From Streptomyces roseifaciens (GTDB lineage Bacteria; Actinomycetota; Actinomycetes; Streptomycetales; Streptomycetaceae): a stretch of 64,000 bases of DNA. Both the position numbers and the translations under genes were made by a program. The notes under the pieces were generated by a model, which was not told where the DNA came from, did not search any database, and worked only from the letters and a program-made list of their open reading frames with translations. Below are positions 1 to 64,000 of this stretch, piece after piece (position 1 is the stretch's first letter; each line of letters begins with the position of its first letter). The stretch is taken from NCBI RefSeq assembly GCF_001445655.1, contig NZ_LNBE01000003.1, positions 558,001-622,000 of the forward strand, written 5' to 3'.

Positions 1-201
1 GTTGGCCGCGACGATCTCGGTGTCCGGCAGCACGATGCCGGCCTGCGCGTCGAGCGCGGCGACGATCTGCATGATGGACAGGGAGTCCAGCAGGCCCTGT
101 TCGAGCAGCGGGGTGTCGGGCAGGAGCTGCCGGGGCTCCTCGCCGCGCCCCCAGGTGATCTTGCTGCTGATCAGGGTGCAGAGATCCTCTACGGTGTTCA
201 C
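1..201 (-). CDS. Acyl/peptidyl carrier protein, truncated by window edge
   Basis: Reading leftward from a GTG at 201, the frame stays open to base 1, giving 67 residues that begin MNTVEDLC. It contains LLDSLSIMQ, where the serine is the expected phosphopantetheine attachment site, preceded by the usual PDTPLLEQG helix turn. This is a stand-alone carrier protein of about 80-90 residues whose last part lies outside the window. It would hold the aminoacyl group made by the adenylating enzyme encoded 34 bp upstream in the same operon. A small acyl carrier protein of another pathway is possible, but the adjacent amino-acid-activating enzyme favours a peptidyl carrier. Confidence 0.8.
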   Translation of the reverse strand, partial: MNTVEDLCTLISSKITWGRGEEPRQLLPDTPLLEQGLLDSLSIMQIVAALDAQAGIVLPDTEIVAAN

Positions 202-235
202 GCTCGGGCTCCTTCTGTGGCGAGTGGTGGACGGA

Positions 236-1831
236 TCAGGCGGTGTGCGGCCCGTCGGTGCGGGCGGCGAGCGCGCGGCGGTCGACCTTGCCGCGGGCGT
301 TGACGGGCAGGGCGGCGGCGGGGACGACGCGGTCGGGCAGCATGCGCAGCGGCAGGAGCCCGCGCAGACCGGCGAGGATCCCCTCGGCGGTCTCCTCGGG
401 GGAGGTCTCGGCAGCGGCCGCGGCCCCCGTCCCGCCCCCGTCGCTCTGGACGTACGCCCAGATCTCGCCGTGGTGCGCGCCGTCCTTGGCGACGACGGCG
501 GCGGCGGTGACGCCGGGCAGTGCGAGCACGGCGCTCTCGACGTCGAGCAGGTCGATGCGGTGGCCGCGCCGCTTGACCTGGGTGTCGCCGCGGCCGCGCA
601 GGAACACGCGGCCGTCGGCGGCGATGCGGCCGATGTCGCCGGTGGCGTAGGCGCGGCGGGCGACGCCGTCGCGGAAGCGCACCGTGCGGGTGGGGTCGGT
701 GAGGGTCCCGTCCTGCAGGTATCCCTGGAAGACGGTGGCACCGGCGACGTGGATCTCGCCGGTGCCGTCGGTGGGCAGGCCGTCCTCGCCGAGGACGTCG
801 ACGACGTCGCCGTCGACGGCCCGGCCGATGGTGGCCTCCTGGTCGGCGGTCCAGCTGGCGGGCACCCGGCTGTACGTGCAGACGTTGGTCTCCGTCGGCC
901 CGTAGAGGTTGTAGAGCGGCACGTCGCCCAGGAGCCCCAGATAGCGCTCCAGGGGGCGCGGGGCGAAGGGTTCGCCCGCGAAGGCCGCCACGCGCAGGGA
1001 AGGCGGGAAGTCCTCCGCGATGCCGCCCCGTTCGAGCATGCCCTGGTAGAGGGAGGGCACCGCGTAGAAGGCGGTGATGCGCTGCTCGTGGAGCCAGCCG
1101 ACGACGTCGCGCGGGAAGGCCCGCAGGACGTCGGGCATGAGGACGGCGCAGGCGCCCGCCGCGGCCGTGCTGAACAGGTCGAAGGTGGTGAGGTCGAAGG
1201 TCAGCGCGGCCTGCGAGCCCACGCGGTCGGTCTCCGTCAGCCCGAGCTCGGCGGCGGCCCACAGCGCGAAGTGGGCGACGTTGGCGTGGGAGAGGAGCAC
1301 TCCTTTGGGGCGGCCGGTGCTGCCGGAGGTGAACAGGACGTAGCCGCCGCTGCCGGCCGGCGCGGGCAGCGGGGCGGGCTTGTCCGCGGCCGCGAGCGTG
1401 CGCACCCGGTTCAGGCCGTGGTCCAGCGTGCCCTCGTCCGGCGCGGGGCCCGCTCCCGCCTCGGCGGCGGCGCGGCGGCAGCCCTCCAGGGAGCGGTCCG
1501 GGGCGAGCAGGAGGGAGATCCCGGCGCCGCGCACCATGTGGGCCGTGCGGACGGGCGGGTCGGCGACGTCGAGCGGGGCCACGACGGCCCCGGCCCGCAG
1601 CGCGGCGTAGATGCCGAGGACGGCCTCGGAGCCCTTGGGGGCCAGGACGCCCACCCGGTCCCCGGTCTCCAGGCCGGCCGCGCGGAGCTGCCGGGCCAGA
1701 TCGCCGACGGCGCGGTCCAGTTCGGCGTAGGTCCAGGTGCGGCCCCCGGCGGTGAGGGCGGGACGGGAGGGGTGCCGGCGCGCGGACGCGGCGAGCAGGC
1801 CGTCCAGGCGGACGTCGTCGAGGTCGCTCAT
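236..1831 (-). CDS. Stand-alone amino acid adenylation enzyme (proline-like code)
   Basis: The 531-aa protein has all NRPS adenylation motifs: FTSGSTGRPKG (A3), FDLTTFDLF (A4), YNLYGPTETN (A5), YATGDIGR (A7), GRGDTQVKRRGHRID (A8) and NARGKVDR with the catalytic lysine (A10). There is no condensation or carrier domain, so it must load the neighbouring carrier protein. Aligning by eye to the ten-residue specificity code gives D-L-F-Y-A-A-L-V-C-K, which resembles the L-proline codes of pyrrole-forming enzymes of the PltF/RedM type. That resemblance is from memory and is inference. The ATG at 1831 overlaps the upstream hydrolase stop (ATGA). No prolyl-carrier dehydrogenase is in the window, but one could lie to the left. 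Confidence 0.85.
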   Translation of the reverse strand: MSDLDDVRLDGLLAASARRHPSRPALTAGGRTWTYAELDRAVGDLARQLRAAGLETGDRVGVLAPKGSEAVLGIYAALRAGAVVAPLDVADPPVRTAHMVRGAGISLLLAPDRSLEGCRRAAAEAGAGPAPDEGTLDHGLNRVRTLAAADKPAPLPAPAGSGGYVLFTSGSTGRPKGVLLSHANVAHFALWAAAELGLTETDRVGSQAALTFDLTTFDLFSTAAAGACAVLMPDVLRAFPRDVVGWLHEQRITAFYAVPSLYQGMLERGGIAEDFPPSLRVAAFAGEPFAPRPLERYLGLLGDVPLYNLYGPTETNVCTYSRVPASWTADQEATIGRAVDGDVVDVLGEDGLPTDGTGEIHVAGATVFQGYLQDGTLTDPTRTVRFRDGVARRAYATGDIGRIAADGRVFLRGRGDTQVKRRGHRIDLLDVESAVLALPGVTAAAVVAKDGAHHGEIWAYVQSDGGGTGAAAAAETSPEETAEGILAGLRGLLPLRMLPDRVVPAAALPVNARGKVDRRALAARTDGPHTA

Positions 1832-2622
1832 GGTCGGGTCTCCTGGCGCGGGGGCGGGCCGGCGGGGCCGGGGGCGGTGGCGAGGAAGGTCTGGACGGCG
1901 TCGACGACGTCGTCGGGCCGTTCGAGGTGCGGGGCGTGGCCGCAGCCGGCCAGCTCCAGGCGCTGCACGGGCCCGCCGAGGGCGCGCTCGGCCGCGTCGA
2001 GATGGGCGAAGGTGCCGTACGGATCGCTGTCGCCCTGGACGAGGAGGACGGGGGCGGTCGCGCCGGCCAGGTCGCCCTCGATGTCCCAGCCGCGGAAGGC
2101 CTCGGAGAGCCACAGCCCGCTCCAGCGGCGGAACACCGTGAGCGGGTCCTGGTGGTAGAAGGCCAGCTCCTTGGCGAGCGGCCCGGACGCGTGGGCCTCG
2201 CGGGCCGCGGCGACGCCGCGGAGCGTCTGCGGCTCGGCGAACAGGTGCGGGGCGACGGCGACGACGGCCTCGACCGGGTGCTCGGCCGCGTGCAGCAGCG
2301 CGATCGAGGCGCCTTCGCTGTGGCCGACGAGCACGGGGCGGTGGACGCCGAGCCGGTCGAGCAGCTCGGGGAGGACCTCGTGGGCCTCCTCGTGCAGGGA
2401 GCGCGGGGTGCGCTCCTGCGGGGCCGGGCCCGAACCGCCGTGTCCGTGGCGGGAGAAGACCAGGGCCCGGCGGCCGGTGGCCGCCGCCAGGCGGGCCGGG
2501 AAGCGCCGCCACATGGCGATGCAGCCCAGGCCTTCGTGGAGGAGGACGAGCGGGGCGGCCTCGGAGTCGCCTTCGAGGACGGTGTATTCGACAGGCCCTC
2601 GGGATATCGCAATGGTGGGCAT
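1828..2622 (-). CDS. Alpha/beta hydrolase
   Basis: A 264-aa single-domain alpha/beta hydrolase. It shows the oxyanion region LLHEGLG, the nucleophile elbow GHSEGAS (Ser near residue 99), an acidic residue in LVQGDSDPYG and the terminal histidine in GCGHAPHLERP, so the catalytic triad looks complete. It is the first gene of the operon containing the adenylating enzyme and carrier protein, with a 4-bp ATGA overlap that implies translational coupling. Likely roles are hydrolytic release or editing of carrier-bound intermediates, or hydrolysis of a pathway ester; the sequence does not decide between these. Confidence 0.85.
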   Translation of the reverse strand: MPTIAISRGPVEYTVLEGDSEAAPLVLLHEGLGCIAMWRRFPARLAAATGRRALVFSRHGHGGSGPAPQERTPRSLHEEAHEVLPELLDRLGVHRPVLVGHSEGASIALLHAAEHPVEAVVAVAPHLFAEPQTLRGVAAAREAHASGPLAKELAFYHQDPLTVFRRWSGLWLSEAFRGWDIEGDLAGATAPVLLVQGDSDPYGTFAHLDAAERALGGPVQRLELAGCGHAPHLERPDDVVDAVQTFLATAPGPAGPPPRQETRP

Positions 2623-3035
2623 GCAGTGTCCTTGGTGTGAGGGCCGGTTGTCCGAAAGGAAGCGCCGGCCGCCGCCGGGAACCGATAATTGCGAAGGTCA
2701 ATGGTGGCGTCAACTGCTTTATTTTTTCATGGGGTTGAGGCAACCGTCCCGACGGGCGTGGTAAAATGCGGCAAAACTTGGAATATGCAATTCCCCCGCA
2801 TGGGCATGGAGGTTTGCCTCCATGGCGCGCCGGTGTCTTCCGCCACTACCGGGCGGGGCCGGGAGGGAATGCCGCCGCCTTTTCCGCGACCCGCCGAACG
2901 CCTGATCGAGCGCGGTGTCCGGCGCGGCCTCCGTCCCGCATCCGTCCGCCGGACGGCCGAGTCCCGCCGCAAGCCCGTTGCGGCGACCGTGTCAGGACCC
3001 GTGCAGCGGCCTGCCACCTGCGGTAGGACTGAGGC
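2623..3035. other. Divergent intergenic region
   Basis: This 413-bp gap separates the minus-strand biosynthetic operon from the plus-strand peptidase operon and must hold both promoters. It is noticeably AT-richer around 2690-2800, with runs such as TTTATTTTTTC and GTAAAATGCGGCAAAA, than its flanks. No credible gene was seen; reading frames across it lack codon bias and domain similarity. Confidence 0.6.
2805..2824. promoter_or_regulatory. Perfect 8-bp inverted repeat in divergent promoter region
   Basis: CATGGAGG-TTTG-CCTCCATG forms a perfect 8-bp dyad with a 4-nt loop, about 180 bp upstream of the hydrolase start and 210 bp before the M55 peptidase start. It follows the AT-rich promoter-like stretch. 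It may be an operator or a leader hairpin; there is no U-tract on the plus strand, so an intrinsic terminator is less likely. Function is inferred only from position. Confidence 0.4.
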
Positions 3036-3875
3036 ATGGTGAAGATCCTGATCTCCGCGGACATGGAGGGCGCCACCGGTGTCACCTGGCCGGCCGACGT
3101 GCTGCCCGGCGCCTCGCAATGGGAACGGTGCCGCCATCTGTTCACCTCGGACGTGAATGCGGCCGTCGCGGGCTTCTTCGACGGCGGTGCCGACGAGGTC
3201 CTCATCAACGAAGCGCACTGGGGGATGCGCAATCTGCTGCTGGAGAAGCTGGACGACCGGGCCCAGATGCTCACCGGCAAGCACAAGAGCCTGAGCATGG
3301 TCGAGGGCGTGCAGCACGGCGATGTCGACGGCATCGCCTTCGTGGGCTATCACACGGGGGCCGGCACCCCGGGCGTCCTCGCCCACACCTACCTCGCCAA
3401 CACCATCACCGGCGTCTGGGTGGACGGCGCGCGGGCGAGCGAGGGGTTGCTCAACTCCCTCGTCGTCGCGGAATACGGTGTTCCCGTGGTGTTGGTGACG
3501 GGCGACGACCTGACCTGTGCGGACGCCAAGGGATATGCGCCGCTGGCCCGTTCGGTGGCCGTCAAGGACTGCGTCTCCCGCTATGCGGCCGTCTGCCGCA
3601 CCCCCGCGCGCACGGCCGCGGACATCCGCGCCGCGGCCCGGGAGGCGACGGCCCTCGCCGTGCGGTACGAGCCCGTCACCGGCGGCGGCCCGTTCACCGT
3701 CGACATCGAGTTCGACGCCGACCACCTGGCCGGTGCGGCGACGGTGATCCCGGGCGTCGTGCCCAGCGGCGAGCGCCGGGTCTCGTACACCACGGCGACC
3801 ATGTACGACGGCATCCGCTGCTTCAAGGCGGTCACGACCGTCGTGTCGGCCGCGGTGGAGGAGCAGTATGGCTGA
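3036..3875 (+). CDS. M55 family D-aminopeptidase (DppA-like)
   Basis: A 279-aa protein beginning MVKILISADMEGATGV, the N-terminal signature of peptidase family M55 (DppA: Asp and Glu of the D-x-E motif bind zinc). Further family marks are LINEAHWGMRNLL, GIAFVGYHTGAG (metal-ligand histidine) and VVLVTGDDLTC. DppA-type enzymes remove N-terminal D-amino acids from peptides in the cytoplasm. Length matches the family. It leads a three-peptidase operon, with the next start codon 8 bp inside this gene's end. Processing of D-residue-containing peptides, from cell wall or a peptide product, is the likely role. Confidence 0.9.
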   Translation: MVKILISADMEGATGVTWPADVLPGASQWERCRHLFTSDVNAAVAGFFDGGADEVLINEAHWGMRNLLLEKLDDRAQMLTGKHKSLSMVEGVQHGDVDGIAFVGYHTGAGTPGVLAHTYLANTITGVWVDGARASEGLLNSLVVAEYGVPVVLVTGDDLTCADAKGYAPLARSVAVKDCVSRYAAVCRTPARTAADIRAAAREATALAVRYEPVTGGGPFTVDIEFDADHLAGAATVIPGVVPSGERRVSYTTATMYDGIRCFKAVTTVVSAAVEEQYG

Positions 3876-5238
3876 GATCACGACGGAAGAGGCGGTAGGG
3901 CCGGAGGGGGCGGAAGTCCGGGTGGACGAGCGCGCCCTCGACGAGGCGGTGTGCTTCACCTCCGACCTGATCCGCATCGACACGACCAACCGCGGCGCGG
4001 GCGACTGCCGGGAGCGGCCCGCCGCCGAGTACGTGGCCGCGGCGCTGAGCGGGGCCGGCATCGAGCCGGTGCTGCTGGAGAAGGAGCCCGGCCGGACGAA
4101 CGTCGTCGCCCGGGTGCCGGGCACCGATCCGGGCGCCCCCGCGCTGCTCGTCCACGGCCACCTCGACGTGGTCCCCGCCGACCCCGCCGAGTGGAGCGTC
4201 CACCCCTTCTCGGGCGAGATCCGCGACGGCGTGGTGTGGGGCCGCGGCGCCGTCGACATGAAGAACACCGACGCCATGGTCCTGTCGGTCGTACGGGCCT
4301 GGGCGCGCACCGGCGCCCGGCCCCCGTGCGACATCGTGCTCGCCTTCACCGCCGACGAGGAGGACCGCGCCTGGACGGGCGCCGCCTTCCTGGCCGAGGA
4401 GCACCCGGGCCTGTTCGAGGGCTGCCGGTACGCGATCGGCGAGTCGGGCGCCTACACCTTCCACGCCGACGGCGGGCTGCGGCTGTACCCGGTGGCGGCG
4501 GGGGAGCGGGGCACGGCCTGGCTCAAGCTCACGGCGCGCGGCAGGGCGGGCCACGGCTCGAAACCCAATCAGGCCAACGCCGTCACCCGGCTGGCCGAGG
4601 CGCTGGCCCGGATCGGCAGACACCGCTGGCCGGTGCGGCTGTCCCCGGTCGTGAGCGCCGCCCTCGTGGAGATCGCCGCCCTGCACGGCATCGAGGCCGA
4701 CCCCGGCGCGCCGGGCTTCGACGCCGACGCGCTGCTGGAGGAGCTGGGCTCCGCGTCCCGGCTCCTGGCCCCGACGGTCCGCAACAGCTCCAACCCGACG
4801 ATGCTGGACGCGGGGTACAAGGTCAACGTGATCCCGGGGGCCGCCGTCGGGCACGTGGACGGGCGCGTCGTGCCGGGCGGCGAGGAGGAGTTCCGCACCA
4901 CGCTGGACCGGCTCACCGGGCCGCACGTGGAGTGGGAGTACTACCAGAAGGGCACGGCGCTGCAGGCCCCGCTCGCCACCCCGCTGTTCTCCCTGATGCG
5001 GGAGGCGCTCGAGCGCTTCGACCCCGACGGGCACGCGGTGCCGTTCTGCATGTCCGGCGGCACCGACGCCAACCAGTTCTCGCGCCTGGGCATCGACTGC
5101 TACGGGTTCGCCCCGCTGAAGCTGCCCCCGGGCTTCGACTACCAGGCGCTGTTCCACGGCGTCGACGAGCGGGTGCCCTGCGACGCGCTGCACTTCGGGG
5201 TGCGGGTGCTCGACCACTTCTTGATGAACGCAGCCTGA
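3868..5238 (+). CDS. M20 family metallopeptidase
   Basis: A 456-aa M20/ArgE/DapE/CPG2-type zinc peptidase. The conserved metal-site motifs are HGHLDVVP (residues 96-103), GRGAVDMKN (Asp 130), the catalytic Glu pair in TADEED (164-165) and a dimerisation-domain ARGRAGHGSKP. The family cleaves C-terminal amino acids or acyl groups from small peptides and amides. The start at 3868 overlaps the M55 gene by 8 bp, indicating coupling. The last codons (LMNAA) are the first unit of a 14-bp tandem repeat that continues past the stop. Substrate is not predictable from sequence. Confidence 0.9.
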   Translation: MAEITTEEAVGPEGAEVRVDERALDEAVCFTSDLIRIDTTNRGAGDCRERPAAEYVAAALSGAGIEPVLLEKEPGRTNVVARVPGTDPGAPALLVHGHLDVVPADPAEWSVHPFSGEIRDGVVWGRGAVDMKNTDAMVLSVVRAWARTGARPPCDIVLAFTADEEDRAWTGAAFLAEEHPGLFEGCRYAIGESGAYTFHADGGLRLYPVAAGERGTAWLKLTARGRAGHGSKPNQANAVTRLAEALARIGRHRWPVRLSPVVSAALVEIAALHGIEADPGAPGFDADALLEELGSASRLLAPTVRNSSNPTMLDAGYKVNVIPGAAVGHVDGRVVPGGEEEFRTTLDRLTGPHVEWEYYQKGTALQAPLATPLFSLMREALERFDPDGHAVPFCMSGGTDANQFSRLGIDCYGFAPLKLPPGFDYQALFHGVDERVPCDALHFGVRVLDHFLMNAA

Positions 5239-5330
5239 TGAACGCAGCTTGAAGAACACAGCCTGATGAACGCGGCTTGCCGGACACGGCTTGACGAACA
5301 CAGCGTGATGAGCACGGCCTGACGGGCCGT
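5222..5330. repeat. 14-bp tandem repeat spanning a stop codon (7 units)
   Basis: Seven consecutive 14-bp units start at 5222, 5236, 5250, 5264, 5278, 5292 and 5306, with consensus TGATGAACGCAGCC and drift to TGACGAACACAGCG and TGATGAGCACGGCC; an eighth is partial. The stop codon of the M20 gene (TGA at 5236-5238) is the first triplet of unit 2. The array fills the gap to the ribosome binding site of the next gene. There are no spacers, so it is not a CRISPR array. Confidence 0.9.
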
Positions 5331-5351
5331 TTCGAGGAGGCGTAACAGATC

Positions 5352-7340
5352 ATGGTGTCCACGGCACCCTACGGAGCCTGGCAGTCCCCGGTCGGCGCGG
5401 AGCTCGCCGCGTCGGCCGGCGGCGGACCCGACTTCGTGGGTACGGTCGGCGACGAGCTGTGGTGGGCCGCACCACGCCCGGCGGAGGAGGGCCGCTTCAC
5501 CCTCGTGCGGCGGCGGGCCGGCGGGGCCGAGGAGACGGTGCTGCCCGCCCCCTGGAACGTGCGCAACCGGGTGCTGGAGTACGGCGGCCTGCCGTGGGCG
5601 GCGGTGGCCCGCGCCTCCGGCGGCCCGCTGGTGGTCTTCACCCACTTCGCCGACCAGCGGCTCTACGCCTTCGAGCCCGACGTCCCCGGTGCCGTACCGC
5701 GGCCCCTGACCCCGCTGTCGTCGGTGGGCGGCGGGCTGCGCTGGGCCGATCCGGTGCTGCTGCCCGGCCGCGGCGAGGTGTGGTGCGTGCTGGAGGAGTT
5801 CACCGGCGAGGGGCCGTGCGACGTGCGCCGGCTGCTCACGGCCGTCCCGCTGGACGGCTCGGCGGCGCGGGACCGCGGGGCCGTCCGGGAGCTGACCGAC
5901 GGCGGGAACCGCTTCGTCACCGGGCCGCGGCTCTCCCCGGACGGCCGGCAGGCGGCCTGGATCGCCTGGGACCACCCCCGGATGCCCTGGGAGGGCACCG
6001 AGCTGAAGACCGCTCAGGTCTCCGCGGACGGCCGGCTGGCGGACGCCCGTACGGTCATGGGCGGGCCCGCGGAGTCCGTGGCCCAGGTGGAGTGGGCCGA
6101 GGACGGCTCGCTGGTCGCGGCGAGCGACCGCACCGGCTGGTGGAACCTGTACCGCGTCGACCCGGCGACGGGGGAGAGCACGGCGCTGTGCCGCCGCGAG
6201 GAGGAGTTCGCGGGGCCGCTGTGGCGCGTGGGGGTGCGCTGGTTCGCGCCGCTGCCGGGAGGGCTCGTCGCCGCGCTCCACGGCCGCGGCGCCGCCGTCC
6301 TCGGCGTCCTCGACCCCCGCAGCGGGGAGATCGCGGACGTCGCCGGGCCGTGGACCGAGTGGGCGCCGACCCTGGCGGTGAGCGGCACCCGCGCCGTGGG
6401 GGTCGCCGCGAGCCCGCACAGCGCGTACGAGGTCGTCGAGCTCGACGTCTGCACGGGCCGGGCCCGGACCGTCGGCGCCCGGCACACCGACCGCGTGGAC
6501 CCCGCCTACTACCCCGAGCCGCTGACGCGCACCTTCGGCGGGCCGGACGGGCGCGAGGTGCACGCCCACCTCCACCCGCCGCGCAACCCCGGCCACGCCG
6601 CCCCGGACGGGGAGCTGCCGCCGTACGCGGTGTGGGCGCACGGCGGCCCCACCGCCCGCACGCCCCTCGTCCTCGACCTGGCCGTCGCCTTCTTCACCTC
6701 CCGCGGCATCGGCGTCGCCGAGGTGAACTACGGCGGCTCGACCGGCTACGGGCGCGCGTACCGCGAGCGGCTGCGCGGGCAGTGGGGCGTGGTGGACGTC
6801 GAGGACTGCGCGGCGGTGGCCGCGGCGCTGGCCCGCGAGGGCATCGCCGACCCGGCCCGGATCGCGATCCGCGGCGGCAGCGCGGGCGGCTGGACGGCGG
6901 CGGCCTCGCTCGCCGCCACCTCGCTCTACGCCTGCGGCACCATCCTCTACCCGGTGCTGGACCCGGAGGCCTGGACGGCGGAGGGCGGCACGCACGACTT
7001 CGAGTCGCGCTACCTGGAGTCGCTGATCGGCCCCCGGGAGGAGGTGCCCGAGCGCTACCGGGAGCGCTCGCCGCTGCACCGGGCGAGCCGGATCTCCGCG
7101 CCCTTCCTGCTGCTGCAGGGGCTGGCCGACCCCGTCTGCCCGCCCGCGCAGAGCGAGCGGCTGCTGGCGGCGATGGCCGGGCGCGGGGTGCCGCACACCT
7201 ACATCGCCTTCGAGGGCGAGGGCCACGGCTTCCGCCGGGCCGCCACGGTCGTGCGCGCGCTGGAGGCGGAACTGTCCCTGTACGCGCAGACCTTCGGGGT
7301 CGCCGCGCCGGGCATGGCGGTCCTGGAGCTCGTGACCTGA
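5352..7340 (+). CDS. S9 family peptidase (prolyl oligopeptidase type)
   Basis: A 662-aa two-domain protein. An N-terminal beta-propeller-like half (to about residue 400) has WD/PD40-style strands such as RLSPDGRQAAWIAWD. The C-terminal alpha/beta hydrolase domain has the serine elbow GGSAGGWTA (Ser near 512), the acid in GLADPVCPP (near 595) and the histidine in GEGHGFRR (near 623). Such enzymes are dipeptidyl or acylaminoacyl peptidases acting on short peptides. No signal peptide is seen, so it is cytoplasmic. A clear ribosome binding site (GAGGAGG region at 5335) precedes the ATG at 5352. It is third in the M55-M20-S9 operon. Confidence 0.92.
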   Translation: MVSTAPYGAWQSPVGAELAASAGGGPDFVGTVGDELWWAAPRPAEEGRFTLVRRRAGGAEETVLPAPWNVRNRVLEYGGLPWAAVARASGGPLVVFTHFADQRLYAFEPDVPGAVPRPLTPLSSVGGGLRWADPVLLPGRGEVWCVLEEFTGEGPCDVRRLLTAVPLDGSAARDRGAVRELTDGGNRFVTGPRLSPDGRQAAWIAWDHPRMPWEGTELKTAQVSADGRLADARTVMGGPAESVAQVEWAEDGSLVAASDRTGWWNLYRVDPATGESTALCRREEEFAGPLWRVGVRWFAPLPGGLVAALHGRGAAVLGVLDPRSGEIADVAGPWTEWAPTLAVSGTRAVGVAASPHSAYEVVELDVCTGRARTVGARHTDRVDPAYYPEPLTRTFGGPDGREVHAHLHPPRNPGHAAPDGELPPYAVWAHGGPTARTPLVLDLAVAFFTSRGIGVAEVNYGGSTGYGRAYRERLRGQWGVVDVEDCAAVAAALAREGIADPARIAIRGGSAGGWTAAASLAATSLYACGTILYPVLDPEAWTAEGGTHDFESRYLESLIGPREEVPERYRERSPLHRASRISAPFLLLQGLADPVCPPAQSERLLAAMAGRGVPHTYIAFEGEGHGFRRAATVVRALEAELSLYAQTFGVAAPGMAVLELVT

Positions 7341-7413
7341 CGGGCCGGAACCTCCGCCCCGCAGGGGGGTGGCCGCCGGGCAGCCGGGGGTCACCCCCCT
7401 ATAGGCAAGAGCG

Positions 7414-7432
7414 TGAGGTTAGCCTAACCTAA
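7414..7432. promoter_or_regulatory. Iron box 1 (DmdR1/IdeR-type operator)
   Basis: TGAGGTTAGCCTAACCTAA matches the actinobacterial iron-box consensus TTAGGTTAGGCTAACCTAA at 17 of 19 positions and is a near-perfect palindrome. It lies about 130 bp upstream of dhbA. With iron-loaded DmdR/IdeR it would repress the siderophore operon. Repression by this family is established; its action here is inferred from the match and context. Confidence 0.85.
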
Positions 7433-7514
7433 GCCTTGCTCGTGCGCCCCCCGCGCACGGATGGAGCAAGGCGCCCCCTCCGTGCGGCCGTTCGATCCGG
7501 CCGGGCGGGTCATG

Positions 7515-7533
7515 TAAGGTAAGGCTTACCTTA
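7515..7533. promoter_or_regulatory. Iron box 2 (DmdR1/IdeR-type operator)
   Basis: TAAGGTAAGGCTTACCTTA is an almost perfect 19-bp palindrome of the iron-box type, only 29 bp before the dhbA GTG at 7563. It probably overlaps the promoter or transcription start, so a bound repressor would block initiation under iron sufficiency. Two boxes 100 bp apart suggest tight control of the whole dhb operon. Confidence 0.85.
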
Positions 7534-7562
7534 GTTCGGATTGGGAATCGGGGGAACCGCAA

Positions 7563-8342
7563 GTGCAGCAGTCAGAACTCTCCGGCCGCATCGCGCTGGT
7601 CACCGGCGCCGGCCAGGGCATAGGCGAGGCCGTGACCCGCGCCCTCGTCGCCCGGGGAGCGCGCGTCGCGGCCCTCGACTGGACTCCGGACGGCATCAAG
7701 GACCTGGAGGCCGAATTCGGCCGCGACAAGGTCACCGCCCACACTGCCGACGTCGCCGACAGCGCCGCCGTCGAGGCCGTCGTCGAAGAGGTCGAGGACA
7801 CCCTCGGCCCCCTCGCCATCCTCGTCAACGTCGCCGGGGTGCTGCGCACCTCGCCCGTCGTCGACATCACCGACGACACCTGGCACCGCACCTTCGCCGT
7901 GAACTCCACCGGCGTCTTCAACGCCTCGCGCGCCGCGGCCCGCCGCATGACGGAGCGTCGTTCCGGCTGCATCGTCACCGTCGGCTCCAACGCCGCCGGC
8001 GTGCCGCGCACCAGCATGGCCGCGTACGCCGCCTCCAAGGCCGCCGCCACCATGTTCACCAAGTGCCTCGGGCTCGAACTCGCCCGCAGCGGCATCCGCT
8101 GCAACGTCGTTTCGCCCGGCTCCACCGACACCGCCATGCAGCGCGGTCTGTGGGCCGACGAGGAGGCGCCCCAGCGCGTCATCGACGGCGACCCCGGGTC
8201 GTACCGCGTCGGCATCCCCCTCGGCCGGATCGCCGAACCCGCGGACATCGCCGACGCCGTCGCCTTCCTCGTCTCCGACCGTGCGCGGCACATCACGATG
8301 CACGACCTGTACGTCGACGGCGGCGCGACGCTGCGCGCCTGA
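7563..8342 (+). CDS. dhbA: 2,3-dihydro-2,3-dihydroxybenzoate dehydrogenase
   Basis: A 259-aa short-chain dehydrogenase of the DhbA/EntA family. It has the NAD-binding TGAGQGIG near the N-terminus, NVAG, the catalytic Ser in VGSNAAG and YAASKAA (Tyr-x3-Lys). It oxidises 2,3-dihydro-2,3-dihydroxybenzoate to 2,3-dihydroxybenzoate (DHB), the aryl cap of catechol siderophores. Assignment within the large SDR family rests on its place as first gene of an isochorismate-DHB operon directly downstream of two iron boxes. Start is the GTG at 7563. A strong hairpin terminator follows it, which would separate it partly from dhbC. Confidence 0.9.
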
Positions 8343-8387
8343 GCGCACCGTTGTCCGGGGCTCCGCCCCGGTCCCCGGTCCTCGGTA

Positions 8388-8426
8388 TCGCCGGGCGGGC
8401 TCAAATTTTTTGAGCCCGCCCGGCGA
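8388..8426. terminator. Strong hairpin between dhbA and dhbC
   Basis: An 18-bp perfect stem (TCGCCGGGCGGGCTCAAA paired with its complement at 8409-8426) closes a TTT loop at 8406-8408; partly paired flanks extend it further. It is symmetric and could terminate in either direction. In this position it may attenuate the operon after dhbA or mark a separate promoter for dhbC onward. Confidence 0.75.
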
Positions 8427-8434
8427 CTGAGGAC

Positions 8435-8477
8435 ACCGCGCGCAGCGCGGTGCGGGGGGTTGGGGGCGCGCCCCCAA
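8435..8477. repeat. Streptomyces-type intergenic palindromes
   Basis: Two further palindromes follow the terminator: ACCGCG-CGCAG-CGCGGT at 8435-8451 and the perfect 18-mer TTGGGGGCGCGCCCCCAA at 8460-8477. A string of this kind (terminator, GC hairpin, GGGGGCGCGCCCCC palindrome) is familiar from many Streptomyces intergenic regions and looks like a dispersed palindromic element, not a gene-specific site. Confidence 0.6.
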
Positions 8478-8590
8478 GAAACGGCGAAAGGGCGGGTCAG
8501 GGGCACCGATGGCCCACAAGGCCGGCTCCCACCCGGACACTTCACGAAACACCACCCGGTGCGACCCACCGGAGGAACGGAGCAGTAAAG

Positions 8591-9807
8591 GTGACCACCG
8601 CTCACCACGTCGCGGATCGGCCGGGCGGCAGCGAGCCCGGCACCCCCGTCGGGGGTGACACCGTCGGCGCCGCGACCTCGCTCCTCGACGCCTACGAACC
8701 CGGCCGCGCCCGGTTCTTCGCCTCGCCCACCCGCACCCTCCTCGCCCACGGCGTGCGCGCCGAGGTGCCGCACGGCGCCGCCCCCGTGGCGCAGCGCGTC
8801 GCCGAGACGCTCGCCGCCCGGGTGCTGGCCGGTGACGAGGCGCCGGTCGTCGTCGGCGCGGTCCCCTTCGACCAGGGCGCGCCCGCCGCGCTGGCCGTGC
8901 CCGAGGCCGTCCGCTGGGCGCCGCCGCTCGCCGAGGACCCGCTGATCGCCCTGCCCGCGGCCGCGCCCGGCGCCGCCCGCTGGGACGTGCGGCCCGTGCC
9001 CGAGCCCGCGGGCTACGGCGCCGCGGTCGCCGAGGCCGTCGGCCGCATGCAGCGCGGCGACTTCGCCAAGGTCGTCCTCGCCCGCACCCTGGAGCTCTCC
9101 TCCGACCGCGACCTCGACCTGCCCGCCCTGCTGCAGCGCCTGGCCCGCCGCGACCCGGCCGGCTACACCTTCGCCCTGCCCACCGGCCCCGGCCGCACCC
9201 TGCTCGGTGCGAGCCCCGAGCTGCTGGTCTCCCGGCGCGGCGGCACCCTCGTCGCCAACCCGCTGGCCGGCTCCACGCCGCGCAGCGCCGACCTCGCCGA
9301 GGACGTCCGCCGCGCGGCCGCCCTCCTGCAGTCGGAGAAGGACCTGCACGAGCACGCCGTCGTCGTCGACGCCGTCCGCGAGGCCCTCGCCCCGTACTGC
9401 CGCACCCTGCACGTGCCCGAGCGCCCCACGCTGGTGCGCACCGCCGCCATGTGGCACCTGTCGACGACCGTCACCGGCGAGCCGGCCGACCCCGCGGTGT
9501 CCGCGCTGGAGCTGGCCTCCGCGCTGCACCCCACGCCCGCCGTCTGCGGCACCCCGACCACCACCGCGCGCGACGTCATCGGCGAGCTGGAGCCCTTCGA
9601 CCGCGGCTTCTTCACGGGCATGGTCGGCTGGGGCGACGCGAACGGCGACGGCGAATGGGTCGTCACCATCCGCTGCGCCGAGGCCGAGGAGCGCACCCTG
9701 CGGCTGTACGCGGGCGCGGGTGTCGTCGCGCAGTCCTCGCCGGAGGCCGAGACGGCCGAGACCGGCGCCAAGTTCCAGACGTTCCTGCAGGCTGTGGGGG
9801 TTGACCA

Positions 9808-9811
<4 letters not shown>
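8591..9811 (+). CDS. dhbC: Isochorismate synthase
   Basis: A 406-aa chorismate-utilising enzyme of the EntC/DhbC/MenF fold. It converts chorismate to isochorismate with Mg2+, the entry step to DHB. Visible family motifs are [34 protein letters not shown] and FYTGMVGW-like [10 protein letters not shown] near the C-terminus, with conserved acidic metal ligands. The start is taken as GTG 8591 after GGAGG at 8571 (a rather long 15-nt spacing); no nearer start fits better. Its stop overlaps the dhbE start (GTGA), showing co-translation with the adenylase. Confidence 0.93.
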
Positions 9812-11454
<1,643 letters not shown>

Positions 11455-11480
11455 GAACCGAGAAAGGCTCACCGACCACC

Positions 11481-12113
11481 ATGGCACTTCCTGCCATCGC
11501 CCCGTATCCCATGCCGCGGGAGGCCGACCTCCCCGCGAACAAGGTCGGCTGGACCGTCGACCCGAGCCGCGCGGTGCTGCTCGTGCACGACCTGCAGAAC
11601 TACTTCCTCGACGCGTTCGAGGCCGGGGCGTCGCCCGTCACCGAGCTGCTCGCCAACGTCGCCGCGGTGAAGAAGGACTGCGAGCGCCTCGGCGTCCCCG
11701 TCGTCTACTCCGCCCAGCCCGGCGGCCAGAGCCCCGCCGAGCGCGGCCTGCAGCAGGACTTCTGGGGCCCGGGCCTGCCGGACGACGAGCGCGCCAAGGC
11801 CATCGCCGACGCCGTCGCGCCGACGGCCGCCGACACGGTCCTGACCAAGTGGAAGTACAGCGCCTTCGTGCGGACCGACCTCGCGGAGCGGATGGCCGCC
11901 CAGGGCCGCGACCAGCTGATCATCGTCGGCGTGTACGCGCACATCGGCGTCATGATGAGCGCCTGCGACGCCTGGATGCGCGACATCCAGTCCTTCCTCG
12001 TCGCCGACGCGGTCGCCGACTTCTCGGCCGAGGACCACGCCATGGCACTGCGCTGGGCTGCCGCCAAGTGCGCCGTGGTGACCACCACCGACCGGCTCTT
12101 CGAAGGGGCGTAA
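11481..12113 (+). CDS. dhbB: Isochorismatase (without fused carrier domain)
   Basis: A 210-aa isochorismatase of the EntB/DhbB N-terminal type. It has [14 protein letters not shown] (Asp nucleophile/base region), the lysine in TKWKYSAF and [18 protein letters not shown] with the cis-peptide region and Cys of the family. It hydrolyses isochorismate to 2,3-dihydro-2,3-dihydroxybenzoate and pyruvate. In Bacillus and E. coli the enzyme carries a C-terminal aryl carrier domain; here the protein ends after the catalytic domain and the carrier is a separate gene 5 bp downstream. The ATG at 11481 follows AGAAAGG. Confidence 0.93.
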
Positions 12114-12118
12114 CACCC

Positions 12119-12345
12119 ATGGCACTCACCCTCGAACAGATCCGGGCCGACGTCGCCGACGTGCTCGGCGAGGACCCCGCCGACATCCCCGACGACGAGA
12201 ACCTCGTCGACTACGGGCTCGACTCCGTCCGCATCATGACCCTCGTCGAGCGCTGGCGCCGCGACCACGGCACCGAGGTCACCTTCGTGGCCCTCGCCGA
12301 GCAGCCGGCCATAGAGCAGTGGGCACCGCTGCTGGGGGCGGGGAC

Positions 12346-12349
<4 letters not shown>
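12119..12349 (+). CDS. Free-standing aryl carrier protein
   Basis: A 76-aa carrier protein with the phosphopantetheine site YGLDSVRIM (Ser 36) and the typical ending FVALAEQPAIEQW seen in the aryl carrier domain of EntB/DhbB. It carries DHB as a thioester and presents it to the condensation domain of the synthetase. It sits between the isochorismatase (5 bp upstream) and the NRPS (GTGA overlap), so the usual isochorismatase-ArCP fusion is split here. ATG at 12119. Confidence 0.92.
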
Positions 12350-16478
<4,129 letters not shown>

Positions 16479-16479
<1 letters not shown>

Positions 16480-17222
16480 TGCGCGTGAGCGACGGGCCGG
16501 GCACCGCGCCCCGGGTCCTCGGCGAGGACTCCCTTCCGGGGGTGTGGACGCCCGGCCCGCCGCACGTGTGGCTCCTGCGGACCGACCGGCCCCTGCCCGG
16601 TCCCGTGCAGGACCCGGAGCGCATCCTCGACGCCGGGGAGCGGGCGCGCGCCGCGGCGTTCGTGCGCGACCTGCACCGAGAGCGCTACGTCGCCTCGCAC
16701 ACCGGGCTGAGGCTGCTCCTCGGCGCCTACCTGGCCACCGACCCGGCCGCGGTCGAGCTCGTGCGCGAGCCCTGCCCCGGCTGCGGCGGGCCGCACGGCC
16801 GCCCGGCCGCCGCCGGCGCCCCCCTGCACTTCAACCTCTCGCACGCGGGCGACCTCGCGCTCGTCGCCTTCGCGGACACGCCCGTCGGCGCGGACGTGGA
16901 GGAGGTGCAGCCCGCCGGGACGGCCCGGGAGCTGGCGGGCGTCCTGCACCCGGCCGAGACCGCGGAGCTGGCCGCGCTGCCCGCGCCGCGGCTCCCGGAG
17001 GCCTTCGCGCGCTGCTGGACGCGCAAGGAGGCCTACCTGAAGGGCACCGGCACGGGCCTGTCGGAGAACCCGTCGGTGACGTACGTCGGCACGGGGCCCG
17101 TCCCGGCCTCGCCCGCCGGGTGGGCGCTGGAGGACGTGCCCGCGGCGCCGGGTTACGCGGCGGCCATCGCGGTCGCGGTCACGGGCGCGGTCACGGGCGC
17201 GGCGGCGAACGCCCCGCGCTGA
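16479..17222 (+). CDS. 4'-phosphopantetheinyl transferase (Sfp/EntD type)
   Basis: A 247-aa Sfp-type transferase with LHFNLSHAGDLAL, VGADVEEV (Mg-binding Asp/Glu) and the signature WTRKEAYLKGTGTGL. It transfers the phosphopantetheine arm from CoA to the serine of carrier domains, here presumably the aryl carrier protein and the NRPS. It is the last gene of the siderophore operon; its ATG shares one base with the NRPS stop (TGATG), so it is co-translated. The CPGCGGPHGRP segment is a typical Streptomyces insertion. The C-terminus ends in a Val/Ala/Thr-Gly repeat. Confidence 0.93.
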
Positions 17223-17358
17223 ACGGGGCGCGGGGCGCATTCCGGGGGCGTGCAGTGGTGAACGGCTGAATAAGCGGCGTACGGCCCGATGGTATTCATC
17301 TGAATTACCTATAGCCTGACTGTTCCGCGGAGGGTCATAACGCGCGTCGGGGGGAACC

Positions 17359-18174
17359 ATGCCGACCTCTGCTTCGATCATCTTATGCGTCTTCGGGGGC
17401 CTCATGGTCCTCATCTCCCTGCTCGGCAGCGGATTTTCCGTCAGGGAAATCTCCTTTCCCCGGATCAGTCCCGTGATCCGGTCCACCGCGGCCCTCCTCG
17501 GGGCGGGACTCGTGGTGACGAGCATTGTCCTGATGGCGAACGGGAATTCCCGCGGGAGCACGCCCGGGATCGCGGGGGCGACCACCGCGCCGCCCTCCAC
17601 GCCGCCGCCCTCGCCGCCGTCGGCCCCGCCTTCCGCGCCGCCGTCCGCCGGCCCCTCGCCCGGCACCCCGGCACCGCCGCCGCCGGCCGTACCGCCCACG
17701 GCCCCGGCCCCGGGCTCCACCCGTTCCGCGACGGCGGCCCTGCTCGAGCGCGTGCCCGACGCCATCCGTCCCAGCTGCTCCGACGGCGACGCGTCCAAGT
17801 TCCCGCCGTCCGTCGTCGCCGTGGTCGCCTGTACGCCGCCCGGCGGATTCCCGGTGATCTACGCCCAGTTCGTGGACGGCATCAGCACGAGCGGCGCCTA
17901 CGACCGGCTGATCGGCAACGCCACGGTCACGCACGACGCGTGCGGCCCCTCGGTCCCGCTCGACGGGCGGCAGAGGTACAAAGTCGGCGGAAAGACCGTG
18001 GGCGACCTCACCTGTTACGGGACTTCCGACGGCGACGCCTATCTCACCTGGTCCAGCGAGGACCTGAACATCATCGCGGAGGCCCACGCCCCCCTCGCCT
18101 CCTACGGGCGGCTGTGCGCCTGGTGGATGACGGCGGGACCGCTGCACGGCACCGGCGCGGGCGCGGCCGCCTGA
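17359..18174 (+). CDS. Membrane-anchored protein with Pro-rich stalk
   Basis: A 271-aa protein of unknown function. Two hydrophobic segments (about residues 5-24 and 43-62) are followed by a Pro/Ser/Ala-rich stalk (about 75-115). The remaining extracytoplasmic domain has three cysteines (RPSCSD, VVACTPP, DLTCYG) and a pattern (LLERVPDAIRPSC...VVACTPP...YAQF) like the extracellular domains found at the ends of some actinobacterial Ser/Thr kinases; that comparison is from memory. It lies 50 bp upstream of the CHAT-WD40 gene and may be co-transcribed. An AT-rich promoter-like stretch (17290-17320) lies before it. Confidence 0.75.
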   Translation: MPTSASIILCVFGGLMVLISLLGSGFSVREISFPRISPVIRSTAALLGAGLVVTSIVLMANGNSRGSTPGIAGATTAPPSTPPPSPPSAPPSAPPSAGPSPGTPAPPPPAVPPTAPAPGSTRSATAALLERVPDAIRPSCSDGDASKFPPSVVAVVACTPPGGFPVIYAQFVDGISTSGAYDRLIGNATVTHDACGPSVPLDGRQRYKVGGKTVGDLTCYGTSDGDAYLTWSSEDLNIIAEAHAPLASYGRLCAWWMTAGPLHGTGAGAAA

Positions 18175-18191
18175 GAAAGCGGGAAACGAGA

Positions 18192-18227
18192 ATGGTGAAT
18201 TCTTCCCGGGAATTCCCGGAGCCGTGA
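18192..18227 (+). other. Possible 11-codon leader ORF coupled to the CHAT gene
   Basis: ATG at 18192 opens an 11-residue frame (MVNSSREFPEP) whose TGA at 18225-18227 overlaps the ATG of the CHAT-WD40 gene. The DNA contains the palindrome TTCCCGGGAA between two GAATTC-like flanks. It could be a translational-coupling leader or chance; the ribosome binding signal before it is weak. Confidence 0.3.
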
Positions 18228-20371
18228 TGCACGGAGCCGCCGATTTCGTGCTGGAAGTCAGCGGCGGTCCCGGCGGGCGGTACACGGTGGCCGTCTCCTC
18301 ACCGGCCGGTGAGGGGAGCCTCTCCGTCGCCCTGGACCCCGACGCCATCGGCGCCCGCCTCGCCGACCTCCAGCGGGCCGTCCTCGCCTCCTCCGTGACA
18401 CCGCGCGCGGCGGCGCTCGGCCTGGAGCGGCCCGTGCGGGAGGTCGGGGAGCGGCTCTTCCGTGCCGTGTTCGACGGACGCCTGCGCGGGCTGTACCTCG
18501 CCAGCCGCCAGCACGCCGGCGAGCGCGACGAGGCACTGCGCGTGGTCCTGCGCATCCGCGCCCCCGAACTGGCCGCCCTGCCCTGGGAGCTGCTCTACGA
18601 CGAGGAGTCCGGCGAGTACCTGTGCCTGCGCCGGCCCCTCGTCCGCTACGTCGACCTGCCCGAGCCCCTCGCCCCGCTGCGCTCCGAACCGCCCCTGAAG
18701 ATCCTCGGCATGACCTCGCTGCCCCGCTCCCGCGCGCCCCTGGGCGCGGAGAGCGAGCGGGCCGCCCTGTCCGTCGCGCTGGGCCCGCTGACCGAGCGCG
18801 GCCTGGTCCACCTCGACTGGGTGCCCGGCCAGACCGCGGAGGACCTCTCCCGCAGGCTGCTCCGGGGCTGCCATGTCCTGCACTTCATCGGGCACGGCGC
18901 GTACGACCCGCAGCGCCGCGAGGGCATGGTCACCCTGGCGGACGCGGACGGGCGTGAGCACCACCTGCACGCCACCGCCCTCGCCTCGCTCCTCAGTGTG
19001 GCCCGGCCCCGGCCGCAGCTGGTGATCCTCAACAGCTGCCAGAGCGGCATGGGAAACGCCGAGGACCTCTTCTCCAGCACGGCCGCCGTGCTCGTGCGCA
19101 CCGTGCCGGCCGTCGTCGCCATGCAGTTCGCCGTCACCGACAAGGCGGCCACCCGCTTCGCCGCCTCCTTCTACCAGGCGCTGGCCCAGGGCCGCACCGT
19201 CGACGAGGCCGTACGGGTCGGCCGGATCGCCCTGGTCGTCGACAAGGACGACAGCCTGGAGTGGGCGACCCCGGTGCTCTACCTGCGCGGCGGGGACGCC
19301 CGGCTCTTCGACATGCCCGCCGTCTGGGCGGAGGCCGGACCGGCCGTACCGCCGGCCGGCGCGGGCCCCGTACCGCCGAAGCCGCACACGCCCCCGGAGG
19401 CGGCCGACGGCCGGCCTGCGGCTGCGGACGGCCCGCCCCAGGCACCCGGCGGCACACCGGCACCGCCCGGCGGCCCGCCCGAGGCGCCCGGCGCGGTGAT
19501 CACCTCGCGCGTCCTCGACACCCGCCAGTGGGTGCACGCCCTCGCCTTCCACCCCGACGGCAGACGGCTGGCCACCGGGTCCCGCAACCGCGTCAGGGTC
19601 TGGGACGCCCTGACCGGCAACCGGATATGGGAGCAGCCGGTGGGCGGCTGGCTCTCGTCCGTCTTCGCCGCGGCGTTCAGTCCCGGCGGCCGCCGCCTGG
19701 TCACCGGGGGCGCCGACAACACCGTCCGCATCTGGGCCTCCTCCAACGGCGAGGAGCTGCTGCGCCTGCGCCACGACCACGTCGTCTTCGGCGTGGCCTT
19801 CAGCCCCGACGGCTTCCGCGTCGCCTCCGCCTCCGCCGACCGCACGGTCCGGCTGTGGGACTCCACCAGCGGCGACCCCATGCTGCGCATCACCCACGAC
19901 CAGGTCGTGACGGACGTCGCCTTCAGCCCGGACGGCGCGCGCCTCGCCTCGGCCTCGGCCGACCGCTCCGTACGGCTGTGGTCGCTCGGCGGCGACGCGC
20001 TGCTGCGCCTGCGCCACGACCACGCGGTCAAGGCCGTCGCGTTCAGCCCCGACGGCGGCCGGCTGGCGACGGCCGGCGACGACGGCTGCGTCCGCGTGTG
20101 GGACGCCGGCAGCGGTCATCAGCTCCTGCTCGTGCGGCACGGGGACGCCGTGAAGGACGTGGCGTTCAGCCCCGGCGGCCACTGGCTCGCCACGGCCTCC
20201 GCGGACCGCACGGCGGGCGTGTGGGCCGTCGCGGACGGTACCCGCATCCTGCGCGTGCAGCACCATCACACCGTCTTCTGCGTGGCGTTCGGCCCGGACG
20301 GCGGCTGGCTGGCCAGCGGCAGCGAGGACAAGACGGTGAAGCTGACGCCGGTGCCGGGTGAACGCGGATGA
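18227..20371 (+). CDS. CHAT-domain protease fused to seven WD40 repeats
   Basis: A 714-aa fusion. Residues about 130-365 form a CHAT (caspase-like) domain with the catalytic histidine in LHFIGHGAYD (near 222) and cysteine in VILNSCQSGMG (near 271). A Pro/Ala-rich linker (about 370-425) leads to seven WD40 repeats (VHALAFHPDG, VFAAAFSPGG, VFGVAFSPDG, VTDVAFSPDG, VKAVAFSPDG, VKDVAFSPGG, VFCVAFGPDG), enough for a complete propeller. Such proteins are presumed regulated proteases in which the propeller senses a partner. ATG 18227 is chosen over GTG 18224 because GGAG at 18218 gives correct spacing. No signal peptide; cytoplasmic. Target unknown. Confidence 0.88.
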   Translation: MHGAADFVLEVSGGPGGRYTVAVSSPAGEGSLSVALDPDAIGARLADLQRAVLASSVTPRAAALGLERPVREVGERLFRAVFDGRLRGLYLASRQHAGERDEALRVVLRIRAPELAALPWELLYDEESGEYLCLRRPLVRYVDLPEPLAPLRSEPPLKILGMTSLPRSRAPLGAESERAALSVALGPLTERGLVHLDWVPGQTAEDLSRRLLRGCHVLHFIGHGAYDPQRREGMVTLADADGREHHLHATALASLLSVARPRPQLVILNSCQSGMGNAEDLFSSTAAVLVRTVPAVVAMQFAVTDKAATRFAASFYQALAQGRTVDEAVRVGRIALVVDKDDSLEWATPVLYLRGGDARLFDMPAVWAEAGPAVPPAGAGPVPPKPHTPPEAADGRPAAADGPPQAPGGTPAPPGGPPEAPGAVITSRVLDTRQWVHALAFHPDGRRLATGSRNRVRVWDALTGNRIWEQPVGGWLSSVFAAAFSPGGRRLVTGGADNTVRIWASSNGEELLRLRHDHVVFGVAFSPDGFRVASASADRTVRLWDSTSGDPMLRITHDQVVTDVAFSPDGARLASASADRSVRLWSLGGDALLRLRHDHAVKAVAFSPDGGRLATAGDDGCVRVWDAGSGHQLLLVRHGDAVKDVAFSPGGHWLATASADRTAGVWAVADGTRILRVQHHHTVFCVAFGPDGGWLASGSEDKTVKLTPVPGERG

Positions 20372-20394
20372 GCCCGGCGGGGAGGCCGCCGGGC
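20372..20394. terminator. Hairpin terminator between convergent genes
   Basis: GCCCGGCGG-GGAGG-CCGCCGGGC immediately follows the CHAT-WD40 stop codon. The 9-bp GC stem lacks a U-tract, as is common in Streptomyces terminators. A second palindrome (GGGGACCGGTCCCC) follows before the end of the convergent gene. Confidence 0.65.
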
Positions 20395-20435
20395 CCACCA
20401 CAGGGGGACCGGTGCAAGGGGACCGGTCCCGGGGA

Positions 20436-20834
20436 TCAGCGCGGGGCGGTGCAGATCGCGACCGCTCTGATCGTTTCGGAGGCGCCGCCCGCGGGGTTGG
20501 TGTTCGTGCCGCGGACCACCCAGGTGCCGCCCTCCTGGAAGGAGTCGGTGAAGAAGATGCGGAAGGCACTGGTCTTCCCGCCGCCGCCGCTGGGCACCCG
20601 GCCGGCCGGGCAGGTCGCGACGGCGCGGCCGTTCGCCTGCGGCGCCACGGTCACGGGCGGGCCCTCCACCTGGTCGAAGCCGCCGATCTCCGGACCGTCC
20701 TCGGCGAACTCCTTGGCCTTGTCCGCGGAGACGACGGGCTTGTCGTCGGCGGCGTTCTCCGCCGAGGCGGTGGTGACCAGGCCGCCCGTGAGGGCCGCGA
20801 CCGCCGCCATGGCGAGGATGATGGTGCGCTTCAT
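20436..20834 (-). CDS. Small secreted protein of unknown function
   Basis: A 132-aa protein with a clear Sec signal peptide (MKRTIILAMAAVAALTGG, cleavage after TASA near residue 25). The mature part has two cysteines (ATCPAGRV and AICTAPR), which probably form a disulphide, and the pattern GFDQVEGPPVTVAPQANGRAVATCPAG. The ribosome binding site GGAGG lies 5 bp before the ATG at 20834. Function is not recognised. It is convergent to the CHAT gene and divergent from the amine-oxidase-like gene. Confidence 0.8.
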   Translation of the reverse strand: MKRTIILAMAAVAALTGGLVTTASAENAADDKPVVSADKAKEFAEDGPEIGGFDQVEGPPVTVAPQANGRAVATCPAGRVPSGGGGKTSAFRIFFTDSFQEGGTWVVRGTNTNPAGGASETIRAVAICTAPR

Positions 20835-21226
20835 GCCGACCTCCTGTGTCGTGAAGCCGTGGGCCGCTTCCCGGGGGATGCGGAAGCTCCGGATCCACAA
20901 GCTACGGAGGAAGGCGTGATCGAGTGCAGGGAGCGATGGTGGGTACCGCGGGGGCGTACGGAAGTGAAGCCGCTTCCGTGGAATGCCTGACGCCCGGGGG
21001 CGGTGGGGCGCCCGGTGCGCACGGGTCAACTGCTCGTTGCCGTAGGCCTGTTTCCCCTGCGCGGCTCTTGCACCGGCGCGCCCCGGAAGTACCCCCTGCG
21101 CCCCTCGTGTGGTGGATGCCCTGCTTGTCCGGTTCACGGGCACGCTGAGTCACGCAGCACTCGGTCGTACAGCACGCGCTGACAGCCGGTACGCGCACCG
21201 GACGGCACCAGGCAGAGGGGGCTCCC
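20835..21226. other. Divergent intergenic region
   Basis: A 392-bp gap between the small secreted protein gene and the amine-oxidase-like gene. It contains a 7-bp inverted repeat ACGGAAG-N8-CTTCCGT at 20958-20979. No convincing gene is present, and no clear promoter hexamers could be assigned by eye. Confidence 0.55.
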
Positions 21227-22756
21227 GTGCCCGACCCCATCACGATCAGCATCGAACCGTACCAGGAGGGCACGGCGACGGCCTCGTCCCTCGCCGGCGA
21301 CCTCGTCGCCCTCCCCGCCGTCCGCGAGCGCCTCTCCGGACCCCGGCTGAACGTCGCCGACTTCCGGCTCCTGGAGAAGGACGCCGGCACCGACGCGCCG
21401 TTCCGCGCCGTCGTCCACGACCCGGACGCCTACCGCTCGGTCGAGGTCACCGGCAGGCTCGGCGACCTGGCAGGGGCGACCGCGCGCTCGGTGCGGTTCC
21501 AGCCGCTGCCCGACCGGGAGGAGTTCGACCGGGCGGTCGAAGCGGTGTGCGCGCACGCCGAGTTCGGGCCCCAGCTGGCGGCCGACGGCGCCCTCGCGTA
21601 CCGGCCCATGCCGCCGCTCGCCGACATCACCCACGCCGACGGCACCGTGGACCGCGTCGTCACCGTCGGCCTGCGCACCCCCGGGAGCGAGGTCAAGCAC
21701 CGCATCGTCGGCGTCCGCACGAAGGACGGCACGGTGATCCCGGCCCCCGAGGGAGTCTCCGCTCCCTCCGCCCTGGACTGCGTGACCATCCCGCCCGCCG
21801 ACAACTGCCCCGACCCGTCCGGCGGTCCGCGGGCCGTCCGCGTCCGGGTGAGCCGCGGGACCACCGAACTGTGGAACCTGGTGGTCAACCGGCCCAGGAC
21901 CTCCTCCGGCGTCAACGGCTCCGGCGCGGAGCTGCGGTTCGTCGACTACAAGGGCGAACGCGTCCTCTACCAAGCCCATGCGCCGATCCTCAACGTGCGC
22001 TACACGGGCGACCGGTGCGGGCCCTTCCGCGACTGGGCGAACGAGGAGGTCTGCTTCAATGCGACCGGATCGGACCCGGTCGGCCCGGGCTACCGCCTGT
22101 GCACCTCGGCGCCGCGCACGATCCTCGACACCCACAGCGACCAGGGCAACTTCCGGGGCGTCGCCTTCTTCCACGACGGCTCCGCGCTCCGCATCGTCAG
22201 CGAACTCGCCGCGGGCTGGTACCGCTACGTCACCGAGTGGCGGCTCGCCGACGACGGGACGATCCTGCCGCGCTTCGGCTTCTCCGCCGTCACCAACCCG
22301 TGCACCTGCCTGGCCCACACGCACCACGTGTACTGGCGGCTGGACCTGGACGTCGGAGGCTCGACCGCCAACCGGGTGGACGAGTTCAACGACGCCACCG
22401 GCTGGACGCCCGTCCGCCTGGAGACCCAGCGCACCCGCAACCCCGCCGGCCACCGGCAATGGCGCGTCGTCGCCCCGGCGACCGGGCGCGGCTACGTCCT
22501 CGTGCCGGGCGCGAACGACGGCACGGCGGACGCCTACGGCGTGGCCGACCTGTGGGTCCTGCGCTACCGCGGCACGGAGATCGACGACGGGAGGCCCTCC
22601 GACACGCGCGCCCACATCGGCGACTTCGTCAACGGCGAATCCGTGGACGGGCAGGACCTCGTGGTCTGGTACGGGGCCCACTTCTTCCACGACGAGGCCG
22701 GTCCGCCGCCCCCGTCGCACGTGGTCGGCCCGGACCTCCGCCCGGTCGTGGTGTGA
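21227..22756 (+). CDS. Copper amine oxidase homologue with degenerate active site
   Basis: A 509-aa protein whose second half follows the copper amine oxidase catalytic domain: FFHDGSALRIVSELAAGWYRYV, DGTILPRFGFSAV, the copper-ligand pair HTH in CLAHTHHVYWRLDLDVGG, and VVWYGAHFFHDE with HVVGPDLRPV at the end. In active enzymes the cofactor (TPQ) tyrosine lies in N-Y-D/E; here the aligned triplet is W-Y-R, so the tyrosine is kept but both flanking residues are lost. It is also shorter than the roughly 640 residues usual for the family. It may bind copper without making TPQ. Start GTG 21227 after AGGGGG. Confidence 0.7.
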   Translation: MPDPITISIEPYQEGTATASSLAGDLVALPAVRERLSGPRLNVADFRLLEKDAGTDAPFRAVVHDPDAYRSVEVTGRLGDLAGATARSVRFQPLPDREEFDRAVEAVCAHAEFGPQLAADGALAYRPMPPLADITHADGTVDRVVTVGLRTPGSEVKHRIVGVRTKDGTVIPAPEGVSAPSALDCVTIPPADNCPDPSGGPRAVRVRVSRGTTELWNLVVNRPRTSSGVNGSGAELRFVDYKGERVLYQAHAPILNVRYTGDRCGPFRDWANEEVCFNATGSDPVGPGYRLCTSAPRTILDTHSDQGNFRGVAFFHDGSALRIVSELAAGWYRYVTEWRLADDGTILPRFGFSAVTNPCTCLAHTHHVYWRLDLDVGGSTANRVDEFNDATGWTPVRLETQRTRNPAGHRQWRVVAPATGRGYVLVPGANDGTADAYGVADLWVLRYRGTEIDDGRPSDTRAHIGDFVNGESVDGQDLVVWYGAHFFHDEAGPPPPSHVVGPDLRPVVV

Positions 22757-22801
22757 TCGCGGCTCCTCCCCGGGGCGGCGGCCGGACCGTACGATGAAGC
22801 G

Positions 22802-23371
22802 GTGTCCGATCACCAGACCGCCGGCGCCCGCGCCCGCGTCCTCGCCGAGGGGCCGCGGGTGGTGATCCGGGCCGTCACGCCGGAGGACGGCCCGGAGTTC
22901 ACCCGGCTGGTCCGGGACAGCGCGGACCTGCACCACCCGTGGCTGTCCATGCCCACCACCGAGGAGCGCTTCGCGCAGTACGCCGCCCGCTTCGACGGGG
23001 AGCAGCGGGCGGGCTTCCTCGTGTGCCTGCGCGACTCCGGGCGCCCGGCAGGCTTCGTCAACATCAACAACATCGTGCGCGGAGCCTTCCAGTGCGGCGC
23101 GCTCGGCTACGGCGCGTTCGTGCCGTCCGCCGGGCGCGGCCTCATGGGCGAGGGGTTCGGGCTCGTCCTGCGCCACGCCTTCGGCCCGCTGGGCCTGCAC
23201 CGCCTGGAGGCGAACATCCAGCCGGGCAACACGGCGTCACTCGCGCTGGTGAAGCGGCACGGCTTCCGGCTGGAGGGCTTCTCCCCGGAATTCCTCTTCA
23301 TCGGCGGGGCGTGGCGCGACCACGAACGGTGGGCGATCACCGCGGACATGCTCCAGGAGCACCAGGATTGA
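22802..23371 (+). CDS. GNAT family N-acetyltransferase (RimJ/RimL type)
   Basis: A 189-aa GNAT protein with RVVIRAVTPEDGPEF at the start, the acetyl-CoA-binding strand and loop region (GYGAFVPSAGRGLMGEGFG) and LHRLEANIQPGNTASLALVKRHGF, which marks the RimJ/RimL-like subgroup. These enzymes acetylate N-termini of ribosomal proteins or small amines; the substrate is not predictable. GTG start at 22802. Its stop codon lies in the first unit of a 20-bp tandem repeat that leads into the next gene. Confidence 0.88.
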   Translation: MSDHQTAGARARVLAEGPRVVIRAVTPEDGPEFTRLVRDSADLHHPWLSMPTTEERFAQYAARFDGEQRAGFLVCLRDSGRPAGFVNINNIVRGAFQCGALGYGAFVPSAGRGLMGEGFGLVLRHAFGPLGLHRLEANIQPGNTASLALVKRHGFRLEGFSPEFLFIGGAWRDHERWAITADMLQEHQD

Positions 23372-23420
23372 GACCGGACCACCGGAGCTGACACCGGACC
23401 ACCAGGGTTGAGAGAGGTTG
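23361..23420. repeat. 20-bp tandem repeat spanning a stop codon (3 units)
   Basis: Three consecutive 20-bp units begin at 23361, 23381 and 23401: ACCAGGATTGAGACCGGACC, ACCGGAGCTGACACCGGACC and a more diverged third unit. Each unit carries a TGA at the same place (23369, 23389, 23409); the first is the GNAT stop codon. The third unit has become the ribosome binding region (GAGAGAGG) of the downstream gene. Confidence 0.8.
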
Positions 23421-23422
23421 CC

Positions 23423-25438
23423 GTGCCCACGACCATCCGACGCGCCGTGCTGTCCCTGCCCGCCGCCCCGCTCGGCGCGGAGGATCCGCTGCCGTCCCTG
23501 CGCACGGCCGCCGACGTCCACCGCATCGACGCCGAGCAGCGCAGGGCCCTGCCGCCCGACATGGCCCGCCAGGCCGGCCACGCGCCCCTGCGGTCCCTGC
23601 TGCCCGTGCGCCGCCGCGACGGCTACTCCCGCAGGCGCACCCCCGCCGATCTAGAGGCGATCGTCATCGAGAACGACCGGCTGCGCGCCACCGTCCTGCC
23701 CGGCCTCGGCGGGCGCGTGCACTCCCTGGAGCACAAGCCGACGGGCCGGGAGCTGCTCCACCGCAACCCCGTCCTGCAGCCCGCCTCGTTCGCCCTGAAC
23801 GGCGCCTGGTTCTCCGGCGGCATCGAATGGAACATCGGTGCGACCGGCCACACGACCCTGTCCGTGGCCCCGCTGCACGCGGCCCGCGTGCCCGCCCCCG
23901 ACGGCGGGGAGATGCTGCGCCTGTGGGAGTGGGAGCGGCTGCGCGACCTGCCGTTCCAGGTCGACCTGTGGCTGCCCGACGGCTCGGACTTCCTCTACGT
24001 GGGCGTGCGCATCCGCAACCCCCACGACCGGCCCGCCCCCGTCTACTGGTGGTCCAACATCGCCGTCCCCGAGGAGGCGGGCACCCGCGTGCTCGCGCCC
24101 GCCGAGGCGGCCTGGCGGTTCGGCTACGAACGCAGCCTGAGCCGGGTCCCGGTGCCCGAGTGGGACGGCGCCGACCGCACGTACCCCCTGAACAGCACGC
24201 ACGCCTCCGACTTCTTCTACGACGTGCCCGGCGGGGAGCGCCGCTGGATCGCCTCCCTCGACGCGGACGGCCACGGCCTCGTGCAGACCTCGACCGACCT
24301 GCTGCGCGGCCGCAAGCTCTTCGTCTGGGGCTCGGGCCGCGGTGGCCGGCGCTGGCAGGAGTGGCTCACGGAGCCGGGCACCGGCGGCTACGCCGAGATC
24401 CAGGCCGGGCTCGCCCGCACCCAGCTGGAGCACGTGCCGCTGGAGGCGGGCGGCGCGTTCGCCTGGCTGGAGGCCTACGGGCCGCTGGCCGCGGACCCCG
24501 CCGCCGTGCACGGCGGCGACTGGGCGGCGGCCCGCGGCGAGGCGGCCGCCCGGCTGGAGGCGGCCCTGCCCCGCGCCGACGTGGAAGCGGCGTACGCGGC
24601 GTGGCGCCCGTACGCCGACGCCGAGCCGAAGGAGAGCCTGCACACCGGCTCCGGCTGGGGCGCCCTGGAGGCCGAGCGCGGGCACTACGACCTGCCGGGC
24701 ACGCCCTTCGCGCCCGAGACGCTGGGGGAGGAGCAGGAGCCCTGGCTGGAGTTCCTGCACCGGGGGGAGTTCCCGCGGCCGGACCGGAGCCTGCCGCCCG
24801 GTCCCTCGCTCGTGTCGCCCCGCTGGCGCGAGCTGCTGGAGACGATCGGCGACGGCGACCTCTGCGGCGCCTACCACCTCGGCGTCGCCCGCTGGCACAC
24901 CGGCGACCGCTCGCAGGCCGTCCGCGCCTGGGAGGCGGCGGGCGGCCTGTGGTGGGCGAAGCGCTGCCTGGCCTTCGCCGACGCCGAGGACGGCCATCCC
25001 GAGCGCGCCGCCGACCGCTATCTGGAGGCGTTCGGCGAAGCCTGCGGGGAGCGGCGCGAGAGCGCCTCGTGGGCCGCCACCATGGCCGCGCTCGGCCGCG
25101 AGGCGGTGGAGGCGCTGCTGGACGCCGGCCGGGCGGACGACGCCGGGGCCGTGCTGGACGGCCTGCGCCCGGGCGTCCGCGAGCGCGGCCGCTTCCGGCT
25201 GCTGCGCGCCCGGGTGCTGCTCGCGCAGGGGGACGCCGCGGCCGCGCGGGAGATCTTCGACGGCGGCTTCGAGGTGGAGGACCTGCGAGAGGGCGACGAG
25301 TCCCTCGGTGAGACCTGGTACGCGATCCAGGCGCGGCTGCTGGCGGGCGAGGGGCCCGTCACCGAGGAGATCCGCGTACGGGCGCGGGCGCAGGCGCTGC
25401 CCCGGCCGTACGACTTCAGGATGCGGCCGGCCCCGTAG
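23423..25438 (+). CDS. DUF5107 domain protein
   Basis: A 671-aa cytoplasmic protein. Residues about 70-350 show a galactose-mutarotase-like beta-sandwich pattern (LRATVLPGLGGRVHSLEHKPTG, GIEWNIGATGHT, WWSNIAVPE) typical of DUF5107. The second half (about 450-650) is helical and TPR-like (AYHLGVARWHTGDRSQAVRAWE). Relatives are thought to act on or bind carbohydrates; that is general family knowledge, not a demonstrated role. GTG 23423 is preferred over the upstream TTG at 23408 because GAGAGAGG sits just before it. A pyrimidine-rich repeat follows the stop. Confidence 0.75.
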   Translation: MPTTIRRAVLSLPAAPLGAEDPLPSLRTAADVHRIDAEQRRALPPDMARQAGHAPLRSLLPVRRRDGYSRRRTPADLEAIVIENDRLRATVLPGLGGRVHSLEHKPTGRELLHRNPVLQPASFALNGAWFSGGIEWNIGATGHTTLSVAPLHAARVPAPDGGEMLRLWEWERLRDLPFQVDLWLPDGSDFLYVGVRIRNPHDRPAPVYWWSNIAVPEEAGTRVLAPAEAAWRFGYERSLSRVPVPEWDGADRTYPLNSTHASDFFYDVPGGERRWIASLDADGHGLVQTSTDLLRGRKLFVWGSGRGGRRWQEWLTEPGTGGYAEIQAGLARTQLEHVPLEAGGAFAWLEAYGPLAADPAAVHGGDWAAARGEAAARLEAALPRADVEAAYAAWRPYADAEPKESLHTGSGWGALEAERGHYDLPGTPFAPETLGEEQEPWLEFLHRGEFPRPDRSLPPGPSLVSPRWRELLETIGDGDLCGAYHLGVARWHTGDRSQAVRAWEAAGGLWWAKRCLAFADAEDGHPERAADRYLEAFGEACGERRESASWAATMAALGREAVEALLDAGRADDAGAVLDGLRPGVRERGRFRLLRARVLLAQGDAAAAREIFDGGFEVEDLREGDESLGETWYAIQARLLAGEGPVTEEIRVRARAQALPRPYDFRMRPAP

Positions 25439-25530
25439 GCCTTCCGGGCCCTCGTCGCGGCCCTTCCGGCCCTCTTTCCGGCCGTCTTTCCGGTCCTCCT
25501 GCCCGGCCGTCCCCTGCGGCCGGGCTTTCT
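25439..25530. repeat. Degenerate CCTTCCGG/CTTTCCGG repeat after stop codon
   Basis: Directly after the DUF5107 stop (TAG at 25436-25438) the sequence drifts through repeated CTTTCCGGCCGT, CTTTCCGGTCCT and CCTTCCGGCCCT motifs with period about 11-13 bp, ending in a GCCGTCCCCTGCGGC hairpin that may terminate transcription. It resembles the other stop-linked repeats in this window but is less regular. Confidence 0.5.
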
Positions 25531-25531
25531 G

Positions 25532-25559
25532 GACCGATCATTCTTGACCGAACGTTCTC
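25532..25559. promoter_or_regulatory. Tandem 14-bp direct repeat, probable TetR operator
   Basis: GACCGATCATTCTT and GACCGAACGTTCTC lie head to tail, ending 19 bp before the TetR gene. The GACCGAtCaTTC core is of the kind often bound by this TetR subgroup upstream of its own gene. It probably mediates autoregulation; it also overlaps the likely core promoter. Confidence 0.6.
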
Positions 25560-25578
25560 GAATCGCTACGGTCGACTC

Positions 25579-26160
25579 ATGGCCAGGACCAAGGAATTCG
25601 ATCCGGATGCCGCGCTCCAGTCGGCCGTCGAGCTGTTCTGGCGGCGCGGCTACGAAGCGACGTCGATGGCCGACCTCGTCGCTCACCTGGGCATCGCACG
25701 GGCCAGCCTGTACGCGACGTTCGGCAGCAAGCACGAGCTCTACCTCAAGGCGCTGCAGCGCTACAGCGAGCAGCACAGCCCGCGCATCGCCGAGGAGCTC
25801 TCGCGCCCCGGCCCGGCCCTGCCGGCCGTGCGGGGGCTGGTGACCCGCTTCGCCGGCGAGGCGGCCGACGACGAGCTGCGGCGCGGCTGCTTCGTCACCA
25901 ACACCGCCGTCGAGCTGGCGCCGCACGACCCCGCCGCGGCCCGCGGCGTCGAGGAGAGCTGGCTCGCCCTGGAGGCGGCGCTCACCGCCGCACTGACGCG
26001 GGCCCAGGAGCAGGGCGAACTGCCCGCCGGCCGCGACCCCGTGGCCCTCGCGCGGATGCTGCTCGTCCTGATGCAGGGCATGCGGGTGGTCGGCAAGGCG
26101 GTACCCGGCCGGGCCCGGCTCCGGGACGCGGCCGCACAGGCCCTCGCCCTGCTGGAGTGA
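25579..26160 (+). CDS. TetR/AcrR family transcriptional regulator
   Basis: A 193-aa TetR-family repressor. The N-terminal helix-turn-helix (ALQSAVELFWRRGYEATSMADLVAHLGIARASLYATFGSK region, residues 10-50) is canonical. The C-terminal ligand domain (about 80-190) has RRGCFVTNTAVELAPHD, like the TetR_C_16/YxaF-like group that senses small hydrophobic or electrophilic compounds. It lies 100 bp upstream of an SDR gene in the same direction, its likely target together with itself. Confidence 0.92.
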   Translation: MARTKEFDPDAALQSAVELFWRRGYEATSMADLVAHLGIARASLYATFGSKHELYLKALQRYSEQHSPRIAEELSRPGPALPAVRGLVTRFAGEAADDELRRGCFVTNTAVELAPHDPAAARGVEESWLALEAALTAALTRAQEQGELPAGRDPVALARMLLVLMQGMRVVGKAVPGRARLRDAAAQALALLE

Positions 26161-26260
26161 AGGTGACGGACTCCTGCTGCTTTTCCGGACCGCTGCCGCC
26201 GTCACGGCATCTCATGCAACACACCCGCCTTTATGCGACCCATTGCTTAGGAGTGTCGAC

Positions 26261-27022
26261 ATGACCGCACGTTTCACCGGCCGGACCGTCCTCGTCACCG
26301 GCGGCGGTACGGGAATCGGCCAGGCCATCGCCCTCGCCTTCGCCAGGGAAGGCGCGCGGGTCGTGGTCGCGGGCCGCCGGGAGGAGCCGCTGAAGGAGAC
26401 CGTGGCCTTCGTGGAGGCGGAGGGCGGCGAGGCCGTCGCCGTCACCGCGGACGTGACCCGGGCCGAGGACGTGCGGGCCCTCGTGGAGCAGACCGTCGCG
26501 CGCTTCGGCAGCCTCGACGTCGCCGTCAACAACGTGGGTCTCGCCGTGCCCCCGGCCAAGGTGGCGGACGTGCCCGAGGAGGACTTCGACCGGATCGTCG
26601 GGACCAACCTCAAGGGCGTCTGGCTGTCCATGAAGTACGAGATCGGGCACATGCGCGCCAACGGCGGCGGCGCCATCGTGAACATCGCGTCCAACGTCGG
26701 CGCCCACCGCAGGAAGCCCGGCTTCGGCGCGTACACGGCCACGAAGGCGGCCGTCTCCGCCCTGACGCGCAACGCCGCGCTGGACCACATCGGCGAGGGC
26801 GTGCGGATCAACGCCGTGAGCCCCGGGCCCGTCGAGACGCCGATGTCCTCGCGCCCCGGGGAGTCCTCGCTCGACAAGGCCGAGCGCATGAGCCGCGAGG
26901 TGCCGGCCGGCCGCGCGGGCACCCCCGACGAGATCGCGTCCGCCGTGCTCCACCTCGCCTCGGACGAGGCCGGCTACACCGTGGGTGCCGACCTCGTCCT
27001 CGACGGCGGCGTCACGGCCTGA
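26261..27022 (+). CDS. SDR family oxidoreductase
   Basis: A 253-aa classical short-chain dehydrogenase with TGGGTGIG (cofactor loop), NNVG, the Ser in NIASNVGA, and YTATKAA (Tyr-x3-Lys). The Arg in VAGRREEP after strand 2 suggests NADP(H) preference. ATG 26261 has AGGAG 7 bp before it. It follows the TetR regulator, so inducible redox detoxification of a small carbonyl compound or alcohol is plausible. Its 3' end overlaps the convergent permease gene by 11 bp. Confidence 0.92.
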   Translation: MTARFTGRTVLVTGGGTGIGQAIALAFAREGARVVVAGRREEPLKETVAFVEAEGGEAVAVTADVTRAEDVRALVEQTVARFGSLDVAVNNVGLAVPPAKVADVPEEDFDRIVGTNLKGVWLSMKYEIGHMRANGGGAIVNIASNVGAHRRKPGFGAYTATKAAVSALTRNAALDHIGEGVRINAVSPGPVETPMSSRPGESSLDKAERMSREVPAGRAGTPDEIASAVLHLASDEAGYTVGADLVLDGGVTA

Positions 27023-28424
27023 CGGCCTCCGCCTGCTCCGCCCGCTCCGCCGTCCCGGCCCGCTCCGGGGCGGCGGACTGCGCGGCCCCGTCCTGCGCAC
27101 CGGCCTGCGCCGTGGTGCGGCGGGCCGTCAGCCACACGTAGACGAGGATGCCGGCGAAGAGGAACAGCACGCCCTGGTAGACGGCCGCGTACCCGGCGCC
27201 CGCCACCAGCCAGAAGGAGAAGGCGAACGCGCCCAGCGCGAGCGCCATGTCACGGACGAAGCGGCCGGTGCGGACCTTGTCCCGCTGCCCCGTGAGCAGG
27301 AAGTACACCTGCGCGGCGGCGGCCAGCAGGTACGGGACCGTCGCGGAGAACGTCGTGATGAGGACCAGGATCTCGAAGACCCCGCCCACGCCCGAGGTGT
27401 AGTTGACGATGGTCAGCAGCGAGGCGAGGACCGCGGCGGCGAGCACGCCGAACGTCGGCACGCCGCGCTTCTTCTTCCCGAACGCGGCCGGGAACAGCCC
27501 GTCCTTCGCGGCGGCGTAGGGGGCCTGGGCGCTCATCAGCGTCCAGCCGTTGAGGGCGCCCACGATGGAGATCACGGCGCAGAGGGCGATCAGCGTGCCG
27601 CCCCAGTGGCCGCCGAACATCACGTCGACGGCGTCCGAGAAGGGGGCCGTGGACTCCACCAGCTTGTCGTGCTCGACGGTGCCGAAGACCGAGACCGTGC
27701 CCAGGAGGTAGACCAGCGCCGCGCCCACGGTGCCCAGGACGCTCGCGCGCCCCACGTTGCGCTCCGGGTCGCGGACCTCGCCCGCGCTCATCGCGGCGGA
27801 CTCCACGCCCACGTAGGAGTAGAGCAGGATCGCGGCCGACGCCGTCAGCCCGCCGGTCCAGTTGCCGTCGGAGGTGGTGAACGAGCCGAGCTTGTCCGGG
27901 TCGAAGAAGAACAGGCCGACGACCGCGACGAACAGCAGCGGCACGAACTTCATCACCGTGGAGATCATCTGGACTGCGCCCACCCAGCGCGTACCGGCCA
28001 GGTTCGCGAGCGTGGGCAGCCACAGCATCGCCAGCGCCATGGCGAGGTCCCCGGCCATGGAGCCCTTGCCGGTCATGACGTGCAGGTAGCCGACGCCGGC
28101 CACGGCGAGGGCCGCGTTGCTGACCCACGTCATGGTCCAGAACGACCAGGCGGACAGGAAGCCGGCGAAGTCGCCGAAGGCCTCGCGCGCGTAGACGTAG
28201 GGGCCGCCGGTGCGCGGATGGCGCTCCGCGAGGCGCCCGAAGACCAGGGCCAGGGCGATGGCGCCGACGGTCAGGACGCCGAACGCCAGCAGGCTGACCG
28301 TGCCGAACGGGGCGACGGACGCGGGCAGCAGGAAGATGCCGCCGCCGATGATGTTGCCCATGACCAGGGCAGTGGCGGTCGGGAGGCCGAAACGGCGGGT
28401 GTGCGTGCCGTCGGTGTCGTGCAT
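27012..28424 (-). CDS. APC family amino acid permease
   Basis: A 470-aa integral membrane transporter with about 12 hydrophobic segments. The first helix contains GNIIGGGIFLLPAS, the substrate-backbone-binding Gly motif of APC transporters. Other typical pieces are YVYAREAFGDFAGF and SYVGVESAAMSAGEV. It is most like the basic amino acid/polyamine antiporter (AdiC/PotE) branch. Start ATG 28424 follows a GAGG on the minus strand. The C-terminus is an Ala/Glu-rich cytoplasmic tail whose last codons overlap the SDR gene by 11 bp, tail to tail. Confidence 0.88.
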   Translation of the reverse strand: MHDTDGTHTRRFGLPTATALVMGNIIGGGIFLLPASVAPFGTVSLLAFGVLTVGAIALALVFGRLAERHPRTGGPYVYAREAFGDFAGFLSAWSFWTMTWVSNAALAVAGVGYLHVMTGKGSMAGDLAMALAMLWLPTLANLAGTRWVGAVQMISTVMKFVPLLFVAVVGLFFFDPDKLGSFTTSDGNWTGGLTASAAILLYSYVGVESAAMSAGEVRDPERNVGRASVLGTVGAALVYLLGTVSVFGTVEHDKLVESTAPFSDAVDVMFGGHWGGTLIALCAVISIVGALNGWTLMSAQAPYAAAKDGLFPAAFGKKKRGVPTFGVLAAAVLASLLTIVNYTSGVGGVFEILVLITTFSATVPYLLAAAAQVYFLLTGQRDKVRTGRFVRDMALALGAFAFSFWLVAGAGYAAVYQGVLFLFAGILVYVWLTARRTTAQAGAQDGAAQSAAPERAGTAERAEQAEAVRP

Positions 28425-28794
28425 GAGGGGGTGTGCCTCTCGGTCCAGCGGGCAGGTTCGCCAGGATGTGCGACACGACATGGTGACCGGAGCGGGGCGG
28501 TCCGCAAAATCCTTTGTTTTTGTCCCGCCACCCCCGCCCGGCGGCCGCAAATGGTGCTGCGAGACGGCCCCCGGGCCGTGATTCGTCCAGCCGCCCCCGG
28601 ACCGGCCGCCGCCTCCGCCCCGCGCGGGCGGCACCCGCCCGGCCACGGCCGAACGACGTCACCCGCCCGCCCGTGTCGGCCCGCTCCGCACCCCCTGATC
28701 TGCGAAGGTGGACGGGGGCGGCAGCAGGCGGCCCCGGTGCCGTACAGGCGCTGCCGCTCGGTGCGGACGGCGCGGCGGTCGGAGGTACGGACGG
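28425..28794. other. Divergent intergenic region
   Basis: A 370-bp gap between the permease and the aminotransferase-fold gene. A short AT-rich stretch (CCTTTGTTTTTGTCC near 28510) may be the permease promoter. A ribosome binding site GGAGG at 28781 belongs to the next gene. I see no gene or RNA in it. Confidence 0.5.
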
Positions 28795-30003
28795 ATGCAG
28801 GTCAGCTTTCCCGCGCTCCCGGCCGGCACCGCGCCCGAGCGCGGGCTGCCCGTGCTGCCGGAGCTCGCCGCGCGCCTCGCGCAGGCCGCCCGGGACAGCG
28901 CACCCGAACCGGTCGGCGGCGGGGACGCCCTGCGCGCCGCCGCCTGCGGCTACTGGGCGCGCCGCGGCCTGCCGACCGCGCCCGAGCACGTCCTCGCCGC
29001 ACCCGGGGCCCAGCCCCTGCTGCTCGCGGTCCTCGCGGGGGCCGGCGGCGACGTCCTGCTCACGCGCCCGTGCGCCGCCTGGTACCCCCCGCTCGCCCGG
29101 CTCGCCGGCCGCCCCACCTACCACGTGCCGGTGCCCGCCGAGTGCGGCGGCGTGCCCGACCCCTTCGCGCTGCTGGAGACCGTGCGCCGGATCCGTGCCG
29201 AGGGCGGCAGACCGCGCGTGCTCGTCCTGTCGGTCGCCGACGACCCCACCGGCTCGGTCACCCCGCCCGAGCTCCTGCACGAGGTGTGCGAGGCGGCCGT
29301 CGGCGAGGAGCTGACCGTCGTCAGCGACGAGACCTGGCGCGACATGCGCCACGACCCCGGCGGAACGGTCTTCTTCGGCCCCGCCGAGATGTGGCCCGAC
29401 CACGTCGTCGTCCTCACCGACCTGGCCGGCGGCCTCTTCCCCACGGCCTGGCCCGCCGCCGTCGCCCGCTTCCCCGCCGGGGGGCGCGGCCCGGTCCTGC
29501 GCGCCCGGGTCACCTCCGCGCTCGCCGCCGTACGGGCCGAGCTGGCGCCGCCGGTCGCCGCGGCCGCCGCCTACGCCCTCGACGAGCCCGGGCCCGTCCG
29601 CGCCCGGGCCGCCGACGCGGTCCGGATCTACGGCGCCCTCGCCCGCGCCGCGCGCGAGCACCTCACCGCGGCCGGCGTCCTCAGCCGCCCCTCGCAGGCC
29701 GGGCCCTACCTCTACGCCGACCTCGGCGAGCTGCGCGCCGCCCTCGCCGACCGTGCCATCACCGACTCCGTCGAGCTCGAGGCGCACCTCAGCACCGCGC
29801 TCGGCCGCCCCGTGCCCGGCGGCCACCGCTTCGGCGACGACCCCGACGCCCTGCGGGTCCGCATCTCCACCCCGCCCCTCCTCGGCGCGACCGACGAGGA
29901 GCGGCAGCGCGCCCTGGACGCCCCGGACCCGCTGGCCGCGCCGGGGGTCGCCGCCGCACTGACCAGTTTCGGATCGGCCTTCGGCCGGCTCGCCGGCGGC
30001 TGA
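28795..30003 (+). CDS. Aminotransferase-fold protein lacking all lysines
   Basis: A 402-aa protein with the fold-type-I aminotransferase layout: AAPGAQPLLLAVLAG (cofactor phosphate region), VLSVADDPTGSVTPPELL, VVSDETWRDM (the Asp that normally pairs with PLP nitrogen) and RVRISTPPLLGAT (substrate-carboxylate Arg). The segment where the PLP lysine should be reads VVVLTDLAGGLFPTAWP, with no lysine, and I find no lysine anywhere in the protein. A classical internal aldimine is therefore impossible. It is probably a pseudoenzyme or has another role. ATG 28795 is set by GGAGG at 28781. Length is near the 380-420 usual for the fold. Confidence 0.8.
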   Translation: MQVSFPALPAGTAPERGLPVLPELAARLAQAARDSAPEPVGGGDALRAAACGYWARRGLPTAPEHVLAAPGAQPLLLAVLAGAGGDVLLTRPCAAWYPPLARLAGRPTYHVPVPAECGGVPDPFALLETVRRIRAEGGRPRVLVLSVADDPTGSVTPPELLHEVCEAAVGEELTVVSDETWRDMRHDPGGTVFFGPAEMWPDHVVVLTDLAGGLFPTAWPAAVARFPAGGRGPVLRARVTSALAAVRAELAPPVAAAAAYALDEPGPVRARAADAVRIYGALARAAREHLTAAGVLSRPSQAGPYLYADLGELRAALADRAITDSVELEAHLSTALGRPVPGGHRFGDDPDALRVRISTPPLLGATDEERQRALDAPDPLAAPGVAAALTSFGSAFGRLAGG

Positions 30004-30092
30004 CCTACCGTGGCCGGTCGTGCGAGACCCGGTGCACGCCACGCCGGACACGCCGCACCGCTCCCGGTTCCCCAGCGATTGGAGCCCCCTCG

Positions 30093-31190
30093 ATGACCGA
30101 ACAGACCGAGCGCCCTCTCGCCGAGCCGCGCCCGCTCGGCGAGATCCGCATCTGGCCCAAGTCGTTCGCCGACCGCCTCACCGCGCCCCTGCCCGGCGTG
30201 CGCGCCCTCGCCCGGCTGGCCCGCGAGGGGCGGCTGCGCCCCGGCGCCGAGGCCCTGCGGGAGATCGCCGCGCTGCCGGTCGAGCCCGGTCCGCTGCCGG
30301 TCACCGACGCCGCCACGGCCGCGGTCACCTGGGCCGGGCACGCCAGCTGGGTCGTGCGCATCGGCGGTCTGACGGTGCTCACCGACCCCGTCTGGTCGCG
30401 CAGGATCCTCGGCACGCCGCCCCGGCTCACCCCGGTCGGGGTCCGCTGGGAGGACCTGCCGCCGGTCGACGCGGTCGTCATCAGCCACAACCACTACGAC
30501 CACCTCGACGCGCCCACCCTCAAACGGCTGCCCCGTCACACCCCGCTGCTCCTGCCTGCCGGGCTGGCCCGCTGGGCCCGGCGGCGCCGCTTCACGCACG
30601 TCACCGAGCTCGACTGGTGGGAGGCCGTCGAACTGCCCGGCCCGGCCGGCCCCGTCCGCTTCGACTTCGTCCCGGCCCACCACTGGAGCAAGCGCACCCT
30701 GACCGACACCTGCCGCTCGCTGTGGGGCGGCTGGGTGATGACCGCCCCCGGCGGGCAGCGCGTCTACTTCGCGGGCGACACCGGCTACGGCCACTGGTTC
30801 GAGCGCATCGGCCGCCGCTACGGCGGCATCGACCTCGCCCTGCTGCCGATCGGCGCGTACGACCCGCGCTGGATGCTGGGCACGGTCCACACCGACCCGG
30901 AGGAGGCCGTCGCCGCCTGCCAGGACCTGGGCGCCCGGGCGATGGCCCCCATGCACTGGTCGACGTTCATCCTCTCGGCAGAGCCGCCGCTGGAGCCCCT
31001 GCGCCGCGTCCGCGCCGCCTGGGAGGCGACGGGCCGCCCGCGCGAGGACCTCTGGGACCTGCCCGTCGGCGGGTCCCGGACCCTTCCCGGGTGGTCCGGT
31101 TCGGCCCCCTCCTCGCGGACTGGCCCGCTTCCCCTGGCCCTGCCCGGCAGCGAGCCGGCAGGGGGCGCGCACGGAGGAGCGGGGACGTAG
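30093..31190 (+). CDS. MBL-fold metallohydrolase (NAPE-PLD/UlaG-like)
   Basis: A 365-aa metallo-beta-lactamase-fold enzyme with HASWVVRIGGLTVLTDPVWS, the metal motif SHNHYDHLD, FVPAHHWS, YFAGDTGYG and APMHWSTF. This order is that of the N-acyl-phosphatidylethanolamine phospholipase D/UlaG-like group, which hydrolyses phosphodiesters or lactones. The ATG at 30093 begins MTEQTERPLAEP. The last 40 residues are Pro/Gly/Ser-rich and probably disordered. It ends 8 bp from the end of the convergent GNAT gene. Confidence 0.9.
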   Translation: MTEQTERPLAEPRPLGEIRIWPKSFADRLTAPLPGVRALARLAREGRLRPGAEALREIAALPVEPGPLPVTDAATAAVTWAGHASWVVRIGGLTVLTDPVWSRRILGTPPRLTPVGVRWEDLPPVDAVVISHNHYDHLDAPTLKRLPRHTPLLLPAGLARWARRRRFTHVTELDWWEAVELPGPAGPVRFDFVPAHHWSKRTLTDTCRSLWGGWVMTAPGGQRVYFAGDTGYGHWFERIGRRYGGIDLALLPIGAYDPRWMLGTVHTDPEEAVAACQDLGARAMAPMHWSTFILSAEPPLEPLRRVRAAWEATGRPREDLWDLPVGGSRTLPGWSGSAPSSRTGPLPLALPGSEPAGGAHGGAGT

Positions 31191-31198
31191 ACGCGTGC

Positions 31199-31732
31199 CT
31201 ACGGCCGCGCCTCGATGACGTGGACGCAGAGCGGCACGCCGTACTCCGGGTGCGTCGTCTTCCGGTCGTGCCGCATCCCCAGCTTGCGCATGACCGCCGC
31301 GGGGGCTTCGTGGCCGGTGCGGTGCACGCCGACGACCCGGGCGAGCCCGCGGTCGCGGAACGCGAAGTCCAGGACGGCGCGCGCGGCCTCGGTGGCCAGG
31401 CCGTCGTCCCAGAAGGGGCGGCCGAGCCGCCAGCCGACCTCCACGGCCGGGCGCAGCTCGGGCAGTTCGGCGGGCACGGACAGGCCCGCGAAGCCGGCCA
31501 GCCGGCGCGACCGGCGCACTTCGACGGCGAAGAGGCCCACGCCGTGCTCGTCCCACCCCTGTTCCCAGGCGGCGACGGCGGCCGCGGTCCGTTCCCGGTC
31601 GAGCACCGAGCCGTCGCCGGTCCAGCGCATCACTTCGGGGTCGGCGTTGACGGCGGCCATCGGCTCGACGTCGTCCGCGCGCCAGCGGCGCAGTGTCAGG
31701 CGGGGCGTGAGGAGCGTGAGTGGGGAGGCCAT
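31199..31732 (-). CDS. GNAT family N-acetyltransferase
   Basis: A 177-aa RimJ/RimL-like acetyltransferase starting MASPLTLLTPRLTLRRW, with VEVGWRLGRPFWDDGLATEAARAVLDFAF (the acetyl-CoA loop) and AAVMRKLGMRHDRK. Substrate unknown. ATG 31732 is preferred because the protein then aligns with the family start; the longer upstream frame has no homologous look. Confidence 0.88.
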   Translation of the reverse strand: MASPLTLLTPRLTLRRWRADDVEPMAAVNADPEVMRWTGDGSVLDRERTAAAVAAWEQGWDEHGVGLFAVEVRRSRRLAGFAGLSVPAELPELRPAVEVGWRLGRPFWDDGLATEAARAVLDFAFRDRGLARVVGVHRTGHEAPAAVMRKLGMRHDRKTTHPEYGVPLCVHVIEARP

Positions 31733-31826
31733 GGCGGCATCCTGCCCAGCGCGGTGCCGATTACCCGGCCCCTGCCAGTCGGCTGTCCGAGTCCGGGGAG
31801 GTGGCGGGGGCCCGGGGGAAGAGCGC

Positions 31827-32399
31827 TCAGACCCGGCGCCCGAGCTGCGCGAGCAGCACGGTCTGCGCGTCGGCGCCGGGCGGCGGCTCCACCGGCTCGG
31901 CGAACAGGCCCGTCCCCGCCAGGCTGTCGATGTACGGCTCCACTTCACGCCGCGTGAGCTCCACCAGCGGTTTGGGCAGCCGTTCGTCCGCGCCGATCGC
32001 GCGGGAGAGGTCCCACGCGTGCACGACCGCGTCCGCCGTCATCTGCGAGCAGTACCCGCGGGTGTCGGAGGGCCCGGAGGACAGCTCCACCGTCCGCTCC
32101 AGGGCCCCGGGCGCGGCGAACGCCTCGCGCGCGGCGGCCTCGGCCGCGTCCCAGACGGCCACCGGGTCGTCCCCCAGCCGGTCGCCGTCCAGCGCGTCGC
32201 CGACGTCGTCGATGGACCGGCCTTCCAGCAGCGGCGGAACCCACAGCTGCTCCACGGCCAGATGGTTGACGAGGTCGCGCACGGACCACTCGGTGCAGGG
32301 CGTCGGTTCGTCCCACTGGCCGGGGCGGACGGCGTGCACGCGCTCGGTGAACAGCGCGAGCGCCTCCCGGTGCCGGTTGAGCAGCGTCGCATCGGTCAT
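31827..32399 (-). CDS. TIGR03086 family (DinB-like) metal-binding protein
   Basis: A 190-aa four-helix DinB/mycothiol-dependent maleylpyruvate isomerase N-domain protein. It has WDEPTPCTEWSVRDLVNHLAVEQLW and QMTADAVVHAWDLSRAIG, whose histidines and acidic residue form the metal site. Relatives are presumed mycothiol-dependent transferases acting in the cytoplasm. Its actual substrate is unknown. It is in a minus-strand pair with the GNAT gene, 94 bp apart. Confidence 0.85.
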   Translation of the reverse strand: MTDATLLNRHREALALFTERVHAVRPGQWDEPTPCTEWSVRDLVNHLAVEQLWVPPLLEGRSIDDVGDALDGDRLGDDPVAVWDAAEAAAREAFAAPGALERTVELSSGPSDTRGYCSQMTADAVVHAWDLSRAIGADERLPKPLVELTRREVEPYIDSLAGTGLFAEPVEPPPGADAQTVLLAQLGRRV

Positions 32400-32564
32400 G
32401 GGCCCATTGTCGGGGTGCGGCGCCCCGGGCGCCTACCCGGGGGTCCGGGCGGTGCGTCCGGGCGGTGTGGCTGTGCGGTGCGTCCCGGCGTTGCTGTCGG
32501 CTGGGGGGCTTTCGGGTGGCCGGTCCGGCGGCGTCGGAACCCGCCGGCGGGGTACACGTGGGCC

Positions 32565-34082
32565 ATGCGGAAGATCGTGAGTTCCTGGGACCGGGCGGCG
32601 TTCCTCGCGGTGGCCGCCCGGCACTGGCCCGGCGGCGACCGCGTCCTGCCCCGCCTGTCGCGCAGCGCCGACCACGGGCTGCTGTGGTTCGGCGTGGCGG
32701 CGGGCGCGGCCCTGGCCGGCGGGCGGCCCGCCCGCCGCGCCGCCCTGCGCGGGGTGGCGTCGCTGGCCGTCGCCTCGGCGACCGTGAACACGGTGGGCAA
32801 GCGGTCGGTGCGGCGGCTGCGCCCGGTGCTGGACGTGGTGCCGGTCGTCCGGCAGCTGTCCCGGCAGCCCTTCACGACGTCGTTCCCCTCGGGGCACTCG
32901 GCGTCGGCGGTCGCCTTCACGACGGGCATCGCGCTGGAGAACCCGGCCTGGGGGCTGGCCCTCGCACCGCTGGCGGCCTCGGTGTGCTTCTCGCGCGTCT
33001 ACACCGGTGTCCACTATCCGGGTGACGTGCTGGCGGGGGCGGCGCTGGGCGCGGGCGCCGCGTTCGCCGTGCGCGGCATCGCGCCCACCCGCGCCCAGCT
33101 CGCACCCCCGGCCCGGCCCCGCGCGGACGCCCCGGCCCTGGCGCGCGGCGAGGGGCTGGTGGTGGTCGTCAACGCCGGGTCCGGGCAGCGGGCGGCGGGG
33201 GTGCGCACCGATCCGGTGCAGGAGGTGCGCTCGGCGCTGCCGCTCGCGGAGGTCACCGGGTACGGCCAGGACGGCGCGGGCGAGGGAGGGGACCTCGGGA
33301 AGGTGCTGGAGTCGGCGGCGCTGCGGGCCCGGGAACTGGACGGCGCCCTCGGCGTGTTCGGCGGCGACGGCACCGTCAACGCGGCCGCCGTCGTGGCCCG
33401 GCGCCACCGGCTGCCGCTCGCGGTCCTGCCGGGCGGAACGTACAACCACTTCGCCTACGACCTGGGCATCGAGTCCCTCGGCGACGCCTGCCGGGCCGTG
33501 GAGGCCGGAGAGGCCGTGGCCGTCGACATGGTGCGGATGTGCGCGGGCGGCGGCGAGGAGGCGGGCTGGTTCCTCAACACCTTCAGCATCGGCGCGTACC
33601 CGGAACTGGTGCGCGTGCGCGAGCGCTGGGCGCCGCGCGTCGGGGCCTGGCCCGCGGGCGTGCTGGCGGCGGTGCACGTGCTGCGCACGGCGCGGCCGCT
33701 CCGGCTGGAGGTGGACGGCAGGCGGCGCCGGCTGTGGATGCTGTTCGCGGGCAACTGCACGTACCGCGGGCTGGGTCTCGCGCCGGTGCGGCGGCACGAC
33801 CTGGCGGACGGCGTGCTGGACGTCCGCACGGTCTCGGGCGGCCCGCTGGCCCGCACGCGGCTGCTCGCCGCGGCGCTGGGCGGCGGCCTGAAGCACTCGC
33901 CGGTGCTCAGGACGGCCCGGGTGCGCAGCCTGCGGATCAGCGGCATCCGGCGGGGGACGCACCTGGCGTACGACGGTGAAATCGCCGCCGCCCCCGGCGA
34001 ATTGACGCTGCGGAAGGAGAACGAGGCGCTGGTGGTGTACCGCCTGCCCGCGGAGTGGGACCTGAGGGGACGCGGCGTCTGA
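32565..34082 (+). CDS. PAP2 phosphatase-diacylglycerol kinase fusion
   Basis: A 505-aa bifunctional protein. The N-terminal PAP2 domain has KRSVRRLRP, SFPSGHSAS and SRVYTGVHYPGD (the three-part phosphatase site, about residues 80-155) with hydrophobic helices, so it is membrane-embedded. The C-terminal DAGK/LCB5 catalytic domain (about 200-500) has VFGGDGTVNAAAV and LPGGTYNHFAYDLG. One half removes and the other adds lipid phosphates, suggesting interconversion of polyprenyl or diacylglycerol phosphates. ATG 32565 starts MRKIVSSWDR. This fusion recurs in Streptomyces. Confidence 0.9.
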   Translation: MRKIVSSWDRAAFLAVAARHWPGGDRVLPRLSRSADHGLLWFGVAAGAALAGGRPARRAALRGVASLAVASATVNTVGKRSVRRLRPVLDVVPVVRQLSRQPFTTSFPSGHSASAVAFTTGIALENPAWGLALAPLAASVCFSRVYTGVHYPGDVLAGAALGAGAAFAVRGIAPTRAQLAPPARPRADAPALARGEGLVVVVNAGSGQRAAGVRTDPVQEVRSALPLAEVTGYGQDGAGEGGDLGKVLESAALRARELDGALGVFGGDGTVNAAAVVARRHRLPLAVLPGGTYNHFAYDLGIESLGDACRAVEAGEAVAVDMVRMCAGGGEEAGWFLNTFSIGAYPELVRVRERWAPRVGAWPAGVLAAVHVLRTARPLRLEVDGRRRRLWMLFAGNCTYRGLGLAPVRRHDLADGVLDVRTVSGGPLARTRLLAAALGGGLKHSPVLRTARVRSLRISGIRRGTHLAYDGEIAAAPGELTLRKENEALVVYRLPAEWDLRGRGV

Positions 34083-34146
34083 CAGGTGAGGTCTGAAATG
34101 TGAGACGGCACTCTCGAAATCCGAGACAAGGTTCTACGGTGCTGTC

Positions 34147-34959
34147 ATGGCTGACGACGAAACCACCGTGTACACCCATGGCCATCACGAGTCGGTCCTG
34201 CGCTCGCACGCCTGGCGCACGGCCGCCAACTCCGCCGCGTACCTGCTGCCGGAGCTGGAGCCGCACCTGGAGATCCTCGACGTCGGCTGCGGGCCGGGCA
34301 CCATCACCGCCGACCTGGCCGCCCTGGTCCCGCAGGGCCGGGTCGCCGGCCTGGACGCCGCCGAGGAGGTCCTCGGCGCGGCCCGTGCGACCGCCGCCGC
34401 CCGAGGGCTGACCAACACCGACTTCACCGTCGGTGACGTCCGGGCCCTGGACTTCCCCGACGGGTCCTTCGACGTCGTCCACGCCCACCAGGTGCTCCAG
34501 CACGTCGGCGACCCCGTGGGCGCGATGGGCGAGATGCGCCGCGTCTGCCGCCCCGGCGGGCTCGTCGCCGTCCGCGACGCGGACTACTCCGCCATGACCT
34601 GGTACCCGGCCGTCCCCGGCCTGGACGACTGGCAGGACCTCTACCGGCGTGTCGCCCGCACCGCCGGCGGCGAGCCCGACGCGGGACGCCGCCTGCTGTC
34701 CTGGGCCCGGCGGGCGGGCTTCACCCGCGTGTCGGCCACGGCGAGCGCGTGGTGCTACGCCACCGAAGAGGAACGCTCCTGGTGGAGCGGTCTGTGGGCG
34801 GCCCGCACGACCGCCTCCGCGTACGCCCGGCTCGCCGTGGACGGCGGACACGCGGACCGGGCCGGCCTCGACCGGATCGCCGCCGCCTGGCGGGAGTGGG
34901 GCCGCCACGAGGACGCCTGGTTCGCCGTGCTGAACGGCGAACTCCTGTGCCGCGCCTGA
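34147..34959 (+). CDS. Class I SAM-dependent methyltransferase
   Basis: A 270-aa methyltransferase with the SAM motif ILDVGCGPGTIT, the acidic end of strand 2 in VAGLDAAEEVL, VGDVRALDFPDGSFDVVHAHQVLQH and the post-III region CRPGGLVAVRD. It belongs to the UbiE/small-molecule group; the substrate is unknown. It follows the PAP2-DAGK gene by 64 bp. Confidence 0.92.
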   Translation: MADDETTVYTHGHHESVLRSHAWRTAANSAAYLLPELEPHLEILDVGCGPGTITADLAALVPQGRVAGLDAAEEVLGAARATAAARGLTNTDFTVGDVRALDFPDGSFDVVHAHQVLQHVGDPVGAMGEMRRVCRPGGLVAVRDADYSAMTWYPAVPGLDDWQDLYRRVARTAGGEPDAGRRLLSWARRAGFTRVSATASAWCYATEEERSWWSGLWAARTTASAYARLAVDGGHADRAGLDRIAAAWREWGRHEDAWFAVLNGELLCRA

Positions 34960-35001
34960 ACCGTCCCGCACCGTGCCGCGCGGCCAACTAGCCTTGCTCC
35001 C

Positions 35002-35352
35002 ATGAACATTCTGGGGACCTCGCTACGGGTGTGCGTCGATGATCTGGACCACGCGATCGGTGTCTACGAACGCCTGACCGGTGCCGAGGCGCTGCGCTTC
35101 CACCGCGGCGGCGTCGCGGTGGCCGCGGTCGGCTGCTTCTTCCTCATGAGCGGACCGGAGAAGGAGCTGTCCATCCTGCGCAAGATCACCGCCACGATCG
35201 CGGTGACGGACGTGGAGGAGGCACTCGGCGACCTGGAGGCGGTAGGCGCCCAGATCATCGCCGGCCCGGTACCGACCCCGATCGGCCGCAACCTGGTGGC
35301 CCGCCACCCGGACGGCTCGGTCTTCGAATACGTCGACCGCAAACAGGGTTGA
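35002..35352 (+). CDS. VOC family (glyoxalase/bleomycin-resistance fold) protein
   Basis: A 116-aa vicinal-oxygen-chelate protein with LGTSLRVCVDDLDHAIGVYERLTG at the N-terminus and HPDGSVFEYVDRKQG at the C-terminus, the two beta-alpha-beta units of the fold. The Glu in FEYVD is a likely metal ligand; the N-terminal His ligand is not obvious. Function unknown, possibly small-molecule binding or isomerisation. Confidence 0.85.
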   Translation: MNILGTSLRVCVDDLDHAIGVYERLTGAEALRFHRGGVAVAAVGCFFLMSGPEKELSILRKITATIAVTDVEEALGDLEAVGAQIIAGPVPTPIGRNLVARHPDGSVFEYVDRKQG

Positions 35353-35366
35353 ACGGGCCTCCGTTT

Positions 35367-35425
35367 GCCCCGGGGGCGTCCACGACAGTCGTCATGATCC
35401 GACCGTGCCGCCCCGCCCCCGGGGC
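35367..35425. terminator. Inverted repeat between convergent genes
   Basis: GCCCCGGGGGCG (35367-35378) is repeated in exact inverse as CGCCCCCGGGGC (35414-35425), giving a 12-bp stem with a 35-nt loop between the VOC gene and the convergent flavoprotein gene. Each arm is also partly self-palindromic. A bidirectional terminator is the likely function. Confidence 0.6.
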
Positions 35426-35443
35426 GCCCCGCCCCAGGCCGGG

Positions 35444-37252
35444 TCAGCCCAGGTCGAGGGCGTTGCGCAGTCCCATCCGGTAGCGGATCGCGTCCTCGGC
35501 CCTGAACAGTTCGAGCTCGGGGGCCCGGTACAGCGGGGTGATCGTGCACCGCTCCGCCCGCGAACCCGTCTCGTCCAGCAGGGCGTTGACCGCGGCCCGT
35601 GCCGCGGCGTTCGCGCCCTCCATGGTCGCGAGGTCGATGTCGGTGGCCACGTAGTCCCCGCACAGGAAGAGGTTGGGGATCGCCGTGCGCGCCGCGGGGC
35701 GGTTGTACCAGGTGCCGGCGGGGTGGACGAGGAGCTGTTCGTCGTTGACCGGGCGGGGGCCGCCGATCTCCACGGCCGGGTCCAGGAACCAGGAGTGGAT
35801 CTTCGCGTCGCTCAGGACGGTGCGCCCGGTGTCGTTGAGCCCGGCCTTCATCTGCGCCCACACCTCGCGCGCGACCTCCTCGCGCGTGCACTGCTTGGCG
35901 GTCTTGCCGTAGAGGATGCCGGGCTTGTCCCACTCGGAGACGTCCACCGACAGGCAGTCCGCGGCCGCGCCGTCCCCGTAGTCGCGGCGGAAGTCGCGCC
36001 CCGACCAGTACTGCGCCTGCCCCACGGAGGTGATCGACCAGGGGGAGTCGATGTGGTTGACGTGCCCGTGCAGGACGGGTGTGGGCTCCGTCAGATAGAA
36101 CTGGATGCCCGTCATCCAGTCCGTCTGCAGCTTGTCGCAGCGCGCCAGCTGCGGGTCGGCCGCCCGCACCTGGGCGTTCCAGGTGGTACGGGCGTGCTCG
36201 ACGGGCATCGCGGAGACGAAGTGGTCGGCGGTCACCGACTGTCCGGCGCCGGAGGCGTCCTGCACGACCGCCTCGGTGATCCGGCCGCGCGCGATCCGCA
36301 GGTCCCGTACGGCCCAGCCGATCCGGAACGTGACGCCCAGGGAGCGGAGGTGAGCGACCCACGGGTCGATCCACGCCTCGTTGGTGGGGGCGTTGAGCAC
36401 CCGGTCCGGCTCGCCGTCCGCGCCCCGCCCCAGGGCGTTGAAAAGGAACGCCTCGATGCACGTCGACACCGTCTTGGTGCTGGCCACCTCGGCCTTGGTG
36501 GCCACGATGTTGCGGGTGATGCCGATGGCCAGCAGCCGCTGGTAGTTCGGGGACATCTTCGCGGCGCGTATGAACTCCCACCACGGCACCCGCTCCCAGG
36601 CGCCGGTCCGCCGCTCGTCGCAGCTGGTGAGCCAGACGAGCAGCCTGCTCGCGAAGTAGACCGTCTCGTGGACGGGGATGTTGCCGAAGGCGTCGAGGAA
36701 GCCGGTCAGCGCGCGGCGCAGGGCGTCCGGGGTCAGCAGCGGCGGCGGCTTGCCGACCGTGCGGAACGGCAGCCGGATGTCCTCGTGGCCGGTTCGGGCC
36801 AGCATCACCTCGGTCGAGGCCACGATGTTGTCGTGGCAGCCGTTGGGGTTGCCGGGGAAGGGGATGCGGCGCATGGTGTCCGGCAGGTTCTGGTAGAAGC
36901 CGGGGAAGAAGCGGAAGCCGTGCTCGCCGGGCAGCGCCTTGCGGCCGCCCCGGGCGCTGCCGGGCACGTCCATGCTGCGGGCCTTGCCGCCGGGCGCCTT
37001 CTTCTCGTACACGGTCACCTGGAAGCCGCGCTCGGCGAGTTCGTGCGCGGCCGTGAGCCCCGCGACGCCGCCGCCCAGCACGGCGACGCTCGGTCCGCTG
37101 CCGGATCTGCCGCCGCCCGTCCCGCCCGTCGCGGCCGGTCTGGCGCGCGGGGCCGCCTCCGCCCGCCCGCCGAGCGCGGCCGTGCCGGCCGTGGCCGCGA
37201 CGGCCGCCGCTCCGCCGATGAAGTTCCTGCGCGTGCTGCCCGTACCGTCCAT
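35444..37252 (-). CDS. Tat-exported FAD-dependent oxidoreductase (desaturase/amine oxidase fold)
   Basis: A 602-aa flavoprotein. The N-terminus STRRNFIGGAAAV is a twin-arginine signal, with an Ala-rich stretch ending near AEAAPRA, so it is exported folded. The dinucleotide fold is VAVLGGGVAGLTAAHELAERGF, and the C-terminal FAD motif is LFLCGDYVATDIDLATMEGAN. The overall plan is that of phytoene desaturase/HpnE-like/hydroxysqualene dehydroxylase proteins. Substrate unknown. ATG 37252 has AGGGGG 7 bp before it. Confidence 0.87.
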   Translation of the reverse strand: MDGTGSTRRNFIGGAAAVAATAGTAALGGRAEAAPRARPAATGGTGGGRSGSGPSVAVLGGGVAGLTAAHELAERGFQVTVYEKKAPGGKARSMDVPGSARGGRKALPGEHGFRFFPGFYQNLPDTMRRIPFPGNPNGCHDNIVASTEVMLARTGHEDIRLPFRTVGKPPPLLTPDALRRALTGFLDAFGNIPVHETVYFASRLLVWLTSCDERRTGAWERVPWWEFIRAAKMSPNYQRLLAIGITRNIVATKAEVASTKTVSTCIEAFLFNALGRGADGEPDRVLNAPTNEAWIDPWVAHLRSLGVTFRIGWAVRDLRIARGRITEAVVQDASGAGQSVTADHFVSAMPVEHARTTWNAQVRAADPQLARCDKLQTDWMTGIQFYLTEPTPVLHGHVNHIDSPWSITSVGQAQYWSGRDFRRDYGDGAAADCLSVDVSEWDKPGILYGKTAKQCTREEVAREVWAQMKAGLNDTGRTVLSDAKIHSWFLDPAVEIGGPRPVNDEQLLVHPAGTWYNRPAARTAIPNLFLCGDYVATDIDLATMEGANAAARAAVNALLDETGSRAERCTITPLYRAPELELFRAEDAIRYRMGLRNALDLG

Positions 37253-37489
37253 GCCCGGCCCCCTGGCGTCGGTGACGTGTACACGTCCGGCGCAGGAGCA
37301 TAGGAGCGACACCCCCGGCCCGGTAGCACTTGTCCGGCGCGCGGAGCCCCGTACCGCACATTGGCGCGAAAGCACCCCTGCCCCGTGGGACGCTTGAGTC
37401 ACCGGCGCCCGGCGGGGGCACATCCCGGGCAACCACCACGGCCCCACCCGGGCACCCACCTACGGCACCCACCCACGAAGGGGACAGTC

Positions 37490-37795
37490 ATGGCCGTCGA
37501 ACCGCTCTCGCAGAAGGACGTCGAGGACCGCCTCCAGGAGCTGCCCGGCTGGACCACGGACGGCGAACGCATCAGCCGCACCTACCGCTTCGACGGGCAC
37601 TTCCAGGCCGCCGCCATGGTGATCCACATCGCGCAGATCCAGGAGGAACTGGGCCATCACTCGGATGCGACCCTGGGCTACAACACCGTGTCGCTCAGCG
37701 TGAACACGCACAGCGCGGGCGGCAAGATCACCGGCCTGGACGTCGAGCTGGCCCGCCGCGTCGAGGCCGTCGCCCCGGGCCACGGCGGGCGCTGA
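37490..37795 (+). CDS. 4a-hydroxytetrahydrobiopterin dehydratase (PCD/DCoH)
   Basis: A 101-aa pterin-4a-carbinolamine dehydratase with the catalytic segment EELGHHSDATLGYNTVSLSV (paired histidines plus Asp) and AGGKITGLDVELARRVE at the C-terminus. It dehydrates the carbinolamine made by aromatic amino acid hydroxylases, and standalone copies exist without them. ATG 37490 is preceded by GAAGGGGA. A 14-bp segment at its 3' end (GCCACGGCGGGCGC, 37779-37792) is repeated just downstream at 37836-37849. Confidence 0.92.
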   Translation: MAVEPLSQKDVEDRLQELPGWTTDGERISRTYRFDGHFQAAAMVIHIAQIQEELGHHSDATLGYNTVSLSVNTHSAGGKITGLDVELARRVEAVAPGHGGR

Positions 37796-37859
37796 CCGCG
37801 CCCTCGGGGCCAGGGCCCGCGCTGCCACGACCTGTGCCACGGCGGGCGCCCACCCCTGT

Positions 37860-39230
37860 TCAGGCGAGCCCGCGCGCCTGCCGGAACCGGGCCAATCCCT
37901 CCTCCAGGGAGACGACCGGCTCCGGGTAGTCCAGGCGCGCCCGCTCCGGGGCCGGCAGCCGCCACGGCCGGTGGACGGCCCGGCCGGGCACTCCGGCCAG
38001 CTCGGGCACCCAGCGGCGCACGTAGGCGCCTTCGGGATCGAAGCGGTCGGCCTGGGCCAGGGGGTTGAGGACCCGGTGGGGGCGGGTGTCGCTGCCGGTG
38101 CCCGCCACCCACTGCCAGTTGAGCTGGTTGTCGGCCACGTCCCCGTCCACGAGCAGGTCCAGGAAGTGCCGGGCGCCGTGCCGCCAGTCCAGGTAGAGGG
38201 TCTTCGTCAGGAAGCTCGCGGCGATCAGCCGGGCCCGGTTGTGCATCCAGCCCTCATGGGCGAGCTGCCGCATCGCCGCGTCGACGAGCGGATATCCGGT
38301 CAGGCCCGACCGCCACGCGGCGAGCTCCCCGGGGGCCTCGCGCCAGCGGTCGTGCCGGGGCCGGTAGTCGCGGCGGGCCGCCTCCGGCCGGGCGGCCAGC
38401 ATCTGATGGTGGAAATCCCGCCAGGCCAGCTGCCGTACGAACGCCATGGCGCCCGCGCAGCCCGCGGCGGCCCGCTCCCGGGCCGACGCGACGAGCTCCA
38501 CCGGCGAGAGGCTGCCGAAATGGAGGTGCGGGGAGAGGCGTGACGTCGCGTCCCCCGCCAGGTCGTCGTGGCGGTCGGCGTAGCGCGCGAGCCCGCCGCG
38601 CCGCCAGGCGGCGAACCGGCGGCGCCCCTCGCCCTCGCCGCCGCGCGGCAGCCCGGGCGACGCCGCGCCCCGGGCCAGGGCGGCCGCCGCGGGCAGCGGC
38701 TCCGACTCCGCCTCGGGCAGCCGGACCGCGCGCGGCGCGGGCAGCACCGGCCGCAGCGGCTCGGCCGACCAGCGGCGGAAGTACGGGGTGAACACCGCGT
38801 AGTGGTCCTTGCCGGCGGGCAGGACGGCACCGGGCGGCACCGCCGTGACCACCGCGTCGTGCACCCGCAGCAGCCGCCCGTCCGCCTCCAGAACAGACCG
38901 CAGCCGCTCCTCGCGGCGCAGGGCGTACGCGCTCACGCCCGCGGCGACGTGCACCTCGCCCGCGCCGGTGGCGGCGGCCAGCCTGAGGGTCTCCGCCACG
39001 ACCTCGCCGCTGCGCACCACGAGCCGCCCGCCACGGGCCCGCAGCCCCTCGTCGAGCGCGGCGAGGCAGTCGGCCAGGAACGCGGCGCGGTTGGGCACGG
39101 CGAAGCCGGCGGCGGCGATGCCCGAGTCCACGACGAACAGCGGTACGACGTGCGGCGCGCTCCGCAGGGCCGCGGTGAGCACGGGGTTGTCGTGGAGCCG
39201 GAGATCGGAGGTGAACAGGGCGATGGACAC
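37860..39230 (-). CDS. phr: Deoxyribodipyrimidine photolyase
   Basis: A 456-aa class I CPD photolyase/cryptochrome-family protein. The N-terminal antenna domain begins SIALFTSDLRLHDNPVL. The FAD domain has SRLSPHLHFGSLS, FVRQLAWRDFHHQML, HNRARLIAASFLTK and DNQLNWQWVAGTG, including the Trp-rich electron path. It repairs UV-induced cyclobutane dimers with light. The GTG at 39230 is taken as the start; another GTG at 39248 is possible and neither has a strong ribosome binding site. Confidence 0.93.
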   Translation of the reverse strand: MSIALFTSDLRLHDNPVLTAALRSAPHVVPLFVVDSGIAAAGFAVPNRAAFLADCLAALDEGLRARGGRLVVRSGEVVAETLRLAAATGAGEVHVAAGVSAYALRREERLRSVLEADGRLLRVHDAVVTAVPPGAVLPAGKDHYAVFTPYFRRWSAEPLRPVLPAPRAVRLPEAESEPLPAAAALARGAASPGLPRGGEGEGRRRFAAWRRGGLARYADRHDDLAGDATSRLSPHLHFGSLSPVELVASARERAAAGCAGAMAFVRQLAWRDFHHQMLAARPEAARRDYRPRHDRWREAPGELAAWRSGLTGYPLVDAAMRQLAHEGWMHNRARLIAASFLTKTLYLDWRHGARHFLDLLVDGDVADNQLNWQWVAGTGSDTRPHRVLNPLAQADRFDPEGAYVRRWVPELAGVPGRAVHRPWRLPAPERARLDYPEPVVSLEEGLARFRQARGLA

Positions 39231-39328
39231 AACGGCGCCCCGGCTCACCGCGCTGTCCCGCCCTCGGTCGCTACGCCCATCCCGTGATTGTCCGTCCGGC
39301 GCCCTACGGGGTCGGAGCGGCAGGGCCG

Positions 39329-40495
39329 TCACGACCAGGGAATGTTGCGCCAGGGGCCGGCCGGGTCGCCGAGGAGCAGGCGGTGCGCGCTCACTGCGGT
39401 TTCGTGTCCGGAGGCGGCGGCGCGCGGGTCCCCGGCGCCGGGCCCGAGGGCAGCGCCCAGCAGGAAGCCCGCGGAGAAGGCGGGCCACGACGCGTACGTC
39501 CTGCGGGCGGCCTCACCGGCGGTCAGGACGACCCGTTCCGCGTCGGCCGGGGAGCACAGCCGCGCGGAGAGGCCCAGCCGGGCGAGGGTCACCGCGCTCG
39601 CGAGGCCGTGGGCCGCGGTGGAGACGACGCGCTGACCGGGCTGCAGCACTGCATCGCGCACCAGCTGTTCCTCGGCCGCGGCTATGCGCGTGACGGTGGT
39701 GTCCAGCGCCTGTACCTCCGCCGCGGCTGCGGCCCGGTGCGTCAGCACGTGGGTGACCGCCTCCCGCCACTGCGCGGTCGCCGGCGCCCCGTCGGCGGAG
39801 TGCTCGGCGAGGCCTTCGCGGGCCCGCAGCGCGAACTCGGCCTCCCGCATCCCCCCGTCCCCGGCGAGCAGCCGCTGCGTCAGGTGCCACCAGCCGGCGG
39901 GATCGGCGACGCCCCACGTGTCGTACAGGACGGCGCGGTCCTCGTCGTAGTCGCGGTAGACGCTGCCCAGCTCGTTCCAGGGCACGCCGTCGCGCACGGA
40001 GAGGAGGGCGCCGCAGGCCAGACCGTGGGCGAGCGGGCCGTGCAGGGGGCCCGTGTACAGGGTCAGCAGGAGGCCGGGCGGGCGCGTCGGCGCCTCGGCG
40101 CAGACCTCCAGCCAGGCCTCGCGGTCCAGCGGGGTGGCCGGGACGACGGCCGCGGACGGGTGCCCGGGGTTCACCGCCAGGTGCCACTTGTCGTGCGGCC
40201 ACTCCAGGGCGAGTTCGTCCAGCGTGGTGCGCTGGAAGACCCGGTCGGGGCGCCAGGGCGGCAGCGCGCCGCGGGTGAGGACGGGCAGGCAGCGCTTGCC
40301 CGAGGCCGGGTCGCGGTACGGCACGAGCGGTGCGGGCGGCACCAGCCCGTCGGCCTCGGCCCGGCCCTCCTCCATGTACAGCTCGGCCACCGCGAGGGCG
40401 CCGACCTGGCCGTCCCAGTCCCCGTACGCCGTCGCGGCCTGCAACTGCGCCTCGATGTCGGTGGGCGGGGTCCAGGGTGTGGGGAACATGGACAT
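39329..40495 (-). CDS. DUF1266 domain protein
   Basis: A 388-aa cytoplasmic protein. The second half has DGVPWNELGSVYRDYDEDRAVLYDTWGVADPAGWW and QRLLAGDGGMREAEFALRAR, a pattern typical of DUF1266. The first half (PYRDPASGKRCLPVLTRGALPPWRPDRVF) resembles SseB-like N-terminal regions. Function unknown; such proteins occur near secretion or conflict loci, but nothing of that kind is adjacent here. Start ATG 40495 (MSMFPTP); a second ATG lies two codons later. Confidence 0.75.
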   Translation of the reverse strand: MSMFPTPWTPPTDIEAQLQAATAYGDWDGQVGALAVAELYMEEGRAEADGLVPPAPLVPYRDPASGKRCLPVLTRGALPPWRPDRVFQRTTLDELALEWPHDKWHLAVNPGHPSAAVVPATPLDREAWLEVCAEAPTRPPGLLLTLYTGPLHGPLAHGLACGALLSVRDGVPWNELGSVYRDYDEDRAVLYDTWGVADPAGWWHLTQRLLAGDGGMREAEFALRAREGLAEHSADGAPATAQWREAVTHVLTHRAAAAAEVQALDTTVTRIAAAEEQLVRDAVLQPGQRVVSTAAHGLASAVTLARLGLSARLCSPADAERVVLTAGEAARRTYASWPAFSAGFLLGAALGPGAGDPRAAASGHETAVSAHRLLLGDPAGPWRNIPWS

Positions 40496-40548
40496 GACTT
40501 TAAGCGGCCCGTCGGCCCGGGCCGCCCGCCCCGGCACCCCGGAGAGCC

Positions 40549-41418
40549 CTAGATATCGAACTCGTCCGGGTCCGGGCCCAGGCGGGTGCCGCTGTCGAGC
40601 GCCGCGATCGCCGCGAGGTCCTCGGCGTCGAGGGAGAAGCCGGAGACGTCGATGTTCTCGCGGATGCGGGAGGGCGTCACGGACTTGGGGATCGCCACGT
40701 TGCCCAGCTGCAGGTGCCAGCGCAGCACGACCTGCGCCGGGGTGCGGCCGTGCTTCTCCGCGACTCCGGCGATGACGGGTGCGGTGAGCAGGTCCTTGCC
40801 CTGGCCGAGCGGCGACCACGCCTCGGTGGTGATGCCGTGGCGCTCGTGGAAGGCGCGGAGCTCGGCCTGGGGCAGGAACGGGTGGAGCTCGACCTGGTTG
40901 ACGGCCGGGACGACGGTCGTCTCGGCCAGCAGCCGCTCCAGGTGCGCGGGCTTGAAGTTGGAGACGCCGATCGCCCGGGCGCGGCCGCTCGCGGCGATCT
41001 CCTCGAACGTGCGGTAGATGGTGAGGTAGTCGTCGCGGAAGGCGCGCGGCCAGTGGATGAGGTACAGGTCGACGTAGTCGAGGCCGAGCCGCTCCAGCGA
41101 GGCGTCGAACTCGCGCAGGACGCCCTCGCGCGTCCAGGTCTCGGCGGCGTGGTTCCACAGCTTCGTCGTCACGAACAGCTCGTCGCGCGGGATGCCCGAG
41201 CCGGTGAGGGCCTTGCCCGTGCCGGCTTCGTTCTCGTACACCGCCGCCGTGTCGATGCTGCGGTATCCGGCGGCCAGGGCCGTCTCGACGACGGCCGTCG
41301 CCTCGGCGTCGGGGACCTGCCAGACGCCGAAGCCGAGCCGCGGCATCTCGACGCCGTTGTTGAGCGTGACGGTGGCGGGGAAGGCGGAGGAACCACCAGA
41401 GGAAGGTGCCTTGCTCAC
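40549..41418 (-). CDS. Aldo/keto reductase
   Basis: A 289-aa AKR with NGVEMPRLGFGVWQVPD, the catalytic Asp and Tyr in YRSIDTAAVYENEAG, the Lys in TTKLWNH, the His in YLIHWP, and IPKSVTPSRIREN binding NADPH. It belongs to the 2,5-diketo-D-gluconate reductase-like group that reduces aldehydes and ketones. GTG start at 41418 with AAGGA upstream. Stand-alone gene between DUF1266 and an acyl-CoA synthetase. Confidence 0.93.
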   Translation of the reverse strand: MSKAPSSGGSSAFPATVTLNNGVEMPRLGFGVWQVPDAEATAVVETALAAGYRSIDTAAVYENEAGTGKALTGSGIPRDELFVTTKLWNHAAETWTREGVLREFDASLERLGLDYVDLYLIHWPRAFRDDYLTIYRTFEEIAASGRARAIGVSNFKPAHLERLLAETTVVPAVNQVELHPFLPQAELRAFHERHGITTEAWSPLGQGKDLLTAPVIAGVAEKHGRTPAQVVLRWHLQLGNVAIPKSVTPSRIRENIDVSGFSLDAEDLAAIAALDSGTRLGPDPDEFDI

Positions 41419-41539
41419 GGGTGCTCGTTCCTTACGTTCGGAGAAAGCGGTACGTGCTACTCCACTTGTGAACAGGTGTAGCCACCACGCTATTCCCCGA
41501 GGCCGTCGGCGGTTTCGCCCCGCGTGAGCCGTTCCGGTG

Positions 41540-43402
41540 TTACCCGCGGTACAGCGCGTCGACCTCGCGTGCGTACGCCGCCTCGATCGCCTTCCGTCTG
41601 AGCTTGAGCGACGGGGTCAGCAGGCCGTCCTCCTCGGTGAACCGGGCGCTGAGGATCCGGAAGGTCCGGATGGACTCGGCCTGCGAGACGAGCGTGTTCG
41701 CGGCCACCACGGCCCGCCGGATCTCGGCCTCCAGGTCCGCGTCGCGCAGCAGCCCGCCGGGCCCCGCCGGCTCCTTGCCGTGCAGGTGCAGCCAGTGCGC
41801 GACCGCCTCCTCGTCCAGCGTCACCAGGGCGGCCACGTACGGGCGGTCGTTGCCCACGACGACGCAGTGGGCGACGAGCGGGTGGGCCCGTACGCGCTCC
41901 TCCAGGGCCACCGGCGACAGGCTCTTGCCGCCCGACGTCACCAGGATCTCCTTCTTCCGCCCGGTGATGGTCAGATAGCCGTCCCCGTCCAGCCGCCCCA
42001 CGTCGCCCGTCGCGAACCAGCCCTGCTGCAGCACCGCGCCCGTCGCCTTCGCGTCGCCCAGGTAGCCCGCGAAGACCTGGCCGCCGCGCAGCCAGATCTC
42101 GCCGTCCCCGGCGATCCGTACGGTGGTGCCGGGGACCGGCCGCCCGACCGTGCCGAAGCGGGGCCGCTCGGGCGGGTTGGCGGTCGCGGCCCCGGTCGTC
42201 TCCGTCAGCCCGTACCCCTCCAGCACGGTCACGCCCGCGCCCGCGAAGAACAGCCCCAGCCTCCGGTCCATCGCCGAGCCGCCCGACATGGCGTGCCGCA
42301 CCCGCCCGCCCAGCGCCTCCCGCACCTTGGCGTAGACGAGCCGGTCGAAGACCTGGTGCTGGATCCGCAGCGCGGCCCCGGGCCCCGCGCCGGTGCCGAA
42401 CGCCCGGTGCTCCAGCGCCTCCGCGTACCGCACCGCCACGTCGACGGCCCGCTCGAACGGCGCGGCCCGGCCCTCGGCCTCCGCCGCGCGCCGGGCCAGC
42501 GCGAAGATCTTCTCCAGGACGTAGGGGACCGCGAGGACGAACGTCGGCCGGAAGGCCCGCAGGTCCGGCAGCAGCGCGGCGGCGGTCAGCTGCGGCTGGT
42601 GGCCGAGCTTGACCCGCCCGCGCACCGCCGCGACCTGCACCATCCGCCCGAACACATGGGCCAGCGGCAGGAACAGCAGCGTCGCCGCCTCGTCGCCCGG
42701 GCGGGAGCGGAAGACCTGCTCGTAGCGCCTGACGACGTTGTCGGCCTCGGCCATGAAGTTGGCGTGGGTCAGCACGCAGCCCTTGGGGCGGCCCGTGGTG
42801 CCGGAGGTGTAGACGACGGTGGCCGGCGTCGCCGGGGTGAGCGCCATCCGGTGCCGATCCACCACGTCGTCGCCGATCCGGGCCCCGGCGGCGCTCAGCG
42901 TCTCGACGGCCCCCGCGTCCATCTGCCACAGGCGGCTCAGCCCCGGCAGCCGGTCGACGACCGAGCCGATCGTCATCGCGTGGTCCCCGTGCTCGACGAC
43001 GCAGGCCGTCACGCCCGCGTCGTGCAGGATCCAGCTGACCTGTTCGGGGGAGGCGGTCGGGTAGAGCGGCACGGGCTGGGCGCCGATCGACCACAGCGCG
43101 AAGTCGAAGAGCGTCCACTCGTAGCGCGTACGGGACATGACGGCGACGCGGTCGCCGAACCGCACGCCCTCGGCGAGCAGCCCCTTGGCCAGCGCCAGCA
43201 CTTCGTCCCGGAACGCGGCCGCCGTCACGTCCCGCCAGCGGCCGTCCGGCCCCTTGCGGCCGAACGCCGCCTGCCCGGGATCCTGCGCGGCCCGGTCGAA
43301 CACGACGTCCGCCAGGCCTCCGACGGGGGGCGCCGTCACCAGGGGCGGCACGGTGAACTCGTGCAACGGGCAGCTCTCGCGCAACGGGCAGCTCCTTGTC
43401 AT
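41540..43402 (-). CDS. Long-chain acyl-CoA synthetase (FadD15-like)
   Basis: A 620-aa AMP-forming fatty acid-CoA ligase with VVYTSGTTGRPKGCVLTH, LEGYGLTETTGA, GWFATGDVGRLD and the hinge TGRKKEILVTSGGKSLSP; it ends with TPSLKLRRKAIE containing the catalytic Lys. It activates free fatty acids in two steps (acyl-AMP, acyl-CoA). The start is uncertain: ATG 43402, or a TTG at 43384 that has AAGGAG at ideal spacing. An 18-bp unit is duplicated in tandem at 43358-43393 within the N-terminal codons. Confidence 0.92.
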   Translation of the reverse strand: MTRSCPLRESCPLHEFTVPPLVTAPPVGGLADVVFDRAAQDPGQAAFGRKGPDGRWRDVTAAAFRDEVLALAKGLLAEGVRFGDRVAVMSRTRYEWTLFDFALWSIGAQPVPLYPTASPEQVSWILHDAGVTACVVEHGDHAMTIGSVVDRLPGLSRLWQMDAGAVETLSAAGARIGDDVVDRHRMALTPATPATVVYTSGTTGRPKGCVLTHANFMAEADNVVRRYEQVFRSRPGDEAATLLFLPLAHVFGRMVQVAAVRGRVKLGHQPQLTAAALLPDLRAFRPTFVLAVPYVLEKIFALARRAAEAEGRAAPFERAVDVAVRYAEALEHRAFGTGAGPGAALRIQHQVFDRLVYAKVREALGGRVRHAMSGGSAMDRRLGLFFAGAGVTVLEGYGLTETTGAATANPPERPRFGTVGRPVPGTTVRIAGDGEIWLRGGQVFAGYLGDAKATGAVLQQGWFATGDVGRLDGDGYLTITGRKKEILVTSGGKSLSPVALEERVRAHPLVAHCVVVGNDRPYVAALVTLDEEAVAHWLHLHGKEPAGPGGLLRDADLEAEIRRAVVAANTLVSQAESIRTFRILSARFTEEDGLLTPSLKLRRKAIEAAYAREVDALYRG

Positions 43403-43464
43403 GCTCCGCACAGCGCGATGCCCCTACCCGGCCCTCCGGTCCCTCAACCGCCCCGCGAGGGTAA

Positions 43465-44667
43465 TCAGCGGGGGCTCAGCCGGTACTCGACGCTGCTCGT
43501 CGCTCCACGGCTGCGCACGAAGGGGTCGACCCGCCCCGCCTGCTCCGCGGACGGCCCTTTCTCTTTCCGGTCGCCATAGACGAACGTGGTTCTCAGGTAG
43601 GGCACGCCATGTGCGGGAAACGTGAAGTAGGTACGGGCGTTGGGTTTGTCGCCGAGCACCAGGCGGAGCCAGCTCTGGACGGGGAGCGGTGTCGAATAGC
43701 ACACCTTCCTGGGGCCCGGGTCCGGGTGACAGCGTGTGAATTCTCCCAGGTCGGTGGTGTGCGTGAGCAGGGAGAGGTGAACGGTCAGCCGCAGTTTCTC
43801 CTGTGCGTCGTTCCCGGCGTCGAACGCGAAGGACGTCACCAGTTTCTGCCCGGGAGTCAGGTGGCCGCCGGGCCTGATCAGGCGGCCGACCTTCAGCAGG
43901 CCCCGGTAGTCGCCCGGCTCCTGCCAGGCCACCTTCCAGGGTTTCTTCAGCGCCGACCTCACGACGTCCGGCTTCAATGTGGCGCCCGTTCCTCCCGAGC
44001 CGTGTCCGGTGACCGTGTAGAGGGCTCCGAACACGTCGACCGTGGCGGTGCCGATGTTGTCCAGCGTGACGGTCCCGCGCATGCGGGTCCCACCGCCGTC
44101 GCGTCCCACCTGCTCGAGTCCGGCCAGCACATTGACGCGTGGGAGCTCGTGGACCGGCTTGTGGAAAGTGAGGTACCAGAACTGGAACACGCCGAAGAAG
44201 GGAAGGAGGGCGATGACCACCTTCCAGGGCCGGTTCAGGGCCACCTCGGTGTGTGTGAGGAAGGCATTTCCCAGCACGAACAGCGCCGCCGCCAGGAGCA
44301 ATGCGGCGATCACCAGCACCACGATGTCGCCGGCGTTGTGCGCAAGGCTGGGGATTTCGATCGCGAAAGGGACGATCAGGATGGGGACGGCGGATGCCTG
44401 TCCGGCGATGACGCTCGGGAATTCCCAGGGCCTGCGGCGCGGTCCCGGGCGACGATGCCATTGTCCGGCTTCCCGGTGGGTGTCCAGGAAGGCGCGCCCA
44501 TTGACTGCCGCCACTGCGAGCCGCAGGACGCATGTGATCACCACCGGTGCGGAGGCGTCGACGAGTCCGGACGGAATCGTCTGCAGCGCGATGTCGAGCA
44601 GCCCCGTTGCTGCGAAAGCAATCGCATCGAACAGGAAAACCCAACGAAGCCACATCAGGATCGTCAT
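43465..44667 (-). CDS. Multi-pass membrane protein of unknown function
   Basis: A 400-aa protein with about four hydrophobic segments in the first 165 residues (near 5-30, 38-58, 90-135, 148-165). A soluble C-terminal domain of about 230 residues (GTVTLDNIGTATVDVFGALYTVTG ... TFPAHGVPYLRTTFVYGDRKEKG) is probably extracytoplasmic and beta-rich. The DNA is less GC-rich than its neighbours. No family recognised. ATG 44667. It lies between the acyl-CoA synthetase and the LysR gene on the same strand. Confidence 0.75.
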   Translation of the reverse strand: MTILMWLRWVFLFDAIAFAATGLLDIALQTIPSGLVDASAPVVITCVLRLAVAAVNGRAFLDTHREAGQWHRRPGPRRRPWEFPSVIAGQASAVPILIVPFAIEIPSLAHNAGDIVVLVIAALLLAAALFVLGNAFLTHTEVALNRPWKVVIALLPFFGVFQFWYLTFHKPVHELPRVNVLAGLEQVGRDGGGTRMRGTVTLDNIGTATVDVFGALYTVTGHGSGGTGATLKPDVVRSALKKPWKVAWQEPGDYRGLLKVGRLIRPGGHLTPGQKLVTSFAFDAGNDAQEKLRLTVHLSLLTHTTDLGEFTRCHPDPGPRKVCYSTPLPVQSWLRLVLGDKPNARTYFTFPAHGVPYLRTTFVYGDRKEKGPSAEQAGRVDPFVRSRGATSSVEYRLSPR

Positions 44668-44718
44668 GCGGACACGCTAGGTCAGTCCCGCGATCGCCCT
44701 CGGAAGGCGCACTTGGGC

Positions 44719-44800
44719 CCCGCTCGGCCTGCAGCTCCTGCTCGGCCTGTAGCTCCCGCTGCCTTTGCAGCTCCCGCTGCCTTTGCGGCTCCCGCTACGT
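44719..44800. repeat. 18-bp tandem repeat spanning the LysR stop codon
   Basis: Read on the minus strand, beginning at the LysR stop (TAG, 44795-44797), about four 18-bp units follow one another: variants of AGGCAGCGGGAGCTGCAA. The two central units differ by only two or three bases; the outer ones drift to GCCGAGCAGGAGCTGCAG. There are no spacers. This is the minus-strand counterpart of the stop-linked arrays at 5222, 23361 and 50897. Confidence 0.75.
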
Positions 44801-45658
44801 CTGCAGCCGGTCGCCCGCCGCGAGGACGGCCTGGGCCAGTGCCTCCGCGGGCTGTCTCGCCGCGCTGTCCGGCGCGGCGCCGTGCAGCAGCACCACGTCG
44901 ACCCCGCCCAGCTCGGGCAGGCCGGGCCCGGACGGGAGGTGCACCAGCCCGGGAGGGATCATGCCCAGGGTGTGCGCCATGACGCCGAGGCCGGCGCGGG
45001 CCGCGGCCACCAGGCCGTTGAGGCTGCCGCTCGTGCAGACCACCCGCCAGGCCCGGCCGCTGCGCTCCAGCACCTCCAGGGCGCGCGCCCGGGTCACCGC
45101 GGGCGGCGGGAAGGCGATCAGGGGCAGCGGCCGGTGGGGGTCCAGGCGCAGCCGTTCGCCGCCGATCCACACCAGCCTGTCGCGCCACACGAGCCTGCCG
45201 TGGGGTTCGTCGGGGTGGCGCTTGGCGAGCACCAGGTCCAGCCGTCCGGCCGCCAGCCGCCGCTGCAGCGTCTCCGACAGGTCGACGGTCAGCTCCAGGT
45301 CCACTTCCGGGTGCTCGCGCCGGAACCCCTCCAGGACCTCGGGCAGCCGCGTCAGCACGAAGTCCTCCGACGCCCCGAACCGCAGCCGCCCGCGCAGCCG
45401 GGTGCCCGCGAACCAGTGCGCGGCGCGCTCGTTCGCCTCCAGGATCGTGCGGGCGAAGCCCAGCATGGCCTCGCCGTCCTCGGTCAGCCGCACGCTGTGC
45501 GTGTCGCGGGTGAACAGCTGCCGCCCGGCCGCCGCCTCCAGCTTGCGGACCTGCTGGCTCACGGTCGACTGCCGGACGCCCAGGCGGACGGCGGCCTGGG
45601 TGAAGCTCAGCGTCTGCGCGACGGCCAGGAACGTACGGAGCTGCACGGGCTCGAACAC
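44795..45658 (-). CDS. LysR family transcriptional regulator
   Basis: A 287-aa LTTR. The N-terminal winged helix-turn-helix (LRTFLAVAQTLSFTQAAVRLGVRQSTVSQQVRKLE, residues 7-41) is canonical. The effector domain (90-287) has RLRFGASEDFVLTRLPEVL and GVDVVLLHG. GTG 45658. It is transcribed divergently from a BASS-family transporter across 95 bp containing a T-N11-A dyad, the classic LysR arrangement, so it probably controls that transporter and itself. Confidence 0.92.
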   Translation of the reverse strand: MFEPVQLRTFLAVAQTLSFTQAAVRLGVRQSTVSQQVRKLEAAAGRQLFTRDTHSVRLTEDGEAMLGFARTILEANERAAHWFAGTRLRGRLRFGASEDFVLTRLPEVLEGFRREHPEVDLELTVDLSETLQRRLAAGRLDLVLAKRHPDEPHGRLVWRDRLVWIGGERLRLDPHRPLPLIAFPPPAVTRARALEVLERSGRAWRVVCTSGSLNGLVAAARAGLGVMAHTLGMIPPGLVHLPSGPGLPELGGVDVVLLHGAAPDSAARQPAEALAQAVLAAGDRLQT

Positions 45659-45676
45659 ACGACGAGCCTAGCGCCG

Positions 45677-45695
45677 CTCATCGCGTTTCGTGATG
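45677..45695. promoter_or_regulatory. LysR-type operator dyad (T-N11-A)
   Basis: TCATCGCG-TTT-CGTGATGA is a 19-bp near-perfect dyad (one mismatch) in the 95-bp divergent region between the LysR gene and the transporter; it contains T-N11-A. It begins 19 bp from the LysR start codon. Binding by the adjacent LysR protein is inferred. Confidence 0.6.
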
Positions 45696-45753
45696 ACAGT
45701 CAGAGCGGCGAGCGGGCTTCCGGATAGCCGCGGGGGACGGCAGGCTGGGGTCC

Positions 45754-46755
45754 ATGCCGCGCATTCGCATACGCGTTCCCATCGACCCTTATGTAGCGGC
45801 CCTCCTGGGCACCGTGGCCCTCGCCGCCCTCCTGCCCGCCCGGGGCCAGGCGGCGACCGTCGCGGGCGGCGCCTCCACCGGCGCCGTGGCGCTGCTGTTC
45901 TTCCTCTACGGCGCCCGCCTCTCCACCCGCGAGGCGATGGACGGCCTGCGCCACTGGCGGCTGCACCTGACCGTCCTCGGCTGCACCTTCGTGCTCTTCC
46001 CGCTCCTCGGCCTCGCCACCCGCGGCCTGGTCCCCGTCGTCGTGACCCCCCAGCTGTACTCCGGGCTGCTGTTCCTGTGCCTGGTGCCCTCGACCATCCA
46101 GTCCTCGATCGCCTTCACGTCCATCGCGCGCGGCAACGTGGCGGCGGCGGTGTGCGCCGGATCGTTCTCCAGCATCGTCGGCATCGCCCTCACCCCGCTG
46201 CTCGCCGCCCTCCTCCTCGGCAACAGCGGCGGCGGCTTCTCCTCCCGCTCGCTGCTGTCGATCGTGCTGCAGCTCCTCGTGCCCTTCCTCGCGGGCCAGC
46301 TGCTGCGCCGCCGGGTGGGCGGCTTCCTCACCCGGCACAAGAAGGTGCTCGGCTACGTGGACCGCGGCTCGATCCTCCTGGTCGTCTACACGGCGTTCAG
46401 CGCGGGCATGGTCCGCGGCATCTGGCACGAGGTCACCCCGCTGCGGCTGCTGGCCCTCATGGGGGTGGAGGCCGCCCTGCTGGGCTTCATGCTGACGGTC
46501 ACCACGTACGGCTCGCGGTGGCTCGGCTTCAGCCGCGAGGACGGGCTGGCCATCGTCTTCTGCGGCTCGAAGAAGAGCCTGGCGGCGGGCCTGCCGATGG
46601 CGGGCGTGCTGTTCGGGGCCCAGGCGAGCCTGGCCGTGCTGCCGCTGATGCTCTTCCACCAGATGCAGCTGATGGTGGGGGCGGTCCTGGCGAAGAGGTA
46701 CGGGCGCGGGGCGGTGCAGGAGCCTGCGGCTGTGCGGGCGCCGGCGCGGGCTTGA
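45754..46755 (+). CDS. Bile acid:sodium symporter (BASS) family transporter
   Basis: A 333-aa membrane protein with about ten hydrophobic helices. It has FLYGARLSTREAMDGLRHW and CLVPSTIQSSIAFTSIARGNVAAAVCAG, which match the sodium-binding crossing region of the YocS/SBF-like (BASS, PF13593-type) group. It exports or imports organic anions with sodium. Divergent from a LysR regulator. The stop codon opens into a long degenerate repeat region. Confidence 0.9.
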   Translation: MPRIRIRVPIDPYVAALLGTVALAALLPARGQAATVAGGASTGAVALLFFLYGARLSTREAMDGLRHWRLHLTVLGCTFVLFPLLGLATRGLVPVVVTPQLYSGLLFLCLVPSTIQSSIAFTSIARGNVAAAVCAGSFSSIVGIALTPLLAALLLGNSGGGFSSRSLLSIVLQLLVPFLAGQLLRRRVGGFLTRHKKVLGYVDRGSILLVVYTAFSAGMVRGIWHEVTPLRLLALMGVEAALLGFMLTVTTYGSRWLGFSREDGLAIVFCGSKKSLAAGLPMAGVLFGAQASLAVLPLMLFHQMQLMVGAVLAKRYGRGAVQEPAAVRAPARA

Positions 46756-47075
46756 TGCCTGCGGCTGTTGTCTGAGCCTGGTGCCTGCGGCTGGTGCCTG
46801 TGCCTGGTGCCTGTGCCTGGTGCCTGGGTCTGGCGCCCGGGCCTGTCGCCCCGACCGCGGTCGGCGGGGCCTGGAAGGCGACCGGCGGGGACGGGGCCGC
46901 GACGGGCGGGGTGTGCAGCAACAGGCGGGGCTGTACAGCGACAAGCCGGCCCGGATTGCGGCAGGCGGGGCGGGACAAGCCGGCCCGGGCTGCAACAGGC
47001 GGGGCCGGACAGCAACAAGTCGGCCCGGACTGCGGCAGGCGGGGCCCGGGCCGCGGCAGGCCGGCGCCCCCGGGC
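46756..47075. repeat. Degenerate repeats between convergent genes
   Basis: This 320-bp gap has no gene. It begins with TGCCTGTGCCTGG-like 12-bp repeats (46756-46835). It then carries about three and a half copies of a 34-42-bp unit (46913-47065) built from GCAACAGGCGGGGC and ACAAGCCGGCCCGGACT; for example GACAAGCCGGCCCGG occurs at 46940-46954 and again at 46976-46990. The repeats start at the transporter stop codon and end at the sialidase stop codon. Confidence 0.75.
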
Positions 47076-49280
47076 TCAGCCGACGCGGTCCAGGGGCAGC
47101 CACAGCACGACGTCGCGCGGGGACCCCGGCCGCCGCCCCGGCCCTGTCCCTGACCCCGCTCCCGGCCCCGGCCTCCCGCCCCCGCGCAGTCGCGCGACTT
47201 CACGGTCCGTCAGCGCCCGCCCGTACACCCGGACGTCGTCCAGCTCCCCCGTCAGGTGCTCCCGGCCGTCCGGGCGCTGCCCCAGGTGCACCCCGAACGT
47301 CGAGTTGCGGCTCACCGCCCCCGGCACGCCGGCCGCAGTCGCCGCCGCCCCGTCCACGGTGAGGACGATCCGCCCCCCGCCGCGTCGCAGCACCGCCTGG
47401 TGCCACAGCCCGTCCCCGTACGCGCCGGCGGACCGTACGACGACCGTCCGGGCGGGCCCCGCCCCGGCGACCGCCGTCACCTGCCCGGTGACTCGCCCCC
47501 CGGGCGCGAGCCGGAGCGCCACCTGGGGCGCCCCGCCCATCCCGCCCATCCACAGCAGCGGCTGCTCACCCCGCGCGGCCGCGGCCGCTGACCGGGACCG
47601 GAACCACAGGGCGGCCGTGAAGTCCCGTTCGCCCAGCGGCAGGGAGGGCCGGTAGGGCAGCCGCACGGCGTCGTCCACGCCGTCGAAGGCGAGAGCGCCG
47701 TCGCGGGCGAGGCCGCCGCCGGAGCGCCCGGCGACCGGGCGCGGGCCTCCCAGGACGAGCGCGCCCCGCGCTCCCGGCGCCCGGTCCGGCGTCACGGGTG
47801 AGGGCGCGGGGCGGGGCCCCAGCCACTCCTCCGTGAAGCGGGCGAACCGGATCTCGTCGCGCGCGTCGCGCTTGCCCGCCTCGTAGAGCAGGCCGGTCGT
47901 GACGCCGCCGGCGTCTGCAGGGCCGGCGTCCGCAGAGCCGGCGTCCGCACCGCCGTCGGCCGCGGCCCGTTCGGCGGCTGACCTCTCGGTGCCGGACCTC
48001 TCGGTGCCGGAGCCCTCTGCGTCGGAGCTCTCGGCGCCAGGCTCTTCGGAGGCTCCCTCGACGACGGCCATGTCGGAGTAGCCCGCCCAGTCGGCCGTGA
48101 CGAGCCTGCCGTGCTCCACGCCCTCCCAGGTGCGCCCCTCGTCGTAGGAGGAGCGGATCGTCATCGAGCGCCGCCGGTCGGGGTCGGCGGGCGAGGCGAA
48201 GAGCCAGCGCCCGGGGCGCGGCACGGCCACCGACCCCTGCACCATGGGCGTGTAGAGGTCCGGGACCGCCCGGAAGGGGCCGTCGAACCCCGTGCCCCCG
48301 TCCGGACTGACGGCGAAGTCGCGGTTGCCGAGCTCGGTCCCGTCCTGCTCGCGCCCGCCCGCGTACACCGAGCCGTCGGCCCGCTCGGCGAGCGTCAGCT
48401 CGGACGGCTTCTGCCCGTACGTGCCCTCCGGGGTGATCTCGTGGGTGTCCACCGCCCCCAGCCGCCAGTGCACGCCCCCGTCGTCGCTGAGGGCGAGCGC
48501 CGCGTGGTTGGCGCGGACGCGGGTGCCGTCGTGGCTCTCGGCGTTGAGCCCGACGACCAGGCGGCCGCGATGGGGCCCGCGGGTGAGCCGGAGGCCGTGC
48601 CCGGGGCCGGTGGCGTACCAGGAGTTCCAGCCGGGCGGCCGCAGGTCACGGGCGACGTCCTGCGGCGCGGACCAGTGCGCGCCGTCGTCGTCGCTGTACT
48701 GCAGGTGGGGGATGCGGTCGCAGGGCACGTCGCAGTTGCCGCCGCCGGGGCGGCCCTTGTTGTACGTGGTGAGGAGCGTGATCCGGCTGCTGTGCGCGTC
48801 GACGACGGGGGCGGGGTTGCCGTGGGTGTCGCCGCGGCCCTCGTCCACCACCTGCAGCGGACTCCACGTGCGGCCGCCGTCGGCCGAGCGCTTGACGACG
48901 ACGTCGATGTCGGTGGCGTCGCTGCAGTCGCCCTTCCTGCCCTCGGCGAAGGCGAGGACGGTGCCGCGGGCGGTGGTGGCCAGCGCCGGGATGCGGAAGC
49001 AGGCGTAGACGCCGTCGTCGGCCTCCTGGCCGGCCTTGAACAGGACCTGCTCCTCGAACGCGGCGGGCGAGGCGCCTGTGAACCCGGCGGACGGGGTGCC
49101 CGTCGCACGGGCCTGCTGCGCCGCGACGGGCGGCAGGAGGAGGAACGAGCCCGCCAGCGCGGCGGCGACGATCGTGTCCCTGACGGGGTGCCGGGGAACG
49201 ACCTTGACGGGGCGTTGGAGAACGGCCCTGACGGGGCGTCGGGGGACGGCGGGACCAGTGCGGACGTGCGGCGGCGCCAT
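47076..49280 (-). CDS. Secreted sialidase (GH33) with LamG-like C-terminal domain
   Basis: A 734-aa exo-alpha-sialidase. After a signal peptide (hydrophobic core TIVAAALAGSFLLLPPVAAQ, about residues 36-55) comes the six-blade sialidase domain with the RIP motif in CFRIPALA and Asp boxes SADGGRTW, SDDDGAHW, SDDGGVHW and SYDEGRTW. The C-terminal about 200 residues (DGVDDAVRLPYRPSLPLGERDFTAALWF ... ELDDVRVYGRALTDREV) form a concanavalin/LamG-like module for glycan binding. Between blades lies a low-complexity insert of repeated SGTER and ADAG units encoded by 15-bp tandem repeats (47905-48050). ATG 49280 gives the best signal peptide. Confidence 0.92.
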   Translation of the reverse strand: MAPPHVRTGPAVPRRPVRAVLQRPVKVVPRHPVRDTIVAAALAGSFLLLPPVAAQQARATGTPSAGFTGASPAAFEEQVLFKAGQEADDGVYACFRIPALATTARGTVLAFAEGRKGDCSDATDIDVVVKRSADGGRTWSPLQVVDEGRGDTHGNPAPVVDAHSSRITLLTTYNKGRPGGGNCDVPCDRIPHLQYSDDDGAHWSAPQDVARDLRPPGWNSWYATGPGHGLRLTRGPHRGRLVVGLNAESHDGTRVRANHAALALSDDGGVHWRLGAVDTHEITPEGTYGQKPSELTLAERADGSVYAGGREQDGTELGNRDFAVSPDGGTGFDGPFRAVPDLYTPMVQGSVAVPRPGRWLFASPADPDRRRSMTIRSSYDEGRTWEGVEHGRLVTADWAGYSDMAVVEGASEEPGAESSDAEGSGTERSGTERSAAERAAADGGADAGSADAGPADAGGVTTGLLYEAGKRDARDEIRFARFTEEWLGPRPAPSPVTPDRAPGARGALVLGGPRPVAGRSGGGLARDGALAFDGVDDAVRLPYRPSLPLGERDFTAALWFRSRSAAAAARGEQPLLWMGGMGGAPQVALRLAPGGRVTGQVTAVAGAGPARTVVVRSAGAYGDGLWHQAVLRRGGGRIVLTVDGAAATAAGVPGAVSRNSTFGVHLGQRPDGREHLTGELDDVRVYGRALTDREVARLRGGGRPGPGAGSGTGPGRRPGSPRDVVLWLPLDRVG

Positions 49281-49346
49281 GAGGCCGAACGTAGGTGCCG
49301 TACGACTGTCACACAAGGCGGACTCGGCCGATGAGCCCATACGGGT

Positions 49347-50306
49347 TCACACCGGCCGCAGGACGACCTTGCCCAGGTTGACGCGCGCCTCGATGATCTC
49401 GTGCGCCTGCGCGGCGGCCTCCAGGGGCAGCTCGACGTGCACGCGCGGCCGCAGTCGGCCATTGGCGAACAGCTCCCACAACTCCTGCCGCCACTGCTCC
49501 ATCAGCTCCGGCCGGTGGCGGGCGATGAGCGCCATCTGGAAACCGATCGCGGACTTCGCGCCGACGAGCAGGTCGTACGCCTCGATCGTGCCGCCGCCCG
49601 AGCTGTACGCGACGAGCCGGCCGCCGGGCGCCAGGGCGGCGAGGGCGGGGGAGAGGAGCTCGCCGCCTACGGCGTCCAGGACGATGTCGACCGGACCGCC
49701 CGAGCGGTCGGCTTCCCTGGCGGCGAGGTCGTCGTACGTCACGACGTGGTCCGCGCCCAGCTCCCGCAGGAAGCCGGTCTTGGCCTCCGCCGCCGAGGCG
49801 CTGACCGCCGCCACGACCCGCCCGGCGCCGAGCTCCTTGGCGAGCTGTACGGCGAGGTGGCCCACGCCGCTCGCGGCGGCCGTCACCAGCACCGACTCGC
49901 CTGCGGCCGGGCGGGCCGCCGCGTAGGCGCCGCGGGCCACCAGGCCGCAGCGGACCAGCGCCACGGCGTCCGTGGCGCTCGCGCCGTCCGGCACCGGCGA
50001 GGCCATCGCGACGTTCAGCAGGGAGTGGTCGGCGTAAGCGTCGGCGAAGCACAGGCCTGTGACGCGGTCGCCGACCGCGAAGCCCGTGACGCCGGGGCCG
50101 GTCGCCACGACCTCCCCGGCGACCTCGCCGCCCAGGCTCGCGGGCAGCGGGAGGCCGCCGCCGCGCACCTTCCGCACGACCGGCAGGGTGACGCCGGCGG
50201 CCTCGGTGCGCAGCAGCAGTTCGCCGGCGCCGGGCCGGGGGACGTCGGTCTCCTCCAGCTGCAGGACCTCGGGGCCGCCGTTCTGGTGATAGCGGACACG
50301 GCGCAT
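49347..50306 (-). CDS. Zinc-binding-type alcohol dehydrogenase / quinone oxidoreductase
   Basis: A 319-aa medium-chain dehydrogenase beginning MRRVRYHQNGGPEVLQL, with LGGEVAGEVVATGPGV, the NADPH fold AAASGVGHLAVQLAKELGA and HEIIEARVNLGKVVLRPV at the end. It lacks the zinc-ligand cysteines of alcohol dehydrogenases, so it is a quinone oxidoreductase-like (QOR) enzyme. It is divergent from a MarR regulator across a cluster of GTTGGG-CCCAAC boxes and is its probable target. ATG 50306 has GGAGG 9 bp upstream. Confidence 0.92.
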   Translation of the reverse strand: MRRVRYHQNGGPEVLQLEETDVPRPGAGELLLRTEAAGVTLPVVRKVRGGGLPLPASLGGEVAGEVVATGPGVTGFAVGDRVTGLCFADAYADHSLLNVAMASPVPDGASATDAVALVRCGLVARGAYAAARPAAGESVLVTAAASGVGHLAVQLAKELGAGRVVAAVSASAAEAKTGFLRELGADHVVTYDDLAAREADRSGGPVDIVLDAVGGELLSPALAALAPGGRLVAYSSGGGTIEAYDLLVGAKSAIGFQMALIARHRPELMEQWRQELWELFANGRLRPRVHVELPLEAAAQAHEIIEARVNLGKVVLRPV

Positions 50307-50329
50307 GGGCACGCACCTCCACGGGTTTC

Positions 50330-50418
50330 GTTGGGTTCCCCAATGGGTTTCGTTGGGAGCCCCAACGGTAGACCGAAATTCGTGGGGGTGTCCAACGTTT
50401 TTTGTTGGGAGTGCCAAC
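50330..50418. promoter_or_regulatory. Cluster of MarR-type operators
   Basis: Three 15-bp palindromes lie in the divergent promoter region: GTTGGGTTCCCCAAT (50330-50344), GTTGGGAGCCCCAAC (50352-50366, one central position unpaired) and GTTGGGAGTGCCAAC (50404-50418); a half-site TCCAAC lies at 50391. Boxes 1 and 2 are 22 bp apart, about two helical turns, suggesting cooperative binding. Repression of both the QOR gene and the marR gene is inferred. Confidence 0.8.
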
Positions 50419-50441
50419 GGTTTCTTCGGTAGGGTCGCCCC

Positions 50442-50903
50442 ATGACCGAGCCCCATGAGCCCACGCTCGACCGGATCCGCGCCCTCCCCAGCTGGCTCCT
50501 CAACCGGGCCTCCGCGCGTGGCCGCCGCCTGCTCGGCGAGGCGTTCGCCCGCGAGGGCCTGCGCATGCCGCACCACGCGGTCCTCGCCGCCGTGGCCGAC
50601 TCCGGCCCCGTCGCGCAGGCAGCGCTCGGCCGGATGACCGGCTTCGACCCCAAGGACATGGTCGGCATCCTCAACGACCTCCAGAGGGCCGGGTTCGTCA
50701 CCCGCACGCCCGACCCCGGCGACCGCCGCAAGAACGCCATCGCCCTCACCGCCGAGGGCCGCAGCTGCCTGCACCGGCTCGCCTGCCTGGGTGACGAGGC
50801 CAACGAGGCGCTGCTGGGCGCGCTGACGCCCGCGGAGCGGGAGCAGTTCACGGCGCTGCTCGCGCGCGTGGCGGAGGAGCGGGAGGAGGGCCCGGTGGCC
50901 TGA
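50442..50903 (+). CDS. MarR family transcriptional regulator
   Basis: A 153-aa winged-helix MarR protein with PHHAVLAAVADSGPVAQAALGRMTGFDPKDMVGILNDLQRAGFVTRTPDPGDRRKNAIALTAEG across residues 43-107, where DRRKN is the wing tip. It is divergent from the quinone oxidoreductase and probably responds to a quinone or phenolic compound. Its stop codon is inside the first unit of a 14-bp tandem repeat. Confidence 0.93.
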   Translation: MTEPHEPTLDRIRALPSWLLNRASARGRRLLGEAFAREGLRMPHHAVLAAVADSGPVAQAALGRMTGFDPKDMVGILNDLQRAGFVTRTPDPGDRRKNAIALTAEGRSCLHRLACLGDEANEALLGALTPAEREQFTALLARVAEEREEGPVA

Positions 50904-50966
50904 TGCCGATGGCCTGATGCCGGTGGCCTGATGTCGGCGGCCTGGCGCAAATGGCCTGACGCGACG
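50897..50966. repeat. 14-bp tandem repeat spanning a stop codon (5 units)
   Basis: Five units of 14 bp occupy 50897-50966 without gaps: GGCCTGATGCCGAT, GGCCTGATGCCGGT, GGCCTGATGTCGGC, GGCCTGGCGCAAAT, GGCCTGACGCGACG. The marR stop (TGA 50901-50903) is in unit 1 and units 2, 3 and 5 repeat it. The array ends exactly where the convergent fdhD gene stops (50967). Confidence 0.9.
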
Positions 50967-51821
50967 TCAGTCGTTCGCCGCCCGCTCCCGGAGGGCGATC
51001 CGCTGCTCTCCCGCGTACACGTTCATCGACGCCCCGCGCAGGAAGCCCACCAGCGTCAGCCCCGTCTCCGCCGCGAGGTCCACGGCCAGCGACGAGGGCG
51101 CCGAGACGGCTGCGAGCACCGGGATCCCGGCCATCACCGCCTTCTGCGCCAGCTCGAACGAGGCCCGCCCGGAGACCATCAGCACCGTCCCGGACAGCGG
51201 CAGGAGGCCCTGCTGGAGCGCGCGGCCGACGATCTTGTCGACGGCGTTGTGCCGGCCCACGTCCTCGCGAGCGTCCAGCAGCTCGCCGTCCGCGGAGAAC
51301 AGCGCCGCGGCGTGCAGCCCGCCCGTGCGGTCGAAGACCCGCTGCGCCTCCCGCAGCCGGTCGGGGAGGGAGGACAGCAGCGCCGGTTCGAGCCGCATCG
51401 GGCCCTCCGGCCCGTCGGACAGGCGATGCCGCGCCGTGGTCCGTACGGCATCCAGGCTCGCCTTCCCGCACAGGCCGCACGAGGACGTCGTGTAGACGTT
51501 GCGCTCCAGGGTGACGTCGGGAACGGGCACGCCGGGCGCGAGGCGCACGTCGACGACGTTGTACGTATTCGAGCCGTCCTCCGTCGCGCCCGCGCAGTAG
51601 ACGATGTTGGCCAGCTCGTCGGTGCGGCTCAGCACGCCCTCGCTCACCAGGAAGCCCGCCGCGAGCGCGAAGTCGTCGCCCGGCGTGCGCATGGTGATGG
51701 CCAGCGGCTTGCCGTTCAGCCGGATCTCCAGGGGCTCCTCGGCCACGAGCGTGTCGGGGCGGGCGGTGACCGCCCCGTCCCGGATGCGGATGACGCGGCG
51801 GCGTTCGGTGACCCGTCCCAT
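50967..51821 (-). CDS. fdhD: Formate dehydrogenase accessory sulfurtransferase FdhD
   Basis: A 284-aa FdhD with the sulfur-shuttling cysteines in TTSSCGLCGKAS (near residue 118), EEPLEIRLNGKPLAITMRTPGDDFALAAGFL and VGRHNAVDKIVG. It transfers sulfur from a cysteine desulfurase to the molybdenum cofactor of formate dehydrogenase in the cytoplasm. ATG 51821. No formate dehydrogenase gene is nearby, so it must serve one elsewhere. Confidence 0.95.
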   Translation of the reverse strand: MGRVTERRRVIRIRDGAVTARPDTLVAEEPLEIRLNGKPLAITMRTPGDDFALAAGFLVSEGVLSRTDELANIVYCAGATEDGSNTYNVVDVRLAPGVPVPDVTLERNVYTTSSCGLCGKASLDAVRTTARHRLSDGPEGPMRLEPALLSSLPDRLREAQRVFDRTGGLHAAALFSADGELLDAREDVGRHNAVDKIVGRALQQGLLPLSGTVLMVSGRASFELAQKAVMAGIPVLAAVSAPSSLAVDLAAETGLTLVGFLRGASMNVYAGEQRIALRERAAND

Positions 51822-51982
51822 GAGCGATCAGTCCCGGAGGTGGTGGGGTTGCTGGACGCTCCATTGTGCCCGGGCGTGACGTGGGCCTCATCGGGGGCCG
51901 GGGCGCCTCCCGCGGCCCGCCGCGTGGCTACCGTTCCGTATGACTACCGTCCGGTAGTGGACCGCCGACGTTCCCGCCCCGC

Positions 51983-52027
51983 CCGTACAGATCCCCGTAC
52001 CGATCCCCGTACAGATCCCGTACCGAG
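51983..52027. repeat. 12-bp tandem repeat upstream of aldehyde dehydrogenase
   Basis: Three exactly spaced 12-bp units (CCGTACAGATCC, CCGTACCGATCC, CCGTACAGATCC; 51983, 51995, 52007) and a shorter fourth end about 15 bp before the start codon. They may have arisen by slippage or serve as repeated binding sites in the 5' untranslated region. Confidence 0.7.
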
Positions 52028-52041
52028 AGCGGAGATCAGCG

Positions 52042-53637
52042 ATGGCATCCGACCGCACCCCTCCTTTACGCGAGACCTCTCATTCACGGGGGACGCCCCC
52101 GCCCGTCCTCGCGCTCAAGCCCGGCACCGAGTGGGCCGGGGCCTGGCAGCGCTGTCTGGCCGCGGCCCCCGAGGCGTTCCGCGACGACCGGGTCCTCAAC
52201 CTCTGGGCCGGCACCTGGCGGCCCGACGGCAAGCCGCTGCCCGCCGTCACGCCCGTCGACGGCACCCCCGTCCCCGGCCCGCCCCGCCTCGACGCGGCCA
52301 CCGCCCACCGGGCCGTGCGCGCCGCCGTGGACGCGCACCGCGCCTGGCGCCACGTCCCGCTCGCCGACCGCAGGGCGCGCGTCGCCGCGGCCCTCGACGC
52401 CCTGGACGCCCACCGCGACCTGCTGGCGCTCCTGCTGGTCTGGGAGATCGGCAAGCCCTGGCGCCTGGCCCGGGCGGACGTGGACCGCGCGGTCGACGGC
52501 GTCCGCTGGTACGTGGCGGAGATCGACCGCATGCTGCCGGGGCGCACCCCGCTTCCCGGCCCCGTCAGCAACATCGCGAGCTGGAACTACCCGATGAGCG
52601 TCCTCGTCCACGCCATGCTCGTCCAGGCGCTGGCCGGCAACGCCGTGATCGCCAAGACCCCCACCGACGGCGGCCTGGCCTGCCTGACGCTCGCCTCGGC
52701 GCTCGCCGCGCGCGAGGGCGTCCCCCTGACCCTGGTCAGCGGCAGCGGCGGCGAGCTCTCCGAGGCGCTCGTGCGCGCCCCCGGGATCGGCTGCGTCTCC
52801 TTCGTCGGCGGCCGGGACACCGGCGCGCGGGTCGCCACCGCCGTGGCCGACCTAGGCAAGCGCCACGTCCTCGAACAGGAGGGCCTCAACGCCTGGGGCG
52901 TCTGGGACTTCACGGACTGGCCGGCGCTCGGCGCGCGGATCCGCAAGACCTTCGAGTACGCCAAGCAGCGCTGCACGGCCTACCCGCGGTTCGTGGTCCA
53001 GCGCGAGGCCTTCGCGGACTTCCTCGCGGTCTACCTGCCCGCGGTGCGGGACGTCCGCTTCGGCCACCCGCTCGCCGTGGAGGCACCCGGCGACGACCTC
53101 CCCGAGCTCGACTTCGGCCCTCTGATCAACGCCGCCAAGGCGGAGGAGCTGACCGGCCAGGTGGCCGAGGCCGTACGCCGGGGCGCCGTTCCCCTGCACC
53201 GCGGCCGCCTGGCCGACGGCCGCTTCCTGCCCGGCCAGGACACCGGCGCGTACGTACCGCCCGTCGCGCTGCTGAGCCCGCCGCCCTCCTCGCCCCTGCA
53301 CCACGCCGAGCCCTTCGGCCCCGTCGACACCGTCGTCCCGGTCGACACCGAGGCCGAGCTGCTCGCCGCCATGAACGCCAGCAACGGCGCGCTCGTCGCG
53401 GCCCTCTCCTGCGACGACGAGGCGGCCTTCGCGCGCCTGGCCCCGCAGGTCCGGGCGTTCAAGGTCGGCCGCAACGGCCCCCGCTCGCGCGGCGACCGCG
53501 AGGAGCTCTTCGGCGGCTTCGGGGCGTCGTGGCGCGGGGCCTTCGTCGGCGGGGAGCTGCTGGTGCGGGCGGTGACGGAGGGGCCGACGGGTGAACGGCT
53601 CCCGGGGAACTTCCCGGAGTACCACCTGATGCCGTGA
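52042..53637 (+). CDS. Aldehyde dehydrogenase family protein
   Basis: A 531-aa ALDH-fold enzyme with NIASWNYPMSVLVHAMLVQALAGNAVIAKTP (cofactor), the general-base Glu in VLEQEGLNAWGVW, the catalytic Cys in AKQRCTAYPRF and EPFGPVDTVVPVD. The Cys context is unusual (QRCTAYPR instead of GQxCxA), and the N-terminal 50 residues differ from common ALDHs, so it belongs to a less-studied branch. It oxidises an aldehyde with NAD(P). ATG 52042 follows GGAG at 52031. Confidence 0.87.
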   Translation: MASDRTPPLRETSHSRGTPPPVLALKPGTEWAGAWQRCLAAAPEAFRDDRVLNLWAGTWRPDGKPLPAVTPVDGTPVPGPPRLDAATAHRAVRAAVDAHRAWRHVPLADRRARVAAALDALDAHRDLLALLLVWEIGKPWRLARADVDRAVDGVRWYVAEIDRMLPGRTPLPGPVSNIASWNYPMSVLVHAMLVQALAGNAVIAKTPTDGGLACLTLASALAAREGVPLTLVSGSGGELSEALVRAPGIGCVSFVGGRDTGARVATAVADLGKRHVLEQEGLNAWGVWDFTDWPALGARIRKTFEYAKQRCTAYPRFVVQREAFADFLAVYLPAVRDVRFGHPLAVEAPGDDLPELDFGPLINAAKAEELTGQVAEAVRRGAVPLHRGRLADGRFLPGQDTGAYVPPVALLSPPPSSPLHHAEPFGPVDTVVPVDTEAELLAAMNASNGALVAALSCDDEAAFARLAPQVRAFKVGRNGPRSRGDREELFGGFGASWRGAFVGGELLVRAVTEGPTGERLPGNFPEYHLMP

Positions 53638-53677
53638 CGGCCGGGCCGCTGCCACCGCGCAGTGAGGGTGAGGTGTC

Positions 53678-55006
53678 CTAACCGATCCCCTGCCGGTCGG
53701 GCAGCAGCGCGAAATCCCGGTCCGCCGCGTCCGGCACCGTGCGCGCCACGGCGTGCTCCAGCAGCGCGCGGTGCCGCTCCAGCGGCGGGCGCCGGTCCTC
53801 GGGGACCAGCCACCACAGGTCCTCCAGGGCGGCCATCAGCCGCCGGGTCACCTGCGGGCTCCCGGTCGCACAGCCGCGGATCTCCGCGAACCCCAGGTCG
53901 ACCAGGTCCGCCCAGCCGGGGACGTCCTGCACCAGGCGCACCGCGCCCCGGCGGTCGCAGTGGTGCAGAGCCCCGAGCGGGCGGCGGGCCAGGGCCGCGA
54001 GGAACTGGGTGATCCGGTCCAGGCTCTGCACGGCCGTCGTCGGATCGTTCACGGCGGGGGACAGGGCCCGCTGCGCGATGTCCGACAGCTGCCGCAGCCC
54101 GAAGCCCAGGTCCTGGTGGAAGGTCCGCTCCACGCCCACGGACACGGTGTACCGCAGCGCGCGGGGCGGCGGCGCGGCCCCGCCGTGGACCGCCAGCACC
54201 GGCGTCCCGGGCACCACGAAGTCCCCGATCCGCGGGATCAGCCGCAGCACGACACCGTGCCGCCGCGCCACCCGCACCAGCCGCGCGACGTGCACGTCCC
54301 GCAGCACCCCGGCCCGGCCCGTGTGGGCGATCTCCGCGCCCGGCTCCGCGAGCACGGGCCGCTCGTCGTCGGCGACGCCGTGCTTGTCCAGCACCCGGAA
54401 GGACTCCCGGGTGATCCGGTCGATCACGTAGCTCACCCGCATCAGCCGCAGCGTGGAATTCACGTAGGCGACGAACAGGCCCAGGCTCACCAGGACCAGC
54501 AGGACGCACACGATGCCGGAGAAGACCGGGACGGTGGAGACGGTACGGGGGTTCTCGTCGCCCTCGTACGACGCCTGCACCAGCAGCGCGAACAGGAACG
54601 TCGCCAGGAAGACCCCGAACGTGCACTTGGTGATCCGGCTGCGGACGTACAGCCGCACCACGCGCGGGGAGAACTGCCCGCCGGCCATCTGCAGTGCGAC
54701 CAGGGAGATCGAGAAGACCACACCGATGAAGGTCAGCATCGCCGAGCCGACGGTGGTGATGATCGTCTTGGCGTCGTCGGCGATCCCGATCAGGGCCTCG
54801 ACGGCCTCGTAGTCCCCCTCCGCCTGCAGCATCCCGACGACGAACCGGTCCACCTCCAGCACCCCGGCAGCCAAGGCCGCGGCGCCGACGAGCCCCGCGG
54901 TGGGCGTGAACCAGAAGGTGTCCCGCAGGTGCTCCCGCAGCGGCGACAGGGGCCGCGGCCGCCGCCGCGCACCCGCCACCGTCCGGGTTTGCCCCATATT
55001 GCCCAT
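53678..55006 (-). CDS. DUF2254 family membrane protein
   Basis: A 442-aa DUF2254 protein. Three to four transmembrane segments lie in the first 185 residues (AGLVGAAALAAGVL; TVGSAMLTFIGVVFSISLVALQ; FGVFLATFLFALLVQ; GIVCVLLVLVSLGLFVAYV). A large C-terminal domain contains HQDLGFGLRQLSDIAQRALSPAVNDPTTAVQSLDRI, the family signature. Function unknown. ATG 55006, with further Met codons at 54997. It lies immediately beside the tRNA-Leu where the island is inserted. Confidence 0.88.
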   Translation of the reverse strand: MGNMGQTRTVAGARRRPRPLSPLREHLRDTFWFTPTAGLVGAAALAAGVLEVDRFVVGMLQAEGDYEAVEALIGIADDAKTIITTVGSAMLTFIGVVFSISLVALQMAGGQFSPRVVRLYVRSRITKCTFGVFLATFLFALLVQASYEGDENPRTVSTVPVFSGIVCVLLVLVSLGLFVAYVNSTLRLMRVSYVIDRITRESFRVLDKHGVADDERPVLAEPGAEIAHTGRAGVLRDVHVARLVRVARRHGVVLRLIPRIGDFVVPGTPVLAVHGGAAPPPRALRYTVSVGVERTFHQDLGFGLRQLSDIAQRALSPAVNDPTTAVQSLDRITQFLAALARRPLGALHHCDRRGAVRLVQDVPGWADLVDLGFAEIRGCATGSPQVTRRLMAALEDLWWLVPEDRRPPLERHRALLEHAVARTVPDAADRDFALLPDRQGIG

Positions 55007-55112
55007 AAGTAGACCTTATGGCCCGCGCAGATACCCAGGTGAAAGGCACTCCGAAACCTTGGTATTGTTATCCATGTCGCCGCGGGGAACACCCCGCCGG
55101 AGACAACACCTG

Positions 55113-55200
55113 GTCCGGGTGGCGGAATGGCAGACGCGCTAGCTTGAGGTGCTAGTGCCCTTTATCGGGCGTGGGGGTTCAAGTCCCCCCTCGGACACCA
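55113..55200 (+). tRNA. tRNA-Leu (anticodon GAG)
   Basis: An 88-nt type II tRNA. The acceptor GTCCGGG pairs with CTCGGAC; the anticodon loop TTGAGGT is closed by CTAGC/GCTAG, giving anticodon GAG (Leu, CUC/CUU). The long variable arm is GTGCCCTTTATCGGGCGT, and the T arm is GGGGGTTCAAGTCCCCC. CCA is encoded (55198-55200). Its 3' end is the attachment site of the downstream island and is regenerated intact. Confidence 0.97.
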
Positions 55201-55241
55201 GCAGGAACCCCAGTTGATCTGGGGTTTTTCTGTTTCTCCGG
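55177..55241. repeat. attL: tRNA 3' end plus terminator
   Basis: This 65-bp segment (25 bp of tRNA T-arm/acceptor through the terminator) is repeated in direct orientation at 62373-62437 with only three mismatches; the first 25 bp (55177-55201) are identical. Such a repeat at a tRNA 3' end is the hallmark of tyrosine-integrase-mediated insertion. Confidence 0.9.
55206..55229 (+). terminator. Intrinsic terminator of tRNA-Leu
   Basis: AACCCCAG-TTGAT-CTGGGGTT followed by a T-run is a classical rho-independent terminator 5 bp after the tRNA. The same hairpin occurs at 62402-62422 beyond the island, so it was part of the duplicated attachment region or carried by the element. Confidence 0.9.
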
Positions 55242-55248
55242 CTGTGGC

Positions 55249-55269
55249 GTGACCAACCACGTGACCAAC
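55249..55269. promoter_or_regulatory. Left arm-type repeats GTGACCAAC (x2)
   Basis: GTGACCAAC occurs at 55249-55257 and 55261-55269 as direct repeats 12 bp apart, just inside attL. The same 9-mer recurs just inside attR. This placement is typical of arm-binding sites of a tyrosine integrase or its excisionase. Confidence 0.6.
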
Positions 55270-55288
55270 AGCCGAGCGAATCTCCTGG

Positions 55289-55496
55289 TCAGACCAGGGA
55301 TGACAGGCCGAGACGGCTGGCACTGGAAGCGGCCAGCTTCTTCGCTCCCTCAGCGCGACGCCTGCCGTACCGCGCCATGGTGTAGCCCGGCGAGTGGTGC
55401 CGGGCGTTGGCCGAGACCTCTACCGGGTTCTCGTGGTTGTCGAGATCGTTCGTGATCTTCGACGCCCGCCAGTCGTGCAGCCGGACAACGGCGAAG
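55289..55496 (-). pseudogene. C-terminal remnant of tyrosine integrase
   Basis: On the minus strand about 65 codons ending at TGA 55289-55291 read as the C-terminus of a phage-type integrase: RLHDWRASKITNDL (the H-x-x-R box), VEVSANARHHSP (second conserved histidine) and GYTMARYGRRRAEGAKKLA (catalytic Tyr of the family). Upstream of about 55496 the homology stops abruptly at the hairpin array, so at least 250-300 N-terminal residues are missing. Its place next to attL is where the integrase gene of such elements sits. It cannot be functional. Confidence 0.75.
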
Positions 55497-56061
55497 AGGA
55501 CCAGGGGCGCGGCAGCGCCCCACCTGGCGAAGAGGCAGCGGCGAAGAGGTGAGCAGCAAGGGGCGGCCGTCTGGCCGCACAGCCCGAAGCCACTTCGACA
55601 GAGCGGCCCCGCCAGGGGCCGACATCACCAAGCCCAAGAAGCTAGCCAGGTGGGGCGCTGCCGCGCCCCCACAGCGCGAAGCCGCAAGAGCAAGGCGTAA
55701 GGGTAAGGGGCCGCTTACGCGGCCACAGAGTCAAGCCAGTTACAGCAAGCCTCAGAAGGCTTCACTCCTGTGCAGCCTCCGACTGCCGGCCAGATCAGGA
55801 GCAGCGCTTTGACCTGCGCTTTCTTTGCCGCTGTCTCGCTTCGCCGTTGCCCTGACGAGGTCTGGAACCGTGGCAGGATCTGAGCTGCTAAGACATGGCG
55901 GTCGGCGCTTTCGCCTTCAGGGGGTCATACCCCCACCCCTTCGCCGTTGCCTTCACCTCGGGCAAAGCCAAGTCCTTACCCTTCCCTCCGCCGTCGCAGG
56001 CTCCGCCTTGCCATGTGGCAGGCGAACGACCGTACGGCTCTATGCGCGGCCGACAGGCCGC
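55486..56061. ncRNA. Hairpin array with conserved linkers; candidate structured RNA or DNA element
   Basis: At least eight short hairpins occur in about 575 bp: 55504-55521 (GGGGCGC-GGCA-GCGCCCC), 55563-55578, 55604-55621 (CGGCCCC-GCCA-GGGGCCG), 55652-55669, 55709-55724, 55747-55762, 55920-55934 and 56046-56061 (GCGGCC-GACA-GGCCGC). Hairpins 2 to 5 are each followed, at the same distance, by ACA-N5-AAGCC. Linkers are rich in AAG, and CTTCGCCGTTG at 55839 and 55939 is complementary to CAACGGCGAAG at 55486. A perfect 25-bp inverted repeat joins 55504-55528 and 55645-55669. The strand of any transcript is unknown. The right part overlaps the doubtful N-terminal extension of the recombinase gene. 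Confidence 0.5.
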
Positions 56062-56895
56062 ACGCCTCACGAGGCGACGAGACCAGCACGACAGGCCGTC
56101 AGGCACCCGAAGTGCGAAGCCCCCGCAGGTAGCTCCTGCCGGACGACCACGGGCAAGGTCGCAGCGAACTACCACACGGGCCGCTTCGCCCTCGTGCCTG
56201 CACTCAAAGCGGAACTCGCGGTGAAGACTCCGGCTGACCGCAACCCCGGTAAGCCGTGGGTTGCTGGCGAGGTAGTCCCCGTGGTGTCCGAAGCGATACC
56301 GGGCGCAGCGATCCGACTTGGCTATGCCAGGTGCAGCACGGTCGGGCAGGAACTCCAGAGCCAGTTGGACATGCTTGCCCGTGCCGACTGCACGCGGGTC
56401 TTCTCCGAGAAGATCAGCACCCGTGTGAAGGAGCGGCCGGAACTGGAGAAGGCGTTGGCTCTGGCGCGGGAGATCAAGACAGCCGCTCCGAACCAGCCCG
56501 TCATCCTGACCGTGGTCGAGATGAAGCGTCTCGCCCGCAACGCGGCAGAGCTCATGACGCTGTCCTCCACCCTGCAAGCGGACGGCATCCAACTCGAACT
56601 CCTCTCCGGCCCCTTGCAGGGTGTGTACGACCCGAACGGGGCGGGTGCCATCGTGTTCGCCGTCCTGGCCGTGGCCGCAGAGGTGGAGCGGGAAGGCATC
56701 CGGGAGAAGACGTTGGAGGGGCTGGACACTGCGGCACGCAAGGGCAACCACGGTGGGCGCCCCTCCGTAGTCGACGACGACAAGCTAGCCGTAGCCCGTG
56801 CCCGACACGCCAAGGGGGAGAGCGTCACAGCCATCGCTAAGGCCCTGGGGATCGGTCGTGCCACTTTGTACCGGCACATCGGAGAGGGCGCCTGA
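55870..56895 (+). CDS. Serine recombinase (resolvase/invertase family), start uncertain
   Basis: The catalytic domain is unmistakable: RLGYARCSTVGQELQSQLDML with the nucleophilic Ser, ending in a Hin-like helix-turn-helix (GGRPSVVDDDKLAVARARHAKGESVTAIAKALGIGRATLYRHI). Before it lies a cysteine-containing segment, HPKCEAPAGSSCRTTTGKVAANYHTGRF, typical of a Zn-finger module in Streptomyces recombinases. The frame is open upstream but there is no ATG or GTG at the expected point (near 56077). The GTG at 55870 (ACGAGG upstream) is used here, although codons 55870-56076 look non-coding. GTG 56221 is the alternative if only the catalytic part is made. Confidence 0.75.
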   Translation: MAGSELLRHGGRRFRLQGVIPPPLRRCLHLGQSQVLTLPSAVAGSALPCGRRTTVRLYARPTGRTPHEATRPARQAVRHPKCEAPAGSSCRTTTGKVAANYHTGRFALVPALKAELAVKTPADRNPGKPWVAGEVVPVVSEAIPGAAIRLGYARCSTVGQELQSQLDMLARADCTRVFSEKISTRVKERPELEKALALAREIKTAAPNQPVILTVVEMKRLARNAAELMTLSSTLQADGIQLELLSGPLQGVYDPNGAGAIVFAVLAVAAEVEREGIREKTLEGLDTAARKGNHGGRPSVVDDDKLAVARARHAKGESVTAIAKALGIGRATLYRHIGEGA

Positions 56896-56970
56896 GACGG
56901 GCGCACAGGACGTTGAACGCGTAGGGCCTCGGCGTCAGGGGGAAGATCACCGAGGCCCGTGCGGGAGAGA

Positions 56971-57825
56971 TCATGCACTTACTTCGGAGTGTATGGGGAC
57001 CGGTGGCCGAACGCCGGTGAGTGACTCCGCACGAGTGAGCAGGCGTGGCGCAAGGTCCGGATACCAGCCACGTGCCACGGCTTGCAGCATCTCCGCCAGG
57101 GCCGCGAGTTCTCCGATTCGGCCAGCGGGGGTGTCCAGGACCGCAGCGAACTCCTGCCGGATACGGTCGGCCACGTCAGGGACAAGCAAGCTGTTGACGT
57201 GGAGGAGGCCCGCGTCGTAGCCAAGGGGCACCAGCCCCCACCGCTCCCAGTCCAACAGGCACAGGGGTGCGCCGGTGAGGTTGCCCCAGTGCAGATCACC
57301 ATGACCGGTCACCCGCTCCACCTTGGCGGGGGCCGGAATGCCGAGGAACCGAGGGAAGGCTCGTTCGATCCACCCGTCCCGAACGGTCGTCTTCACACCC
57401 TCCGCCTCAGCGAGCAGGGCAAGGGCTTGGCGAAGGTCCGTCCACCACTCATCCGGCAACCCCGGGTCGTGGTCGATGTCGGCTCGGTCCGGGGACACCA
57501 CGGCTTGTGTGAGGTAGTCGAGGACTTCGGCCTGGAAGGCCCACTCCCCGTCAGTCCAGTCATGCACTGCGTAGAGGTGAGGGCGAGGGACGCCGTCAGG
57601 CACCAGCTCAGAGGCTCCGACGATGCCCTCCCCCTGTTTCCTGCCCGCGTTCCTCTTTGCCGTCCGGCTCACCCGTAGCCACCGGTCTCCCGCTCGGCGT
57701 CCGAGGGTGACGCCAAGGAAGCCCCATGCCAGCGGCCCCGTGCATGTGAGGCCCAGAGCCTTGGCCGCCCGGTCGTGGGCGACCTCCATTAGGGCCTGTA
57801 CCTCCTCATTCAGAGGCGAGTTCAT
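56971..57825 (-). CDS. APH-fold phosphotransferase
   Basis: A 284-aa kinase-like protein with the phosphotransferase Brenner motif TGHGDLHWGN (catalytic Asp), the metal-binding LLDWERWGLVPLGYD and an N-terminal lobe whose lysine motif is not obvious. Aminoglycoside-phosphotransferase-fold enzymes phosphorylate small hydroxylated molecules or, in some RiPP pathways, peptides. It is last in the minus-strand island operon and overlaps the AKR gene by 20 bp, so it is tightly coupled. An antibiotic-resistance role is possible but the operon context suggests a biosynthetic or modifying one. Confidence 0.82.
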   Translation of the reverse strand: MNSPLNEEVQALMEVAHDRAAKALGLTCTGPLAWGFLGVTLGRRAGDRWLRVSRTAKRNAGRKQGEGIVGASELVPDGVPRPHLYAVHDWTDGEWAFQAEVLDYLTQAVVSPDRADIDHDPGLPDEWWTDLRQALALLAEAEGVKTTVRDGWIERAFPRFLGIPAPAKVERVTGHGDLHWGNLTGAPLCLLDWERWGLVPLGYDAGLLHVNSLLVPDVADRIRQEFAAVLDTPAGRIGELAALAEMLQAVARGWYPDLAPRLLTRAESLTGVRPPVPIHSEVSA

Positions 57826-58711
57826 CCGTTACCTTCCTGAGTTCCTGGTCCGTCAGCGGCGCAGCCAGAGCCTTGGCCACATCGTCCCAGTGCTCGCGAG
57901 TGCTCGCGGAAGTCAGGACGATATCGAGGCCGGGGCACGAGCCAGCGGCCAGCAGGGCAGCGGCTGCGGCTGACAGGCCAGGGCGGATGAGCTTGACCAG
58001 TTCGGGTGTCATGGCATCAAGGAGTTCGCCCCCGTGCAGGGGGGCGGAGCCGAACGTGATCACCCCCGCTTCCTTCGCCTGCACCAGCGGTCCGCCGCCG
58101 TCGAGTGCCTGCCTGATCAGGTCATCCATGACCAGGCTGACAGGCACCTGCAAGCCCGTGAAGTGATGTTTGGCGGAGCCTGCCGCTTGCCGGGCGAGCG
58201 CGAGCAACTCGGGAACGCTGAAGGCTCCGGAGCGCAGACCCGACCATGTGGCGACGCCGTACCCGGCGATCCTGCCCGCGTGGGCGAACTCCTCCAGCGC
58301 CGTGAAGGCTTCCCGCACACGCCCGTGCAGAGCGGCACGGTCAAGGCCGTGCCCGTGGTGCTCGGGGTTGTGCACGAACACCAGGTCCACGCGGCCGAGC
58401 GCGGCCAACGAGCGCTCCGTCTGCCAGCGAACGAAGCCCCGTTCAAGGCTGTGCCTACCGGCCGTCTCTTCCCGGGTGAGCACGCCCTCAGTCATGGCGG
58501 TGCGGCCTTGCTCCTCCGTGAAGAACCCCGCCTTCGTAGCTACCCGCACGGTCGGGTACTCCCCGAGAACCGGCCGCAGCTCCTCATGCGCCCGGCCATG
58601 GGCGTAGTTCGGTGCCGTGTCTACCCATGGGCTACCCGCAGCCAGGGCGGTGCGTGCCGCCTGACCTACGGCACGCACGCGGTATGTCCCCAGGGAGAGT
58701 GCGGCGGTCAC
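57806..58711 (-). CDS. Aldo/keto reductase
   Basis: A 301-aa AKR-fold protein starting VTAALSLGTYRVRAVG, with the catalytic Asp and Tyr in SPWVDTAPNYAHGRAHEE, the Lys in RVATKAGFF, the His in LVFVHNPEHHG, and a C-terminal SASTREHWDDVAKA cofactor segment. It reduces carbonyl groups with NADPH. The GTG start at 58711 overlaps the JmjC stop (GTGA). Its association with an oxygenase and a kinase-fold enzyme suggests sequential modification of one substrate. Confidence 0.87.
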   Translation of the reverse strand: MTAALSLGTYRVRAVGQAARTALAAGSPWVDTAPNYAHGRAHEELRPVLGEYPTVRVATKAGFFTEEQGRTAMTEGVLTREETAGRHSLERGFVRWQTERSLAALGRVDLVFVHNPEHHGHGLDRAALHGRVREAFTALEEFAHAGRIAGYGVATWSGLRSGAFSVPELLALARQAAGSAKHHFTGLQVPVSLVMDDLIRQALDGGGPLVQAKEAGVITFGSAPLHGGELLDAMTPELVKLIRPGLSAAAAALLAAGSCPGLDIVLTSASTREHWDDVAKALAAPLTDQELRKVTDELASE

Positions 58712-59895
58712 AGTGCCGTCCCCACGACTGCGACGGTGTGCCCGTCGATGAGGACGGAGACTAGTTCGGCCACCTCCTTGACCTCCAGCCCGGCCGAGTC
58801 GGCCATCTCGCCGAGAGTGGTCGGCTGATTAGTCAACAGCGAGCCCAGCGCGGGCGCTGCGGACTCGGCGAAGTCCCACGCGGTACCGGCCGCCGAGAAG
58901 GTGACCGTGCCCTCTGTGCGGTTCGGCGTCAGGCGGCCCCTCGGTGCGGTGAGCTTCACCGCGATCTCCCTCCGTGCGGGGAGTCCGTCCACGTACGGCA
59001 GTGACGGAATCGCGTGGCCCAGGTCGGTCGTGTCGATCGACTCCGCCCACCGCTCCACGAGGCGCGGGTCCGCCATCATGTCGGCCACCTCACGGCGCAC
59101 AGCGTCGATGAAGTCCGACTGTTCCACCAGCGAACCGAAGCGCGGCATGTCCCTGCGGAGCGCGAGGGACGCCCGAAGCTGATCGACGACCCAGAGCATC
59201 AGGTCAGCACCCGTGTGCGGCACCATGCCGAACGTCAGGTGCAGGGATTCCGTCCCCTGGTCAGCGGTGACCGAGTGCCACCAGCCGCGCGGCAGGTAGA
59301 GCACGTCACCCGGGGACAGAACGAGGTCCGCCACCGGGTCGTGGTCCGGCTCCTCCGGCGACTCCACGTCCCGGAAGGTGGGCGCCTCACGGGTCATCCC
59401 CCACAGGCGCCACCGCTTCGAGCCGTGCAGTTGGACCACGACGACACCATGGTCGTCCCAGTGCCGGCCGAAGCCCTCCCGCTCGGTCCACGAGGCGTAC
59501 ACGTTGGCCTGCACGGAAGTCCCGAGGAAGCGTTCCAGCCCTTCGGCAGCCGCTCCCACGGCGGGGTGGATCTTCTCCACCGCATCGAGGACCAGCGACG
59601 CCCCATCTCGGAGCTGGGCGTGGAAGTCGGACGGCTGGATGCGGGACCAGGTAACCGCGCGGCGGTTCGTGGTCGGGATCGCGTAGCGGTGCAGCGGGAC
59701 CATCTCGCCGTCGACCGACAGGCGCAGCCGGGGCGGCTCCAGCCGCTGCGTGGCGATGATCCGGTTCAGGTCGTCCCAGGAGAACAGGCCCGCCGTGTCG
59801 GCGGCCCCGGGAAGGTGCGCGTAGGAGCGGTGGTACGTCTGGGCGAGGAACGTGTCCCCGCCCAGACGCCCCGCCCACGAGGCTGCATCAAGCAC
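58708..59895 (-). CDS. JmjC/cupin-fold 2-oxoglutarate oxygenase (ribosomal-oxygenase-like)
   Basis: A 395-aa Fe(II)/2OG oxygenase. The metal triad is H145-x-D147 in EGFGRHWDDHG and H207 in LPRGWWHSVT; ANVYASWTERE and QLHGSKRWRLW match the cupin_4/JmjC group that includes RoxA/YcfD, which hydroxylate arginine or histidine in ribosomal proteins. The C-terminal about 80 residues resemble the winged-helix domain of those enzymes (LTNQPTTLGEMADSAGLEVKEVAELVSVLIDG). GTG 59895 has GGGAGC about 8 bp upstream and lies 14 bp after the preceding stop. The substrate is probably a peptide or protein, possibly the small peptide encoded just upstream. Confidence 0.85.
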   Translation of the reverse strand: MLDAASWAGRLGGDTFLAQTYHRSYAHLPGAADTAGLFSWDDLNRIIATQRLEPPRLRLSVDGEMVPLHRYAIPTTNRRAVTWSRIQPSDFHAQLRDGASLVLDAVEKIHPAVGAAAEGLERFLGTSVQANVYASWTEREGFGRHWDDHGVVVVQLHGSKRWRLWGMTREAPTFRDVESPEEPDHDPVADLVLSPGDVLYLPRGWWHSVTADQGTESLHLTFGMVPHTGADLMLWVVDQLRASLALRRDMPRFGSLVEQSDFIDAVRREVADMMADPRLVERWAESIDTTDLGHAIPSLPYVDGLPARREIAVKLTAPRGRLTPNRTEGTVTFSAAGTAWDFAESAAPALGSLLTNQPTTLGEMADSAGLEVKEVAELVSVLIDGHTVAVVGTAL

Positions 59896-59909
59896 CGTGG
59901 GCGCTCCCG

Positions 59910-60047
59910 TCAGTCGTTGCCGTCGGAACGGCCACTGCTGACGTCCGACTCCTGCTCGGCGCGGGTGCGCGCGGCCACGATCTTCCGCTTCGCGACGAGC
60001 AGTCCACCCCCCTCGGGGGCGGCCGACGTGGTGTTCTGCTTCACCAT
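59910..60047 (-). CDS. Candidate 45-aa peptide, possible modification substrate
   Basis: From ATG 60047, with a good ribosome binding site (AGAGAGG, 9 bp before), a 45-residue frame runs to TGA 59910. It begins MVKQNTTSAAPEGGG, has a basic middle (KRKIVAARTRAE) and an acidic Ser/Gly/Asp-rich end (DVSSGRSDGND). It has no Cys and no His. It ends 14 bp before the JmjC gene, the place a precursor peptide usually occupies; arginines are plausible hydroxylation sites. It is in the same frame as a longer ORF starting at 60299, so it may be the C-terminus of that protein. Precursor status is inference. Confidence 0.5.
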   Translation of the reverse strand: MVKQNTTSAAPEGGGLLVAKRKIVAARTRAEQESDVSSGRSDGND

Positions 60048-60299
60048 CGGACTTACCTCTCTCTTCTCGGGGACTCCCACCGGGATTCCGGCAGGAAGCA
60101 AAGGGACAGCGACGAGCGCGGCGGACGCCGACCTCGGTGGCGACGGGCGCCCCGTGCACCGAGGGCACCCGCACGGCGGGTACTTGGTCGGCGAACCCAA
60201 GATCACCGCGTTGCGCGGGTTCACCTGCACCGTGCGCACCGGGCCGTACGTCCGGCCCCCGTCGTATGACACCCGGAGAGTCATGCGCCCGGTCGTCAT
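60048..60299 (-). other. In-frame upstream ORF with CxCPxC motif, reading into the 45-aa peptide
   Basis: ATG 60299 (coupled by ATGA to an upstream 33-aa ORF) opens a frame continuous with the 45-aa peptide, 129 residues in all. Its own 84 residues start MTTGRMTLRVSYDGGRTYGPV and contain YPPCGCPRCTGR, a small zinc-ribbon-like C-x-C-x2-C motif seen in short Streptomyces proteins. The piece after it (SASAALVAVPLLPAGIPVGV) is hydrophobic. Either one 129-aa protein is made or the internal start at 60047 yields a separate peptide. Confidence 0.45.
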
Positions 60300-60397
60300 G
60301 AGCGCACACCAGCGTCAGGACCGAACCTCCGCCGGTACCCCAGCCGCCACCCCACGCCGTAGCGGACCCACTTTTCGTTTCGCTCGGTCGCTGCCAT
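60296..60397 (-). CDS. Small 33-aa basic protein
   Basis: ATG 60397 to TGA 60296-60298 gives 33 residues, rich in Trp, Tyr, Gly and Arg (KWVRYGVGWRLGYRRRFG). Its stop overlaps the next start (ATGA), which argues for real translation although no Shine-Dalgarno sequence is visible before its ATG. It is the first gene of the modifying cassette after the XRE gene. Function unknown. Confidence 0.45.
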   Translation of the reverse strand: MAATERNEKWVRYGVGWRLGYRRRFGPDAGVRS

Positions 60398-60459
60398 GGA
60401 GGAAATCATTGGCCTAGAAAGCGACGGCTGTGTAGTTCTTTCCCGTCATGGACTAAAGA

Positions 60460-61293
60460 TCATGAACGGCAGGCAGCAGACCACTCCGCCAGCAAGACTC
60501 GCGCTTCGCCCCCGAACAGCGCATAACCCTCCAGCGTGGAGAACAGTTCCAAATGCATTTCGATGTCGCGCGGATCTCTGAGGATCACGACACCGGTGGT
60601 GTTCTCCACAGTGGCCAGGGTGTTGTCGTAGACAGTGAAAGTGTCCATCGGAGCAATAGGCTTGTACCCTGCGATTGGGATGACGCCGAGCTTCACATTC
60701 GTCAGATGGGTCAGTGAAGCCAGCCGGTCAATCTGCATCGCCATCGCAGCCGGGGGCAGGAGTGGCCACCTCACAGCCTGCTCGGTAAGAATGAAGGTAA
60801 ACCGCTTCTTCGTGTCGTAAAGAACCTCCTGCCGCTCCAGCTTCCTTGCGATCGTCTTAGTGACATCGGCCGGAGAATGGGAAAGGCTGGCTCGGATGTA
60901 CTCAGGAGTGGACAGCAGTCCTGTAATCATCGAGAGCAGGAAGAAGCGGAACTCCGTGGACGAGGATTCAAGGGCAGCAAGTTCGGTCTGCTTCTTCTCC
61001 AGGCCCCTACGTCGCAGCGAGCGCAGGTCTTGCCATTCGGTGTTGGCCAGCCTCGCAAGGGCAATGACCTCCTCGATGACCTCGGGCGGAGCCGCGACGG
61101 CCCGGAGGATTCTTTCCAGGTCCAGCAGACTCGGTTGAGCTTTCCCATTCTCGATCCGGCTGATCTTCGATTGGGACATGTTGCAACGCCGAGCGAGCCG
61201 GTCCCCAGTGAGGCCGGCTCGCTTGCGTAGTTCTTTCAGCAGGGCGGCCAGTTCTTGCTTCGGCTGCCCCAACTGTTCAGGGTCGAACGTCAC
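60460..61293 (-). CDS. XRE family regulator with DUF5753 (Scr1-type)
   Basis: A 277-aa protein. The N-terminal Xre helix-turn-helix (LAALLKELRKRAGLTGDRLARRCNMSQSKISRIENGK, residues 12-48) is followed by the DUF5753 domain (LLSTPEYIRASLS ... TFTVYDNTLATVENTTGVVILRDPRDIEMHLELFSTL). Such Scr1-like proteins pair with small DUF397 or DUF6879-type partners in Streptomyces. The GTG 61293 overlaps the DUF6879 stop (GTGA). It probably regulates the island operon. Confidence 0.92.
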   Translation of the reverse strand: MTFDPEQLGQPKQELAALLKELRKRAGLTGDRLARRCNMSQSKISRIENGKAQPSLLDLERILRAVAAPPEVIEEVIALARLANTEWQDLRSLRRRGLEKKQTELAALESSSTEFRFFLLSMITGLLSTPEYIRASLSHSPADVTKTIARKLERQEVLYDTKKRFTFILTEQAVRWPLLPPAAMAMQIDRLASLTHLTNVKLGVIPIAGYKPIAPMDTFTVYDNTLATVENTTGVVILRDPRDIEMHLELFSTLEGYALFGGEARVLLAEWSAACRS

Positions 61294-61802
61294 CCGCTCA
61301 CGTACTCCAGGAATGGAACCGACTCGGCAACCGCAATCCGCTTCCACTGCCGGTACGGCTCGGGATCACCCTCGTACAGTTCCCGGTTTATCTGCGTCCC
61401 GTCCGCCCGGTAGTTCATCAGGACCACCTTGGACTCATCGAACATCCAGAAATCCTGGTCCGGGAGTCCCGGGTTCTCCCGGTCGGTGAGGTCGAGGATG
61501 CGGATATCCTCGCCCGCCTTCACGTGATGCCGGTAGTAATACTCGAACTCGAACCGAAGATAGTCCGAGAGCGGGCGGGTCACGACGTGCACCCTGCCAA
61601 CACTCTTTCCTTCCGAGGTCCATTGCCGAACCTCGTCCATCCAACCCGAGGTGTAATCGTCCGGCGACTTCTCCCCGGCGAGAAAGCGCTTCAGCTTCTC
61701 CGCTTCCTGGGGCATGGTGTAGACGGGCAGCGTTTCCAGCCGCCACGCCCCACGCTCCATGGAATCGAAGCAGTCATTCCACGCGTCACCATCCAAGAGC
61801 AC
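61290..61802 (-). CDS. DUF6879 family protein
   Basis: A 170-aa protein starting at GTG 61802 (MLLDGDAWNDCFDSMERGAWRLETL) with the family pattern VGRVHVVTRPLSDYLRFEFEYYYRHHVKAGEDIRILD and VVLMNYRADGTQINRELYEGD. DUF6879 proteins are common partners of Scr1-type XRE regulators; the biochemical role is unknown. It overlaps the upstream 70-aa gene by 17 bp and the XRE gene by 4 bp. Confidence 0.9.
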   Translation of the reverse strand: MLLDGDAWNDCFDSMERGAWRLETLPVYTMPQEAEKLKRFLAGEKSPDDYTSGWMDEVRQWTSEGKSVGRVHVVTRPLSDYLRFEFEYYYRHHVKAGEDIRILDLTDRENPGLPDQDFWMFDESKVVLMNYRADGTQINRELYEGDPEPYRQWKRIAVAESVPFLEYVSG

Positions 61803-61998
61803 GGACGGCCTCCCTCAGAACGTCCTCGGGAATCTTCACCAGCGCCTCACCGGCCGGGGGCTGGAACGCGGCGCACTGGTCGCCCTGAACAACGATTCCG
61901 CCGTCCGTCTCGTCGCGGTAGACGTTCGGGCAGTCCTTCTCTCCACATTCCCCGGTGCCCGTGCCGGTGAGCCGGGTAAGCGCCGAACGTTCAGACAT
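61786..61998 (-). CDS. Small 70-aa protein (C..VY.T.G..VQG type)
   Basis: A 70-aa protein (MSERSALTRLTGTGTGECG) with CPNVYRDETDGGIVVQGDQCAAF, a pattern common in short Streptomyces proteins that precede DUF6879/XRE pairs. Three cysteines could bind metal or form disulphides. ATG 61998 has GAGGGGG 6 bp upstream. It is the first gene of the minus-strand island operon. Confidence 0.8.
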   Translation of the reverse strand: MSERSALTRLTGTGTGECGEKDCPNVYRDETDGGIVVQGDQCAAFQPPAGEALVKIPEDVLREAVRALGW

Positions 61999-62372
61999 GC
62001 CAAACCCCCTCGCTCTGGCCCTGTTGGGCCGCCTGCCCAACGACAGTAGAAGGGGTGGCGCTACGCGTCTATGCGTGAACGCGACTATGCGTGTCCTTGC
62101 ATAAACAGGTCCCGACCAGCCCAGCCCACCCCCAGGTACGTGGTCGTGCACTTGCCCGTGCACACTGGGCGTAGCCCGTGGCGCCGTCCGGGAGCCTGAC
62201 CAGGGTCGGACGCCTCGGAGGAGGGTTGGTCACGTGACCAACGCATGACCAACAGGGGTCCGAGAGGGACTGAAACAGCAGGAAAGAAGAGGAGAAACGC
62301 CCGCCGGAATCGAGCCTGTCAGCGGGCGTTTCCCCAGGTCAGAGCGGTTGCGGGCTGGTGCCCGAGTGGAGA
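61999..62372. other. Right-end intergenic region of the island
   Basis: A 374-bp region between the 70-aa gene and attR. It should contain the promoter of the long minus-strand operon, near 62030-62110, where TGCATAAACAGG, CTATGCGTGTCC and CTATGCGTGAACG lie; the 8-mer CTATGCGT occurs twice (62070-62077, 62091-62098). It also holds the right-hand GTGACCAAC cluster. No gene was found. Confidence 0.55.
62225..62253. promoter_or_regulatory. Right arm-type repeats (GTTGGTCAC/GTGACCAAC palindrome)
   Basis: GTTGGTCAC (62225-62233) and GTGACCAAC (62234-62242) form a perfect 18-bp palindrome, followed by ATGACCAAC at 62245-62253. The 9-mer is the one repeated inside attL, so both island ends share a site set of the kind bound by integrase or excisionase. 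Confidence 0.65.
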
Positions 62373-62437
62373 GTTCAAGTCCCCCCTCGGACACCAGTAG
62401 AAACCCCAGTTGATCTGGGGTTTTTCTGTTTTTCCGG
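62373..62437. repeat. attR: duplicated tRNA-Leu 3' end plus terminator
   Basis: Direct repeat of 55177-55241 with mismatches only at three positions. It holds the T-arm/acceptor tail and CCA of tRNA-Leu followed by the terminator hairpin (62402-62422). There is no tRNA 5' half, so it is an attachment-site scar and not a functional tRNA. Confidence 0.9.
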
Positions 62438-62546
62438 GTAGTGGCGCGACGCACTCGACCGGCGTGGCCGGGCCCGTCGCTGATGTGTGGTCTTTGCCCG
62501 TGCGAGTGGTCCCTCGCGCGCAGGCCGGGCTGCGCGCGCTTCGAGA

Positions 62547-62768
62547 TCAGCGGAATGCCGACAGGCTCAGGGCGAGCACCCCGACCAGGGCGAGCACCGT
62601 GGCTTCGGCCCGGACGATGAGGAGGACCCCGGCCCTTTTGACGCGGTCGCCGTACAGGAGGCGGTTCAGGGCGCGTTCGGCGTCGGCGTCGAGCGGGCGG
62701 TCGCGCCAGGGGCCGTCGCCGGAGGGTACGGGGTTGGCCGCGCGCAGCAAGTCCAGTTCGTCATGCAT
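62547..62768 (-). CDS. Small membrane protein downstream of ECF sigma factor
   Basis: A 73-aa protein beginning MHDELDLLRAANPVP, a start typical of proteins encoded beside this kind of ECF sigma factor. A single hydrophobic segment lies at the C-terminus (VLALVGVLALSLSAFR). Relatives recalled from other genomes are much longer, so this may be a shortened version or a minimal anti-sigma-like anchor. It overlaps the sigma gene by 8 bp and ends about 110 bp from attR. Confidence 0.7.
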   Translation of the reverse strand: MHDELDLLRAANPVPSGDGPWRDRPLDADAERALNRLLYGDRVKRAGVLLIVRAEATVLALVGVLALSLSAFR

Positions 62769-63327
62769 CGTCGTCGCCTCCAGCGCGCACGTCGGTCGGT
62801 GTGTCGGACCCTACGGGCAGGGCGGCGGGCCGTATGCGGTCGGCCTCGGCGCGCAGCCGGCGGCGGGCCCGGTGCAGGCGCATGGCGGCGGCGCTGCGGC
62901 TGCAGCCCAGGGCCACGGCCAGTTCGTCGAGGGTCAGCTCCTCCCATGCGGTCAGGCGCAGCGCCTCCTGGTCGGCCGGCGAGAGGCGGGCGAGGGCCTC
63001 GTGCACCCAGGCGCCGGGGCGGTCCGCGTCCGGGCTGTCCACGGTGTGCCGGCGGTGGGCGGTCTCGTGGTGGCCGAGCCTGAGCAGGAGACGGCGGTAG
63101 CGGGACATGCCGCGGACCGTGTTGGCCAGGCAGTTGCGGGCCACCCCGTACAACCAGGGCAGTGGCGGGTCGGGGATCTCCGTCCGCCGTCTCCAGGCGA
63201 TGGAGAACACCTCCGACACCACTTCTTCCACCTCGTGCGCCTGCCCGTCCAGCCGTCGCGCCACGAAGCGGCTGACCGCCCAGTAGTGCGCGCGATAGGC
63301 AGCGGCGAAGGCTTCCTCCGTGCTCAT
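62761..63327 (-). CDS. ECF RNA polymerase sigma factor
   Basis: A 188-aa sigma-70 family protein with region 2 (YWAVSRFVARRLDGQAHEVEEVVSEVFSIAWRR, PWLYGVARNCLANTVRG) and region 4 (LSPADQEALRLTAWEELTLDELAVALGCSRSAAAMRLHRARRRL). No long extra domain. It directs RNA polymerase to its own promoter set; the co-encoded small membrane protein is its probable controller. ATG 63327. Confidence 0.93.
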   Translation of the reverse strand: MSTEEAFAAAYRAHYWAVSRFVARRLDGQAHEVEEVVSEVFSIAWRRRTEIPDPPLPWLYGVARNCLANTVRGMSRYRRLLLRLGHHETAHRRHTVDSPDADRPGAWVHEALARLSPADQEALRLTAWEELTLDELAVALGCSRSAAAMRLHRARRRLRAEADRIRPAALPVGSDTPTDVRAGGDDDA

Positions 63328-63443
63328 GATCGGCTGATGTCCGGCATGGCAGAGATCTTCACATGCGTGTGGTGTGAGGTGGATCGCACGCCGGCGGGCC
63401 GGGGAGCGGTGAAGGAACGCGGGGGTCCGGACACGTACGGGGC

Positions 63444-64000
63444 ATGAGATCCCCCGTGAAGTGGCTGACCACCACCGACCACAAGACGATCGGCACGCTC
63501 TACCTGGTCACGGCGTTCGCGTTCTTCTGCATCGGCGGGCTGCTCGCCCTGCTGATGCGCGCCGAGCTGGCCCGGCCGGGTCTGCAGATCGTGTCGAACG
63601 AGCAGTTCAACCAGGCGTTCACGATGCACGGCACGATCATGCTGCTGATGTTCGCGACGCCGCTGTTCGCCGGTTTCGCGAACTGGATCATGCCGCTGCA
63701 GATCGGCGCGCCCGACGTGGCGTTCCCGCGGCTGAACATGCTCGCCTACTGGCTCTACCTCTTCGGCTCCCTGATCGCCGTCGGCGGGTTCCTGACTCCG
63801 GACGGTGCCCCCGACTTCGGCTGGTTCGCCAATTCGCCGCTGTCGGGCGCGCAGTATTCGCCGGGTGTGGGTGCCGATATGTGGATCATGGGTCTGGCCT
63901 TCTCGGGCTTCGGCACGATCCTCGGTTCGGTCAACTTCATCACCACGATCATCTGCATGCGCGCGCCCGGCATGACGATGTTCCGCATGCCGATCTTCAC
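63444..64000 (+). CDS. ctaD: Cytochrome c oxidase subunit I, 5' part
   Basis: An open frame from ATG 63444 to the window end (185 codons) encodes the start of the aa3-type oxidase catalytic subunit: [60 protein letters not shown] (first heme a histidine in MHGT) and [28 protein letters not shown]. It is membrane-embedded and reduces oxygen while pumping protons. The N-terminal extension of about 30 residues seen in the main Streptomyces CtaD is absent, so this may be a second copy. The start could also be GTG 63456. Confidence 0.92.

Follow-up and report, generated by a model that had tools for sequence, protein, structure and literature searches.

Towards its right-hand side, the window (i.e., the whole 64,000-nucleotide stretch of Streptomyces roseifaciens DNA that was analysed) holds an element of about 7.2 kb, measured from attL to attR. 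At its left boundary a tRNA-Leu gene (55113-55197, plus strand, identified with the Rfam tRNA model) contributes its 3' end to a 65-nt repeat (repeat part of attL, 55177-55241, plus strand), which is 95.4% identical to the 65-bp repeat of the tRNA-Leu 3' end at 62373-62437 (attR, plus strand). Next to attL the C-terminal end of a tyrosine integrase gene is found (55242-55485, minus strand), whose DNA is 94.5% identical to that of a related locus, L037, where the same integrase is encoded by a whole gene of 425 amino acids with a Pfam Phage_integrase match below cut-off (16.9 versus 27.1 bits). The match to L037 stops at 55485, where an array of hairpins begins, and a small serine recombinase gene of the resolvase type follows (56106-56895, plus strand; Pfam Resolvase 5.1e-26, HTH_7), with the block of homology starting at 56106 and, as judged by eye from the comparison with L037, an N-terminus that differs from that of its relatives. 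This setting between a broken integrase and a serine recombinase in a mobile island had been described in an earlier sequence-only reading and was borne out. The right part of the element carries, all on the minus strand, three cargo genes for an APH-like kinase-fold protein (56971-57825; Pfam APH 3.2e-4, below cut-off), an aldo/keto reductase (57806-58711; Pfam) and a JmjC_2/cupin protein (58708-60309; Pfam JmjC_2 4.4e-30), the last being a JmjC_2/cupin gene carried by a small mobile element alongside kinase-like and reductase genes. These are followed by genes for an XRE-type regulator with DUF5753 (60460-61347; Pfam) and for a DUF6879 protein (61290-61802; Pfam 6.2e-53), a pair (60460-61802) which recurs to the right of the core described below in numerous loci of different types, whether or not they have the recombinase. 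The Pfam scans of seven window ORFs revealed neither a primase nor any of the replication or FtsK-like transfer families of actinomycete integrative conjugative elements, and the phage-protein queries detected no packaging, head, tail or lysis genes of the R4 type in the element near the core. As compared to L037, the window element is without most of the integrase, an excisionase-like gene, a small ORF and the array's outer flank, losses which are all explained by one deletion between 55485 and 55486.

The array (55486-55762, plus strand) starts exactly at this deletion junction, as the sequence comparison with L037 revealed, and comprises six hairpins, the first of which (55504-55521) is followed by ACCTGGCGAAGAG, whereas four (55563-55578, 55604-55621, 55652-55669 and 55709-55724) are followed by a linker of the form ACA-N5-AAGCC; the sixth (55747-55762) is additional to the five noted earlier. 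Those five were all recovered with loops of 4 nt, and the start-to-start distances among the six are 59, 41, 48, 57 and 38. The linker had been described as following four of the hairpins, which holds, except that at 55652-55669 the ACA comes after an additional C. The span of 55486-56061 once given for the array also takes in the core and a poorly conserved stretch. Within the array, 55504-55528 and 55645-55669 form a perfect inverted repeat of 25 nt, the arms of which are 116 nt apart and contain two of the hairpins. With a stem of at least 6 and a loop of 3-6 as the counting criterion, 55486-55862 holds six hairpins, whereas 1000 dinucleotide shuffles gave 0.63 on average and never more than 5; of 169 window tiles of the same size, 2 also reach six. 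Across 24 related loci, 50 of 80 linker matches (at most one mismatch, within the 800 nt that lead up to the core) immediately follow a hairpin, versus 0-6 of 79-80 at nine shifted positions, whereby the array units of these loci are not independent because the loci share descent. By the shuffle counts and this association of hairpin and linker across related loci, a chance array was ruled out. Among homologous units the stems vary yet remain paired and the linker is one-sided, as is illustrated by a compilation of stem pairs, which is not a covariation test as units were chosen for pairing and units of one array were mixed. The earlier proposal that structure and motif are kept together agrees with this, and homologous arrays, whose absence had been named first among the findings that would refute it, were found both in R4-like phages and elsewhere in the genus, with stems that differ but pair.

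When 55440-56120 was used for a search of 295 genomes of the genus, matches were obtained in 42, and the most widely shared part proved to be 55862-55940 (plus strand), a core located 100-140 bp downstream of the hairpin array. The core is closed by a terminal hairpin (GGGGG-TCATA-CCCCC, 55920-55934) and scores 84.6 bits with a sequence-only model (R1, see below). A composite core query matched 37 phage records at E<=10, namely 34 of Streptomyces phages, two of Bacillus phages and one of a Gordonia phage, the Bacillus and Gordonia matches being taken as chance. The ends of phage records are, by deposit custom, the physical ends of the genome, and in 27 of the 34 Streptomyces-phage records the core match lies within 30 nt of the record end. 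Sixteen records (13 phages, three of which were deposited twice) break exactly between query positions 27 and 28, corresponding to a cut point between window positions 55889 and 55890; query position 28 is the last base in 12 of these records and position 27 the first base in 4. Internal core matches were found in seven records (Sentinel, Salutena and Sitrop with two records each, and Verabelle). As many individual phage matches have weak E-values (up to 8), the weight of this evidence comes from the agreement of the record-end positions. Comparison of the ends of five phages revealed that the TrvxScott end fits the window core on both sides of the break, while those of R4, phiHau3 and Amela fit to the left of it and carry bases right of the cut which differ from the window; in phiScoe1, a circular record, the break is shifted by three bases. 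The accessible text of the Sentinel paper is silent on genome ends. Judged by these alignments, 55862-55940 is very probably the cos region of R4-like (Arquatrovirinae) Streptomyces phages, which had been overlooked in the earlier reading of the layout together with the related hairpins near cos in phages. A search of the host's own genome with model R1 returned this one strong core and no second strong one, hence there is no resident helper with the same cos.

The left ends of R4, TrvxScott and Sentinel hold hairpins with related linkers near cos (in R4 and Sentinel the linker is ACAGAGCAGAGCC), and an 18-nt hairpin (GGGGCGCTGCCGCGCCCC) is identical in the window, R4 and TrvxScott; phiHau3 possesses hairpins with weaker linkers and Amela two weak hairpins. 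Comparison of 14 element arrays with 8 phage or prophage regions yielded 64 matches at E<=1e-3, while 20 sets of simply base-shuffled sequences gave 0-1 each. Many of these matches are the hairpins themselves, and the longest among 40 of the 64 are those of L042 with R4 (62 nt, 79%) and of L040 with R4 (94 nt, 70%). The R4-like phages share with the window element a core that breaks at the same point and, in R4, TrvxScott and Sentinel, hairpins with a likeness to the element array, which in these phages sit between cos and an HNH gene. They differ from it in that the queries of the element gave no HNH, TerS, TerL or structural gene, and in that by eye an ORF was identified between array and cos in R4 and TrvxScott, whereas none was seen in the window.

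To describe how the core is distributed, model R1 was built from 22 rows, 21 taken from sampled genomes and one from Sentinel, so that its own rows match by construction. Under stricter filters it found 55 sites, which belong to 47 of the 392 genomes searched in the genus; in a sample of the order it matched 18 of 197 genomes, 17 of them from the same genus and one a weak match outside (E 2.4e-5). The loci were read in 57 pieces, mostly of 19 kb, of which 54 hold the 55 genus sites and three come from the order sample. A piece was labelled a prophage when it matched six or more phage queries, which gave R4-type prophages in 13 of the 57 pieces (10 among the 54 genus pieces); L093, L150 and L157 have one or two phage-query matches each. 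A small serine recombinase without any phage-query match characterizes 24 of the 57 loci: 19 phage-protein queries representing 16 gene kinds gave no match at E<=1e-4 in these pieces (mostly 9 kb to either side), structural genes too diverged from R4 being expected to escape such queries. An integrase gene lies left of cos in 21 of the 24, and 17 of them encode relatives of a small ORF that is placed in L037 between integrase and array (L037:8225-8611, plus strand). Att repeats were found in 10 of 11 recombinase-type loci examined, 6.0-10.4 kb apart, L052 being the one in which no such repeat was found. In L037 and L143, which carry the same integrase whole, they are 10.4 and 10.3 kb apart, and in L036, where the piece read contains no tRNA gene, repeats of 22-24 nt are 6.9 kb apart. 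A second site is used by six elements, each with a large serine integrase identified by eye, which measure 6.0 (L046), 6.9 (L048), 7.0 (L047), 7.1 (L042), 8.3 (L086) and 10.0 kb (L147). In L049, L054, L055, L090 and L149 an HsdM-like gene of type I restriction-modification, recognized by eye, adjoins the core, and some of these HsdM-type loci have a ychF-like gene nearby; L100 has an HsdM-like gene next to cos as well, but with 24% identity. Such loci possibly represent restriction-modification as cargo, or a cos left behind. Apart from them the remaining loci are mixed or bare, and two loci (L088 in genome G080, and G523:C82) each have two cos-like sites about 350 nt apart, the second being weaker. 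None of 19 IMG/VR stretches with the core pattern holds the satellite integrases, the small ORF or the recombinase, with one weak Xis-like match in L062. The array-core stretch matches none of 72,556 plasmid records, and a plasmid origin was ruled out; a wider query matches 128 plasmid records, the best 20 of them over the recombinase gene.

As regards the function of the array, its being the terminase-recognition part of cos, as cosB is in phage lambda, was considered, whereby each ACA-N5-AAGCC unit would be a putative small-terminase site of the same satellite-like element. Most of the 24 loci with the recombinase retain the array along with cos, both occur at the left ends of R4-like phages, and in eight loci (the window, L036, L038, L039, L041, L143, L144 and L147) the unit nearest cos is 132-134 nt from the core. 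However, mapping of unit positions by a loose criterion of two linker mismatches, which also gives scattered single matches, revealed that this distance is not fixed. In L043 and L091 the units lie 0.1-0.3 kb from the small ORF with cos 0.9-1.6 kb away, and 11 of the 13 prophage pieces have a unit no more than about 150 nt away from the start of the HNH gene, with cos at a distance of up to 3.8 kb; the exceptions are L095 and L146. Moreover, the array is on the opposite strand in L050, L094 and L099, and the five HsdM-type cos loci are without a linker-bearing unit to the left of cos. As the array moves independently of cos, a cosB-like function was demoted from first choice, and the reading as a whole is considered rather unlikely; taken within the satellite reading alone, a terminase site is second choice at about one quarter. 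From these positions the array appears to go with a neighbouring gene and not with cos, with L098 being an exception to its location by the small ORF.

In L094 and L099 the neighbouring gene, located 0.06-0.76 kb left of the core, is an O-like ORF on the minus strand (a family of 205 amino acids) whose coding sequence contains hairpins; the linker, or a close variant of it, accompanies two of these hairpins in L099 and one in L094. The N-terminus of the family matches HTH_36 and O-like replication proteins. In L050 the O-like ORF stops early, so that one unit straddles its end and one follows, and two shorter O-like relatives (P0204 and P0205) are without the stretch that holds the hairpins. 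The small ORF has 54 relatives, the named ones being all from Streptomyces; it has no match in the phage collection and none in Pfam or PHROG beyond one of E 0.1, its predicted fold is poor (pLDDT 42), and no significant similarity to the O-like protein was found (hhalign probability 1.1). In 12 of 15 element loci, the window excluded, the most AT-rich 20-mer within the 1.2 kb left of cos is found outside the array at a distance of at most 120 nt, and this AT-rich box at the outer array edge aligns across loci, L036, L043 and L045 being exceptions; its AT fraction of 0.60-0.75 is not rare, as 15 of 52 window tiles reach 0.60. Iteron origins have repeats beside or inside an initiator gene and an AT-rich flank, and here the repeats lie inside the O-like ORF in L094 and L099 and beside the small ORF, at most a candidate initiator, in most other loci. 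As repeats by or in an initiator-like gene together with an AT-rich flank resemble iteron origins, a replication origin is the first choice for the array, with a probability of about one half within the satellite reading. The origin of phage lambda lies within its O gene, likewise as the repeats in L094 and L099 lie within an HTH_36/O-like ORF, whereas the repeats described here are hairpins with a one-sided linker and the array of most loci is preceded by a small ORF of another kind. A replication site and a multi-site protein-binding element, both named among the early options, are among the candidate roles.

As an alternative for the element as a whole, the window cos was considered to be the leftover of an R4-like prophage with the rest lost, which would go along with the damage seen. 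By comparison with L037 the window copy is a decayed one, with a truncated integrase, an array that is missing its outer AT-rich flank, and a retained cos, and the same core is present in R4-type prophages at 13 of the 57 loci. Against this, the same layout recurs with several integrases, a small ORF unmatched in phages and the recombinase, between att repeats, which independent decay would not yield, rendering this explanation improbable. That the array is a structured RNA acting, e.g., in packaging or regulation is very improbable: the differing but paired stems and the one-sided linker would agree with it, but for the large structured non-coding RNA suggested earlier no Rfam 15 family comes near threshold at the locus (all hits there are sub-threshold and the tRNA is the sole gathering-score match in the window), units inside coding sequence fit a DNA element better, and four mismatched pairs in 50 units, none of them G-T, are too few to decide.

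With att repeats and integrase, no structural genes found, and a packaging signal shared with R4-like phages, the element has the traits of a satellite as far as sequence goes. It is probably phage-satellite-like, borrowing the cos of an R4-like phage, and we favour, with somewhat more reserve, the more specific reading of array and cos as a cis-acting cassette in a 7.2-kb integrative element which resembles a satellite of R4-like (Arquatrovirinae) phages. That both act in cis is argued by the elements keeping both. The suggested mechanism assumes that the element excises and would replicate from the array as an iteron-type origin, using a small element-encoded protein, phage proteins or both. 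Subsequently, phage terminase would cut the replicated element at cos and fill particles with it, and in the recipient the small recombinase may resolve multimers of the element. An argument from size multiples, according to which element sizes times a whole number give about 50 kb, was dropped: several sizes fit, but by a rough reckoning about half of random sizes would.

Among known satellites, the PICMI satellites of Vibrio phages, which carry int, alpA and a primase and reside next to fis, are likewise of about 6 kb with few genes, an integrase and no capsid-remodelling genes, and are packaged as concatemers; in the accessible text their authors report to have found no cos or pac (PMC10803314). 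The element described here differs from them by its recognisable cos, its tRNA-Leu site, its other host genus and a primase not being seen, and its packaging is putative. P4 and the cos-type PICIs, as described in the accessible part of the source, borrow the helper terminase via a cos site, as is proposed for the element, but encode proteins that change capsid size or redirect terminase, none of which was recognised in the element, where several genes are of unassigned function (PMC10690885). Satellites of Streptomyces have been described as well, namely Mulch and Flayer, which according to the same text encode a terminase, a portal and a capsid of their own and have BE-cluster phages with long terminal repeats as helpers (PMC10690885). 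A literature search largely confined to openly accessible papers returned no published description of cos-carrying R4-type satellites in Streptomyces. At a little less than an even chance, the elements may constitute a new family of minimal actinobacterial satellites, widespread in Streptomyces and riding R4-like phages, that combine the helper's cos, a hairpin-iteron origin and a multimer-breaking resolvase, the hairpin-linker unit being in that case a new structure-selected origin repeat common to helper and satellite.

Satellites that borrow cos are already known, and the Streptomyces satellites found in print, as far as the accessible texts describe them, bring their own capsid genes. A class with few genes would, if true, account for a possible transfer of small islands with varied cargo among Streptomyces, and among the 54 genus pieces read the recombinase-type loci (24) outnumber the R4-type prophages (10). 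R4-like phages would thereby become testable helpers and the cos core a simple marker for such elements. To our knowledge, the start of replication in R4-like phages has so far not been located, and if the array is an origin, it would provide a candidate for this site.
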